Source: Opeltia flavorubescens (lineage: Eukaryota > Ascomycota > Lecanoromycetes > Teloschistales > Teloschistaceae). Taken from it: a DNA stretch of 64,000 nt. This document shows, in pieces, positions 1-64,000 of the stretch. How positions within the stretch are numbered: position 1 is the stretch's first letter; the number at the start of each line of letters is the position of its first letter. Both the position numbers and the translations under genes were made by a program. A model generated the notes under the pieces. That model ran no database searches, was not told where the DNA came from, and saw only the letters and a list, made by a program, of their open reading frames with translations. The stretch is from NCBI GenBank assembly GCA_000442125.1, contig KE546969.1:1887712-1951711 (forward strand), in the 5' to 3' direction.

Positions 1-1247
1 TGAAGTATGGTTATTGAACTCGCACGTTTAGATGGGATAATGTAAATGAAATACCTTATCAAAGTAGATTTCCTGCATAGATTCTAGCGAATGTGCAAAT
101 GAATTTGCCAAGCTCTCTACCAAATCAGTCCTTAACAGTTCATTCGCAGCGTCGTAATCACACCATCTTCCCTTCGTCTGATGTCGATCAAAAGCTTGGC
201 AATCATTCGACGGCGAAAAACAATCCGGAAGTAGAGTCTGCTAACTTACTATCCCAGATATCCAGTCATGAAACATGAGTCTCAACCAGTAATACACCCA
301 GCTCTCCATCCTGCTCCATTTATTGCAGCTCCGTGAGCTTTATAGAGACGTCTCCTACAAATCCTCCACCGCTATGATCTATAGCCTACCCACCGATATA
401 GCTTTTGCACGACCTCTTTCCCGTCTACATTCTTCAACTGTTATCACGTGATAAAATGGGTTTACAACTAATTAGGTATCACTAGTTCTTATTATTGTAT
501 AAAAATTGTTTTTTTAGAACCTCAGGAATAATACAGAGAGCCTTGAGCATACAGATCAATGTGGATTAGTATATCACAAGCGTTGTTGTGATGAGATTCT
601 CCGGGTGCCAAGGTGTCGTTATTCTTGTGAAAGCTTGGCTGTGCTTGAGCTACGGTTGGGCCAGCCGAGCCTCCAATTCGATCTATGATGGAAAGACAGT
701 TGCCTCGGGTATAGCTTATTGTCGAGTGAATGTGTGTGAAATTACCCAAAAGTTGGTGTAGAGGCGCTAGTGCCTGATCAAGATTAGTGCAGCGGGTAGC
801 CACTGCTCGGTGAATTGCGCACGTGATTGGCATGAACACTACGAGAATAAATCATCTACGAGTGCATGAGTCCAAGCTTCCTAAGCAGTTCGTATGAAAA
901 TTAATACCGAAATCTGTCTGGGCAGGATCGATAGGCTTCCTTGGTTTGGATAAGCAGGGTACTGTATCACCAGTACAGTGGGTAACCCAATTCCTTCGTC
1001 TCTATGACAAACTTCGGTGCTTGTGCGTCTAACTATTCCACTTGGTAGCAGGTGCGGTGCGCAAGAGAAAGGAGGTCGTGAAGAACTTTTTTGATGAGTC
1101 TCATGTCATCGCAGAGTACTAGACTGCATTCTCGGAAGGATCTGAAAGTCCTTTGAAGTGCGCTGTTGCCTAGCGTCCTCAAGGTATAGAGTAGCTCCTA
1201 CAGATCGACTGCGCTGGGTATCTACTCATTTAAATCTTAAATCCGGT
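1..1247. other. Gene-poor left edge
   Basis: I see no convincing gene here. Open frames at 93-278 (+) and 522-839 (-) have no recognisable composition, signal peptide or motif and are probably chance. The last part (about 1158-1247) is open in frame with the F-box gene that follows, but reads like untranslated leader. Confidence 0.5.
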
Positions 1248-2654
1248 ATGGTCGGTTTATTTCAGCTGCCGAATGAGGTCCTCGGGCGAATAATCCAAGT
1301 AGCCGATCCTTCAGACCTCGAGTCCCTCGCCTACTCGAGTAAATTTATGTACGCTCTCGCTGGAAGAGCCTTGAAACGACATAGAAAACTGGAAAGATAC
1401 TCCGTCCTTGATTTTAGCCATTTCAGAGATTCTGCCGAAAAACCAGTAGCGAACGATAGGACTAATCCTTTGCTACTGCTTATCAGCATCATCCAGGACC
1501 CTGAGGTAGTTGATGGGCCTAAGAAGCTGCGTCTGGGCCCTATACTCGACGTTGATGATATCCATGAGAGAATTATGCAAGAGATTAAAAAGCAATCGCG
1601 CGCTATCGAGGCGTTGATCCGAGAATGTTGCTTTATCCCGGAGGCCAAGCGAGAGGAGTGGTTAAACAACTTCATCAAGTGGAATGATCGCGACGCCGCA
1701 ATTGCTCTACTGATTACTCTACTTCCAAACCTAGAGATCCTNGATGCTTTGGACTGGTCTTATCTTGACGGAATCATAGCGACCCGCAACATGGTTGATA
1801 ATATTACTAAAGCCAACCTGGACAAAGAGTCGCCTTTACATGGTAAAGCGATGACACATTTACAGGAGTTCCATATGTGCCGTTCTGACGAATATGCCGA
1901 GAATATGGATGACTATGCCCCTTTCGCGATATTACCGTCCATGCGGGTCTTGAGCGGCAGTCATATTGCAGGTCTAAACTTCACATGGGCTCCCAGCTGC
2001 ATCGGCGAGTTTTTCAACATCACCGAGATCAATTTCACCTACAGCGCCATAGAGCTAGATTCGTTCGAGACAATGCTCTCCCGGATTTCGGGCCTGAAGA
2101 AATTTACCTACAGCCTCGGAGATTACATGGTAGCACTTACGTCCTATAGTCCCTGGGGGTACGTCGAAGCGCTCCGGAGGTATGCGGCCTCGACCCTGGA
2201 ACTCCTGGATATCACTGTAGAGGGCCCCCGATATTTACTCTCGCACGAGGATAAAGAAAGAGAGTTTATAGGATCGCTGGAGGTGTTCAGATGCTTGAAG
2301 TTTGTCCGGCTGAACGACGTTGCTTTCCAGAAGATTAAAGAAATAGGTAATGACCATGAGCCTTTACTCGAGGGTGAAATCCGCAGAGAAGACTTGGATG
2401 GCTCTGTTTTCAAAGTGGAGATCTATCGATTGATTGATGTACTTCCACCCTCTGTCGAATCTGTGACACTATTAATCACGACGGAGGATCAAGATTTGTG
2501 GCGAATGTTCCGAGGATTGGTGGGTAGGAACCAAATTGATTTACCAAGATTACACAGTATCAGCCTTGAAGGCTGGGATCCATTGGAGATGGAAATGAGG
2601 GGGTCATTGAAAGGAGTAGGCATTGAGTTGAAGAACTGGGATGTTACGCTTTAA
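1248..2654 (+). CDS. F-box domain protein
   Basis: Probable substrate-receptor subunit of an SCF-type ubiquitin ligase; the F-box would bind Skp1 and the rest would choose the target. The N-terminus reads LFQLPNEVLGRIIQ followed by DLESLAYSSKFMYALA, the typical fungal F-box pattern of LP.E.L..I and L..LA..S. About 430 residues follow with no family I can name and no clear leucine-rich repeats. The frame is open from an upstream ATG at 1158, but that extension (30 residues) is unlike an F-box leader, so I chose the ATG at 1248 immediately before the F-box. There is no intron. The unresolved base at 1742 falls in the third position of a CTN codon and therefore always gives Leu. The target is unknown. 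Confidence 0.75.
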   Translation: MVGLFQLPNEVLGRIIQVADPSDLESLAYSSKFMYALAGRALKRHRKLERYSVLDFSHFRDSAEKPVANDRTNPLLLLISIIQDPEVVDGPKKLRLGPILDVDDIHERIMQEIKKQSRAIEALIRECCFIPEAKREEWLNNFIKWNDRDAAIALLITLLPNLEIXDALDWSYLDGIIATRNMVDNITKANLDKESPLHGKAMTHLQEFHMCRSDEYAENMDDYAPFAILPSMRVLSGSHIAGLNFTWAPSCIGEFFNITEINFTYSAIELDSFETMLSRISGLKKFTYSLGDYMVALTSYSPWGYVEALRRYAASTLELLDITVEGPRYLLSHEDKEREFIGSLEVFRCLKFVRLNDVAFQKIKEIGNDHEPLLEGEIRREDLDGSVFKVEIYRLIDVLPPSVESVTLLITTEDQDLWRMFRGLVGRNQIDLPRLHSISLEGWDPLEMEMRGSLKGVGIELKNWDVTL

Positions 2655-3154
2655 GTGTGCCTTTCTGATCGCGGAGTTCAGAAGGCGTTCCTGTTCTTGC
2701 CACTGATCAGGAATATTGAGGCTTCAATGGCAGGTAATACTTTCATCATAGTCGTCTTTGAGACTATTCTATTCTGACTCACAGCGTTCCACTGGCAACA
2801 GCTGTCTGTTGGCTTATGACAAATTTAACGTCCAAAGGTTACGCTCGTAGCGATTGATGTCTATACCCATAAAGCACAAGTACGAGATCGTACGTGAATA
2901 CCTTTCACTTTTCCGTCAAGCGGGGGTGATGGTAATGCTCACACCAGTGAATTATATATCTACTTTCAAAGGAGGTATTGTTAGCACAAACTTGCTCAAA
3001 GGAGCTCAAAAAGCCCTAAACTAATTAGGGCTTAGCATATATATAGGCAACAGTATATAAGGGTCCTCCGGTTGAACATCATACTTCGAATAAGATTCAA
3101 ATCACTGACTGCCCTTTCGCAGCAGTGGACAGAGATATTACGAGACCTTGAAAG
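2655..3154 (+). promoter_or_regulatory. Promoter of the 2EXR-type gene, with inverted repeat and TATA
   Basis: A TATA-like element (TATATAA, 3054-3060) lies about 95 bp before the ATG of the next gene. Just upstream, 3011-3019 and 3025-3033 form a perfect 9-bp inverted repeat, AAGCCCTAA and TTAGGGCTT with a 5-base spacer, which contains single telomere-type hexamers in opposite orientation. The rest of the interval shows nothing. Confidence 0.45.
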
Positions 3155-4300
3155 ATGGCGCACACCTGGTTGCGAAATGATATTCAAGAAAAGCACCAGG
3201 CTAAATCCCCCCAGTTAATTCCCATCTCTCCTCGTTCACCTCAATCGGACAGCGCATTCTTCACGTACCTTCCTTCAGAGATACGCATAAAAATATATGA
3301 AGCTACTCTAACTCCCAAGCCCGCTTTCACATCGATCAATTTCCGACGGAACAGGACGCAGCGAGCCGATGAGGCTAACAACGCAGGTGCTAGCACCTCT
3401 CTTCTCGCTACCTGCACACGCATATACACCGAAACATACTGTCTTCTCTACAAGCTTAACGAAATCAACGTATCGCTAGAAGGAAGTTACAGCGCAATGA
3501 CTCCTCTGCTTGACTCCATGCGCGGGAGACAGCGGAAACAATACGTTTTTCCGCCACGAGGAGACCTTACTTTTTCCGATGCCGGTGATGTGCAATTGCC
3601 AGAAATTACATATGGTGGTTGGCGGCACTATCTTCGACCGGAACAGTGGGCGGTAGCAACCTTGGCATTTTACATCGACCCGTACTGGCCTTCGTGGTCG
3701 AATCTGGGGGCTGATTGCCTTGCGTGGTGGACGAAGGACCCAGTTGTACGGCCGAGGGAAGTCAGATTGGTGATTTGGGTGGTCGCGCAATTTGATAGTA
3801 CGTAAGCTTCTAATGGTTCAACATCCATGGTACTCCACAGTCCAAGGGCATTTACTAGACTCTTTTCCACGAAGACATGCCCCCCAATTTTAATTACGAC
3901 ACCGTTACTGGAGTATGCTAATTCCAGAATCCTGACAGGCATACCCTTCCAAATGGGCAGAATCACCCAAGCTATGAAACATGCAAAGGGCCTGAAAAAA
4001 GGCGTGCTGGAGCTAAGAACCTTGAGGGGAAGGGAGAAAAGGCTGGATGAGTACATTCTTAAACTCTTGGAGACACCCATCGGCTTGGCGGAAGGTGGGG
4101 TCTTGAAGTGGGATAAAAAGATTCCAATCGTGTGGGACGGAGAGAAGGAGACAGAATATACGAAGGTGGGAATGGATCCGGAAGATTGTGTTGTTGACAG
4201 CTTCAGTATTCCGTCTGAAGAGAAGGGGTATCAGCACGAGCCGGAGGAGATGGAGTGGATTTGGTGGATTAGGATTGGCTGGATTGTGACGGATCTGTGA
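3155..4300 (+). CDS. 2EXR/F-box-like domain protein, junction or nonsense codon at 3803 unresolved
   Basis: Two long frames in the same phase (3155-3805 and 3827-4300) are separated by one TAA at 3803-3805. The N-terminal half has FFTYLPSEIRIKIYEATL, the LP.EIR..IY signature of fungal 2EXR/F-box-like proteins, then LLATCTRIYTETY, the usual second block. The C-terminal half is acidic and tryptophan-rich with no known motif. A splice using GTAAGC at 3802 and CAG at 3838-3840 removes the stop and keeps frame, with a CTAAT branch-like site, but the intron would be only 39 nt, shorter than the others here (49-247 nt). The other reading is one exon with a nonsense mutation. Function is unknown; relatives are very numerous in these fungi. 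Confidence 0.6.
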
Positions 4301-5773
4301 AGTGATCAGCTCATGTGTTGGTCCCATGCAAATGATGCATCCCCAATGAAGTCTTGGACTTAGTAGATTCTCAAATTGTTGAAGTCGAGACTTATTGCTG
4401 TAACCAAAACTGGGTTTTCGAGAGGAAAGTCCGCGCGATGGAATGGTTGATGCCAACGGCTTCCAAAAATGACAGAGTATCTTTTGATAATGGGTGTCAG
4501 GTAAGCACGAAATCTTATCTTTCAGACGTCTTCTCCCGAAGAGAAAAACATATCCAGTCGTGTGCGGAGGCAATACAATAACCGGATGGACTAATTCAAC
4601 TGATGGACCGTTCGATAAGTTGATTCCTGCTTCGTATGCAGCGGGTATGATAAGACCGATTGAGAAGAGCTACTTAGTGATGCCGTTACTCGTGAGTGCT
4701 ACCGCCATACGAAGGTTGTCAAACAAGTTCTCAATCATGTAGCAATGTCTAGAGCCAGTGAATGCGTATATCAGGACAGGGTGTTCGATTCCCCAGCCAC
4801 GAAGTTTAGGTTGGATTCAACGTCGCATGTATGTACAGCTTTAGACCCAAAAAAAATGGAGATCATTCAGAATTGGTTGTGATAGTTGCTTGATATCGGC
4901 CTCTAACGAACGAGATCTATATTAGTAAAGAGGGGAAGATATTTTGAATGCTACACTAAAGCTATCGACCCACTCTTCTACGCATTCAATATATTCCTTT
5001 TCATTTGAATTAAGGTATTACTCAAAATATATAGTATGCTCATTCGTCAAATTCGATGTCGGGAAAGCTTTGACAAGTGATAATTTTGCTATATCGTAAA
5101 GCGGGTAATTATCTGGCACCGTAGTAATCATGAAGACCTCGGTTCGGAAGAAATCCAGCATATCGGAAGCAAGAACCGCAATTTATCAAGGATAAATTTA
5201 CCGAGCCGTCAAATTCAAAGCGCCTTACAGTGCATAGAGTATAGGATATCCGGATAATACACTCTTTCGCGAAGCGACTTAGCGAGATTGCAGCGCTTGT
5301 TACATAAGCCTTGGCGAAGGATTCTTAAGTACGCGCATTCCAGCAGCCATATAAAACTACGCTTAAGCGATAATGCACTAGAGCTGTCAAGGCTGTCAGC
5401 ACTAGCTGATGAAACAGCGGGAAAGGTGGATATACTAGCTTCAGATAGGTTGATAAAGTGTAGTGGTCCGCTTCTTGATCTTCAAGCTACTGGCGTCAAC
5501 GTTGACATCCACAAGACTATCGGGTATTCAGCCATTCAGCCTAGAGGGTGAACCCAGGCGTAAATAGTATATAGCTACAGTTCGTCAAGTTTCAGGGTTC
5601 AGGTTTTGTCTTTGCCCTGATGAAGCCTTTTGATCTACACAGTCATTGATCATCCTAATAGTCGCTCTTTCCCTCAGGAGTCACGGCTGGAATATCCCGG
5701 AGCCTACGATCATTTTACAAAACTTTATCGCAACTTTTCACCACTCGATCCTTTATAGTATAGTTGCATAGCT
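4301..5773. other. Intergenic, no supported gene
   Basis: Short frames at 4354-4742 and 5288-5551 have no recognisable content. A TATA-like TATAGTATA at about 5754 sits just before the next ATG. Nothing else is seen. Confidence 0.5.
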
Positions 5774-6649
5774 ATGCTTTACCCACAGATCTTAACTCTC
5801 TTAGCTTCGACTTTACTGTGCATCCAAGCTGCTTCCATTCGCCAAATAGACCGGCGCATAATACCAGGTGGACAGCTAGCCAATTTCTACCAAAGCGCCC
5901 ATAACTTCTGGTTCAAAGATGAATACGGCGGTCGCTATAGCGTGGAACTCGACGCCGAAACTCTCTGTGGCGACGAGATCATCAGCAATTACTTCTCAGC
6001 CAGCTCGGGTGACAGTAACGCCGATCGTTCGACAACCTTGGCACATATGCTCCAAGATTTTGATGCTGGCTCCAAATCATCTGCGTACGATTCGGCCCTG
6101 GATGCTTTAGAAGCAGCACAATCCTCGGCTTTTAATCAGTTGAGCGCTTGTAACGAGCTGTCGTATGATGGGACGACGACTATTCGGAACTCGGCTGCTG
6201 ATCGGCATAATTGGATTAAGGCTGCTAATAATGGCTCTATCACGGCCACGATGATCAAGGGCACTGGTACCGTTATCACGGCTGGACTTAGTCTTACGGC
6301 TACTTTTCTGTCCGACCAAGAGGCTAAGCTGGTAACCTCGGCCATTGCAGGAGGAGTGGCGACGGTATTGCTTTTTATCTTGAACGCTATAGTCGAATGG
6401 GTTAAGAATCAGGGTGCTTTGGATAAGAGTGATGCAGTGATACTTAAGACTTTTGCCGAATGGTCGAGGTCGACGCTTGTGACTACGGAGCAGGAGCTTA
6501 TGTGCTATTCAACCCACGACGCTCTTGAGAATGCCAATCAGATTGTTGGACAGGATAGTTCTTCTTTGGGGATGTTTGGGTTGGTTTCTGGGGACCAAGT
6601 AGCCGGGGCATTGAGGACAAGCCGAAGCTGTGGCACTTTGAATTATTAG
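5774..6649 (+). CDS. Secreted protein of unknown function, 291 aa
   Basis: The first 20 residues (MLYPQILTLLASTLLCIQAA) are a clear secretion signal. The mature part is rich in Ser, Ala, Asn and Asp and has few cysteines (the ones after the signal are near residues 64, 130, 244 and 286), enough for two disulphides. Two hydrophobic stretches occur at about 160-180 (IKGTGTVITAGLSLTATFL) and 190-211 (AIAGGVATVLLFILNAIVEW). They could be membrane-inserting helices or a buried hairpin. I do not recognise the family. It is a single exon with no introns. A secreted protein with internal hydrophobic helices could be a membrane-active or host-facing protein, but that is inference; a GPI-free cell-surface protein is equally possible. 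Confidence 0.7.
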   Translation: MLYPQILTLLASTLLCIQAASIRQIDRRIIPGGQLANFYQSAHNFWFKDEYGGRYSVELDAETLCGDEIISNYFSASSGDSNADRSTTLAHMLQDFDAGSKSSAYDSALDALEAAQSSAFNQLSACNELSYDGTTTIRNSAADRHNWIKAANNGSITATMIKGTGTVITAGLSLTATFLSDQEAKLVTSAIAGGVATVLLFILNAIVEWVKNQGALDKSDAVILKTFAEWSRSTLVTTEQELMCYSTHDALENANQIVGQDSSSLGMFGLVSGDQVAGALRTSRSCGTLNY

Positions 6650-9460
6650 CTTGGATTTTAATTGTCCGTTCCGCCATATGAAATTGGAGTTGGCGAAGTC
6701 AAGCCAAGGCAAACATCTGGGAGTGACCTGTACAGTGAACCAAGTTGTCTAAACGGTGTGATGCAGCAAGACCACTGATCCTAGTGAACAACAGCATTTC
6801 CAATGTATGAGCAGCTCGTTAGGACTCGTGGATGAGGACCATACCCTGCCGATTTCGCTCACCTTATCAAAAGTATTCAAGCAACACAGCAATGTGCATT
6901 CATGCATCATCTATGACTCGTTATACCGCAGAGTGATCTAATCTTTGCTTACGCCAGTATTGATGAGTCTGCTATTGTGTCCTTCCTTTTGTTCTTTCCC
7001 AAAAGGCTGCCAGGTACTTTCGCCCCAGGGTTCAAAGAACGCGCCTTCGCCGTTCACATGGACTTGATGCCGGAGCATTACTTGGTTGGTGATATTGCGA
7101 GTTGCTGATACGATGCTAAACTACCTACCGTATTGACGAACAAGCGTGTATCGGGTTGTCGCTTCCGCCGACGGGCGATCTGTAGGACTTCGTATGAACT
7201 TGTGAAGATGAGAAATGGGGGACCAATAGGCATTGCGTTGTCCTCATGGTAATTCCTGAGCCGGATAAGGTACTGTCGTAGTTGGGTTGGTTGTTCCGAG
7301 TGTAACGGAGCATTTCGTTCTTGACGTCCTCTATTCGAACCGACTGATCTATGCCGCTGACTGTGACCTGCTTGTCCTCAATCCTATGCGCACTTTGCTT
7401 GTGTACACCTCTTCAACCAATTTCTCCTCTATCTCATTTCCCACTTTCTGCATGGGCTGCTCTCTTAATGCGCCCTCGCCTCATTACACCAGATCTTGCT
7501 CTGCCAGGGTGTCTTTCCCTGTAAGACTTCAAACCACAGATGTATTTTTCCTTCGAAGTGAGATCTTAGCTGTGTCGGAAACACTCGTCATGGGAGATTT
7601 AAACAAGCGCCAAAGTGGATTCGGCTTTGGCTGCTTTTGGGGGCTTGCGGGATTCGATGACTGCGTCGCACTGAGGAGTGTTCTTGGGAGGAGTCTGGTC
7701 AATAGACGATCTCCCATCGAGTGCTAGGAGAAAGAGGCCCTACTTCCTGACGTCCATCGCAGCAGCCTGAGTTTGAATAGGTCATTGCGACCAGTAGTGA
7801 CCAGATGCCCATTATTTCTGGTTAAAGCTACGGCTAGGGCCTGGGAATGAAATGCTCGTTGACAGAGGGTTTGCAACAGATGAGGGTACTCCGGACAGTC
7901 AATATCCGCCAGTTTAAAGATCTAGTATCGAAATGAAAGATGCCTCATCCCCGACCTCGCGGAGACTTTTGCATTTGGATCAAGGGCGACTTCAAGAAAC
8001 TCGCGGTTGGAACGAATAGGATTGGCGATACCTCCGGCAAATAATTGTCTAGCAGCCGATGGCCTGGTGCATTGACAAGATAGTATCGACATGATTCGAA
8101 AAGAAACCCCCCTCAACACAGATATCCCACCCCAGTATCTCAACAGCATTCATCAAAGCTGAGCTGAGTATCGCCCAACAAGAACACGACTCCAGTCTCC
8201 ACAATCCTATGACTCCTCCAGAGTCTCCACATCATCCATTGAAAGTAGCATCTCTAGGACTCATCTACGTCCCCATGATCCTATCAGAGCTGAAAGCCCA
8301 GCTCCCCAATGTCACCTGTAGCTGGGAGCCACCAACATAATTCTCAACGGCATCTCCCAGGGCTGATAGCTGACGGACTCATTCTAGAGGTCCCAAGCAT
8401 CCACTGCAGCTGACCAAGCTTCCATCTCGCTTGTGTTCCGAAAACATCTCTTAGCCGAATTGCTTGACCCTTGCATTTCCGAGCTCGAAAACCAGCTCCT
8501 AACACGAGTACGGGTGAATCTGTACTCATTATGATCTGGATAATGTATCATCCCCCCAGATTTCTAATCGTTCTATGCCCCAAGCAACATCCCAGTTGTC
8601 TGGGCACAATCATCGCAAAGGCTTTATGAACCTTATACCCTTTTGCGCCTGCTGCCTGCACCCTCATTCATCATTGAGTTATACGGTAAAATTAGAAATG
8701 ATTAGGTTTCGACCCAGGATCGATGCCAATACAGTTGTTAGATCCTTAGTCCTTTGATATCAATTTTCCTACATCAATTGGACTCCAAGGTCTGCAATCC
8801 ATCCCGTCCAAAGTCTGAATAGTGCCCATTGAGCTGGCACGATTCCTTCATACTCGACTTCCCGCAATAGCAGAGCTGACGGTCTAATCAACCTTTCAGC
8901 CACCAACGATTGCTGGTATTGAGCACCCATAGTAAGCTACTACGACTTACGCGTTGACCAGCCATGACTTATGACCTTGCGCACCAGCTAGCCGTAGCAA
9001 TATGAGATACTGTGCATGAGTGACATTTCGCTCCATACGGCCGGGGCATGGGAAGGAGACAGATAAGGCTGACGTTCAAAGCAGTTGAGCATGGAGACCC
9101 CTGTATTAAGACTAACGAAACAAATGATTGATTGGATGTCATGTTCTGAGGAGGATTCCCAAGATAGCTAGTGCTTACGCAGTGTTAGCTGCGCCCGCCC
9201 CTCATTTGGAAAATGGTCCCTAATTTGGTGCTTGACAAGCCATTAACCAATCGGAAGCGTTTCGTCGTCTCTAAAAGAGACTCGCCCATTTCCAGGTTTC
9301 ATAATCTCTGCCCGCACCGACCGGCGTCTACCATGCCTGCTGACAGACGCCTCCAACTTTCTGACCGGAAAGCTTCTTCTCCGTCCTATTCTAGAGGATG
9401 ATCCTGGTGACAGCTCCACAGCCTTGCCGTGCGATACAAACTTGACGGACCTCAAACAAG
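6650..9460. other. Long gene-poor interval
   Basis: Several frames of 60-146 codons occur (for example 7287-7727 + and 7922-8149 -), none with convincing coding character. One stretch on the minus strand (6938-7310) looks like a decayed gene and is listed separately. Confidence 0.4.
6938..7310 (-). pseudogene. Decayed coding remnant, unknown family
   Basis: Read on the minus strand, two open segments in different frames look protein-like. The first includes FLIFTSSYEVLQIARRRKR and PDTRLFVNT. After about 30 bases a second segment includes QVHVNGEGAFFEPWGE and then stops at 6938-6940. No start codon and no normal-size intron joins them, so I read this as the 3' end of a broken gene. The family is not identified. 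Confidence 0.25.
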
Positions 9461-9658
9461 TATAAGAGATGCCTTGCGCTCTCTCAAGGAAGTATCTTTC
9501 TCTCTATCGCAATCTACATACGTGAACAGCCTTTCCATTGATTTCCTTAGTCGTTTCCTTATTTCCTTATTTCCTTTGTTCTCTTGTGGAGTTCGGTCTC
9601 TGCCCTCGCTTTTCGTATCTTTCCGAAGTTTTTCTCTGTCCATTGATTCACCACCATC
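9461..9658 (+). promoter_or_regulatory. TATA-like element and pyrimidine-rich leader of the Rds1-like gene
   Basis: TATAAGAG at 9461-9468 is followed by CT-rich tracts up to the ATG at 9659, the arrangement seen before strongly expressed fungal genes. Confidence 0.5.
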
Positions 9659-10672
9659 ATGCACGCCACCCTTCTTACCGCCCTCTCCCTCCTCCTCCCA
9701 TCCACACTTGCCCTCCCCACCCTTATCACCCGCGACCTCTCCACCGATGAAGCAGCCAAACTCGCAGTTGGCGGTCCACCCAACGGCGGCGCACCCAAAG
9801 GCATCTCCCAAGCCGCAATCAAAAACTTCCAAGCCGTCAACTTCCTCGAGAATATCGAATCCTCCTTCTTCGAAACCGGCCTCTACAATCTTAGCAAAAC
9901 CTGGTACCACCACAACCCTTTACTCTTTACCGCCATCGACGTCGTCACCAATGTCCACGCTCAAGAGCTCATCCACGTCGCCACAGCTAAGGGTATCTTA
10001 GAAGCCAACAACGCTACGACATTTGATCGATGCGAATACACGTTCCCCGTGGATAACTCTGCCGAGTTCCTGAGCCTTGCGAATATTATCACTAGTGTGG
10101 GTATTGGCGGTGTCATCAATCTGATCTCAGGCCTCGCGGAATCAGACGCCAAGATCGTGCAAGGTCCTGCTTCTATACTTAGTGCGGAAGCGAGACATGA
10201 TGCTTTCTTTAGAGAAGCACTTGGACTTGTGCCTACGCCTACACCGTTTGATACCCGCCTGAGCGCACAGATGGTTCTTAGCTTCGATAATCAGTTCATC
10301 GTGCCTGGGTCCTGTGGGACGAATATGCCATCTTTCACTCCGTTGCCGGCGCTGAGTATTGTTCCTAGCGAGGAACATCACCATTGGTATCAAGTCCCTG
10401 CTACTGGGACCGGGGTGTCTGTGAAATTTGCGTTTGATACCGCGGAGGTCAAGTTGAGTGGGAAGCCGCTTTTCGTGGGATGGATCAACCAGGCGAATAA
10501 GATTGCCTACAGCCCTGCGACCTTAAATGGAGATGGAGTTGTGGAGACGGTAATTCCCGAGGGGTTGGCGGGGATGGCTTTTGGTGCGCTGACGGAGCAG
10601 GATGCTGCGTTGGATGTTAATGCTTTGACGCCGTTTACTTTGGCGGGGCCGGCGCCGGTGCAGATTTCTTGA
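9659..10672 (+). CDS. Secreted ferritin-like protein, Rds1 (stress response) type
   Basis: A secretion signal (about residues 1-18, MHATLLTALSLLLPSTLA) is followed by a ferritin-like helical domain. Around residues 57-110 are helices with NFLENIESSFFETGLYNL and AQELIHVATAKGILE, and around 170-190 EARHDAFFREALG. The paired Glu and E..H motifs are where ferritin-like proteins bind metal. The C-terminal third is beta-rich with little similarity to known domains. This layout matches fungal Rds1 proteins, first described as induced by nutrient and stress signals; their reaction is not established. It is a single exon with strong codon bias toward C-ending codons in the 5' half, a TATA element and a CT-rich leader, which suggest high expression. 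Confidence 0.75.
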   Translation: MHATLLTALSLLLPSTLALPTLITRDLSTDEAAKLAVGGPPNGGAPKGISQAAIKNFQAVNFLENIESSFFETGLYNLSKTWYHHNPLLFTAIDVVTNVHAQELIHVATAKGILEANNATTFDRCEYTFPVDNSAEFLSLANIITSVGIGGVINLISGLAESDAKIVQGPASILSAEARHDAFFREALGLVPTPTPFDTRLSAQMVLSFDNQFIVPGSCGTNMPSFTPLPALSIVPSEEHHHWYQVPATGTGVSVKFAFDTAEVKLSGKPLFVGWINQANKIAYSPATLNGDGVVETVIPEGLAGMAFGALTEQDAALDVNALTPFTLAGPAPVQIS

Positions 10673-12716
10673 CTATGCGGAGTATGGGGATTTGGTGATT
10701 ATATGTCTTTTATGAGTGAGCGACTCTTATTGTGAGCGATGGCATTGTATGGTGTTGGATGGCGTCTTAGTATAATAGTATTTCTAGTCATTATTTAGGC
10801 AGACTTATTCAATGTCGACGTTCGCTTTTGTGCCTCTGTTAGCCGTATAGCAATTCGATCGGTTTACTCAATGGTATCATAGTCCACTACATTATGTAGC
10901 AAACGTACCGCTTCAAAATTTGGCTATGGTACCAATATCATCAATATTTATTTCGAAGGAGTAAAATAAACTTATCATGTTTATCGGTACACGGTTTCTT
11001 TCTTGAGCCCTTTCCCCTGCCGGATAATATCGGACATAGTATAGACATCTTTGGTGGATCAACCAAATCTAGATACCCATCCACTTCAGCACTACCAGAA
11101 CGTTGCAACCTCTAGCGTCAACATAATCTATCGACCTCTAACCCAAATTCCACTCCTGGCTCTCCGTCCCACTCAATACCTAAAAATCTAATAATAAGCC
11201 TGTATCTCTCCTTATTTTCTCTCAATATCCTTCTCTTTGACATCAAAACTCCTGCAGTGGCCGTCGATTTCCTAAATACACTCCTGACCTTCTCATCTAT
11301 CTTCTGAATGGAGTACAGTAGTCGATGCCCAGGATTCAGGAAACGGCCGTATGCGAAAGCAACAGTTTATATGGTCCCGGTGATAGTGACGACTAACTTG
11401 ATTAGTCTCCACACTAAAATTGCAGCGCGAATGGCCCGTGAGAAGAGTTGGAGGGGGAGACATTCAAGTTCTTCGTGAAGCAAGTCGGTCTCGTGGTAAA
11501 AGGGTATCTTAGGGTGGTAGCCAAAGAACGATCATCGACTACCTGCTGGCGGGTTATAGTGGGGACGTCGTAGTGCACCTTCTGTCAGGTTTCCTCCCCT
11601 TTGCATGTTTGTGAACTGTTTGGTCAATTGCCATTATTTTTGCCAGCATAATATGGAGAAACTTTAGGTTTCCGGTCAGAGACGAGTGATTGTTTGATAT
11701 GTCAAGCACGGTTTCATACTAGTTGTCTGTATCAAGCATTTTATATATCGATGGTTTAAGAGCTTAGAAAGCTGCTAGCACCGGGGTAATCTCTATTTTG
11801 ATCAAAGTGCGCGCAGATAGAACTAATGCAACTTTACTGTTCCAAGTCCTCAATTTCTACACCATCAAGCACCTAAACACTATGCAGGCGAAATATCCAA
11901 AGGCCTCGGCTCGACGAGGGCTTGTGTACGCATCCCTGCCAGCGATTGGAAGAAGCAAAAGTGAGACGCTAATAAGAATGCTACTGACTGCGAAAGCAAG
12001 TACTTTGATTGAGGGCGATGGCAACGAGTAGTAACAACATTCGGAATATTACCCGTGTATATTCTTTGGTATGCCGTTGCCTACGGAGGCAATCAAAGGT
12101 GCAATATTGGCGACGAAATGTAGTAATGTAACTTCAAGAATTCAAGAGAAGCAGCTGTTCTTTTAGCTTAACAAAAAGTAACCCAGACGTCGCTGAATGA
12201 AGGGCCCATACTTACCTAGAAGCTCCTGATAATGTAGCATTCTTGTTAAGGATATGTAGCCGTTGATACTAGTCATGGAAGAGAACATGGAAGAGAATTC
12301 TCGGCACATACGACCATTACACCAGTAGACATCAATTGAAAACCGGAACATCCTCATATATAGGTTACGTATGCTTAGAGGAGATTTGATAAAGGCTAAG
12401 AAATCAAAACCCATAGCCGTCGATATAAGCGACCAGGTGACGCTACATCCCAAGGCTGATTTAAAGCCTGGACAGAACCGTACTTCCGACGCCAATAGAG
12501 CACAAAAGGCTAAAATAGGCCAATCTCAAGCCTCATGGCGCGACAAAACTAACAATCAACATCCCTTCGCCACCAGGTCCAAGCCCCTTTGGATGTATAA
12601 GAAAGCGAAGTCTTGGCCATCTTTTACTACTCCACACAACAATTTTTTCCCACCAAATATATAATCTATCTCATCTTGCACAAGCAGTTCAGTTTTGATC
12701 AAATTTATTTGACGAT
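10673..12716. other. Intergenic, no supported gene
   Basis: Open frames at 11798-12031, 12163-12495 (-) and 12371-12664 show no domain, signal peptide or splice logic. I see nothing else. Confidence 0.45.
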
Positions 12717-13210
12717 ATGTCGGTCAGCGATGGAATGTTCACGCCTTTCCTTCCTTGCCCCGATAAACTCCGCACGTGGGACGAACACGGCAATCGTATC
12801 GCTACGCTTGAGAAAGTCAATGGGGAGGTTGTTGCGATACCGTATCATGGTCCTGAGTAACCTATTCTATCCTACCTCGCCTCCAAACGTCTAATGAAAA
12901 ATTTTCTGACAAAAAAAAATTTTCTAGGTCAGGTTTAGTACATCCATCAAAATCCGATAACAACGATGGGAATTTACAGGCGAGGAAAGAGGGCGATGAC
13001 AATGTTTCGATAACATCCAGACTTAGCGGAACGACTGTTGGCGAACATCAGGCCCGGGGAATTGATGATGGTGGGAAGAAGGACTCGTTTCTGAGACGGA
13101 TGCTCCGGAAAAAGAGTCAGGGTAAAGAGGTCTTAGTGGATGCATCTCATGGCGTTAATCGCCCGGCTGCGATACGGCATGGGAACCTTGCTACGAGTAT
13201 CTATGACTAG
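12717..13210 (+). CDS. Small two-exon hypothetical protein, 140 aa
   Basis: Two exons, each shorter than most ORF cut-offs, join cleanly: exon 1 12717-12856 and exon 2 12928-13210, with a 71-nt GT..AG intron and phase kept across the junction. The protein starts MSVSDGMFTPFLPCPDKLRT, continues through DEHGNRIATLEKVNGEVVAI, and has a low-complexity, charged second half. That half carries a basic patch (FLRRMLRKKSQGK) that could bind membrane or nucleic acid. No signal peptide and no transmembrane segment are present. The first exon has the balanced composition of a folded, conserved segment; the second looks disordered. I do not recognise a family and infer no function. Confidence 0.6.
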
Positions 13211-13802
13211 GATATGGGATCTAGATGGCGAAAGCTTTAACTTCTGATTGGGCTGTCTGGTATGAATTCCGATCTGGTAAAGAGTTCGTAGTTCAAGATA
13301 TATCGGCATGTTTATAGTGTCTGTTTTCTTTTTGAATTGATGAGATTTTCGGTATCTAAGATACCTTATGCATCAAGTATAGCGCTGCTACGATGAGACT
13401 CGTCAACTGACGTCTCTTTAGATGCGCTAAAATAATATATTTTGTTGAGGTCAAAACCCAAGTTAAGTATCTCGGCAAATGAATTATTGCGTAGAGGAAA
13501 TAAAGATATCTTCTTGACGTAGTTGATAATTCCTGAATCAGATCACAAGACGCTGGCGGGAGTCCTTTTCAAAGCTGTAGAGGGTAGACAATTTTCCGTT
13601 GACTATGTATCGATGGGATTATCTGATGCGTCTGTGCGGGTTCCTTTGAGGGATTTGAGGGAGTCTTCTATGACAAACATCCAGTGGAAGAATTTACGTC
13701 GTGCTTGAAAGACGCTTTGAGGGCTCCTTGAGTGTCCAATCGTTCCATCCAAAGAGGCTCGAAGATTCTAAGCGTTGCTCGAGCATCGATTACTTGTGCA
13801 AT
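13211..13802. other. Intergenic between the small gene and the HET gene
   Basis: Contains the 3' flanks of two converging genes. The frame 13523-13708 has no supporting feature. Confidence 0.45.
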
Positions 13803-15422
13803 TCAGTCAGGTGGTAAGAGCTCCAACCGCCACCAATCGCCGCTACTTTGGTAGATAGCAAGCCCATACTCACCCGGGATTTTTGTCTGGCGATTTACAT
13901 TCACGTGGTGTTTACGGTGACCTAGGTGCTCGGCCTTTAGTACAGGTAGGAATTTCAGTGTCGTATCCCTCGATGAGGTCAAGGTATGGCGCCAGCTGTT
14001 GATAGATTCCATCACTGAGGCGCCGTTGGCAAGAGATTGAAGCAGAATCTTATAATCCCCGTATTTCGTGACTGCGTGCTCCAGAATGAAGACCGGTGAA
14101 ACTCGATTGGTATCTTCGATAGTGATGACCGCGAAAGCGGGAACACAAGTAAAGTACATGTTTCTGCCTAATATAGGTTGCAGTTTGACGTAACCTGGCG
14201 GCGTGACATACCAAACGTGGATGCCATCTGGGATGGATATCTCGCTGAGGGACGACTGAGGTGATTTTTCATCAGTAAGAAGTGGCTGTATAGGCTCTTT
14301 GATATAAACCGTCCGACGATGCAGTTTATCCGAGCTCTGAAAACTTGGGGCAGGAACATGTTGACCTGGTAAGAGCCTTGTAACTATATTCGAATAGTCC
14401 TTTTTCTCCAAGATGATGACAAAAGGCTTGTCCGTATTGCCCCAGGCACAGTTCAGCGGGCAGAGGAGAGCTTTCTTCGATTGCAAAGAGCCCTCTTTGA
14501 TATTAACGTCGAATGTCTCTGTGATATTCGGTGACACTATTTTGTACACGGCTTTAAGTTGAAGCCCTCGATTGGTGACGGTGAAAGGTGTTCTGTTGTA
14601 CCTTGGATGAGACAACGGAGAGATGTCGCCACTCCAAGCGAAGCTTCTGGGCGACACTGCGAAGATACCAGACTCTAGTACAGGCTCATGCCACGCGAAT
14701 AGCGACTCATCTTCTATGCTCCGGACGATTTCATGCTGAAGCCTTTGGAATGCCTTCTGGCCTTCTCCATATAACAAAGGCATATTCACGTCGAACAATC
14801 CCATCAAGCAATAAGCCTCATCTTCCACGCGAGTGGTCTGCCGGTGCGCTGCCCAAGACATCCGTGTGGCAACGCTGGCGTACGGTAACCACTTGTGGTC
14901 AAGGAAATACGTCTCTTCAATACCAGTCGCCAGGGAAATGTCGTATTTTAGACTCGTCTTGTCACCCACATAAACCCATTTTCGGTCATAGAAGGCCACT
15001 ACGACTGGCGCTAGAAGCTCTTGTAAGGTCCNCCCCCGCCGAAACCACCGACTGCGTCGAAAGGAGGCTCCATCGATCTCAGTCCCATCCTCACCACGAT
15101 CAAAGTCGCCCAAGTAGGTATAGCAGCACCTTGCATTGCGGTAATATGCGTACATGGAGTTGATGGCTTCCGATAATTCAGCACTGCTGGATTTATCAAT
15201 ACAGCACGTGTCGATCCAGATGTACTGGCAATTGTCCAAGGAGGCTAGTTCACAAGCTTTTTGGATTTTCTGGAACCCTTTTAAGAGGGAACGATATTGG
15301 CTTGAAATATCGTGGAAAGAAACCTCTTCCTCGCCCCAAGTATGAGATAAGATGCCGTACTCTTGGCTCCTGTGGTCGATGACATGATGGAGTTGTAACT
15401 CGGTTGTATGAAGTAGATACAT
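13803..15422 (-). CDS. HET domain protein (heterokaryon incompatibility)
   Basis: A 539-residue, single-exon protein with all three HET blocks. They are YGILSHTWGEEEVSF (about 22-36), the central YIWIDTCCIDKSSSAELSEA block (about 68-90) with SMYAYYRNARCCYTYLGD, and SRWFRRG.TLQELLAP (about 123-138), followed by CLMGLFDVNMPLLYGEGQKA. HET proteins act in non-self recognition and trigger cell death when incompatible alleles meet; the HET fold is related to TIR and is thought to act on nucleotides. The C-terminal ~290 residues are a variable region without NACHT, ankyrin or WD repeats. One unresolved base (15032) falls in the first position of an NGG codon where the family has Trp; T on the coding strand would restore TGG. 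No neighbouring HET partner is visible. Confidence 0.9.
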   Translation of the reverse strand: MYLLHTTELQLHHVIDHRSQEYGILSHTWGEEEVSFHDISSQYRSLLKGFQKIQKACELASLDNCQYIWIDTCCIDKSSSAELSEAINSMYAYYRNARCCYTYLGDFDRGEDGTEIDGASFRRSRWFRRGXTLQELLAPVVVAFYDRKWVYVGDKTSLKYDISLATGIEETYFLDHKWLPYASVATRMSWAAHRQTTRVEDEAYCLMGLFDVNMPLLYGEGQKAFQRLQHEIVRSIEDESLFAWHEPVLESGIFAVSPRSFAWSGDISPLSHPRYNRTPFTVTNRGLQLKAVYKIVSPNITETFDVNIKEGSLQSKKALLCPLNCAWGNTDKPFVIILEKKDYSNIVTRLLPGQHVPAPSFQSSDKLHRRTVYIKEPIQPLLTDEKSPQSSLSEISIPDGIHVWYVTPPGYVKLQPILGRNMYFTCVPAFAVITIEDTNRVSPVFILEHAVTKYGDYKILLQSLANGASVMESINSWRHTLTSSRDTTLKFLPVLKAEHLGHRKHHVNVNRQTKIPGEYGLAIYQSSGDWWRLELLPPD

Positions 15423-16015
15423 GACTGGACAAGGTCAATGTCCAAGAAAGGCTTATTGCCCAACGTCTGTATCGCGCGAATCCTCGATAGATATGCTTCT
15501 GGAACCGAATAGCTCCTGAAACTGAAACTTGAGTGGTTGTCTCCTTATCACACTATGCGTCTATGAAGGACTGGCGACGAAAAGAGCGAGAGTTTGTGGT
15601 TCAAGTAAGGCAGGTCCAGAAGTGAGAAATCGAGCAAGGCTTCGAGCCTCACTTTGCCCAGCTGTTCCGATTGGCTGTGATTTCGTAAGACCTCTTTGAG
15701 CCACTAGCTCGCGATTGACCAATTAACCACTTGTATCATGCAAATGGTATTCCTATCCACGACAAGAAATATAAACAAGTTAATCAGTGGGACACAGCGA
15801 GTTGAAAGTATTGAGGACTGGTAATTTACGAATCTACTTAAAGCATACTAAGCCCAACCAGCTTCAGCCGCTAAGCCCCCTTGCCGGGCCACCATCTCAA
15901 TCGGGATATGGCTTTGCACTACTCCGCCCCCATCAAACAACCTCAGCCGTTCTTTTATCCTTTCTCCCTTTGGACTTGCACGTTACTTTGCGCGACTTAG
16001 GAATGATACAAAACC
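15423..16015. other. Divergent intergenic region
   Basis: Shared upstream region of the HET gene (minus) and the mucin-like pseudogene (plus). No supported gene. Confidence 0.45.
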
Positions 16016-17060
16016 ATGTCGTATAGCATCGTGACGACCACTGTGACAGCCTCGGCGCAAACGACTGGTATCTCCGGTGCCAGCGGTTCGATCATTGTTG
16101 CCCCAATTGCACAAGGCACATTTGGTGTCGAGCCTCAACAAAGCGGGACCCCTAAAGAAAGATAACAAAATAACCACTGCACCATGACTAGCGCCATTAG
16201 GACTCGAACCCAACGTAATATACTAAGCACTCTCGGCACACCTAAGTCTATACCAAACGAATTCCAGCCTCCTGGTGGTATTCCAGTCCAGCTTTCAAAC
16301 ACCTCCTTAGTACAGTTGGGGGTTTTTTTTACCTCTTGAATATGGTTTTGTCGTGAACAGTGACGTCGCACAAAATCAACTGTTCAGATACCTTCCTGGT
16401 GGTCTTTCTTATGTCACCGTCATCAAGGGTGAGAACGTCGTCATGCATTCTCTTCGAGCCTACGACACCAGGGTAGACTATGGCTATATTACGACCCTCG
16501 CTTTGGTGTTCATGCCTACAGATAGCCTGGATATACTAAGATCCGCAATTCGAGCGCCTGATAGCCCTCTCTACAATAACCTAGATGACTCGACTAGAAA
16601 AATCTCATCATATATTAATCCTACAATCCCCGTGGACGCAGACGCTATTCTTGGCGCTACCAACCCACCGAATACGACAGCTTCGGCATCTTCGAGCCCA
16701 GCATTCCCGAGTGCAACGCTTCCCATGTTGGGGTCCCTGAAACCGTCTTGTTCAGGCTTGAACACTGGCGCAAAGATTGGCATTAGTATAGCTGTCCCAA
16801 TACTCGTCGTCGCATTGCTTACGATCTGACTAATTTCCTGGAGAAGACGGAAAGCGTTGGCAACGGTTGGGCCTGGAGAAAGTGAGAGCAAGATATATGA
16901 CATTCAAGCAGACGAAAAAGCTTGCGAGCTTGATGTCGAGTATAGCCATGAATCATCTGCAGAAGAAAGACAGGAGCTGTCGGGAGAAGCGTGGAAGCGC
17001 GAGCTAGGTGGACCAGAAATTGCCAAGGAACTTGAGAACACCAATTACAAGGCAGATTAG
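16016..17060 (+). pseudogene. Broken Msb2-like signalling mucin (single-pass membrane sensor)
   Basis: Pieces in two frames line up as one former protein. From ATG 16016 runs a Ser/Thr-rich segment with an in-frame TAA at 16163. The same frame continues to FQPPGGIPVQLSNTSLVQLG and then shifts at a G5/T8 run (about 16316-16330). The other frame continues with LPLEYGFVVNSDVAQNQLF, YLPGGLSYVTVI, AYDTRVDYGYITTLALVF and INPTIPV. This resembles the extracellular membrane-proximal domain of Msb2-type mucins (recalled, not searched). Next come CSGLNTGAK, a transmembrane helix (IGISIAVPILVVALLTI), an in-frame TGA at 16827, and a tail starting ISWRRRKA and ending at 17060. Msb2 proteins sense surface and osmotic cues upstream of MAP kinases. 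Three lesions argue for a pseudogene; the homopolymer shift alone could be an assembly error and the TAA could lie in an unrecognised intron. Confidence 0.5.
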
Positions 17061-17902
17061 ACCGCGAGATGGAGCTGGGTAAGGATGACTCACGATAAAA
17101 GATCACATGTACACCAACGGGCGCCGGGGAGGTAACCGATTCTGGGACTCTTCGAGGATCGAATTACCTAGATATCTATTGTTTCGGTCCCCATGAAGTA
17201 GATCTCTGTACCTAGAGCAATTATTAAGTGATTCTTAGATCGAGATGCATTTGATCAGGCTTACGGGGTCAATCGCGGAATGAGAAATTTAATGTATACG
17301 GGGTATATCTGCGTATCAATTATGCGTCCACCTAGTTCATCATCAAGCCCATTATTCTCAATAATCACTCCTGGTGCATATTCAGTTTGCTTGCCAATAC
17401 TGCATGAACCATCCTCAAGCATTGTAGTCAATGAAAAGAACATCCCTCCCAACGATATAAACATCAAATCTCTTTTTCTAGAATATTATCTCCATTAGCA
17501 TGAGGTCGTGAGTCTGATCCCAACACATCCCAGGCTGATCTACTAACAATAACGTAGCCGAGTCAAATGAACTAGATCGCACTCAGATTACAACACTGAT
17601 TTGTGGGTCTAGATACTCGCGGATGAACCTCGCAGCATTGATTCTCAAATTATCTAATAAAGATACAAGGATATTTATTTCTGCAATCGATACTTTATCG
17701 AAGAACTTCACTCTAGATTATACGCTTCAACTCTTGTGGCAAACGCAAAGACGACATGTTCAATGCCCTGTCATCCCATCAATGATATGATCACAGCTAA
17801 ATCAGCTAGACGAAGATTGGAAATCCAGGCTCGGTAGTGCAGAGACTACAAGCTAGGAATTCAAACAGTGCAGAACGAATTTTACCGACAACTTCCACTG
17901 GC
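17061..17902. other. Intergenic, no supported gene
   Basis: Nothing recognisable on either strand. Confidence 0.5.
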
Positions 17903-19433
17903 CTACAAGCTTTTCCCCGGCTCCTTGACCAAAATACCCTGCTTCCAAATCCACTTGACACCTCCTTCTTGCACCAGAATCTCAATATTGTCCAACACGC
18001 TACCTTCAACAGCTACTAAGTCGGCATCCCAACCAACTTTCAGTTGTCCACTTCTGGGTGCCATCTTTCCCAATGTCTCGGCAGCAGTTGCGGTCGCCGC
18101 CTCAATGGCTTGTAACGGCGTCATGCCTGCCTCAACCGCATACCGCAGCTCCTTTGCATTACTTCCATGACTAAATACCTTCCCTCTTGGTCCTTCCATC
18201 ACGCTTCCACTCACACCAAGATCAGTCCCAAGCGCGATCTTCACGCCACTTCTAACCGCAAGCTTGTACGCTGCTTTATGCGTATCAGCTGCATACTTCA
18301 GCTTCGCATAAGATTCCGGATCCCAGAGTTCCGGGACTTGCAAGCCCGCTTCGAAAAAGTTACGCGTTGCGATGAATATCACATTCTTCGATTTCATGAG
18401 CTCTAGACACTCAGAGTCGACATAGGTGCCGTGCTCGATGGTTCCAACGCCTGCGTTCAAGGCTGCCATAATTCCAGCTTTCCCATGACAATGCGCGGAT
18501 ACAGTGCGATCACTTCGCTGCGCTTCCTCTACCATCACGCGTAATTCGGCGTCGGAGAATTGCCGATGTTCTGGGTCGTCGACGAGAGATGTGCAGCCTC
18601 CACTCGCAATGACCTTGATGCAACTAGCACCACGCCGAAGCTGAGAACGTACAGCTTTCAGACATTCGTCGGTGCCGTCGGCGATGCTCAATGGGAGGCC
18701 GTGGCATTCGACTGCCTTGTTTATATCGGCGAGAGGTGTGGCGTGAGCGTCACCATGACCTGCAGTCATGCTGATCGGGGAGACGGAGCTGAAAACATTT
18801 GGACCCGGAATGGTGCCTTCATTGACAGCATCCTTGACCTGGTAGCCCCAGCCGCCAAGCTCACGAACGGAGGTAAAGCCAGCATTGAGCTGGAAAGAAT
18901 GGGATTAGCTTAAATTTTCCCTCAAAGTACGATACAATAGATCATTCATTCAGAACAACGCCGGTTTGTGTTCAAGCAACCCTTAATGTCTACAGAGGAG
19001 ATGATCGTCAATCTGACGGAGCAGAATGGTGTTTTGTACTGATCCCGGCACCACCCAGTCCTTAAAATGCCTCGCCAATTTTGCACTTCACAAAAGCATA
19101 AAAGGTAATACAACGACTCGGAACATAACGACTTACAGTACACCTCAGATCCGCTGCAATCCTCGCGCCAGCCGAAGCGGGCGGTGTTCTATACACCTCG
19201 TCAATACTGATCTTCCTCGCCCCAAAATAATGCACATGCGCATCCCACAATCCAGGCATCAAAACAGGCACATGTGTGGCTTTCAGGTTCTGGTACGTCT
19301 CCGGCAGCGATGCTGTAGGACCTACGTAGCCGATAGTCTTTGAGTTGATGATCACGGTGGCGTCTTTTTGTGGGGCACCACGGCCAGGGATGAGGATTTG
19401 GGCATCAATGCGGGTGGGAGACAATGAAGCCAT
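17903..19433 (-). CDS. Amidohydrolase-superfamily enzyme (imidazolonepropionase/prolidase-like), 427 aa
   Basis: Two exons, 19433-19137 and 18889-17903, are joined over a 247-nt intron (GTAAGT donor, CAG acceptor, phase 0), giving an unbroken domain. Metal-ligand motifs are complete: DAHVHYFG (His66, His68), IKVIASGG (Lys191, the residue carbamylated in this family), SAHCHGK (His232), IEHGTYVD (His252) and ALGTDLG (Asp322). LRCT at the end of exon 1 continues as LNAGFTSVRELGGWG, as in relatives. The enzyme should hydrolyse an amide or ester bond in a small cyclic or peptide-like substrate in the cytosol; the exact substrate cannot be read from sequence. It lies immediately downstream of, and on the same strand as, an MFS transporter, suggesting uptake followed by hydrolysis. 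Confidence 0.9.
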
Positions 19434-20090
19434 TGCTCCAATATGTAAAGCAACAGAAGCTTGGATAACTTCCAGGTGATTGTTTGAACGGCCTGTTCAA
19501 ACGAAGTTTGATGGTTCAGATAGGATAGCAAATTCTCTGCGTAAGAATACTCCAAGGGTTCCTTGGATTCGGCTACGGATGTTTTTTGACCTCACAAGAA
19601 GAATTCAGGTCGGATGTACGTTAATATTAACTCAGTGCCACTTTTGAGTATTTATGATGCATAATTGGATTTGTTTCCAGTCCTCGTGACTAACCTCAAT
19701 CGACCAGCGCTGGAACCGGAGAGGAGAAGGGTCTGAGTAGTTTATGTGTCTAAACGTAAGTACTTGCTGCCTGATCATCCAAATTCGCTAAACTATTTTC
19801 ATCCTAGCTAGTTTGAGGAGTCCATCTGTGTAACGGTACACTCATGCAAATCTTTGACTAGACGCTTCGAGAAGGCGTTCTGAATGTATAGCATGATCTG
19901 TAGGGTTATGAAACCCCCCCGAATATCAAGAAAAGGAATCTTATCTACTGTAGAATGCATTCAATTTTTCCTGATACATGACTATGGACATTTCCTCCAC
20001 CAGTATGCCCAAGACTTCATGTACTTCATCGAATCTATGTACGGGGGAATTCCCGCATCCAAACCTTAGAAGAAGAGTGGGAGGGAAATA
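19434..20090. other. Intergenic between transporter and amidohydrolase
   Basis: Promoter region of the amidohydrolase and 3' flank of the transporter. No other gene seen. Confidence 0.45.
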
Positions 20091-21989
20091 CTAGAGTGTG
20101 TAGATGAGTTCTGGATTCTCCCTATCTGTGAGATCCAACCACTCGCTATACTCAAGCTTCTTGTATCCCGGTTCGGCACGTATCGCAGCCTTTCGCTGGT
20201 TTTCTCGTCGGTAATACCACCATATGAAAGCCAGGATCACGACACAGAAACTCCAGCAGACTATCCATTGGATTTATCAGCACCCTCCATCTCAATCACC
20301 ACTCAAATAACTGCAAGAGATTGAAAGTACCTAGAATTGTAATCTCCGCTCCCCTAAATCTTGGCGCCTCTCTGGCAATGAACGTCTGTGGTCCAATGAT
20401 ATTACCAGCACAGTAAGCGATTAGGAAGAGGGCAGCAAATGTTGTCTTCTTCGTGTATCCGGCAACATTACTGCTGATTAGGCTCAAGAGGCCAACCAAG
20501 CTCACTGTCGAGATGTTCGAGATATAGTAACCAGCCAGCCTGCCGCCTTTGTTCTCAAGTGGTAGGGCGATGATGAGGATCATACCAAGAATGGAGATCC
20601 ATAGTCCGACTGATGAGACTAATATTCTTTGCTTGAACTTGTCTCCCACGTAGCCGGATAGTAGGATGGCTATGGCACCAATGGCGCCGGCAGGTGTTCC
20701 ATAAAGGAGCGACTAAAATCTTGTGCTTCAGTCAATGCCACAACGATAGCAGAGGTGACATGGAGTAGGAGTAGTTCACCTGCGTGGGTGTAAAGCCAAA
20801 GCTAACGATGAGTTGAGAGAAGAAGTTCGAAACACCTCCTGCTCAGCAGATTAGTTTGATAGGAAAAAGCATCGTAAAATATCTTTGATACCGTTTGGAA
20901 TGTCCCAGAGAAGAGCAAAAAGGACGAAGGCCTTGTGCGATTGTCAGTAAAAATAGCAGTACGGAGGAGGTATATAGTCACCCAGGTTTGAGGATCCGAG
21001 AGTGCTTCCTGCTCATTGTTTAAGCGAGGAACCATCGTGAGATCTAAATTTCCACATACTCTGAATTGGTAGGGTTTGAAGTATTTGTTGCCAATACCTT
21101 GTCTTGTATCAGCGACGAATTCTGCATTCTCATTGGCCGCTGACTTACCTTGCTGATTTGACCTTGTCCTCTCGACAGCAAGTCTTCTTTCTCCAGCGTC
21201 GAGGAAGCGCGCCTTCAGCGGACTATCGGGCATGAATATGACGAAGAAAAAACCCATGGTGACCGTAGCCAAACCCCAAACAAGGAACAGAATCTTCCAG
21301 CTTGCAAGAGCCTCTGATTTGCCCACAGTTCCCTTAGCGACCGCATATGCAATGAGACCACCACATACGTTGGCGAACCCATTGAAGCTGAACCATATGC
21401 TTGTTCTAGTGCCCTGCTCTTTCTTTGTGTACCATTGTGAGGTGAATAGTACGAAGGCTGGGGTAACGGATGCTTCCAGCATGCCGAGAGCAAAGCGCAC
21501 GGTGGCAATGCTGGCGAAGTTGGTGCATGCTGCAGTACAGGCGAGGACTAGTCCCCACAGGACAATGTTGAGCCCCGTATACCTCGCCAGCGGGAGTCGT
21601 TGGAGAAGTCTGTTGGTAGGATATTCGAAACCCAAATACCCAAAGTAGAAGAGAGATCCCAACCATTGGTAATTGTTCTTCGTCAAATGGAGCTCCTCCT
21701 CAAGTCCCATGATACTTGCATAGGAAAGAGTTGTCTTGTCGAGATAGTTTAGCCCATAGACCACGCACATGAGGGGGAGTATGTGCAAATCAATCTTTCT
21801 CAATAGTTTCTTGTGAGTCTCTTCATCAATGGCTACTGATCCGGCAATATCCTGCGTTTGGAGAACTTGCAAAGCTTCGTCGGCTTCTTTGGAACCTTTC
21901 AACTCGGCTTTGCACGCTGGGCTTGGTTTGTCTTTAATTTCGAGTGTTGATTTGACCTCAGTACGGATGTTTCTTTTCTCCACATCCAT
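20091..21989 (-). CDS. MFS transporter, Dal5/allantoate permease (ACS) family, six exons, 535 aa
   Basis: Exons 21989-21060, 21008-20982, 20931-20892, 20838-20780, 20712-20331 and 20260-20091 all have GT..AG introns and sum to an exact open frame, so the gene is intact despite looking fragmented. Signature segments are LLRKIDLHILPLMCVVYGLN and YLDKTTLSYAS at the first membrane helix, then EYPTNRLLQRLP, and WKILFLVWGLATVTMGFFF at the end of the first six helices. After the loop with KYFKPYQFR come EALSDPQTW and AFVLFALLWDIPNG, and the second half contains LLSGYVGDKFKQR. This matches anion:cation symporters that import allantoate, nicotinate, pantothenate or small peptides across the plasma membrane. 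The neighbouring amidohydrolase suggests an amide-containing substrate. Confidence 0.9.
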
Positions 21990-22955
21990 GATGCTGTTAT
22001 AGCATACAAGTTTCTCGACTGTCCTTCACGAACGATCATAGAGGAGAAAACCATGGGGTGAGCAATTAACCTCGTACCCGCGAGCATGGCGATTCTGAAG
22101 CGAGGTTCAATTTCTTACATGTCCAATAACGTCATCTTCACTATCTCCGAGAGTCGTGTAACCACACCTAGCCGACGGCGAGGACACATCGACACCTTCA
22201 CTGACGCACATTGTTCCGTGAGACATGTACCATCAACGATATGCAGCGGATTCCCCAGTCCACCGGGTCAGGAGCGACACAACGACATCATTCATTCCAA
22301 TATAACACAGTTGCCTTCATGCAGACAGTAACCGACAAGGAAGGTACTTTTCAGAAATAAATTAAACAGATGTATGTCCCTGTCGCTGTTGCGATCGTGA
22401 CGTGAGAACCCAGTAAGGCTCAGCCAATCTCCTCACGGTCGTTATGCAAGGCACCAAATGCGGCTTGCAGTTGCGTCATATGCCAGTCTCCTGTTAAGCG
22501 ATAACGGAACGCCGGGATATGCTTCCGATCCTCTTCACATGCTGATAGCGTTTCATGCCAGATTAATTACTTTAAGCGGCAATGACCATGGAATAAGGGT
22601 TGCCAAACCTTACATCTCTGGAGATTGACTTGCCTTCGCCGCAACTTCATGAGGCTTGACGGTTTCTGGTCCTGGTTCTGTATCAATATGACTGCAGTCA
22701 TCCTGTACAGAATGTTTACAAGCTTGTCTCGAATCTGTAACCGACTATGTTGTACAGGGGTGCTTCATCACCGCCGTACCCTCCAAGCTGGAACCTTTTC
22801 GAAAAGACGGGCTCGTTACCCTCGTTAGGTCCTACTGATATAGGGACAATGTGTCTGCTTGACAATGTAATTCTCTCATCACCAAAGTCTTGTCTGACAG
22901 GATTTCTGTCTATCAACCCTTTCGTAGAGGGATCAAAGGAGCGATATTGGCTGAG
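21990..22955. other. Divergent intergenic region
   Basis: Upstream region of the MFS gene (minus) and the rhodopsin-like gene (plus). Frames at 22625-22995 do not join to either gene and are probably chance. Confidence 0.45.
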
Positions 22956-24271
22956 ATGGGTGGAAATTCGATTTCTGAGACAGGTTTGCAAGTGAGAAGC
23001 ATCATACTACCAATGATGGATGGTGATGACGTTCTAATTGATAACAGGTACTCACGTGGTGTCTAGCTAGTTTTGCCATCCTTCTCTCAGCTGGCCGTTA
23101 TATGTTACGATATCGAAAAGTTGGCAGACTGCATTGGGACGATGCTGCTCATGGTATTGCTTTAATCTTCATGATCGGCTTGTGTGGATTATACAGCAGT
23201 ACATTCTTCTACGCTAAAATCATTGATGATTATGCGCTTGGTTTGACGGGGCCGCCGCCAGAATCCCAATACATTGGTTTCCTCAAAGTCCAGCTTGCGG
23301 TCTCGGTCCTCTTCTGGATATGTGTCTACATGGTCAAATTGGCTTTCCTGGCTCTATACAGGATGCTATTTGTCGTGTCATGGGAGTCGAATGTGGTCTG
23401 GTGGGGAGTCATGGGATTCACTTTTTTGACATTCTGGGTCTGTCTCGCAGGAGAGCTCACAACCTGTGGTCCATCCAAGAACCTATTTCATCCGAGTAGG
23501 TACCCCCTGCAGGTGTAGTCGCAGGAAGGCAGCGGCAAACCGCTTCACAAATTTCATCTCGTCTCATTCACTAACACGGGTTATTAGAGCCATGTCAGTC
23601 TACACAAAGTGAACGCGGATTTCACAAAATCCTCGAGTATAGTTGTGCCGTCAACGTTATTTCTGATCTTGCGATCATGGCTTTTCCGATCTTCAAATTG
23701 CGCAAGCTGCAAGTTCGTGTCACTCAGAAGACCATACTTGCTATCATCTTCTCTCTCGCATTCCTCGTCATTGCCATTGACATCGCGCGTACCGTCATCA
23801 GCATTCGAGGTGGAGCTGTCGGTGCCAAATCCGCTGCCTGGGGCGTTGCAGAAGCCACTGTAAGTTGGGTTATCTCATATTTTCTTACATATCTGAACGG
23901 GCAATACATGCCCTGAGGGAGCCAGTACTCTGTAATACCTATTCGACTATTGGTATGCAAGGTTAATCGATTTTCAGGTAGCCGTAATCATATCCTGCCT
24001 ACCAACTTATCGTTCGCTCTGGTCTTTGAAATGTCCTACCAAGCCGGAATCAAGAACTTACAATGACGCTTCAAGTCAGAAGAACCTTGTCAATGTCCAA
24101 AGATCTTTCGAGTTAGCTGTTTCTCGCAAGTATTCCGAGGAGACTGTCAATGTACTGGGTGTTGGTCAATGGGACACTCAGCCAGTAGGGCCGAAGACTA
24201 AAATTCGAGGGGGGGTGTCTCAGTCTTTAGCAGAGCGAGAGTTTCCTGCAGCATATCATGCAAATGATTAG
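22956..24271 (+). CDS. PTH11/rhodopsin-like integral membrane protein, 349 aa
   Basis: Exons 22956-22991, 23048-23495, 23588-23859 and 23978-24271; all phases agree. The short first exon (MGGNSISETGLQ) gives the extracellular N-terminus and leads directly into VLTWCLASFAILLSAGRYML, the first helix. About seven hydrophobic segments follow, with HWDDAAHGIALIFMIG, KLAFLALYRMLFV, GFHKILEYSCAVNVISDLAI, KTILAIIFSLAFLVIAIDIA and AVIISCLPTYRSLWS, the pattern of the fungal rhodopsin-like domain found in PTH11-type receptors. No N-terminal CFEM domain is present. The C-terminal ~85 residues are a cytoplasmic tail. PTH11 in the rice-blast fungus senses surface cues, but most relatives have no known ligand. 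The gene ends 190 bp from the converging peptide-precursor gene. Confidence 0.85.
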
Positions 24272-24462
24272 TGTGCTCCTCTTGGTCGCTTCAGCGGGAG
24301 TATTGGGCGGACATATCCAAACTTTTGGCCCACAGGTAATGAGCTTCATGTATCGATAGTTTTTGTTCAATGCAGATTATATAAAATTTGTGTCAAGATT
24401 CTATTTCGCAACTATGCCCAACACAAACACTCAGGTACCAGGTCGCGAGTCGCCATCGTCAC

Positions 24463-24897
24463 CTACTCATCATATCGACCAATGAATGTACCAGACTCCA
24501 AACCCTCAGTACCTTCTGATGATCTTTTACGTTGGACGCCATCGCCTGTCAAAGTGTAACGCTTCATCAAACCATCATCAAGAACACTGTCCCTTTTGCG
24601 ATCATCATAACGGCCAATGTATGGCTTAGCATCTATGATAGCATCATCTTCCTCTGACCTCCTCCATGCCCCATCGCTTAATGGCTCAGGTCCCTCCGAA
24701 AGTGTGTCGAAATTTGCAGCTCGAGGCACAATATCTGCTGTAAGTTCTTTATCTGTGGAATCAGGAAGTGTTAGTATTGGGTCACAAATTGCAAAGAGCC
24801 AACGTATCAAGAGCGAAGACATACTTTTGAGCTGAAGAGGAGCCGCTAGGCAGACACCCAACAGGGAGGCACATATGAGAACTTTTCGAGGGTGCAT
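24463..24897 (-). CDS. Kex2-processed secreted peptide precursor (candidate dikaritin-type RiPP precursor), 120 aa
   Basis: Exons 24897-24825 and 24752-24463 are separated by a 72-nt intron with GTATGT donor, TACTAAC branch and CAG acceptor. The start was chosen at 24897 because it opens a perfect secretion signal (MHPRKVLICASLLGVCLAAP); the frame is open further upstream, but that part is leader. The mature region is cut by dibasic sites RR, RKR, KR and RKR into short acidic segments. Two of them end in nearly the same motif, PYIGRYDD and TFIGRYDE, the latter at the very C-terminus. Signal peptide, Kex2 sites and a repeated Tyr/Phe-containing core form the plan of UstA-type precursors, whose cores are cyclised by UstYa oxidases. 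A UstYa gene lies divergently 610 bp away. Alternatives are a secreted repeat peptide (KEP) without ring formation, or a pheromone-like peptide. Confidence 0.7.
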   Translation of the reverse strand: MHPRKVLICASLLGVCLAAPLQLKSMSSLLIRWLFAICDPILTLPDSTDKELTADIVPRAANFDTLSEGPEPLSDGAWRRSEEDDAIIDAKPYIGRYDDRKRDSVLDDGLMKRYTLTGDGVQRKRSSEGTEGLESGTFIGRYDE

Positions 24898-25507
24898 GTT
24901 CGAGGGATAAGAATTGTAAATGACTAGACTGTGTTCAATTTGGGTTGGTGGAGGTTGAATGAGCTTAGGTCTTTGATTCTCGAGATTGTTGCGACTGTGA
25001 TTAACAACGTGCGACAGTTCTGTCATATTATATGCCATTTTAAATTTCATGTTCGATAGGCTATGATATCATCTGCAGTCTGTCATCACCGTGGGACATC
25101 GTGCCACTTCGGGCGATTTCAGAAGTGTAGGTCTTGAGACGGGAGGGCAGATCATGCCGCTCGTGGCCCTCAACACACTCCTATTAAGGACTCAATGCAC
25201 CGGTTATCTTTCAGGGCAACCACGGTAAGTCTGACAGCATTTCCATAAGCAGGCAGGGATTAATGATGCACTCTCCATTCGTGGATCTATGCATATGCAA
25301 GTCAATCTAACAGACTGACCTGACTGTCGGGTCAATAAACATGAGACATCGGCGTAGTCAGGCAATTGTCCCCGGCAATCGACGCCATGCCACCTTTTAG
25401 ACCGTCGATTACTAAAATCTGATCAATAACAGAATGTTTATGTCTCGAACAATGCTTTCTACTCCCATGATAAGCTTTTTGTGCTATAATTTGCTCGACT
25501 GAAAAAT
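24898..25507. promoter_or_regulatory. Shared divergent promoter of precursor and UstYa genes
   Basis: A 610-bp interval lies between the two start codons with no gene of its own. Co-regulation is inferred from the head-to-head layout; I could not identify a convincing repeated binding site. Confidence 0.4.
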
Positions 25508-26533
25508 ATGTATGATCTGACCGACCAGCGTGACAGGTTGTTATACGACGAATCAAAACCAGCACCAGTCTCGCACAGAACGAAGACATCCAACCCGAGA
25601 GTAAACCTTCAAGTACTCTCGTGGACCGTCCAAGCCATCCTCTTTCTTACGTCTTTGTACATCCTCTACGGATCGAGACTTGGTCAACTATCCACGACGC
25701 AGCAATGCTTAAGGAAACACTCAGTATGGTGTGAGTGCCCAAAGCGACTCTAATACAAGGCAAAAAGCTCATACGTTCCCACAAAGCTCCCGCTCTTGAG
25801 GCGATCGGGGACGATTACGAAGTTCGCCAATTTAACGGGACATTCAACAATGGCTCGCCGTACAAAAGCCCTCCGAGTGATGCTGTAGATGCTGCATGGG
25901 ATAGTCTGATCATGGGTGGGTGTCAAGAAGATTCGGCTTGCCACAAAGCTGACCAAGATCATAGTCGGAATAATGGGTATCAGCGATGAGGTGATGGAGA
26001 AGATTGGTCATTCGAAAGACTCAGCACGGCTGCCACCAGAGAGCGGCGGAGGATACATGGCCAGCCTTGAAGTAAATCATCAGATACATTGTGTGGTTGG
26101 TTTATCTACTGCAGATTGCCATGACACAGCACTAACCATTTCCTCCACCTAGAATCTTCTCTGGCAAGCTACGCATGAAGAATACTACATCCGTAAAGGA
26201 GACCCAGCGTGGCAAGACAGCAGATCGACTCGGAGACAGCATTTAGGTACAGGATGAATCCCCTTGAGGACATCGTGAGCTACTAACGCATATACACCAG
26301 ATCATTGTGCTGATCTCCTACGCCAGAAGCTCATGTGTGACGCTGATGTAGGTATCTTCACCTACAACTGGGTCAAGGGTAGAAAGAGAGTTTATCCAAA
26401 CTTCAACACTATGCATAAATGCCGAGACTTTGATAAGGTTCTCTCTTGGGGGCGAAGACATCAAGCCAAGGCTCCGCAAGGAGGCGTTGTTACAAAGCCG
26501 CCAGATGCAGTCGAGCTTGATGTACCACCCTGA
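25508..26533 (+). CDS. UstYa family oxidase (DUF3328), five exons, 269 aa
   Basis: Exons 25508-25730, 25787-25915, 25965-26095, 26153-26246 and 26301-26533, with introns of 49-57 nt and CTAAT, CTGAC, CTAAC and TACTAAC branch sites; the frame is exact throughout. Residues 1-34 are cytosolic, about 35-55 form one transmembrane helix, then a lumenal domain. It begins CLRKHSVW and SPALEAIGDDYEVRQFNGTF and contains the two hallmark motifs HQIHC (156-160) and HLDHC (191-195) followed by ADLLRQKLMCDAD. In ustiloxin, asperipin and phomopsin pathways UstYa proteins are copper-type oxidases that close macrocycles on Kex2-released peptides in the secretory pathway. All key His and Cys residues are present, so it should be active. 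Its divergent neighbour is the candidate substrate. Confidence 0.92.
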
Positions 26534-27913
26534 TCTCAACTTTCGGTCCTCAGAAGACGCACCAATCCATGGAGTAACCTCTAAGCCCCATCTGAGCGCG
26601 GGCTACTCCTGAATGCTCAAGCTTTACCGTGCACATTACTTTTCCTTTGTTTTTAAACACGCGATTTACCAGTGTCGACGACCGAGATACAAACTTGATA
26701 GTATTGAAATTTTACTGAATATTCTTCGCTTTATTTATATTCTCAAGCAACTATGGGACCGCTCCGGTGGCAGTGTATTCTTGGTATCTAGGCTAATCAT
26801 TCGCCTAGCCAGTGCTGTAATTCAAGTCTCCAATGTTCCTGACGAAGGATGAAGGATAATCTTACGATGGGCTAGCTCAATACGGAGTAGCTCAAAATGG
26901 AGATAGGGCTAATCACATGGACAACCCTCACATAGGAACCCTAATACAAATGTCTATAATATGAAAATAATTCACCGAAATACAACAGTATAGGTAGGGA
27001 GATTTTTTAGCACTTCGCTCTGGATATTGAACTTCAGTGGCTTGAAAGTGCAGATATCCAATCGTGGAAATGAAAGAACGGCTAATCCCGATGAATAAGA
27101 CGTCTTCCCTCTGCTCTAGTGTCTATAGCCTATGATCAGTCGCCCCATCCTCTTCATCGACTGATACCTAGGATGAGAGTCAGCTCCGGAAGAGGTGGTA
27201 CACCTTCTATATGTTTCGTCATGATGACCTTGGAGGTCAATAACGTGACGAATTGGAAATCGATCAGAATAATCCTATTTTCTATTTGTGGACTATCATG
27301 AGGCAGTTCCCGCCCCCATTCGTAACCCCTAAAAAGCCAATGAAACCATTTTGACAACCCAAATTGTCGTTAAGAGGTTTATCTGGATAAGGTTTATTTA
27401 TATAACCCGTACTTTCCTTGCCAGCTCTAAAGGGAGATGAGAGCATCACCTTTTCATCCATTTCTGTCACTTTTTTCGATTAAACATTGGAACCCCAATT
27501 GTTTATCATTCCGAGGAGAACCATTCTGCGAAGAATACCGTCCCCAGTGTTCCTCACCGCCAAGGCCTGCAAGCGTGCGTTACTGGTGCCTTTACCCGAA
27601 TCTCTGGAAAGTAATGTCACCGTTCCATGAGTATTGTTGCTTTCTCCGCCACTGCCAAGCATCGTGCCGCGGATTATGCATCAAACACGCTATGCCGCGT
27701 TTTGATTGGTCAATCCTGCACTTTTAGGCGAGCGAAAGTCGTGAGTGGTCGAGCGTGGCTTGCATCTTTTCCGCTTTGAGCTCGTTGGTCGTTATTGGCG
27801 TCTCTAGGTACCTCAGATGCTTTTTCAGCATGTCAAGTCAAATTTGCTATCAGGTAAGGCTATAAAGTCAACGCCCACTGTAAACAAGATGAGATCGCCA
27901 AAGAAGATCGAAG
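26534..27913. other. Intergenic, no supported gene
   Basis: Frames at 26613-26852 and 27437-27727 lack any recognisable feature. No second UstYa gene, peptidase or tailoring enzyme is visible here. Confidence 0.45.
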
Positions 27914-28936
27914 ATGCTTTCCCTAAAGTATTTGTCATTGTCCTTGATCCTATTGTCGCTCGGGCATGCTTCGGCAATCCCAGAGCCTGTAAATTTGCAA
28001 GAACGTGGTATGGTACTCTTTCTCATATTGGAGGACCCAGCTGATAAATTGTTCGTTAGCATACCTTGCGACATGCGGCAGTGATAATCTCTATCGGTCT
28101 TTTATCGACTCTCGATACAGCTCAAGTGCAAGCGCATTCTGCAGTACCTATATCCGGCCAACGATTTCCGCTGTCCTGACGACTACGTAAGACCACTATC
28201 CAAGCTCAGCTGGAGCAAGGTAGATGATTTTCATGCCAGGAAAACCAATACCGTGACTGCTACGGCCAGAGTAGCCAAACGAGACTTGCCAGCAACAACG
28301 GCATATCCTCCTTCCCGACTAAGCAGCGCTTGTTCCTGTATTCTGACCGCAACGCCAACACCTACAACGGTCTATTCGTCTACAAAAACAGTCTCGAAGG
28401 CCACGACCACAACCATCTCCATACCTCCAAGCTGCACAGATGCGAAGCCCATCATCAAGAACGGTGATTTCGAGACCTGTACTTATGATTCATGGGGAGT
28501 CCTCGACGAATATCCCTCCCTTCCCGGAAACTCCGACGTATTCGCTTACGGTGCCGAAGCCGGTGGTTTCGGCAAATGTGCCTTTATTATGTGGGACAAG
28601 AACGCCACGAGCGCCACAGTTACCATCGGGCAAACCGTTTCTGTATGCCCAGGTCGTCGATACAAATTATCCGCGCAAATCTCCATGACTGGCGGTGGAA
28701 CACAATACGGATCGGACAAACTCACGGAGTTGTATGTTGATGATCTTCTGGTCGCTTCACGGTTATCATCATCGAGTCAGACGACTCCGGTTGTGTTTAC
28801 GGAGTTGAGTGGAGAGTTTTACGCGAACGCTAGCTCTGATACTGTAGTCGTGAAGGTGCATTTTACGACTTTGAGTTCTTATATGGTTGCGCAATGGCGC
28901 GTGGACAATGTGGTTCTCAGTCCTGTTCTGGGATGA
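27914..28936 (+). CDS. Secreted protein with N-terminal Cys motif and carbohydrate-binding-like domain, 305 aa
   Basis: Exons 27914-28007, 28060-28186 and 28240-28936; phases agree. Exon 1 encodes a secretion signal (MLSLKYLSLSLILLSLGHAS). Exon 2 has ATCGSDNLYRSFIDSRY, SSSASAFCSTYI, a small Cys-containing module common at the N-terminus of fungal extracellular proteins, followed by a Thr-rich linker that is likely O-glycosylated. From about residue 140 comes a beta-sandwich type domain starting IIKNGDFETCTYDSWGV and ending VAQWRVDNVVLSPVLG, the plan of CenC/CBM4-9-like carbohydrate-binding domains. It probably binds cell-wall glycan outside the cell; no catalytic domain is attached. Reading from the long third exon alone would miss the signal peptide. 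Confidence 0.8.
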
Positions 28937-31059
28937 CTTGGTATGTAGATATCGAAGCATAGATGTTCGATCGATTGGAATTAGGTCTTGGTCATGCTTT
29001 TGAAATCCTGTAGATAGATCGAGATATGATCTGAAGATTTTTGTCCAAGTATTATGTTGATATTAGTTGTATGATGAGCCCAATCTTGCTCTTCCGTTTT
29101 CATAGCTATTCTGTACGAAGAAGATACCCCTGCATTCATGTCGCAAAAGCTTTCATGCAATACTTGCCATTGAATTGTGTCCATGGCTGCAAGACGATAG
29201 AACGATTTACTAAAATTCCCGCTGCCAGCATAGTCATCGTCCCTCCATCAATTGATTACTTAGTGTGAAATATGGAACGGTCACGGCGAATGAGCTGGCA
29301 GAATCGCTCCATGTCTTCTGATTACGACAAGGGTTTGCGTGAGTGAAGTGGGTTCGACCAGCGCGAGGTTGGCCAGGCTAACGTTCCCCTTGATTTGTGC
29401 CGCTCGAGATAAAAGAGGCTTTCATCTCTGCATCGGCTCATGGGGAGCTAAATAGATAGTCGGCAAATATGGGAGCGATATCAAGCTTCTCATCTTCCGG
29501 CAAGAAGGTTTCAAACGCTATGTACCTATACAGGTCTAGAAAACTTGTTTCCGGCTCCTGTAAAAAACGTCAGGCGAGCTTGACTTTATACTGTCCTGTT
29601 CCACCAACTTATTACTGATGATTCTAACGACATTGGGTCAAGTCGTGGCGCTGAATCCATCCAAACCCGGGTTGGCAATGGATATCTTTGGACTGAACCA
29701 GAGAAGGAAAATCCGGTCGTTGCTTCGTAGAGCTTTATTATCCCGTTATAAGCACCCCAAGTAATTGTTTCAAGCGATAAGAGTGTTAAAATTCGCCCCA
29801 GTAGTGGAGCTTGCCTGACTGCGCTCGTGTGCGAGTCTAGCAAACATAGCTGTAAAGGTAGAAGGAAGGGGGTTAGAATTCTCTCGAAAAACTCCTGTGA
29901 CCAACGTCCTATCCGACATGGATCTCTGAAAGCTACGAATGATGAATGAACACATGGACTAGACCAATCATTACTTCCATTGGGTGACAACATGGCTACG
30001 TTGCCGCCTGAAAGCATGGAATCTGAGGACGATGAGCGCCGTGAACTTCGTGTATGGTTTAAATGTATTGCTGAATGGTGGCTCATGGTTATAGAGTAGG
30101 GTTCTCGATGAGAGGATGACGTGCCAGCGAGCTGGTTGAACAGCCATTCTGATATACCGCTACCAATGTTTCAGATTGTAAAGATTCTATAAAGGCAATC
30201 CTAGGTTGGTAACGTCGAAATATACTGCTGAGAACGCCGATGGCGGTATCTTAAATATACATCCCTCCATATCTTTTGTAGTACATATATTATGAACCTC
30301 TACGTATACGGGAACACTACCTCAGGTATCACGGGGAAGTCAAGTCTAAATTCAGTGGTAGGACTTCTGACCTAGTCCTGAATGCACCCCTTCATTCTTT
30401 GACCACCGGTTTCTGATTAACGTGTCGGAGCTTTATCTGGATTGCAGTAGGATATAAAGGTCTCTTTTGGATAGGAGGAAAATGCACTTCCCTGAAAAGA
30501 ATGGAGCTATGCGAACCTTTCCTGTTGTCCATGTGTGACGCCGTTTCGCAATTTAAAAGTCAAGATTATGTTCAATAAAGATACAGCACAGAGCCTGGGC
30601 GGCAGTATTCACCAATTCGGAACAAATTGATGTAACCTTAGCAATAGAGATGTAGGGATCTGTATATATAGTTACCTGTTGAATTGAATGAATTCTGGAA
30701 ATCACAGCCTACAAAGATCTTGTCACAGAATGCCTGTTGATCAATGGACGGATTTGAAAATCGACATACATATAATCACCAGCACCTAGGACACTTCGTT
30801 ACATCCTTTTCTTCCCGCTTCAAGAGGCATTTCCAACCCAGCGTACAGCAAAGCTCCTAGCATTTTAGTCTCCTTGAAACCTTCGTTCAGAGAACCAAAG
30901 ATCCGATTTACTAATATAATCGACAACTTGAGGATTAAAAGGTAAATCTAGACGTTGTAGACATTGCTAAAAGGATAGAGGGCTTGAAGGAATAGAGTAT
31001 AATGGCCATACATAAACTATTGTTGTTTAAGTGATAACTATCCCCGGGTATTGTCAAAG
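28937..31059. other. Long intergenic interval
   Basis: A minus-strand frame at 29586-30086 (166 codons) starts with a Ser/Arg-rich stretch but has no recognisable domain, and I could not find a consistent exon structure. It may be chance. The remainder shows nothing. Confidence 0.4.
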
Positions 31060-32355
31060 CTACAAGATTTTGACACCAATCACGAACCCAAAATGATCGC
31101 TCACCCAGACCTTTTTTCTGCTTTGCATAATGTCCATCTGCCGGTAATGCTTTCCCTCTTTCATCTCCTCCTCCTCGTTCGGAGTTAGGATCATCGTATC
31201 GGCAACCTTGAAAATTCGCTCCCCCTTAGAGGCGAATTGCTCAAGAGGGTACTCCCAAACCGTTGCTTCAGTTTCGAGCCCTATCCCGATGCGACCGATT
31301 TTGCCGCTCAAATCGCCAACTCCTGCAAGAGCCACCGTCTCGATTGAACCTGTATATAGGAACTTATCCAGCCGATTGCGCGGGTAACTTTTACTGCGAC
31401 TCTGAAAGCCCCACGTGTTGCCTTTGGCGCGACCAAAAGTTAGATCTTTCTTGAAAGGTCTTTGTGGTTCGCCTTTTGGGGCCGGAATGTCTTTCCAGGC
31501 ATCAATCAGGTTAATTGAGTCTTCAACGTGAAGATCGTGTTCCAGCTTGTCGATGGAATTCATATCACCACCCACGATTCCACCAATGACTTTACATCCA
31601 AGGCTCGAAGTTCCTCTGAGCAACTCTGCAACACCGCTAAGCTGGGTCGGACGAAACCGTTCTCTTCCCTCCCGAAGAGATTCCAAATGTGTTGTGCAGA
31701 GGCGAAGAACTTTTTGCGCTGGACCATCTTTCGCTGCATCCTGAACAGCGATGTCTACTACGAGAGCATCACGACCCATACGACTGACGAGAGGAGTGCG
31801 AAAACAGTTGACGACGGCAATATCGTTTGATATCATTATTGCTGTGAGGTAACGGGCTGCCTGCCACTCTAGAGCTTTCATAATGAATGTCTCTCCAGGG
31901 ATATCGGTATATACTGAAACTGGGCCATCCACATTCGACAGAATAAAGTTGGTTTGCACCCAGGGGTTGGCCAAGATAGCCTGAAGCATCTCTCCGTCGC
32001 GCACCTCTTGAAGCATGACGACTAGATTCTTTGGGGTTTTGCTAAAATGCCCTTCGAGATGTTCCATGGCTGCAGCCACCCGATCGCGTAGGCCGGACCT
32101 AGACATATCTAGGTTCCATGACACGAGCCGAAGAATCCTTCCTCGTTGCAATGATTGTTGGTGACGGTTTGGACTAGGAATCCACCTCGATACAGTCGCA
32201 TTATAGATTGATGGTTGCAGATGAGTGATAGGGAAGGTTCTTTGTGGGACAGGTATGCGAGGTAGCTTGGCTTGTTTACTGGCGCGATGTAAGATATGCC
32301 TTATTTCTGGAGATAGTCTTGAGGATGACCGCAAGGCCAACGTCCGAGCGACCAT
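31060..32355 (-). CDS. Endonuclease/exonuclease/phosphatase family protein, TDP2-like, 431 aa
   Basis: A single-exon protein with the ordered motifs of Mg-dependent EEP phosphodiesterases: LVSWNLDMS (about 79-87), VVMLQEVRDG (metal-binding Glu, about 111-120), LCTTHLES, GGDMNSID (catalytic Asp/Asn), RNRLDKFLY and SDHFGFVIGV at the C-terminus. The spacing and the LQEV/GDMN/SDHFG set are those of tyrosyl-DNA phosphodiesterase 2, which removes 5'-phosphotyrosyl adducts left by topoisomerase II. Roughly 75 N-terminal residues are basic, poor in acidic residues and rich in Arg/Ser, compatible with a mitochondrial targeting leader. Alternatives within the fold include other phosphodiesterases or RNA-processing nucleases, and substrate is not decided by the motifs. 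Confidence 0.8.
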   Translation of the reverse strand: MVARTLALRSSSRLSPEIRHILHRASKQAKLPRIPVPQRTFPITHLQPSIYNATVSRWIPSPNRHQQSLQRGRILRLVSWNLDMSRSGLRDRVAAAMEHLEGHFSKTPKNLVVMLQEVRDGEMLQAILANPWVQTNFILSNVDGPVSVYTDIPGETFIMKALEWQAARYLTAIMISNDIAVVNCFRTPLVSRMGRDALVVDIAVQDAAKDGPAQKVLRLCTTHLESLREGRERFRPTQLSGVAELLRGTSSLGCKVIGGIVGGDMNSIDKLEHDLHVEDSINLIDAWKDIPAPKGEPQRPFKKDLTFGRAKGNTWGFQSRSKSYPRNRLDKFLYTGSIETVALAGVGDLSGKIGRIGIGLETEATVWEYPLEQFASKGERIFKVADTMILTPNEEEEMKEGKHYRQMDIMQSRKKVWVSDHFGFVIGVKIL

Positions 32356-32777
32356 AACGACGTCCGTAGATGATGTAGTATATCAGGCCAAGGAAGGTGA
32401 TTGTTTGCAACAGACCGGGCAGACCTTATGTAGCTCGACTGATGTGATGTCTCAAGTAAAGGATTAGAAACAAAATTTTGTGTTGCATGAGTATCTTGCC
32501 TTCCGGTCAGTCAAACAAAGGGCATTCAACATAAGTTTCTAAGATATGTTTGCTGCTCGATGCTCCCTGATGCCTGAACGTTGATGTAAAGTAGATATAA
32601 CGACTCAAAAGCCGGCTTTTATCATCCGCCAAAACCAGAGTACAGTGTCATGGAGTGTACAAAAGTTCCAAGTTTAAAGCTTTACGCAAAGTAAATAGAC
32701 AATCGTGCCACTGACGGAAGCATCTTTTGAGGACTAAAAACAATTTGTGTAAAGAACCAATCATAGACGCTAGTTCA
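32356..32777. other. Short intergenic region
   Basis: Promoter of the TDP2-like gene lies on the left side of this interval (minus strand). Nothing else is recognised. Confidence 0.4.
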
Positions 32778-34316
32778 TCAATTACATCTTGAATCACTCT
32801 TCCCATTCCGCTTCACAGCAGCACAATACTCAGCCAGATTCTTGCACCCTCCATTGCCACAAACATCACTACCGATATAGTCTGTGCCGCCAGCAGCAGC
32901 GGGAGCAGCCGCGACGCGATTCCGACTTCTACTCTCTACCTGCTTCACAATGTCATGGCCAAGGTCGCTTTCGTGGAACGCGGCCGCTGTATCGGGTGTA
33001 CCACCCACTCCTTGTATTTGAGGACATTGGGTATTGGCTGGGGCTTGTTTGCCGGAAAAGCCCTGGCCGCCGCAGATGGGCTCCCAGGCTGCATCGGGGG
33101 AATTGGGAGTCCAGTCGCGGTAAGGTTCTATGGCGTTGCTTTGGCAGGATCTAGAGGAAAGTCAGATGGGTTTATATGTAAATGATTTGTCTACTGGGTT
33201 GTCATAGTGGATGGAAGGAATTTTCTGGATGGTTGACTTACGTATTATAAGCGCAGTTGGCATGGCGTTGGTTATCAGGAAAAAGGGCTTGGTTGATCCG
33301 ATAGATGTCGGTGTCAAAGTCCATTGTCTGGCCGAGGTTGTTGTAGAATTTGGGGCGAGCAAACCAGTTCTTGTCATCATCGTATGCGTCTTGCACCATG
33401 CCCTAATTCGCACTCAATTAGCATTGCCCCAATTTCTGCTGGCTTCTCAGACCAAGTGTACAACCAAACAAACACAATCAGAGACAGAGAATGCTGATCA
33501 CCAACTTACATCAGCCCAGCAGTCCCGGAAGAACCAAATGGTAGGCTGAGCCCATGAATCTCCACCCAAGCCGGGAATGTCTTTCGCTTGGCGTGGATCA
33601 CCACCCTGACCGGACCAGATCTTCGCTTTCGTGCGATCAATCTTGATGTCACCTGGCTGCCGACAGGAATTTGGTTTGCTGGGATCCGTGCTACAGATGT
33701 CGGTGACTTTGAGCATCATGTCCGTTTGCCAGTGTTCGTCCCAGAATGAAATGCAGATGTCCGGTCGACAGTATCCTACGGTCAAGCTTAATCTAATTTG
33801 TTCTGACTATGAAGATGAGATTCTACGGATGGGGAAGACTCACGGTCAAGAGGAGCGTACTTGAGCCAGTATGGATGGATGGCGACATGGCTGATTGAGT
33901 ATGCATTGTGTGGGATTCCGCAAGCACTTTGCTTGGGGTCATCGATGCCGCCTTGATCGCTGCGACGGGCTATATCAGCGACAGGATATCAATGAACTAG
34001 GGAGAGATGGAGCGTACATCCATTGATCGGTGACTCCATCGGGTGTGTTCCCCTCTCCCTTGCCATAGAAGAGTAACTTGCCCCGGTTCGCTCGTGAGAA
34101 AGGTATTCCAGCTTTGGCTTGTATACCGTATGGGCCATGGCAGTAGAGGCTACCAGAAGGATTTGCTGGGAGACCAACTCGTAGAGGCTTGCCATTGTTG
34201 AAGTCTGAGGCGCACCGGGGAGCAATATTGGGAATAGATGCCGCTGACACCAGCTGTATGAAAAGTGAAAGGAAAGCAGTGTAGAGGGTTGTGTCTGCGA
34301 AGAACGAAAACATCAT
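32778..34316 (-). CDS. Secreted cysteine-rich protein, possible double-psi beta-barrel fold, 404 aa
   Basis: Exons 34316-34018, 33959-33844, 33775-33510, 33402-33242 and 33150-32778, all in phase, with introns of 58-107 nt. A signal peptide (residues 1-26, hydrophobic core YTAFLSLFIQLVSA) is followed by a Cys-rich domain. Readable landmarks are SGSLYCHGPYGIQAKAGIPF, a DQGGIDDPKQSACGIPHNAY segment, CRPDICISFWDEHW, MLKVTDICSTDP, GDIKIDRTKAKIW and PTIWFFRDCWAD. The ACG...VTDIC...GDI.ID pattern resembles GH45/expansin-like barrels, which loosen or cut cell-wall polysaccharide. I see no assured catalytic Asp pair, so an expansin-like or purely binding role is possible. The C-terminal part has a Gly/Ala linker and a Cys-containing tail. 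The family identification is tentative; secretion is well supported. Confidence 0.7.
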
Positions 34317-36583
34317 GGCAGGGTCCTACTAGGCTTGTGTAGAGATAGCTGCTACAGGCAAGAGAACGAGACACAGATTCAAGAATTGTTGGATAAGTTC
34401 CACACATCTTCTTATAGCCATTTTCAATATGGCAGCGAACTACGGTATCTTCGAGCAGGACGGACCATGCAAGTTGGGCATGCTGTCCATTGATGCTAAA
34501 CTACTTCCAAGCCAGACCCAGGTCCCAACCTGATGCCGTTCGTGAAGTTCAGCAATGAACAGCGGTAGGAAGGTTGTGCAGCTCAGTAGCGTTGTGCATA
34601 AAGCGTACTTACTCAACTGACTGCTGGTTGAAAGATTTGCATCTCTAGCTACAAGCTATTACGAATCCACCAACATGATAGTACGAAAAGGATCTCCTGA
34701 AGAGGACGGAGGTACTTGCATCACCTGCACAACCCATGAGGGGTGCAATCGGACAACGGGAGATATGCACTCGTTCGAACTTGCGTCCGTTAATTTTACT
34801 CAGCTTGGCCGAGCTTTTCATTACAGTGTCTGATCCATCGAAAGGTAGCATACGTACTCTATGATCGATTTATTCCGCTTTAATGGTTCATTGAGCAAAA
34901 CAAGAAGATCTCTTTGAAGTGATTAAGGTCAAGAAGGAGGAACATGGTGCATCCGACTAGTTCCCTTCGAGTACACTTCAACATGAAGGCAAAGACTTCA
35001 AGGAAGGTCAACATAAACCACAAGGTTCAATCCTTGGTATTTTTAATGCAGCGGGCCACGATTGGTGTGAAGAGGGTCACCATGCCCGCATGATTCAAGC
35101 TTCAATCCCCAGATGAGGAAGTTGGACAGGCCCGAGGCTGCTGGCGAGATCAATATGGAAATTTGTCAAGGAGGACTTTCACCGCTGTGGCCCTGGGAAT
35201 ATGCGATGAGTAATCGAGATGCGGGGCTACTTTCGTTGGATCAAGATAGTCTCCGGCTTGGGGCGGCATGAATTTCTGCTGCAGCGCCGTCGTACATGTC
35301 GCTTCGTAGCGTGGGTTGGTTCTCACCTCGGTTCCCAAGATCTTCAGAGAAGGATAGTGGATAGTTGCTGTTTTCAGCGAGAGTGGGATTCGAAAGATTA
35401 TCCCGTGCTGACACTGCAGGAAGGACGACCCTTGTAAATAGCGCTTGTGAGATAGATCCCCACCAACCATTGACTGCACAGGACTTTTAAGGTTAAACTC
35501 AAACCCCTGTGGGGTGCATGCGCAGAGAGACATCTACCGAAGTTTTTTCAACGGTAGGGGTATCAACCTTATTTTGACAGCGCTCATCCTGGCCCCTATC
35601 AGGTAATTCCTTGCACAGTGCTGATCTCTGCCTCCAGGGCCAGTGCGCTCTTAAGTGGTAAGTGCAGCATCTTAATCAGCTTGGTGCCTGCACGCGGTCT
35701 AGGTCCAGGAGATATACTAACGTCGGATCCACTTGGCTTAAATCGCAAACGTTGCTAGACACTGCACACTAGGGGAGCACTGATGCTGATCCCAACAGTC
35801 AATCAGATATTAAGTCTCCTGTCCGAATACTGTTGTGATGATAAATAGGAATGGAGCCACTAAAGCGTTATCAGCGCAGTGTCTTCGCCTGCATCCTCAC
35901 GACTACCAAGCACAGTAAGGAAAGTGCACCGGGCGAAGTAGACCGTCAATGGGCTTCTCCGCGCACGCAAGGTGCGCTGAAAGGCCTTCAACATCATGGT
36001 AGGGCATGCCACACGGCAACTCACAATGGTGTCGAAGCGTTCAACAGGCCTGTCCAATAAATTTTGGCCTTTCTCCATGATCTTCCACTGATCCGTCTTG
36101 TCCGTGACCTTTTCTGCACCGGGCGCAAAATGTGAAAGGACCTCTTCGTCACCCTTCCGGGGAGAAAAGGTCATCCTGTGACCAAGGCGACGAAGTAGCT
36201 CCACCACAGATCTGGCCCTGAATGCGCAATAATCTTTGATGGAGTCTTCTAAAAATTTTGATCCACAAATCAATGAGGCACCGTCGCACAGCCAATTGAT
36301 ATAGCGTAAAAGGGGAAAATTGAGATTCGTATTCGTAATTTTCGTAGGCCAACGTAACAAGGCCAACATAGCGATGTTTCGTTTCGTTATAATGATCTGT
36401 GGACTTGGCGCACCGCAGTCACAGACATTCGATGGATTTTACATGTCTTTTCGATATCATATTATGGTCAAAATCTTTTTTTTTCTGTGAGATCAAACAA
36501 AACATTCGAACTTTAATTTTCCCCTAGCAACCACTAAACCTAAAACGCGAGGTCGTGTCACGACCGAGTGTATTTTAAGCCTG
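34317..36583. other. Long gene-poor interval
   Basis: Minus-strand frames 35150-35533 (127 codons) and 35860-36369 (169 codons) are the longest, but neither shows a domain, signal peptide or splice partner. A perfect 15-bp palindrome (GGTCGTGTCACGACC) lies at 36551-36565, 23 bp left of the MITE target duplication. Confidence 0.4.
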
Positions 36584-36588
36584 CGCGT

Positions 36589-36832
36589 CACGCGGGGTAA
36601 AAAAATATTTGGACACTCTAAGTTCTGGGCGTGCCAACACTATAAGTTTGCTCGATAGAATAGGCAACTTCTTAAACACTACCCTCTAAAGAAACTCCTT
36701 TAAATATTCAAGAGTTATGGAGTGCTTTATTAATTATACAGCATTCAACTTACAGCGATTTTCTAGGTGAGGAGTGAGTTTGTTGTGGTGTATAATACCT
36801 TAAAGTGTCCAAATATTTTTTTACCCCGCGTG
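36589..36832. mobile_element. MITE-like element, 244 bp, with 34-bp terminal inverted repeats
   Basis: Both ends carry the same 34-bp sequence in opposite orientation (36589-36622 and 36799-36832) with one mismatch; the outermost bases read CACGCGGGGTAAAAAAATAT. The element is flanked by the 5-bp direct repeat CGCGT (36584-36588 and 36833-36837), as expected of a target-site duplication. The interior has no coding potential. This is a non-autonomous DNA transposon; the parent superfamily is not assigned. It sits 85 bp before the ATG of the next gene, within its promoter. Confidence 0.85.
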
Positions 36833-36917
36833 CGCGTCTTCCGTGGCGTGTCATTCTACTTCAAATACAGCTGCGACAATTGTCATCGTAAACATATTTT
36901 ACAATTGGAAGCCTTGC

Positions 36918-38534
36918 ATGGCGAAGAAAAGTGCATAAACTCATTTGCAGTCGAACAGACAGAAGCTGACTTTGGCCAGAGAACAATGGCCGAAAGGCTT
37001 CGGCGAACAAGAGAAAGAGACAGACTGAAGCCACTTCGTATTCTCCTCCATCTACTGGTTCACTCGTGGATGAACTTACCGCTCTAAATCTCGAGGTATC
37101 AGTATCGCTACTTTTACTGTTGCCGTTTGAACTCCGGGAAAAAATATACGCATATCTCTTGGACACCAAGTATGCCAGCTCTTCTCGCTCATCCGAATAC
37201 CATGGCTTTGTGAGGCTGCAAGCGACTTCGCCTCCTTTCCAGATTTGCACTGAAATCCTTTGTGTGAACAAGCAAATGCACAGCGAATGTCTCAACACCC
37301 TGTACTCTTCCAACATGTTTGTCCGCTTGAGCATGTACAACGATAACATCGAATGGACACAGTCACTGCTCCAGCAATCGGATGTAGGATTCGTATGTAG
37401 TAACCCAGATTTGGTTGAGAGAATCAAAGGTCATGCTCTTGATGTCAGGCTTATTCAGGAGAAAAGTAAAATACTGCGGGGTCAAGTTGTTTTTCCAGCA
37501 ATCTTTCTCTCTCGCTTTGTGAAGTTTTTGAAGACTATTTGTGATGCTGTACCAAAATGGGGCAAAGACCATGCTATTCACTTGTATCTACGTCAGAGAT
37601 ACCCGACTGGTCCTATGACCGCCGAAGGTCTGCTGCTTGAACCTTGGCGGAAGCTGCACGGATTACAGAACGTGGTGGTTGGGACCACCCTTGTCGCCAC
37701 CGAATATGCAAATGATTTGAAGACTGCGATGATGGAGACATTCAATCCTGAAAGATGGCTGGAGTCCGTCGTCAAAATGAAGGATGCCGGAGTCCAGGAA
37801 TTCTCAATTGGAAATTACGAAGGCGCCATTGAAACATGTACGTATATCCTACTTTTTGCAAGTCATAGCATTCCATGGTATCGGCATATCTCATGACAGG
37901 GTTGCTAATGTTCATAACATCAATTGCAGTCGCCAGTATCGGCCCATTGCTCGAACAGGTCCTTCAGAGTAGCCACGGTGGGACTCTTGTCTCCCAGTCT
38001 CAACAATTCAGTCAAGCCATCAACAAATTGCGATACCAATCCGAGCTCAACCTAGCGAAGTGTTACGTGATCCGACCAAAGATGCCCTGGGAGGAAGCCT
38101 TCGGAATCAAGTCGCAGTGGAAGGAGGTCTTCCTCGCAGCCTTTCGAGCCGTCACTCTCGCCGAGCACTCCCAAGCCCATATGTTGTGGGCCAAATGTGC
38201 GCCATCGATTCCTGCCAACGATCCAAATGGTTACACCGTCGAAGAACGAAACGACGCAAGACTCTGTCGCGCAGCTGTATTGACCGAGATTGGGTACGTA
38301 CTAGGCTATCCGCCTTTCCTATACCTCACATGGTCAAATTTCTAGCTTTGTATGCATCCGCTGACCCTCCCGAATAGCGAACACAACATGGCTATTCTTG
38401 ACCTGCAGGCGGCGTTGGAAGATGCTCCGGGAGATATTAAGATACAAAGTGCCATGGACAAGGCAGTGAAGAAGTTTGATTCGCGTCAGCGCATGGGTGC
38501 TGCATTACGAGCCTTGGGCGTGCCCGGTTTCTAG
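36918..38534 (+). CDS. F-box/2EXR-like protein with helical TPR-type C-terminus, 463 aa
   Basis: Exons 36918-36930, 36980-37837, 37930-38293 and 38378-38534; the sum is an exact frame. The tiny first exon (MAKK) is my choice because the long exon has no usable ATG, and joining it over a 49-nt intron with a CTGAC branch gives a lysine-rich start. The N-terminal domain has LPFELREKIYAYLL and ICTEILCVNKQMHSE, the paired blocks of fungal 2EXR/F-box-like proteins. The last third is helical and reads like a tetratricopeptide pair: NLAKCYVIRP, ARLCRAAVLTEIG and EHNMAILDLQAALEDAPGD, ending ALRALGVPGF. It may recruit client proteins to a ubiquitin ligase, but that is inference. A decayed copy of its 3' end lies at 42749-43023. 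Confidence 0.7.
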
Positions 38535-38634
38535 CACACAATCATTGACTTAAGCTTTACGAGGAGCACTTCAGCCCCAGCCAGCTTTATCTCCACCTGA
38601 GACCAAAGTCGTGCCTATCGATTGCTAATGTGAA

Positions 38635-39087
38635 CTACGTGAGAAGAGCGGAAGGATTCAATCCCGGGTACATTGAGTATCTCTTCTGATCGGAGAGGTA
38701 ACCGAGGCTGAGCAACGTTCTTAATAGGACTTGACGCGTGATACGGTATCGTACGCTCTCCAGAAAATTACCCAGTAGGTAGAATAGCAGATCATTCAAT
38801 CTCTCTTCAAAGAAGCCGCTTTGAGAATTAACATCGACCCCCTTCTTGAGCATCTGTACCACCTGCTTCACCGTCATCACCCTCGCCTTGCTCCGTAATA
38901 TTCGCCACTGCTGCACCACTCGCAAAGTCCGAAAGTGAGATCGTTGCTCGCCGTTTCCTCTTCTGCAATTCCAATTCTCCGAAAGAATGTCCGCCCGGCC
39001 ACTAGTATATGCTGAAGCTTTTGCGCCGGTGGTAGATAGGACTAGGTCGTCGAAATGCGGGATCTGTACCAATGTTGCGAAGAACAC
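38635..39087 (-). CDS. Hypothetical protein, 150 aa
   Basis: An intronless frame convergent with the F-box/TPR gene. It has an acceptable amino-acid balance and a helical middle (MTVKQVVQMLKKGVDVNSQS then NDLLFYLLGNFLESVRYRI) slightly reminiscent of an ankyrin-type repeat, but there is no full repeat and no other motif. It could also be a fragment of a larger decayed gene. Confidence 0.35.
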   Translation of the reverse strand: MFFATLVQIPHFDDLVLSTTGAKASAYTSGRADILSENWNCRRGNGEQRSHFRTLRVVQQWRILRSKARVMTVKQVVQMLKKGVDVNSQSGFFEERLNDLLFYLLGNFLESVRYRITRQVLLRTLLSLGYLSDQKRYSMYPGLNPSALLT

Positions 39088-40649
39088 GTCGCCGAGGGAC
39101 TATAGTAGGATTTCTTGAATGATCACGCGGAAAACCTCGCAGCAGGAAACAAGATCGGGAGAGGAGGATCAGAAGTTGACAATAGGCAACTCGAATCTCG
39201 GAGGAATCAAGATGCTAAATAAAGATTAGAGATTTTTTTGAAATTGAGAAACCCGAAAATATTGCGTGGTACTCAGTCTGCCTTAGATAGACCTAGTCTC
39301 GATACAATCCTCTATTTAACGACTCCAACAGCGATTTGTGATATCTAGCAGAAAATTCGTCTTCGCTGTATCCCGGTGCCTTTCGTAAGTGGTTTCCTTA
39401 GCCGGGAGATTGATCCTGGAAATCTTGGCCATAGGAAGTCTGCGAGTAATACGATGCGGTAGAGGAACGTTCTTTGAAAACTAGTCCGTATTGATCTTGT
39501 AGCTTCGTGACCTTCCTCTTCCTTCATTAGTGGGTCCTCGGTGAAGCGATTACTGAAATCCAATATCGTTTTTATCTTTGAAGTTCGTGCACTATCACAA
39601 TACCTAGTGAGAGGATAGCTTCGAAAGTATCATATCGGCTGCTGAGTTATGGGTCCGAATTTTATGATTATATTTTCGGAAAAATCACACTAATATCAAT
39701 TTTAAAAGAGACTCGGTAGCACCCGATGGAATAAAGCCTAGAGTGAGGGGGGTTACTAAAAAAAGTCGATTTTGCCGCCAGCTTTTTTGCAGGTAGGCGT
39801 AGCATTGAGGCTGAAAATGCCTCAAATCCTGCGCACCCAAGTATCGAAGACCAACCACTATGAAAAAACCCCGGCTAGGTAGGGGCAGATCTTACTGTTT
39901 CCCGAACATCTGTACGCGAGGAGCTGCAGGCGCAGGGCTTGGCGGGGAGATCAAAGAAAAAACAGAGGACTTCGTTTTCGGATTTATGCTAAACGACCTG
40001 GCCGCAGCTCCCTCCTGTAGGATTCTTCGTGTCCGCGGGATCATTCAGGTTTTGACATGAGCCTCATACTATAGCGGCAATACGAATAATTTCAGCCTTT
40101 CAAGGAAGGAAGGGAAGGTCAAATTGAGTCAACTGTAGTCCCCTACAATGGTGATGTATTATAGTAGCACCTCCGTGCGTTTATAGGTAGCTTTACATTT
40201 GAGTATACTTGGCTTCACGACGACCCAGTGTGAGCTGCTGCGTTACTCTGTATAATACATATCTACACTACAGGCGCTTCGCGGGCCATCCACCCTGCAG
40301 TTCAGTCATCTCGGATCGATAAGAGCAAGGTTGAGCTCCACGCCCACCCTCTAGTTTTGTGAAGATAGGCTGGTCTAGGTCGTCCAGTACCATGTAGCCT
40401 TGCGAACCCATTGCTTTTCTATTCAAAACGGGGCAATTTCCAATCCCTTCTTTCTGTTTTGTTGTCTGATCGCATCAACCTGAGGAAGGAGCAAGACCCC
40501 TTCAATATAGGACAGGGATTTTACGCCAATCGAAAATATGAACAGTCCAAAGAACATAGCAGTAACATCTTAGGATATTCTGCTCGACGGTAATGATCAC
40601 TCAGAGCAGAGTTCGCATGCCCGATCGACAGCTGCGGTATACCTCCTGC
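39088..40649. other. Intergenic, no supported gene
   Basis: AT-rich patches near 39640-39740 and short frames only. The N-terminal part of the membrane-protein pseudogene that follows may once have been here, but I cannot read it. Confidence 0.4.
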
Positions 40650-42227
40650 TCCCAGCTTGTTTAAATGCAAAGATGCGCTTGCGACTGGCGGTTGTGCACT
40701 GGCTCTTGCTATTGCATTGCTTGTCGTCATCGAGCCAAAGATCGCTTTTCATTTGGGCCAGACTAAGCAATTCGTCTGGATTGGCTTGTGTTTGACAGCG
40801 AGGGCTGGTGTGTTCAGCGACCACTCCGAAGACTATTTCTGATAGCCTCCACCAGTTCGAGAACGTCGACTCTTCAGTCAATTGATACAATCTTACGGTC
40901 TGATCCGTTCACTGATCAAGCAAATTGACGCGTTCGCTCCGTCATCACTCTTATACTCGCTATCGGTGCAGCTTTGAGCATCGTATACAAAGCTTTTGGA
41001 GGTGGAGAGTCTACAGAAAGCCGCTCAAGGGTCTCGGCGCCTTTTGGTATGACAGGGCCGCCTGGGACTTAAAATACTGGCTATGGAATTTCTTAGTTTG
41101 TCGATGCGACCCTTCCGTGGTTTCAAGATCCTGGCTTCGATCGTGTATTCGGCTTCGACATGCACGTTATCTCAGAAAACCGTTCCGCTTTACTTGACGG
41201 GCCCATGCCAGATTACATCCGCAATATCCAAACTTCCATAGTCGTCAGTCAGTCAACTGTGATTACCGCGACCGTTCCTGCCATCGTCTGTGAGTTAAGT
41301 CCCGGGCTCGACCACACGGTGGAATACTACCAGGACCTGAAAAGTATCTTCCCTGAAAACACATCCTTGCCTGCTTTTACAAAAATATAGGTTAAGACCA
41401 ATAGACAACACGTGGCGATATTGCTGCCAGTAGAGTAGGACAAATCGAACATTATCGTGGGGAATTGGAATGAAGATCATAATAAAATATTTGGCACTCA
41501 TCTGCGGCAATACATGTTATCAATGCCAAGCTATCGAGCCTCCTAGAAAGTGACGAGGGACTTGGTCAAGCTGGACACCGCCGAACCAACAAATAAGCCT
41601 CTAGATGACTGTTATTTGATCACTAGCAATTGGCTTGCTCTGGCCGATCTCTACACGAGGATGTTCGTGGAGTAAGACTGGCGCTACAAGCACGCATACG
41701 AGAAGGCATCCCTTAGCAAGAAAATCAAGAGTGATTCGACCTTGCTGGCCTGCATGCTCTGGTCTCGCATCGTCGCCACAGTTCCATATACTTCCATCTC
41801 GTTGACCAGTAGCCCTAGTTATTCCCGGAATGGATTGCCGGACCTTTAATATAATATTAACATTACTGAGGAGATCACTGCCATGACTATCCAGCCTGGT
41901 TAACCCTATGGTATCCTGATTGTGCTCCTCGTGTATCCCATTATTCTAGTTAATTCATTATAGCTCAGGGTTATGGTCTGGCTGCTTTGTCCTGTGGGCG
42001 ATGGCTTCAGTCTCATCTCCTTATTAGCTAGCGTGAAGAAACGCAGTCTTGGACTCCTGCACGGTCCCGGTTTCTCTAGCAGGCTAAATCGTCCTATTTA
42101 CGTTAGCGTCGGGTTGGATGCAGGCGTCTCTTCCAAAGATAAAGCAGTCGATGGAGCTATACGCTCAGAGCTTGGGTTGCGGACAATGAGAGGGGTCAAA
42201 TGGAGGAAAAGGGTCAAATACGGATGA
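40650..42227 (+). pseudogene. Decayed large multi-pass membrane protein (uncharacterised fungal family)
   Basis: Fragments in alternating frames match the second half of a large fungal membrane protein family that I know only as uncharacterised (DUF6536-type, from memory). In order they are LGQTKQFVWIGLCLT, ASTSSRTSTLQSIDTILRSD, VITLILAIGAALSIVYKAFG, PFGMTGPPGT, FDRVFGFDMHVISENRSALL, a region around LVKLDTAEPTNK, and finally VSVGLDAGV before the end at 42227. Frame breaks occur near 40800, and there are several in-frame stops of the CAA/CAG-to-TAA/TAG and TGG-to-TGA kind, which are C:G-to-T:A transitions typical of light RIP. No functional product is expected. Confidence 0.5.
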
Positions 42228-42748
42228 TGTATTGGGTTTGGTTATTCAAAAGCACCAATCTCAGGCCAGGTATTGAATAAGCTTCTAATGCAGGGATCTG
42301 CAGACCAGTGCTTGCTCTCAAAATATCTCAAGAGGAAAGAATTTTCTTCATTATTTTTATAAGTTTCGTCAAGACGCCTCCGGGTATGCTAACTTAGGTC
42401 TATTAAGGGAGATCGACCGGCATGGTATCTTTGATTGTCTACGAAAAGCTATTTCCTCTCGCGGCTTAGAAAGGAATTCTTGACTCGTTCACCGCTATAG
42501 TTCGCGGTGACAAATGCAGCCGGCGTTGTCCTTGTCCTATTAATATCAATGCCTAGGACAAATAATACAGCAGTCTTGATCTCCATGGTTGGTGGGGTAA
42601 TGGTTGGTACGATCTCATTCCTCGAAAGCGGCCACACTCTCAGCTTTCACAATGGATTAAAGCTATTATTAATAAAGTCCCCTACAAGTCTGAATTGAAT
42701 TTGTGAAAGTTCTTATTGAACAGTCTGAAGTCGCTTTTGAAGGGAACC

Positions 42749-43023
42749 TTTGGTATCGTTTCCCCCTGCGATTGAAGAGCGCCTTCCTCGCAGTTTTTCG
42801 TGCCCTGAATCTTGCCGAGGACTCTTAGGTAGATAATCTGTGGGCCTGGTGTGAACTACTGATTTCTGCCAACGACTCATCTGTCTGAAATATGGGATGG
42901 CTAAATGGCGTAAGAATCCTTAACACCGAAATACAAAGTGCTATAGGCGGGGCAGTAAAGCACTTTGACTTAAGACAGCAAGTGCGTTCTGCATCACGAG
43001 CGCTGGGGGTATCCGGTTTCTGA
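42749..43023 (+). pseudogene. Decayed 3' copy of the F-box/TPR gene at 36918-38534
   Basis: Translation gives SAFLAVFRALNLAEDS, a stop, LWAWCELLISANDSS, and finally EIQSAIGGAVKHFDLRQ and ASRALGVSGF. These align with VFLAAFRAVTLAEHS, LWAKCAPSIPANDP, KIQSAMDKAVKKFDSRQ and AALRALGVPGF of the intact gene 4-5 kb upstream. The order is kept, intervening sequence is shortened, and there are in-frame stops. It is a diverged partial duplicate. Confidence 0.7.
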
Positions 43024-43767
43024 CACGAATTCAGTACATTCTCGAGCTTAGATGCGAGTACCGTTCGGCAGATCTAGTGAATTACCATTCACCTATACTT
43101 CTGGGTCCGATACAACAAATGTAATCAAGACAAACATTTGTTATGTTCCACGCCTAGGTGTCAATATTATTATGAAGCTTGAATTCATGCATTTGTAGAT
43201 AGTTTATTTTCATGTTATATGGAATTACAGGCGCCAAGCACGCTTACTAAGCACTAACCTAATCAGCTAATCAGCTCCTCCACACCAAGTGCTAGGCGAT
43301 TTGACTTTTCTCCATAGATTTTTCTTAGCAATTAATTCACTGTTGCACACACGCATTCATTTGACACTAGGGTAAGATGGAGCCGAAAAGTTACCAGGAT
43401 ACATGTTGCTGACTTGCGAAGGTAACCGGACACGGAAGGTCCAAGCTGGAATAAGCTGACACGATATTTCTGTAAAGGGAAAGCATCTCACCAGAGCATA
43501 CTGCGAGTCAGACTCTTTTAAGCAAGCCAAATTCCTGGTTTATAATCTGTGGGAGAACCTCCGATGTGGTTTAGGATGGGGTACAGTGGCGGTGTTGATT
43601 ATACAGCGCTTATTGATCGCTCTGCATCTGACCCATTGAACTGTAAGCTACATCTTCATCCTTATATGGCGCGATCACTGGATATAAATATACATGTGTT
43701 CAACCAAATTTTTCTTGAGAACGCTTTTTTATAGTCCGAGAATCGATCATAGAACAAGCCAGCAAAT
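43024..43767. other. Intergenic before a secreted-protein gene
   Basis: No gene seen; the end serves as promoter of the gene at 43768. Confidence 0.45.
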
Positions 43768-45048
43768 ATGCGTTACACGCACTTTTTCATTCTAGCCCTC
43801 TCCGCGAGCAGCATTGCAACTCCTGTTCTTCAGACAGCAAATAGAGAAGCATCTCGACCACCGCTCGCTCGCAAAGACGTTGTCTTGCAAAACAGAGAAA
43901 CTGGCCTGACGACAATCGGAGAAACCGCTGTAGGAGCTTATGACCATGAGCTCCACAAGAGGTGGCTCGCTCTTTTTATCACCGCTGTCTCCGTCTTCAA
44001 TTCAATTCCAAGGGGCTGGCAACTATTCATGGGTCTCTACTCTCTTGGAAGTTCCGTATATTCTATCTACAATGATTGTCATGCGCCGGAGGGAAAGAAG
44101 GGTGTATTCGACTGTTTCAAGAGCTGCGCCGATCTAGTTTTGGCTGCATTCATTGGAGCTTACAAGATCAAGAGTGGGTACGTCAAATCCTCTCATCTAA
44201 ATGTCTGGATGGTGGTTACATATTGCGCAGCTGATATGAAGTCTCCATTGCAGAATCAGCCGCGACTCTCAGGGTTTTCATAGTCTTGCCGTCTACGAAC
44301 ATCCGCAATTTCCCTCCCTGGCCATGCACGCCCATATCTCCCCAACTAACGGTTCCCTCGCTCAAAGCTCAATTCGTAGCGAGAATAACGGCACATGGCA
44401 ACGGCACGCCACCGTCTACGCTGGCGATGTCGCAACTCACCACTTGCTCTACCGCCAAGCCCTCGAGTCGGACCTAAGTTTCGAGAACGATGGATCATAT
44501 CATCATTACCGCCTTCAACCGACAGAAGAAATGATGCATATCCTTAAATCAGATCTGAGCAAGAGCTTGTCGGAGCGAGAGGAGAACAATGTCCAAGGAC
44601 TCGTTACTGATTATATCTGGAAAAACAAGTACGTTTCGTGCATAACCATCCCTATACCTAATCACAGGCGTTTTCACAAGTCAAGCAACGAATTCGTACA
44701 AAGGCTTACATTTGTGTCTTATCTACAGTGACCAAACCGTCTGGCAAGAATTCCACGATTACTCCTACAACAGCGGCGACACTGTCGCAGGGTGGATGGA
44801 GGACCACAATTCTGAAGCCAGCTGCGCTGTCCCCATCAGATACAGTGTGGTCTCAGAAGGTTACTATGGGAAACTCTATGGTGACCAGGGCGTTATAGCT
44901 TATGGTATGTTTTCTCCTCATATGCATGCTTCTGCCTCGTGGCCTTCAGACGCTGAATATATGTACAGGGTGGAACAACAAGCCCTATGGCTTCAACGGG
45001 CGTGCTGGAACGTGGATTAACGAATGCGGAGGGACAAATGCTTATTGA
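43768..45048 (+). CDS. Secreted protein of unknown function, four exons, 346 aa
   Basis: Exons 43768-44177, 44254-44628, 44729-44904 and 44969-45048; introns 76, 100 and 64 nt, frame exact. The signal peptide is MRYTHFFILALSASSIATPV. A hydrophobic, Cys-containing region (about 80-135: WLALFITAVSVFNSIPRG, FMGLYSLGSSVYSIYNDC, VFDCFKSCADLVLAAFIGAY) is followed by a soluble domain with many Asn, Gly and Tyr. It ends YGFNGRAGTWINECGGTNAY. Cysteines at the centre and the terminal WINECGG suggest disulphides in a compact C-terminal module. I do not recognise the family. The architecture (signal, hydrophobic hairpin, small Cys/Gly-rich end) is seen in secreted toxin-like and host-interaction proteins, but no function is assigned. 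Confidence 0.65.
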
Positions 45049-45976
45049 AGATAGAAGAATCATTTTCGATTTGGTTTCTTCAAGCAACGCTAGCTCATGC
45101 AAGAGCTCACATTGAAACTTCCACTGCGAAGGCAGGGTTATAACATGCAAAAGTACTAATATCATCAGGAAGACAGACACAGTCGGTCTGAATCTTAGAG
45201 AGCTTTGAAATCGTGATATGAATACTGCAAGGAACGTATTAGCATGCGGCTTTAGATTTAGATATTGCTTTCGGCCCGCTGCCTATTCGTTACTCATGAT
45301 ATCCTCTAATCAAATCTGACAGTGTCGTGTCTTCCTTCATGTGCTCCAGATTACTCCCGATAGCCTAAAACCTTAAAAATAGGAGCGATTTTCCCCACAG
45401 CTCATGCGGGACGGTTGAGGAATACTTGGAAAAGAAGGGACGATCTCACGAACAGAAAGATTTGAAAAGAAACGCAGGGCAGCAGGAATCAAGCCGGCCG
45501 ACATATGCCACCTTCTCTATTCAGCCGTCATCGTATAAACATACAATGGTACGAGCGCTCAAATACGATCAATGCGCTCTTCGTTCCAATAGCGCGACCG
45601 CTGCCTATTGTAGATGGTAATCCTACAGTATCATACTAACCGTAGCTGGGGACGAGGAGACCTTGGACCTCATAAGCGCCCATTCTGTAAAATCGATGAC
45701 CTTGATAGTCTAAATCACGAGGAGACTATTTGGTTTGAACCAAAGCGTAGTAAACTACTTGTATGCAACCATAATTCTACATAAAATATACAGCTCTCGA
45801 TTAGGTTATTGCTGTGACACTTTCATTTTCGTACCAAGTTTGTCTGTATAATGGCGCAGAATGGTCTGCAATAGCGCGCTTGATAACGAGAAGCAGAGAT
45901 AGAATTCATTCACACCTTTCAGCCTTATCTCAAGATGGCAGAAGGCTTTTAGAAGACAAAAAAGAAAACAAAAAAT
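45049..45976. other. Intergenic, no supported gene
   Basis: Nothing recognised on either strand. Confidence 0.45.
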
Positions 45977-46045
45977 GCGCGGTGTTGCGGGAATCGAACC
46001 CACAGACAAGTATGCCACCTTTACCATTCGGCCAAACGCCCGCGC
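45977..46045 (-). tRNA. tRNA-like sequence with internal promoter boxes, probably a pseudogene
   Basis: On the minus strand an A box (TGGCCGAATGG) and a B box (GGTTCGATTCC) match the Pol III consensus at normal order. The T-arm pairs (GTGGG with CCCGC) and the acceptor ends pair (GCGCGG with CCGCGC, then GTT with AAC across a small internal loop). A 5' anticodon-side segment with a TGT triplet is visible, but the 3' half of the anticodon arm and the variable loop are missing. Total length is 69 nt including the extended acceptor stem, so it is unlikely to be a working tRNA. If the TGT reading is right, the parent was tRNA-Thr. Confidence 0.5.
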
Positions 46046-47718
46046 TTGGGAGGATGTCAGATATTAGCATTTCAATAGTCATATTTCCACCCCCAGCGTA
46101 TATTGGTATCTCCAACGGTCAATGCAGGTTGGCAGAGCTCGATTGTAAACCATGATCACAACCATGCCTTGCATGTTATCCTAGAGATGACTTTGAATCT
46201 ATGCTCTGCTTAAGTCACGTCAATTGGTAATGGCGATGGACGAATTCACACCGAATGTCATCAACAAATTCAGCCATTGCACTCCGACGCCGCTCGTGTT
46301 TGAGACTCTGGTTTGGACGGATATACACAAGAGTCTCTCTTGCGCTTGCAATCCACATTCAGTGTTCAATTAGCATCGAGATGATATCTGGAATTCTGGT
46401 TTTATAATAAATCTACGTCCGCGTATGAACTGGGTTCTACGAGTCCCGAACTTCAATTATGACTTCTCCAGTCTGCATGAGCAAAGCCCTCCTCACTCCA
46501 ACTTATCGTCCATGAGAAAGACGGGTAAATTGTGATTTCTCTGAACTCAATCCCTGGTAAAAATTTCTATAAGTCCGCCGTCTGACACCACAAATGATCT
46601 TCAAATTTCATCTATCTCCTATCGCCTGAATGGTTGGACAGTCATCCGCTCAGGGGCCCTCTGCTACCACACGATCAACTTGAATGGCTGTCCAAACCAC
46701 ACTCTGAGAAATCCTTTGGTGGGCGGTCACCGTGAGTGCTGTGGTTGTAATCGCTGTGGTCGTTTGCGCTATGGCCGTTCAACTGGTGCAGAGTATCACC
46801 GAATGATGGGCTGGAGGCATATCCGATAATGTAGCTTGCTGATCGGAGGTGTGAAAGATCGCAACGGATTCTCGCCTGAGCGGGCATCGAAGGGATGTCA
46901 TAAATAGCAGTCGCGCTGTAATGCCCGACAGACTGGGTACATATCAGTAATGATCGAAAAATTGCCACAGAGAGGTTATGCTCAGATCAGCCTTTGGATG
47001 ATCCACAGTAGGTCATTAGCAGCAGAGTGCCTCGCTCTAGTGAGGCATCACCCATGCCAGAGACTGACGAGCTCTGAAACGCTGCATCGTATCTGGACCC
47101 TGCACTGATTCGAATGGTGTTAGGTCCTACTAGTGTATCTAATTTCAGATCTTTGTGAACGATGCTTGTGTGTAGGGGATTGGCTGTCTATGGTGGTTCT
47201 GTGATTTGATATTCTGAAGCCAAACAGACGATGTCCCATTGTTGAATGTTCTTGTGTTGTATATATTCATATGTCTTGTGTTGTTACCGGAGATTGCAAT
47301 TCCGGAGCTACTGTGACTAGTGTGATGTCGAGCGTAGATATCAACGCCTTTTCTTTCTTTCTTCTTCCTGCTTTTTCCTTCAGCGCAGACATACGCATCA
47401 AAGGTACGTTGAGCTCCATTGCCAAATCCATCACACAACATGCTAATAGTTCGTTTACCTTACAGTTATTCAAACCAGTATTATATATACCGCATTCGAT
47501 ATCTTCACATGTACGTAATTCTCATATTCAGTGACTTGAACGCTCGATGTTCGATCTGATAGCTTTCCACGGGCTGGCCTCCGCGTGTCAAGTTGCTCAG
47601 TTCGTGAATCGATGTATCGAAGTAGGAGACTCTTGTAGCCTGCTTTCTTCCTTGCCGTCAAGNTTGATGAGTACTTACGATGAGCTTTTTCGCTAATCCG
47701 CTTCATGTCCACAGCCCA
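46046..47718. other. Intergenic, no supported gene
   Basis: A His-rich minus-strand frame (46675-46968) and mixed frames at 47145-47534 lack support. One unresolved base is at 47663. Confidence 0.4.
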
Positions 47719-48354
47719 ATGTCTACTGCAGAGGAGAGAGAAGCGCTTCTACGGGCCGAGCTGGCCACAATTCTCCATCCTGACGCCTCAGACAGCAGCG
47801 TCAGCAACAGCAACGATGTGCCTGTCGTCGCGCTCGATCGACCTACCGATGTCGGCAACAACGTCACCTCGGCTGTCGGTGGCAATGTTGGTCGCTCTGC
47901 GAGGTCTATAAACGCTCCGAATGTTGGGAACGTTCAAGGACGACGTATTCCTCGTCACGAGAGACCGAGATGTCAGGCATGCGGGAATATGCAGCATGAG
48001 GGGGCTTGTTGGCCGGTCTGTACGCGCTGCCGTTACCGCCACTTGCCAGGACCCCAATGCCCCGGTTGGGTTGAGGATCAACGCCATGATGGTAGCTTTC
48101 GGGACGGTGGTGGTGATGGACGAGGCTCTGGTTCTAGGCGAGTCATCCGCGCCCAGAATATTCACATTAACATTGCACCCGGGCAGACACTTTGGGATGC
48201 AATTGCGGGTTATGAAGTAGGACCTACTGCTCGCCGCAATCGGAGACGAGGCCAGCGTGGGGGAAGACGCCGTGTCAATCAGACGACGCAGCAGAATGGT
48301 TCGGGTGGTGTCAACCAGGTCAGGAATGATGTTGAGATGGGTGATGGGCAGTGA
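47719..48354 (+). CDS. Zinc-knuckle and Arg/Gly-rich protein, 211 aa
   Basis: The frame is open from 47680, but I prefer the ATG at 47719 (MSTAEEREALLRAELATIL), which starts a natural helix. The centre has two adjacent Cys/His clusters, RCQACGNMQHEGACW (CX2CX4HX3C) and CTRCRYRHLPGPQC (CX2CX3HX5C), close to zinc knuckles. The C-terminal half is Gly/Arg-rich (GGGDGRGSGSRR, RRNRRRGQRGGRRR), typical of RNA-binding tails. A role in RNA binding is therefore likely. Similar knuckles occur in Gag proteins of retroelements, so a domesticated or decayed Gag is an alternative, but no reverse transcriptase or protease is nearby. A short conserved-looking segment (INIAPGQTLWDAIAGYEV) lies between the knuckles and the tail. 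Confidence 0.6.
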   Translation: MSTAEEREALLRAELATILHPDASDSSVSNSNDVPVVALDRPTDVGNNVTSAVGGNVGRSARSINAPNVGNVQGRRIPRHERPRCQACGNMQHEGACWPVCTRCRYRHLPGPQCPGWVEDQRHDGSFRDGGGDGRGSGSRRVIRAQNIHINIAPGQTLWDAIAGYEVGPTARRNRRRGQRGGRRRVNQTTQQNGSGGVNQVRNDVEMGDGQ

Positions 48355-48962
48355 CTGCCCTCCCCTGAGTAAGTCCGAAGCTATAATAGTGACGGCCCAT
48401 CGAATCTTGATGGCAATATTGAAGAGCCACCGCAGCCATCTGCTCGGATTGGCGAAGTCCCTCTAGTGAAGGGCCCGTGGCTGGATAAGCACGGTATGAT
48501 TATGTCCTCTTAATACAGGCGGTCTTTTTTGTCTTGCGTTCTTGACGAGGCAGATAGGTCTTTTGTCTTCGAATGCATTTGATGAAAACTACTGTGATTT
48601 TAATATGACGTGATAGTGCTTCAAAGTTTCAAATGGTATTCATGTAATCCCGATCCTGATTCTGGAATCAAGCCTGAGAGAAATTTCACGTCCCCTTTAC
48701 TGAGATGCCGGCTACTTTATGCTTTGCCCATGCGCAATCCGGATTAGGCTATACTCACTTATAGCCATGTTTCCTTTTCTACCTAACTGCTCAATTACAT
48801 CTACATTGGCTACGCGGCGATCTGGAGTAGATTTATCTGGTACATAATATGCAGTGAACATGGCCATCCCGCCCCAATCTTCGACAACTCTTTTATCTAT
48901 TTCCTCCTATAGCTTATAAAGCATGTTGATCAGAGGGAACCTTGCATCCGTGGAGTTTCATC
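48355..48962. other. Intergenic, no supported gene
   Basis: Nothing recognised. Confidence 0.45.
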
Positions 48963-49376
48963 ATGGATTCGGGGTACGCACATTACTATGACGCCGGCCG
49001 TACAGCATTTGCGCAACGTGATAAAGCCTAGTGCGCGGTCGAAGCATTTGGAGCGCTTAGAGCGTCTTCGCGACTGGAGGTCGAGTCTCTGGACATGTCT
49101 AGTAAGCTGGGTGAGGTAGCGCCTGCCCCATTGAAGTTTTTGCACGTGTAGGTGGTTACCGAGATCGTACAACAGCAAAACAAGGGCGTTACCGCTGATA
49201 AGAAGGTGGTCTTGCTGCAGACGACGAGCCCCATGAATACAAATACCTTAAGTTTAGAAGATCAATATCCTATCAGTGACAATATCACTTCCGATGGGGA
49301 GTCAATGTTCAAAGTTGATTGGGAAAACCACTGGCCATCTTCGTGGGAGCTGCGGGACTATACACGCGGCTTTTGA
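48963..49376 (+). pseudogene. Coding frame with two TAG stops, unknown family
   Basis: From ATG 48963 one frame remains protein-like to 49376 except for TAG at 49029-49031 and at 49149-49151. Readable parts are GYAHYYDAGRTAFAQRDKA, a helix (ALRASSRLEVESLDMSSKL) and, after the second stop, TEIVQQQNKGVTADKKVVLL. Both stops could derive from CAG by C-to-T transition, as in light RIP. The family is not recognised. Confidence 0.4.
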
Positions 49377-49469
49377 TTCGTACTGTGATTAAGATCCCGC
49401 AGCTGCACTTAGATTTATTGTATATAGTGCTGATCACCAATCGATATTTTTTCTCGACCATTTATACAC

Positions 49470-49667
49470 CTAGCAACTCTTTATCATTGACAATTGCCCC
49501 ATTGCCATCTGTATATAGTACACCATCTGTGCTTTCTTCCTGGAATGCTTCTCTGTTGATCTTGACAATTTCTGCAAAATCCGCCCTGGATGGTACTTGA
49601 GCACGAATCTTNCCTTTCTGCGCGGCATGTACATCTCCCAGGTTAACAGTGCCATACTATCTATCAA
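49470..49667 (-). pseudogene. Short coding remnant with a frameshift next to an unresolved base
   Basis: Two overlapping minus-strand frames read DSMALLTWEMYMPRRK and, after a shift at the unresolved base 49612, KIRAQVPSRADFAEIVKINR and GVLYTDGNGAIVNDKELL. They look like one broken protein or a sequencing ambiguity in a small gene. The family is not recognised. Confidence 0.3.
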
Positions 49668-50152
49668 GATATATTCATTTCGTTATAGAGTTCCCAAGCC
49701 AAATCCCACCTACTCAAACCATCGCACGTATCCCTTCGGCCATGAGCTACTTGCTCGTGTTGGGGTCTAGTGGGACTGCCTTAGGAAGTTATCACATAAC
49801 CCTCCGTTCGCGACAGTCTCGGCATTCCACATAAAGGGTAGGCCCTGCATCCGCCAATTCCAAGTCTCCGGTCCGCGTTCTGAATCTGAAACTTTGCGCG
49901 CACAGCCTTGTATACTATCGATAATCGATCAAGTAGTCCTGCGCAGGGGTTGAGATTCAATGCAGCATCGAGAGTAGAGAAACCCTAAGTATGGGTAGCA
50001 GTGATCGAAATATTGCAGTCTTGTCATACTTTGGGTAAGGATTTTAGTAGGTATTTTTGGGCGTTTCACCTCGAAGTGGTCCAAGTGGTCCTAGATTTCA
50101 GCATATAGTATCATTCTCGCTCCCTTTTTTGTATGGAGATAGGCTACTTCTG
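49668..50152. other. Intergenic, no supported gene
   Basis: Nothing recognised. Confidence 0.45.
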
Positions 50153-51331
50153 CTACAAAGAGGGGCGGACATTGGATTTCGATGCTAGCAAGTTCACGAC
50201 TTCTGTGTGGCCTTTTTCTTGAGCTAAATCCACCGCAAGTCGTCCTTTTCCATCCCGCAGCATAGGATCTGCGCCCCACGCTAGTAGAAGCTCGATGGCC
50301 TCTATGCTATCACCCTCCTCCGCTAGTATTTGCAAGGGACTCTTGGAGCCCCAGAAAAGGTTGTATATACCGAGGAATTTGGGATGATTGTAGTGCATAA
50401 GCTGGTTTATATGTCGGTCGGCGCCCCTGAAAAGAAGATACTTCATCACCTCGATTTTGTCAGGTAGCTTTCGCCATGCGGCAAAATGGAGGAGGTACCC
50501 ATGGTCGATCGAATCGGATGGACCTCTTCCTAGCAAAAGCTTGGCGACATTGAAGGAACCCATGAGGACAGCATCACTTAGGGGAGTTTGACCCTCTCGA
50601 TAGTCCTCGTTTGGATTTGCACCGTGATCAACTAGCCAGAGAGCGAGCTCTTCATCATGGAGTGCCTTAAGTAATGGCGGGCGATGTAAGCCTGCACGAT
50701 TCCCATCGATGCAGATACCCGACTTTAGGAAGAGCTCCATGAAAGGCCACAATTTCCTCTCAACCGCCGACTCGAAATCAAGGTTACTAGGCTCTACCCC
50801 TTGATCGATAAGATACGACGCCATGTCTAAACGACTGTTCTCTATGGCTATAGTCAAAGCAGAGTGCAATGACCCAGAACTAGCGTGGTCGCCATCCGGA
50901 GCTGCGTGGCGCTTTTCGAAGACTCCTTGGGCACAGCTGATGTCTCCTGTGGCAGCAGCTTCATCTAGTCGAATTGCTTCTGGATGCCGCGGTGGGCTCG
51001 GGTGTCGCCTCCGCTGCTGGTCAAGAAGCCGTGTGATTTGAGCTCTTTGCTCAGGACTGTATTCGGAGAGGCTTGGTATAGTGGTTGGGAGGTTATCGGC
51101 ATGCCCAGCATTCGATCCATTCGCCTGATTTTCATCAGTATCAACCCAGACAAGCTGTGGGGACCATAGGGGCGGCCGAGCGAGTTGTGCGTCCAAATCA
51201 AAGTTCTCTGATGCAATCGCATCCCAATCTATCTCGGAAGCGAAAAGGCTTGGTTCGGAGAAACAAATCGCTTCCGTATTTGATGAATCTGCCGTTGATT
51301 GAGGGACTTTGGAGAGTAGTTCTTGGGGGCT
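50153..51331 (-). CDS. Ankyrin-repeat protein, 5' end unresolved
   Basis: At least six ankyrin-type repeats run from about the middle to the C-terminus. They include SALTIAIENSRLDMASYLID, PPLLKALHDEELALWLVDHG, TPLSDAVLMGSFNVAKLLLG, SPLQILAEEGDSIEAIELLL and GKGRLAVDLAQEKGHTEVVN. Ankyrin repeats bind other proteins; the partner is unknown. Upstream of the repeats is a Pro/Arg-rich, probably disordered segment. No ATG is available in the open frame: it continues to an in-frame TAA at 51332-51334, and beyond that, in the same frame, to an ATG at 51403. Either a short intron removes the stop (for example from the GTGTAA after TCCAAT to the AG before TCCCTC) or the gene carries a nonsense codon. 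The neighbouring frame at 51568-51915 could be its first exon. Confidence 0.65.
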   Translation of the reverse strand, partial: SPQELLSKVPQSTADSSNTEAICFSEPSLFASEIDWDAIASENFDLDAQLARPPLWSPQLVWVDTDENQANGSNAGHADNLPTTIPSLSEYSPEQRAQITRLLDQQRRRHPSPPRHPEAIRLDEAAATGDISCAQGVFEKRHAAPDGDHASSGSLHSALTIAIENSRLDMASYLIDQGVEPSNLDFESAVERKLWPFMELFLKSGICIDGNRAGLHRPPLLKALHDEELALWLVDHGANPNEDYREGQTPLSDAVLMGSFNVAKLLLGRGPSDSIDHGYLLHFAAWRKLPDKIEVMKYLLFRGADRHINQLMHYNHPKFLGIYNLFWGSKSPLQILAEEGDSIEAIELLLAWGADPMLRDGKGRLAVDLAQEKGHTEVVNLLASKSNVRPSL

Positions 51332-51567
51332 TTAGATGATCTCGGGCCTCTCGATGACGTAGGTTACACATTGGACGAGGAGGTTCCAATGTCGCAGGGT
51401 CATCTTATCGGCGATCGCAAACAAACACACCTATATGGAACTTAGACCACAAATGGTGCATAGCAAGCACACAGCGAATGATGATCTCATCCTCGCGATG
51501 TAAAGCTATATTGGAGTCTGTATATAGCAGAATATCAGGAGGACGAGCTGTCCTAGCCAAGCTTCAA

Positions 51568-51915
51568 CTACAGCAATTCTTTAGTTGTACACCGTAGGAG
51601 CTTAAGGGGGCAAGCAATAACACAATGAGAACATGAAAGGCGGGGAGTAAATCCAGGATGGAAGAAAAAGATCGAGAGTCTGTCGGGCACAGGTGAAAAG
51701 ACCTTTGCCAGAGACAGACACTGACCGCTCTCGTTCTCCCATCGCTTGTCCCTCGAAATCCTGCTCCATAGCTTCCTCAATGCTTGATACCTCTTCTTCC
51801 GTATCCTCGGCGACGTTTCATGGCCCGTCCCACCTTGGATTGTCTCCGTTGCGCTGCGCAAAGCTCCTGTTATGTTATTCGACAGTGCCTCCTGTCCCTT
51901 TGCCAGGTCTGCCAT
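51568..51915 (-). CDS. Possible gene start or first exon, unknown family
   Basis: The frame begins MADLAKGQEALSNNITGALR and continues with a basic helix (RIRKKRYQALRKLWSRISR). A plausible donor (GTCAGT) follows KRWENES, so only about the first 65 residues may be coding. It points toward the ankyrin gene and may be its missing 5' exon; I could not find an acceptor that settles this. Confidence 0.3.
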   Translation of the reverse strand: MADLAKGQEALSNNITGALRSATETIQGGTGHETSPRIRKKRYQALRKLWSRISRDKRWENESGQCLSLAKVFSPVPDRLSIFFFHPGFTPRLSCSHCVIACPLKLLRCTTKELL

Positions 51916-52574
51916 TACTCAACCACTACGGAAGAGGACTTGCGGACCATTTAAAGATAGCGTCTCTTCAATAGCTTGGCGCAACATACGGACTGCCTAA
52001 GCTACCGCTGCCAGATTGCGGCTCCCTGCAGGCACGAGATCTCAAGGCCATTTACCTCGCGTCTTCCCCCATAGAGATACAGACTTCCGGTATGTTTCTG
52101 AGCCTTCATCTGCTACAAGGGCTGATAAACACTCCACAGGCACCGCTTGATGTCCTCTTCCCCTCCGAACCTCGCTGCCTCCCCTCTGAACCTTATCTCC
52201 GCTCCGTCCACTCCACACCTCCACCACCTCTATTCCGAGCCGCCATCATATCTCCCCCGCCCCAGACCTCTCCATCGCTCTTGACCTACCCACGATTGCC
52301 AGCCTATCGTGGTCCACTCCGAACCTCTGCTCCCTTTCGAACCTCTCCTCCCTTCCAAGCTTATCTACCCTCCCGAGCCTCTCTTCGTCCACTCCATACC
52401 TCTATTCAATCCCACCGACGCTCCCATCCGCCTTCCAGCAAGCAGAGCTTTATCCTTGGACAGTCCTTCCACTACAAAAACTGCAACGAATATCTACTGT
52501 TCCCAGACAGCTGGAACTGCATAACAAGGGGAGATACAAACCATCTCGACTATTCGTTGATACACTGCGCAAGC
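51916..52574. other. Pyrimidine-rich low-complexity tract
   Basis: From about 52140 to 52440 the plus strand is strongly C/T-rich with recurring CCTCCGAACCTC-like words, a degenerate short-period repeat. Frames through it (for example 52092-52580) are composition artefacts. Confidence 0.5.
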
Positions 52575-53620
52575 TCCTGATTATACGGTCTTGGGGAGAG
52601 GTCCTTAGCTGATAGCGGAAGACCAAAGCTACATCCACATTCTCTTGGTCACACGTTTGCTACTTCGCCGCGCAATCACTTGGTGTCAAGAAGAGGAGGT
52701 CCGTAGCTGATGGAGGAACACTATGGCAGCATCCACATCATTTTGCTTACACATTCGCTATCCCGCCGCGCAATCAGGCAGCCCTAAGAAGAGGAGGTCT
52801 CCAGGTCTGGGCCCACCATGGCGACATTAACACCACCGTGCCCGCACCTCTATTGCTACACCGCGCAGTCACTCGGTTACAGAAACATGGGGTTTTGGCC
52901 TTGGTTCCACAGTGACATCTACACCGCCTCAACCATCGTTGGTCCACTCCAACTAGGTTCAATCATGAGGCCCGGGAAGAGAGGAGTTCTCTGACTGATG
53001 GAGGAACGCCATAGCGACATCTACACTACAGTGCCTACACCTTCATTGAACCGTCGCGCAACCCGTGGTCCCAAGAAGAGGAAGTTACTGCTACAGGTCC
53101 GGGATGACATCTACGTCACTTGCCTGTACATTTGTTGCTCTACTGCGCAGTTACGCAATTCTAGGAAGAAGAGAATTTTGGCTCTGACGAAGGAAGACCA
53201 TGCCAGCATCCACATCATCCCATATGTACATTCGTCATTTCGCTATGCAGGCTCTTGGTCACATGGCCTTGGGAAGAGGTCATTGGCTCTGAGGTCAGAA
53301 CACCACGACGACATCCACCCTGCCTCACCTATTGCTTGCGCGTTGCGCCGGCTAGGCTCTTGACCACGCGGTCTAGGAAGAGGAGGTTTGTGGCTCTGGT
53401 ATGGAAAAAGAGCGGTCTTTACCACCTCTCAGCCGTTGGGCCACGCAGGTTCTTGTCCGTGTGGTCCTACGTAGAGGAAGCTGGTGACTGGTATGGGAAT
53501 ACAATGGCGACATCTACAACGTCTTGCCTATGCTCTTGTCATTCAGTCGCCGCACAGTCGTACAGTCTTGGATAGAGGAGGTTCTTGGCTCATCCGGGAA
53601 TACTATGTCAAGAGATTGGA
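52575..53620. repeat. Degenerate tandem repeats, about 100-bp period, about ten copies
   Basis: A unit of roughly 90-107 bp recurs about ten times. Shared words, in order, are GAAGAGGAGGT, GGCTCTG or GCTGATGG, GGAACACCATGGCGACATC, ACACC, CCGCGCAATCA and CTTGGTC, leading into the next GAAGAGGAGGT. Unit boundaries (the GAGGAGGT word) occur near 52692, 52792, 53080, 53382, 53480 and 53578, with weaker copies between. Copies differ by many substitutions and small indels. No frame stays open through all copies. It is a subtelomeric minisatellite-like array. Confidence 0.7.
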
Positions 53621-53879
53621 AGCCAATTCCACCGTGTATCCGTATGCTCAGGCCAAACGAGGCTCTTTATTGTGTGCCAGGTAGGGCATGGGTCGACTAT
53701 CATCGGAATGGTACACTGATGTCGGATGGGTTGGAGGCATCTGAGGCGTTTGAACATGGCTAAGGGGCAATGCAGCTACATGATTCTTTGAAGGCCAGTA
53801 TACTCGTCATATCACTTCGTGCACCAGCCCAGTGCTTCGTACAGGATGGGTGATTAGCACAGTCATTTCCAATTATAGC

Positions 53880-54050
53880 TCAATCGTTCCTGGCGTCCAT
53901 TCTCCACTGTTGTCCATCCACTACTATCCATGCTCCACTGCTGTCCACACTCCACTGCCATCGATTGTCCACTACTACCCATGCTCCATTGTTGTCCACG
54001 CTCTATTGCTGTCCTTGGTCCACTGCCGTTCATGCTCCACTGCTACAGTT
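53880..54050. repeat. Short-period minisatellite (CCATGCTCCACTGCTGTC-type)
   Basis: The words CCACTGCTGTCCA, CCACTACTACCCATGC and CTCCATTGTTGTCC recur every 10-25 bases across this stretch, an imperfect short tandem repeat. Confidence 0.65.
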
Positions 54051-54321
54051 AATTGTATCAGCATGTAAATATGGCTAGAATCGAGATGTTCTTTAGCAAT
54101 GGATTGGTCCCCTTCCCTAAAGAACTGCTTGCTGTGCATCAATCGACTAACATGGCATGATCAAAGACACATTGAATATATATTGCTGGGTGCAAAGCTC
54201 CATATCAAACTATCGAAAGGCATTGAGTTGGCAGGAAGGTCACATTGATTGAATGGGGTGGGTTGGTCACAATCACCTGCACAGAAGGATTCAAAGCTCG
54301 AGTAAATCCTCGATTGATCAA

Positions 54322-55983
54322 CTATGGAATATCGAGTGCGGCCAATGCTCGCAATTCAGCTTCCAGGGGGAGAGATCGTTGGACTGCAGCTTGGTTATCA
54401 CCCGTCTCAACAGTCTCAAGGACGAGCTCGTCATCTCCAGCGCTTCCAGCAGCAGGTGGCTGACTGGGTGTATTCTGGAGCTGAACCCCAGGAGCAACGG
54501 GGGCTGGTGCCACCCACGGAGCTCTGCTTGGACATCTCTTTGACAGCTTGGCTTCAATGAACCGCTGGAGATGTGATATATGAACCTCAGTCATATTCGC
54601 CATGCGGAATTTCTGAAGGTATTAGTGAGACGTGGGAATGAAACAAAGGGTTACTCACAGCTGGCTTCTTTGATCCGATGATGAGGTTGATCTCCCTGGA
54701 CACCAGTGGCTCATGGTCAAGCCATCCAAGCTTCTGGAAACCACGCATGATCTCCATATCCTTCTTGGTGCTATGGGAGCACTTGCGTCGGACCTTCCTG
54801 TCCTTCTTCTCCTGCCATCGCCCCATTTGCTCGTCGATCTTAGCGCTGCTTGCGTTTGGGTCCTTCGCGATCATCTGTGCCCTCTGATGTGGGCTTTGCC
54901 GAGTGACAGACTCCAAGAGATCTGACTTGAGAGGTCCACAGTATTCCAATTGAGGACAAACCATGATGCCCGAGGCCCACGCGGAGTTCTTGGAGCCGTA
55001 TTTGAGGGTCTGGAAGATCGTGAAACCTCCCATGTCATGGTCGCCAAAGTAAAGGAACGGGACACCTTCGAGCTTGGTAGATTGCGACAGGAGGTGAAGG
55101 TATTCCTTCGTCGCAGAAGAGGGGAAGCCACCAGTCTAGAATCGTCAGGGCATGTCTTTGCAACTGTTGCTTACTTACCATTACGAGCAGCACGTCCTTT
55201 ATTGGGAGCATGTTTGACAAGTTCTTATGCTCAACCACGACCACCGCATCGATCTTGCCACCTGCCATCTTGAGGTTGATGTCCAGCACCGGAGACGGAA
55301 TGGCAAACTCTCCATTTTGGCGAGCCGCCTTCGTTCCTGGTACGAGGTCTTTCTTCACCACCCCAGTCCTCTGGCGATCGATGTATCGAAATACATCATT
55401 GACAATCACGTTGTCAACACCGATGCTATGCGGCAACCGGATGATGCCACTCTCCTGCTGCTGAATGCCAAGAGCAGTAGGATGTACCTGTAGCGTCAGC
55501 GCAATGTCATACATGATTCGCTTGACCACCTCGAGTTTGGCATGAGGATCTGCCTAGATAGTTGCATGTCAGGACTCANGACTCCGCAGTCGAAAGCTAT
55601 CAGGCTTGCTTACTTCTCGGTATTGGATGAAGCGGGTCTTGAGTGCCTGCTTGCTGACAGCCATATCATTCAGAAGGGTGGCTGTTCTCACGAAATTGGT
55701 CCAATATCCAGCCAACTTCTTCGTACCTCGCAACGACTGTGAGGTCAGCATGGCCTTTGCATGATTTGCCATTGCAACTCACGAGAATGTCGTGCCGCAC
55801 GAGCATCAAGACGCCATTTGTCTTCTCAAGTGTGACTGCGTCAGCCTTGGTGGTAGACCCCAAGCGCAGATTCACCGAGGGTTTGCTGTCGATATCAGCG
55901 AACAGCCGGCGGATACTCGTGACATTCTCCATTGACTTGGGCGCATTGCGCCAATTGAGATCGATGGTACTGGATGCAGACAT
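54322..55983 (-). CDS. Spo11/topoisomerase VI subunit A-like protein, five exons, 488 aa
   Basis: Exons 55983-55783, 55736-55614, 55553-55179, 55135-54659 and 54612-54322 give an exact frame. Residues about 80-145 match the winged-helix domain: LKTRFIQYREV carries Tyr106 where Spo11 has its DNA-cleaving Tyr, and VVKRIMYDIALTLQVHPTAL follows. The Toprim domain has VVVVEHKN (Glu216), TGGFPSSATKEYLHLLSQ, FLYFGDHDMGGF (Asp265, Asp267) and LKYGSKNSAW, so all metal ligands are present. The end of the core reads LVSREINLIIGSKKPA. About 100 extra C-terminal residues are not part of standard Spo11. Spo11 makes meiotic double-strand breaks, but this copy is divergent and may be a paralogue with another role, for example in element mobility. 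An unresolved base (55579) is in intron 2. Confidence 0.85.
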
Positions 55984-56334
55984 TGTAGACTAGTAAAAGG
56001 TCAGTTCGTGAGTTTCAACAGGTGGATTGAAGAGGGAAAGAGCTTGAACTGAATGCGCGTGGTTGAAAGCTACAAATTCGCGCCAACTCTTAGTCGACTG
56101 GTTTGGCGCGAAAAGAAAACGCGACAAGATATCGAGGTATCGACTACAGTTGAGTCGATTGTTAAAAATCTCAATGGCTTTTCCTACTTTTGAGACAACG
56201 CGATTGTCCACTCGCAACTGGCTTAGAGGGGGCTATAGCCGGGATAAGGCTGTGACTTCGGAAGTACGGCTTGAAGTGCAGCTTAAGATGCGGCTTGGTA
56301 AGTTGAAAGAAAATTCAATCTACCAGCCTATCCT
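55984..56334 (-). promoter_or_regulatory. Spo11-like promoter with mirror-image E2F/MBF-like sites
   Basis: TTCGCGCCAA (56077-56086) and its exact reverse complement TTGGCGCGAA (56103-56112) lie 94-129 bp before the start codon. These fit the E2F/MBF (MCB-type) consensus that drives G1/S and premeiotic transcription in fungi. A further GCGCG-containing site is at about 56053-56060. Confidence 0.55.
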
Positions 56335-56379
56335 ATATAAGCTTATAATTAAGGGCTGAATTATAAAATTTAGGTGAGC

Positions 56380-56446
56380 GCCCTATAGGGCTGCCGTACG
56401 GCCGGGGGGCTAAATAATAAAAAACCGGGGGGGCTAAATAATAAAA
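56380..56446. repeat. Palindromes and G-rich direct repeat at the edge of the AT-rich block
   Basis: GCCCTATAGGGC (56380-56391) and GCCGTACGGC (56393-56402) are perfect palindromes. They are followed by two direct copies of a CCGGGGGGCTAAATAATAAA word (56402-56422 and 56425-56446, differing by one G). This looks like the terminus of an inserted element. Confidence 0.55.
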
Positions 56447-56670
56447 CTTCTACTAATTAGATTCGGGTCTATAATAACTCTAATTAATAGCCTCAGCGAG
56501 CGTATTAAAACGTATTCTTTCGATTTCATCTATTAGGTCTGGTTGTAGTAGATATAAGCTAGAAAAATATCGCTAGCGAATATTAATAGGGGATGCTAAA
56601 CCGGCTTCTTACGCGCTAAAAGTTAGGTTTTACCTATATACCTAACCCTAATTCTTCTATAAAGAGCGTG

Positions 56671-56807
56671 GACCTTAATATTACTATCGGATTAAATTTA
56701 ATATAACTTAGTATCACTATAAATTCCACAGCGATTCTATAAAAACTTAGTAATCAACCTTTTTATTATATACTATTTATATTATATATCTTCTATACCT
56801 TAATATA
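56671..56807 (+). repeat. Direct repeat, copy A (LTR candidate)
   Basis: Aligns over about 135 bases with 58503-58636 in the same orientation. Shared words include TATTACTA.CGGATTA, CAGCGATTCTAT or TAGCGATTCTAT, and TTATATACTATTTATA. Most differences are transitions, as RIP would leave. Confidence 0.6.
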
Positions 56808-57496
56808 TAGTAGCAGTTGTATAGTTTATAATCGTACCTATATTATTATATAAAAGTACTATTCTACTATATATTAGTAAATCGTAAAATATTTTTAACA
56901 GTCCTCCTATACTGGTAAAAACCTACTAGCTTCCGCCCGCTAAAATCAAATAAATATCTCCCGCGCACTATACTACCTACCTACTCTATCTATTTATCTA
57001 ATATTACTAATAATTCGATCGGTCCTTACCTAAATTAAGCAAAGCGTATTCAACTATATAGATATAAATAGTATCACCTCCGGCCCGATAAACCTATAAT
57101 TTAAACGATACACCTAATTTAAATCAGTAGAAAAAAGAGTTTAAAGAGCCTAAAGATTCCTATAAACAAATATTTAATAATATACCTGTAGAATTTTACT
57201 ATATATATAACCTATTAGTTAATTTTGATAATACTAAGAATAAATAATATAGAATACAGCCATCTACCTATTATAAATACCTATCTTCTTTAGTATTTAG
57301 TAATTTAGATAAGCTATAAAATTATATACTAGATATATATAGCTATAATCCTCGGAACTACTAATTCTTCTATATTCGCCGCTAATCCGTATAGGAATAA
57401 TACGCTAAAGATTATATATATATATTTCGGCGCCCTAAATTAGGCTATATAATAGTGTAGGTATACCTATTTAATATTAAGCTCTAGGCGTATATT

Positions 57497-57735
57497 AATA
57501 CTAGCAGCGGGGCATTAATTCTCGACAGGAATCTCCTACCTTCTAGCTTAGTTAGCTATAGCGTAATATAGAAAACAAAGCTAGTAATATTATAAGGCGT
57601 GTATAGCCTATAAATTATAAATAAAATCGCGAAATTCAATATCCGGCTAGGTAGATCTAATAGTTAAAATATACTTATAGAAGCCTACCTAGTCGATAAC
57701 TTCCAGGCTGGTTTTACCTTTTACAGCTTATAATA
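57497..57735 (+). pseudogene. Retroelement protease-like remnant between the direct repeats
   Basis: In one frame with a few stops the reading is SSGALILDRNLLPSSLVSYS, then KTKLVIL.GVYS, KFNIRLGRSNS, and EAYLVDNFQAGFTFYS. This resembles the aspartic-protease segment of fungal Gypsy-type polyproteins (D/SGA..LID...LP ... LVDNLKA..LIG, from memory). Reverse transcriptase or integrase motifs are not recognisable, so this is a truncated, RIP-mutated copy; the direct repeats on either side would be its LTRs. Confidence 0.4.
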
Positions 57736-58502
57736 TTTAATACCGCCATTTATCTAGCTACAAAATATATAATTATAAAAAAAAAAAAGATAATTTTTAG
57801 CTCTAAATCTGCTAGTAATAAAATAACACTCCCTATTATACACACCAGTATCTTTATACCTACCTCTTATAATTTATACTAAGCGCCAAAAGAAATAACA
57901 AGTACTAACAAATTCGATAGCGTTAAAGAAGTTCTACAAACCTAAAATAGCGCTAATAAATATTCAATTTTATTCCAATCAATTAGAACTAAATATTTAA
58001 AAGCGCTTAAATACAATATAACTAAATATATTTTTAAATAATATTTATTTAAATATACGAATAGCTCTACTAGTAACTCCGCTACCCCCTATTTAACCAC
58101 TATATATACCCCTAACTCGCCGCTATACCCTTCTATATATTCTCCACGGCTTTATACTATATATATAAGCGCTATACTATTATAGCCCCTTTAGATTATA
58201 TACTATATCGCTCCTAATATACACGCCTACCTTAATAATAATACGATAGGCTGATTAGTTAAAATAGAATAGAGAATAGGGCTGGAAAATATAATCGTAT
58301 AGTATACTAAGAATACCTTAATAAAAAACGAGGTATTATTATAGTATAAAAAGAAGGACACGGCTTATATATAATATATATATAATAAGCGTCAGCCACC
58401 CCTATAATATCTCGCCGGCGCTACTAGCAGCGAGGGCGTTATATATTTTATTTCTGGTAGGTATCTATTATAATTTTTCTAAGGTTTAATATAGTAAATA
58501 TA

Positions 58503-58636
58503 GACCTCGATATTACTACCGGATTAGGTCTAGCGTACCTTAGTATTCCTATAGATTCTATAGCGATTCTATCGAGATTTAATAATTAACTTTCTTACTA
58601 TATACTATTTATACTATATATATTCTACACCTTGAT
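58503..58636 (+). repeat. Direct repeat, copy B (LTR candidate)
   Basis: Partner of 56671-56807, about 1.8 kb downstream and in the same orientation. Confidence 0.6.
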
Positions 58637-58899
58637 ACCTTCTAGTATAGATAATATTTCGATCTTTTTTTTTATACCTTTATATATTCCATCTTTTAGG
58701 ATAGTCTCGCTATATTTATAATATAGATCCTATCTTTACTTATATTTCTATTCTATTAGAATAAACTAGTTTTTTACTATATCGCTTTAATAGCGAGTTA
58801 TATTTTATAAAATATATAAATATACTATTTAGCCTAGCAATATAATAGGGTACCTAAAAGGGTATTATTATAAAGTTTCTAGTAAGAAAGCTTTAAAAA

Positions 58900-61800
58900 T
58901 TAAACGCGAGGTAAAAATAATATCGGTTATTTAAGATCCTATAAATTTTAAAATAATTCGGGAGCTGGATAAGCCTATTCTAAAGCTAAAGGTATACTAT
59001 AATATATAGACCTATACGGCCGAACCTATCTACTATTTTATATTACTAGCAGTAGGTACCTTAAAAAACTATTACGCCTAAGAATATCCTAAATTATAAA
59101 CACGTTCTAAGTATAAGGTATAAAAGTTCTATTATAACCTTTAAACTCGGGTTAACTACTAGTAGATATTCCTATTATTACGAAGTAGTAATTTCTTCCG
59201 TATTAACCTATTAGCGTCGGCTATTAATAAAACCGACGACTCTATATCTACTAATATTATAGTAGCGGCTAGGTAGCGGGTTCGAGATATATAATAAATA
59301 TTAGAGCGGAGAATAAAAATAAGAATCAAAAACTGTTAAAAAGGTACCGAGTTTATACTATAATTAAAAATAATAGGGTGGCCTAAATACCTTTAAAGAT
59401 TAGACCGGTAAAAATTAATAGATCTAGTTAAAACCTTAAATATAAAGGAGGAACCGCTAGTAAATATTGTATAGAATACTATAAATAAAATACTTTTATA
59501 TTATTAGCAGATAGTTAAAGAGTAAACCGGGTATTTTTTATATATCGAAGTTATATATAGTAAAGCTAAGTAAATTAAATATCGTCCCCTATAGCTATAT
59601 ATAGACCCTAAAGTATTAAAGGACTATACCCGGCTATAGAAGTAGATCCTCGCGTTTTTTATCTATACTCGGGCTCGAAAAAATAAAGGGCCCGTTTATA
59701 AATTCCGAGAATAGGAAAAGATAAAATTTAAAACTATTATTTAAAAAGCCCGGCGGATTTATAATCGATATATTTAGCGCGAAGGTAGAAATTAATTAAA
59801 TAGTAGTAGTAGCAGCAGCAGTAACCCCGCCGGCAATATTAGTAATAACAACGCTATATCGGACCAGACTAAATCGATCCGATTATAAAAGTTGCAGGCT
59901 ACCTATTTACAGTTTTATCTAGTATTATTAGTACGAAAATACCGAGGCTATAAATATAAGTTGCCTATAATATACGCTATAGCGGTTCTAGCAGTTAAGC
60001 TTAAAGGATAATACAGGGTTAATTAATATCCTTCTATTATATCCCAGATTATTAAAATAGCGTGGTTTATAGTAATCCAAATAGTATATTAATATATAGA
60101 CGAAGATTATAAATATATTAAAAAGGAAGAATCTAATCTATTAAATCTAATAATTAAACTAATAGATAGGGTTATAATTTAAAAGAGCTAAGAAGCGATA
60201 TAATAAATCTTTAATCGCTATAGCTATAGTATAAAAATTACTAGGACTAGTACCGTACCTAATAATATCGATTAAATAAAAGATTAGATTCGATATAAAA
60301 AATTTAAGTTTAATATAGACTAGTTACGGAGTTTAATATATAGTTTAGTATTTAAAACCTATCGAGCGTTAAAAAAGGTTCTATATATATTCGAGAAAGA
60401 TTTCCCTAGTATTCTATAATATTAATTACGGGACGATCCTACCTAAGAAGGCATCGGGTATAATTTCGTCTAGAATAAACGAAACCTATAACCGATAGAT
60501 AATTAAACGTAGTTAATCGATCGTTTAATTATATTAAGTATTCTATAATAACGCGGTAATATTATTAATCTATATAAAAACCGAGAGTAGTACGAGTTAA
60601 TCGATTAATACTATAAATTACTAGCAATATTAGTATAATAGGTATAGGGATAGAACGCCTGTAGACCCGAGTTTTTAAATATATATAAGTAGAGTTCCGG
60701 AGAAGGTTAAAGTTATAATATATTTATTAGTAGGGGGTTCGGTAGTAATATCCCGTAAAGTAGTTAAATAGAGTTAGTTATATATTATTATAAAGGATAT
60801 AATATTAGTAGCGATATAAAGATTATTTATCGCTTTTTACCGTACAAGGTAGATACTTTAATAGTATAGAATATATAGTTAGTACGGCCGGTATAGAACG
60901 CTTTATAGAAGATCTATAATAAAGAATAATATTAATAACAATAAAAGTTATAGTATACCGATACCTATAAGTATAAATAGACGCCGGTATAGATAAGTTA
61001 AAAAATAAAAAAAGCTAATAAGGAGGCGTTAGAGAAAAATTTAACGTTATAATTATAGCAAGATATTAATATCGCCGTTAGCTAAAAATATCTATATAAA
61101 GGCGAAGGACGAATAAAGTATAATAAAAAAGATTAAAATAATAAGATTTAAGAAAATAAAATCGAGGATATATAAATAAAATACAGTATATATATCGCAG
61201 GCCTTATATATACGCGTGGTATCCGAGAGTAAGATAGAGTAGTAAAGAAAATACGGTAGAAATTCCGTAAAGCTAGTAAGAACTAGTATTATTTACTAGA
61301 ATTCCAGATTTTTAGGGAAGGTAGGGGGAAGCGCAAACTAATAAGATGGGAAGCGGATACTAAAAGCAGACGTTGTAAATAATATCGATGATTACGAACT
61401 ATTAATATAGATATAGAGTTGCGGAAAATAATATAAAATAAATAGACGGAGTTCTAAAAGTCCTAGAAGCGTATTATAGAATCCATTCTAGCCGGCTAGG
61501 AATATATATTAGCTATTATGCCCACCGGAGGGAGGAAGAATCTATTATTTATATTGCCGGCGTTTTATAATAAAGGAGGAATTAGCGTTATAAGTTAGGG
61601 TTCCGCTAGATTTTAATAGGTAGATTATTAATCGATTTATCCAGGTAGTAGTTCTATTAGTTGTATTACGGCAAGATTTATATCAATAATATTAGAAAAT
61701 AGGTATTAAATATAGGGAATAGAACCGACGGAGTTTACCGGATAATACTAGGATCGTATTAATTACGCTCGAGTCCGCCTATAACGACAATTTTATCCGG

Positions 61801-63290
61801 TTTATTAATCGTATTCAGGAATAGAAACGACTAGACCGGATTGTTATCGATAAATATTATATAGTATTAAATAATCAACTAGATTTCCGGCCCTAATTAT
61901 AGGAATTAGGAAAACTAAACCGGGCCCAAGTCCCTATTATAATATTAACCGCTACGTTGCCTCTATTAGAAGAAAGTCGATTTATAAAGCGGATATAAAT
62001 TCAGTCTAATAACGTTTAAATATTCCGAGCTATAATTATATAAAAGAATATCTAATATTAAATATACCGTATTCAAACCCGGATATCGCAGGAGTAAAAA
62101 GGCGAGTTACTATAGGTAATTTAAAGAATCCGAGGGACGCTAACCGGTAATAAAAAACTAGTAATTTATAGCGGTTTAATAAAAGATTACTAGTCGTTAA
62201 TAAAATCCATTAATTACAAAACGTATTTCTATAATACTAATAATAAAAAAGGAAAATTTCATCGGTTTTAATATAACCAGCAATTTAGTACTATTATTAC
62301 CACGAGTACTTTTAAAACCGGAATCGATATTCCCTATATTCGATAAATTATTTATATTAATAAGCCACGGATATTATTTAATTATAGCTAGGAGAGTAGT
62401 CGCGCGGGCCGGAATAAATAAATAAGTAAGGTAATAGTAATTCAAAGCCGTATAAAGGGGTAAAATTAAAAAAAGTCCCTTATAAATATAAAAGGTCAGC
62501 TGGTAGAGCGTTATTTAGATACCCTATATAAACGGGTAGTATTAGATATATATATAGATAATAAAAAAGATCGAGAAAGATATAAAGCGGGAGAAAAATT
62601 ATATAAAGAGTATAATTTAAAGGCAGTAACTGTAGATAATATTTCTACTAGCCGTTATCGATTTCCTACCCTTATAAACCTATTCCCGGGTAGATAGCTA
62701 TTACCGCAAGCCCCCTAAATTATTCTTATTATAGCCGGGAGTACGATTATAGAGCGATATAAATAGAAAGTCCGCGAATCGCAGGAAAAAATTCGGGCGC
62801 TATAGAATTTATTAAATATACTTCGGGGATAATATATATATTATTTACTTATAAAAAAAGTAGATAACTTAAGATATTATATATTTTATTATACGGAAAC
62901 GGAATACCAAGCAATTAAAGCGGATTACAGCCGGTAGAAAAAACAGCTATAAGGATAAAAAAAATTAACGCGGTTCGGAGGCTATTATTAATATTTTCTA
63001 CTATAAGTATAATACAATCGATAGCGAGAGTTAATAAAAGTAGGTAAAGCGGGTATATATAAAATAATCCCAGAGGAAAAGAATTGCTAATACTAAAATA
63101 TAGCGGTGGAAAGTTTAAAGGTATTAATTTACCTTAAAAATAAATTTCGGGAGTAGATATAAAAGCGAATACCGGCAGGAATAGTATAAAAAGATATTAA
63201 TCGATATTAGGGCGAATAAGTATAATAAACCGGTATAGATATATATTAAATAATAGTAGAAATTTAAAAAGATCTATAATTAAAGGAAAA
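58900..63290 (+). pseudogene. RIP-degraded telomere-linked RecQ-type helicase, pointing to the telomere
   Basis: Helicase motifs survive in order. Motif I is MPTGGRKNLLFILPAF (61518-61565, normally GGGKS). Motif Ia-like VVVLLVVLRQDL starts at 61645, DE-box-like IVIDKYYIVLNNQLDFRP spans 61840-61893, and motif III TATLPLLEES is at about 61948-61977. Motif V is TSTFKTGIDIP (about 62302-62334), and motif VI is (stop)ESSRAGR at 62389-62412, where CAG became TAG and GGT became AGT. From the LRQDL segment to motif VI one frame holds, broken only by stops. The change of frame after motif I fits a 58-nt intron (61587-61644). Upstream, NISSDIKIIYRFLPYKV (about 60800-60856) matches the N-terminal domain of such helicases. 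Limits are approximate and no product is expected. Confidence 0.75.
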
Positions 63291-63923
63291 TAAATAAATA
63301 AAAAAAATTTTAAAAGTTTAATAAATTGAATAATCGATAATATAATAACTTAATCGATTCAAAACTGGATTTAATAATAAAAATAGATAAAACCGGAAGG
63401 TTAAATAATTATTCGACTATTATTATAAAACGAATCGGATAAAAAAAAATATAATTATAATAATCGGAAATAATATAATTAAACTTAAAGTTGGGTAGTA
63501 GTATTAAAAAACCAATTCGAACCTTTTTTTTTTCTGCGGTCGCGGGATCCTCGGCCTATCTATTAAACTTACCTAATATCGGAATAAAAAATATTTTTAA
63601 TTAAAAAAGTCTATAGAGCTATTATATATAGAACTTCTCGGAATTATACTTTTATTACTTGAAATTATTGATACTAATTATTACTGGTTTTTATTTTATC
63701 TTTTTTTATTATTAATTTCTAACGTTTAAATTATTAATAGTCCGTATAAAGTATTAATAATCGATCGATTAATTTTAGCCAGCTTTTAAAATTAAATTCG
63801 GACTTTTTATTAAATTTTTATATTTTTAAAGCCCTTTAAATCTCGGACTATTAATACAATTCGATTTTTAAAATTAAATATAAAATTTATTCTTTTTTTA
63901 TTTTATTTTTTTAATATTTTTTC

Positions 63924-64000
63924 TTAGGGTTAGGGTTAGGGTTAGGGTTAGGGTTAGGGTTAGGGTTAGGGTTAGGGTTAGGGTTAGGGTTAGGGTTAGG
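63924..64000 (+). repeat. Telomere repeats (TTAGGG)n
   Basis: About 12.8 uninterrupted TTAGGG units run to the last base, with the G-rich strand 5'->3' toward the end, so this is the right chromosome terminus. No degenerate units are seen. Confidence 0.98.

Follow-up and report, generated by a model that had tools for sequence, protein, structure and literature searches.

The 64-kb window (the whole stretch of DNA analysed, 64,000 nucleotides) harbored a divergent gene pair composed of (i) a two-exon gene for a 120-aa Kex2-type precursor with a signal-peptide-like start and two copies of the aromatic core [YF]IGRYD and (ii) an intact five-exon gene for a UstYa-family (PF11807) protein on the opposite strand, and comparable precursors adjoined UstYa genes at four other loci of the same genome. 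This pair is probably a minimal asperipin-like UstYa RiPP locus, from which [YF]IGRYD[DE] peptides would be freed by Kex2 and cross-linked oxidatively by UstYa. The features of the pair were as follows (window positions, with positions on contig C5 in brackets for the two cores):

24897-24463, minus strand: precursor gene, two exons and one intron, 120 aa, ATG at 24897
24825..24897, minus strand: precursor exon 1, 73 nt (24 codons plus 1 nt), predicted signal-peptide-like start
24753..24824, minus strand: precursor intron, 72 nt, GTATGT...TACTAAC...CAG, codon statistic negative in three frames
24463..24752, minus strand: precursor exon 2, stop included, containing all four dibasic sites and both [YF]IGRYD cores
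24604..24621 (C5:1912315-1912332), minus strand: core copy 1, YIGRYD, 18 nt, followed by D-RKR
24469..24486 (C5:1912180-1912197), minus strand: core copy 2, FIGRYD, 18 nt, followed by E and the stop
24898..25507, no strand: intergenic region common to both divergent genes, 610 bp from ATG to ATG
25508..25730, plus strand: UstYa exon 1, encoding the N-terminal tail and a membrane helix at about residues 36-54
25787..25915, plus strand: UstYa exon 2
25965..26095, plus strand: UstYa exon 3, carrying H156QIHC
26153..26246, plus strand: UstYa exon 4, ending where the second motif begins
26301..26533, plus strand: UstYa exon 5, completing H191LDHC and carrying Cys205, Cys233 and the stop

Structures of the precursor and UstYa genes

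The precursor gene retained the structure proposed in the first-pass annotation, namely a spliced gene for a secreted protein of 120 aa (full spliced product MHPRKVLICASLLGVCLAAPLQLKNKELTADIVPRAANFDTLSEGPEPLSDGAWRRSEEDDAIIDAKPYIGRYDDRKRDSVLDDGLMKRYTLTGDGVQRKRSSEGTEGLESGTFIGRYDE) with four dibasic sites; its signal peptide was called by a heuristic, based on a hydrophobic start with AAP. The 72-nt intron displayed a GTATGT donor, a TACTAAC branch motif and a CAG acceptor; it was in frame and stop-free, so that an unspliced 144-aa ORF was also open, and two further acceptors kept the frame with products shorter by five or six residues. The donor and the branch motif favour the splice given above. 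A codon statistic, for which 4169 codons of the same genome served as the training set, gave +0.060 for exon 1 and +0.083 for exon 2 in the proposed frame, each the best among six frames, and was negative in the intron (three frames) and in four intergenic stretches (all six frames); these values supported both precursor exons. The four dibasic sites (RR, RKR, KR and RKR; shuffle mean 1.36, P 0.015, 5000 shuffles) were on their own weak evidence for a precursor. A homology search across 5.8 billion proteins (E 1), and one of the rest of the genome, found nothing related to the precursor. The precursor had no Pfam match at E 0.001 and hence none to a pheromone-type domain, although not every pheromone need be recognised in this way; among the pheromone-annotated KEPs described in PMC7329392, all but three had no DUF3328 neighbour.

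The UstYa gene had likewise been described as intact, with five exons on the opposite strand 610 bp away, and this description was borne out: the protein of 269 aa carried both HQIHC and HLDHC and matched PF11807 with E 1e-58 over residues 40-246. Its exons gave codon statistics of +0.011 to +0.101 in the proposed frame, with another frame slightly higher for exon 4. All nine residues invariant across 51 homologues were present, those beyond both HxxHC motifs being Arg200, Cys205, Asp208 and Cys233, and Trp112, which is nearly invariant, was conserved too. For homologue P0001, 61% identical, an AlphaFold model (mean pLDDT 76.6) placed both HxxHC motifs near the starts of helices, 159-174 and 191-211; the same motif-per-helix layout is described for CctR, in which HxxHC(x)nHxxHC, with one HxxHC per helix, builds a two-copper centre and alanine changes abolish activity (PMC12435403).

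For the genome's RPB2, the best 120 proteins listed included one of 100% identity, those of Teloschistes flavicans and one further source at 94%, and that of Gallowayella weberi at 93%, so that the fungus is most likely a lichen former of the Teloschistaceae. The search for UstYa relatives, which reached only sharers of short exact words, yielded 70 proteins at E 0.001 from 578 candidates. The closest comprised a 61% match, a Mycoblastus sanguinarius protein with 58% identity across 73% of the length, and a protein with 69% identity across 55% of the length. The sole Teloschistes flavicans protein among those 70 (P0040) was 41% identical to the window UstYa and fitted the UstYa loci on C14, C5 (left end) and C17 better. 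A patchy distribution of the window locus is suggested, not proven, by sequence comparison of this kind. The UstYa genes at C14:12795, C5:26160 and C17:17271 all resembled P0040 and were located about 12-27 kb from contig ends; a subtelomeric expansion of P0040-like UstYa genes is possible.

Comparison with other UstYa loci of the genome

PF11807 had 19 matches genome-wide, grouped as 15 genes at 14 loci, and 10 kb were examined around each of the 13 loci other than that of the window (130 kb), together with the 64-kb window. A repeat scan, in which ORFs were scored on similar residues preceding dibasic sites, placed five precursors on top, each adjoining UstYa: those on C2 (50), C17 (48), C3 (45) and C22 (44) and that of the window (30). 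The next score, 27, was apparent noise, and the window precursor stood barely above it by repeats alone; an earlier version of the scan returned the identical top five, and no other ORF in the rest of the window had a comparable repeat score. A Kex2-type repeat precursor was thereby present within about 1.1 kb at 5 of the 14 UstYa loci, and no precursor-like gene was detected by these scans at the other 9.

A repeat-blind scan was also applied, calling for a signal-like start, 0 or 1 intron and at least four dibasic sites (its thresholds were chosen with the first loci already known). Across the window and the 130 kb, it returned four genes (window, C2, C3 and C22), each beside UstYa, and nothing else, overlooking the C17 precursor. 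When loosened to at least three dibasic sites, it gave five extra starts, none precursor-like: four in UstYa stretches (one each in L015 and L016, two in L021) and one at window 43768. Five 10-kb control stretches (50 kb of 34 Mb) had 0 matches in both the repeat scan and the strict repeat-blind scan. The pairing of precursor and UstYa put forward in the first-pass annotation thus gained support, with a precursor within about 1.1 kb of UstYa at 4 of the 13 other loci and none in the controls. In L021 (C20, start near 6226, +), a UstYa gene has a neighbour that may be the start of a cytochrome P450, and this UstYa perhaps serves a non-RiPP pathway.

The four other precursors were as follows: (i) the C2 precursor (L018) had eleven units, nine of them exactly PEPGVGF; (ii) the C3 precursor (L012), with motif GNFEADGMLAVARDAESSYAT, had six variants of GNFEADGMLAVARDAESSYATK; (iii) the C17 precursor (L011), with motif AEGAHHVxYY, had two AEGAHHVxYYKR units plus one related unit; and (iv) the C22 precursor (L020), with motif EPGxPW, had three EPG...W units plus one shorter unit. 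The C2 precursor adjoined two UstYa genes pointing away from each other. These four pairs shared with the window pair the dibasic-flanked repeats by UstYa and the predicted signal-like starts, but their repeats were close copies (3 to 11 units, unrelated in sequence from one precursor to another), whereas those of the window precursor were diverged. Three of the five pairs (window, C3 and C17) were head to head, with about 1.1 kb (C3) and 1.0 kb (C17) from the precursor ATG to the UstYa match; the C2 and C22 precursor genes instead faced UstYa tail to tail, with about 0.3 and 0.5 kb between them, respectively. The C3 precursor matched the window precursor in the length of exon 1 (73 nt) and in its donor (GTATGT), and its intron was 74 nt long, compared to 72 nt.

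An unlikely alternative, and the strongest of those weighed here, holds that the precursor is a true Kex2-processed secreted one whose peptides stay linear (signal- or effector-like) while UstYa modifies something else. It draws on the 6120 of 7878 KEPs without a DUF3328 neighbour (PMC7329392), on the work of UstYa (DUF3328) enzymes in other, non-RiPP pathways (PMC12048977) and on the 9 of 14 UstYa loci without a detected precursor, but it leaves unaccounted for a head-to-head arrangement at 610 bp that was repeated at two other loci, and a core that is aromatic and contains Tyr, like those of UstYa substrates.

Repeated core of the precursor

The aromatic-containing motif that had been claimed to be repeated was recovered as [YF]IGRYD, present twice and in register. 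The YIGRYD/FIGRYD pair was equalled in 0 of 1000 shuffles of the mature part of the precursor, and wider windows of 8, 10 and 13 residues were equalled in 1, 8 and 8 of 1000, respectively; for the in-register 19-mers RSEEDDAIIDAKPYIGRYD and RSSEGTEGLESGTFIGRYD, the count was again 0 of 1000. Both 19-residue units started at the final residue of a dibasic site, and they were identical at 7 of 19 positions in total, divided into 5 of 6 in the core (with two synonymous differences) and 2 of 13 in the remainder. The degenerate core DNA pattern TWYATHGGNMGNTAYGAY had 3 matches in the 34.4-Mb genome, two inside the precursor gene and the third on contig C19 (reading FIGSYD), and its reversed-pattern control had 0 matches genome-wide. 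Among the six pairings of precursor segments compared, the first segment was partly like the last (6 of 1000 shuffles) and, over 8 residues, like the third (19 of 1000), both counts being uncorrected for the six comparisons, and three other pairings gave 159, 532 and 564 per 1000; the middle segment was not significantly related to the core-bearing units (159 and 532 of 1000).

A former multi-repeat precursor, now a decaying remnant with most copies lost beside a still intact UstYa, would explain two good cores amid diverged segments where the other four precursors have near-identical repeats, the partial resemblance of the first segment to the last and third, and a location about 37 kb from the telomere; such decay is nevertheless very improbable, given an open frame, a clean intron, a positive codon statistic and a core preserved at the protein level with synonymous differences. 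That the precursor ORF is no gene, its dibasic sites and repeat having arisen by chance in noncoding DNA beside UstYa, can hardly be credited, the lack of a homologue (5.8 billion proteins, E 1) and a repeat score that alone barely exceeds noise (30 vs 27) being set against the shuffle tests, the genome-wide count of the core pattern, the codon statistic and a splice layout resembling that of the C3 precursor.

Chromosomal position and neighbouring genes

The window comprised the final 64 kb of contig C5 (1887712-1951711 of 1951711), and its right end was a TTAGGG telomere tract, which places the gene pair about 37 kb from the chromosome end. Window 56001-64000 had a G+C content of 0.27-0.32, an AT-rich subtelomere adjoining normal gene space.

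The neighbour survey covered 28 hand-picked ORFs scanned with Pfam, a procedure that small exons can escape, and 20 of the 28 had no match. The matched ORFs were assigned to an amidohydrolase, an MFS transporter (two ORFs, one below cut-off), a receptor-like protein (two ORFs) and a HET protein, and two more matches (Exo_endo_phos and DUF7730) were both below cut-off; no methyltransferase, peptidase or reductase was found among the 28. The nearest transporter gene was the MFS gene at 20299-22025 (-), 2.4 kb from the precursor with a receptor-like gene between them, and its cluster membership is putative. A fungal rhodopsin-domain (receptor-like) gene at 23045-24271 (+) had its 3' end towards the precursor gene. 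The HET-domain ORF (heterokaryon incompatibility) was located at window 13806-15434 (-), and window 43768-44283 (+) contained an ORF without Pfam match for a small secreted-looking protein (171-aa reading).

Comparison with known systems and prior surveys

The designation as a candidate new dikaritin-type locus stood in its anatomy of UstYa and precursor, but the words new and dikaritin-type should be used with caution, as the classical multi-gene features were not found. Under the broad dikaritin definition (PMC12048977), the locus had both the enzyme (a UstYa-family protein with the two HxxHC motifs that mark the family) and the precursor (Kex2 sites, a heuristic signal peptide and a position near the enzyme gene). 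The five-gene definition (Ding et al., quoted in PMC12048977) names tyrosinase, multiple DUF3328, methyltransferase, and transporter or peptidase; here, the 3 tyrosinase matches of the genome were on C6 and C3 with none on contig C5, and the window had one PF11807 locus. KEP/DUF3328 pairs had already been counted, with DUF3328 (UstYa) genes accompanying those of 1758 KEPs out of 7878 (PMC7329392), and UstYa/KEP pairs as a kind are known and common.

With no tyrosinase on the contig and with the Pfam results of the neighbours, asperipin-2a was the closest layout. Its cluster is composed of aprA, aprY, aprT and aprR (precursor, one UstYa homologue, transporter and reductase), and it shared with the window locus the small size, the single UstYa-family enzyme, the absence of tyrosinase and a ribosomal precursor with an aromatic core (PMC6514808), but that core was FYYTGY instead of [YF]IGRYD[DE], and a reductase was not seen among the ORFs scanned here. 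The ustiloxin and phomopsin systems resembled the window locus in having a Kex2-type precursor near a UstYa-family oxidase, with Tyr and Ile in the core, but they displayed higher copy numbers: two (ustiloxin) and five (phomopsin) UstYa proteins vs one here (PMC7329392), and 16 peptides in UstA of ustiloxin vs two clear cores here (PMC6514808). The window locus further differed from both in having no tyrosinase on the contig and no methyltransferase or peptidase among the 28 ORFs. The gigA precursor has four repeats and a core different from that of the window precursor. The epichloecyclins (gigA) were alike in the symbiotic fungus, signal sequence and Kex2 sites, with a ring via oxidised Tyr (PMC6514808), but the producer is a grass endophyte, whereas the fungus here is a lichen former.

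The KEP criterion calls for three or more tandem repeats, each no shorter than 8 aa and set between Kex2 sites (PMC7329392), and an earlier KEP survey likewise requires at least three repeats (PMC6339444); the window precursor, with two clear 19-aa units, would therefore have gone uncounted in both. A 2025 survey of 111 lichen-fungus genomes describes many UstY-type clusters and, for the two clans studied, no precursor with conserved repeats, and by its account the Lecanoromycetes have no characterised RiPP (PMC12048977). No description of the window locus was recognised in the open-licence literature, supplementary tables being outside this scope. The locus is well supported as a gene pair and unproven as to its product.

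Proposed pathway and its significance

We infer that the two genes are expressed, that precursor and UstYa are functionally linked and that a product is made; Kex2 cutting, copper chemistry, cross-linking and secretion are proposed by analogy with known systems. One intergenic region is common to the two divergent genes. The signal peptide would take the precursor into the secretory route, where Kex2 would cleave after the four dibasic sites and carboxypeptidases would remove the basic ends. The resulting peptides would end in YIGRYDD and FIGRYDE, plus two others that are less conserved. UstYa-family enzymes are membrane-associated and copper-dependent, and the CctR domain is proposed to face the lumen of an organelle and requires dioxygen and electrons (PMC12435403); the window UstYa would similarly be membrane-anchored and lumen-facing, with a two-copper centre on its two HxxHC motifs, and would use dioxygen. 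It would cross-link side chains within the aromatic core, the likeliest bond running between the phenol oxygen of the Tyr that both cores share and a beta carbon close by, as in asperipin-2a, whose Tyr-O to Phe-C-beta ether is made by a two-copper DUF3328 enzyme (PMC12186524). The cyclic peptide would then be secreted. The computed [M+H]+ values (linear / minus 2H) were 901.405 / 899.389 for YIGRYDD, 899.426 / 897.410 for FIGRYDE, and 2184.993 / 2182.978 and 2033.893 / 2031.878 for the longer Kex2 fragments SEEDDAIIDAKPYIGRYDD and SSEGTEGLESGTFIGRYDE, respectively.

A further reading, rather doubtful as it stands, is that of a low-copy mixed-core precursor, invisible to repeat-based KEP surveys and belonging to one of at least five pairs with unrelated cores in a single lichen fungus. 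Its two [YF]IGRYD[DE] cores, and perhaps another two or three different peptides, would all be substrates of one UstYa. Were every segment accepted by UstYa, a single locus would yield several differing cyclic peptides as a small family. With five UstYa/precursor pairs in one genome, lichen RiPPs become testable from the precursor side, by way of named cores and masses, and the combination of a UstYa neighbour, a signal-peptide start and dibasic sites may, as the window locus suggests, reveal precursors dropped by the three-repeat rule. If the mixed-core reading is true, lichens would have uncounted cyclic peptides, possibly for symbiosis.
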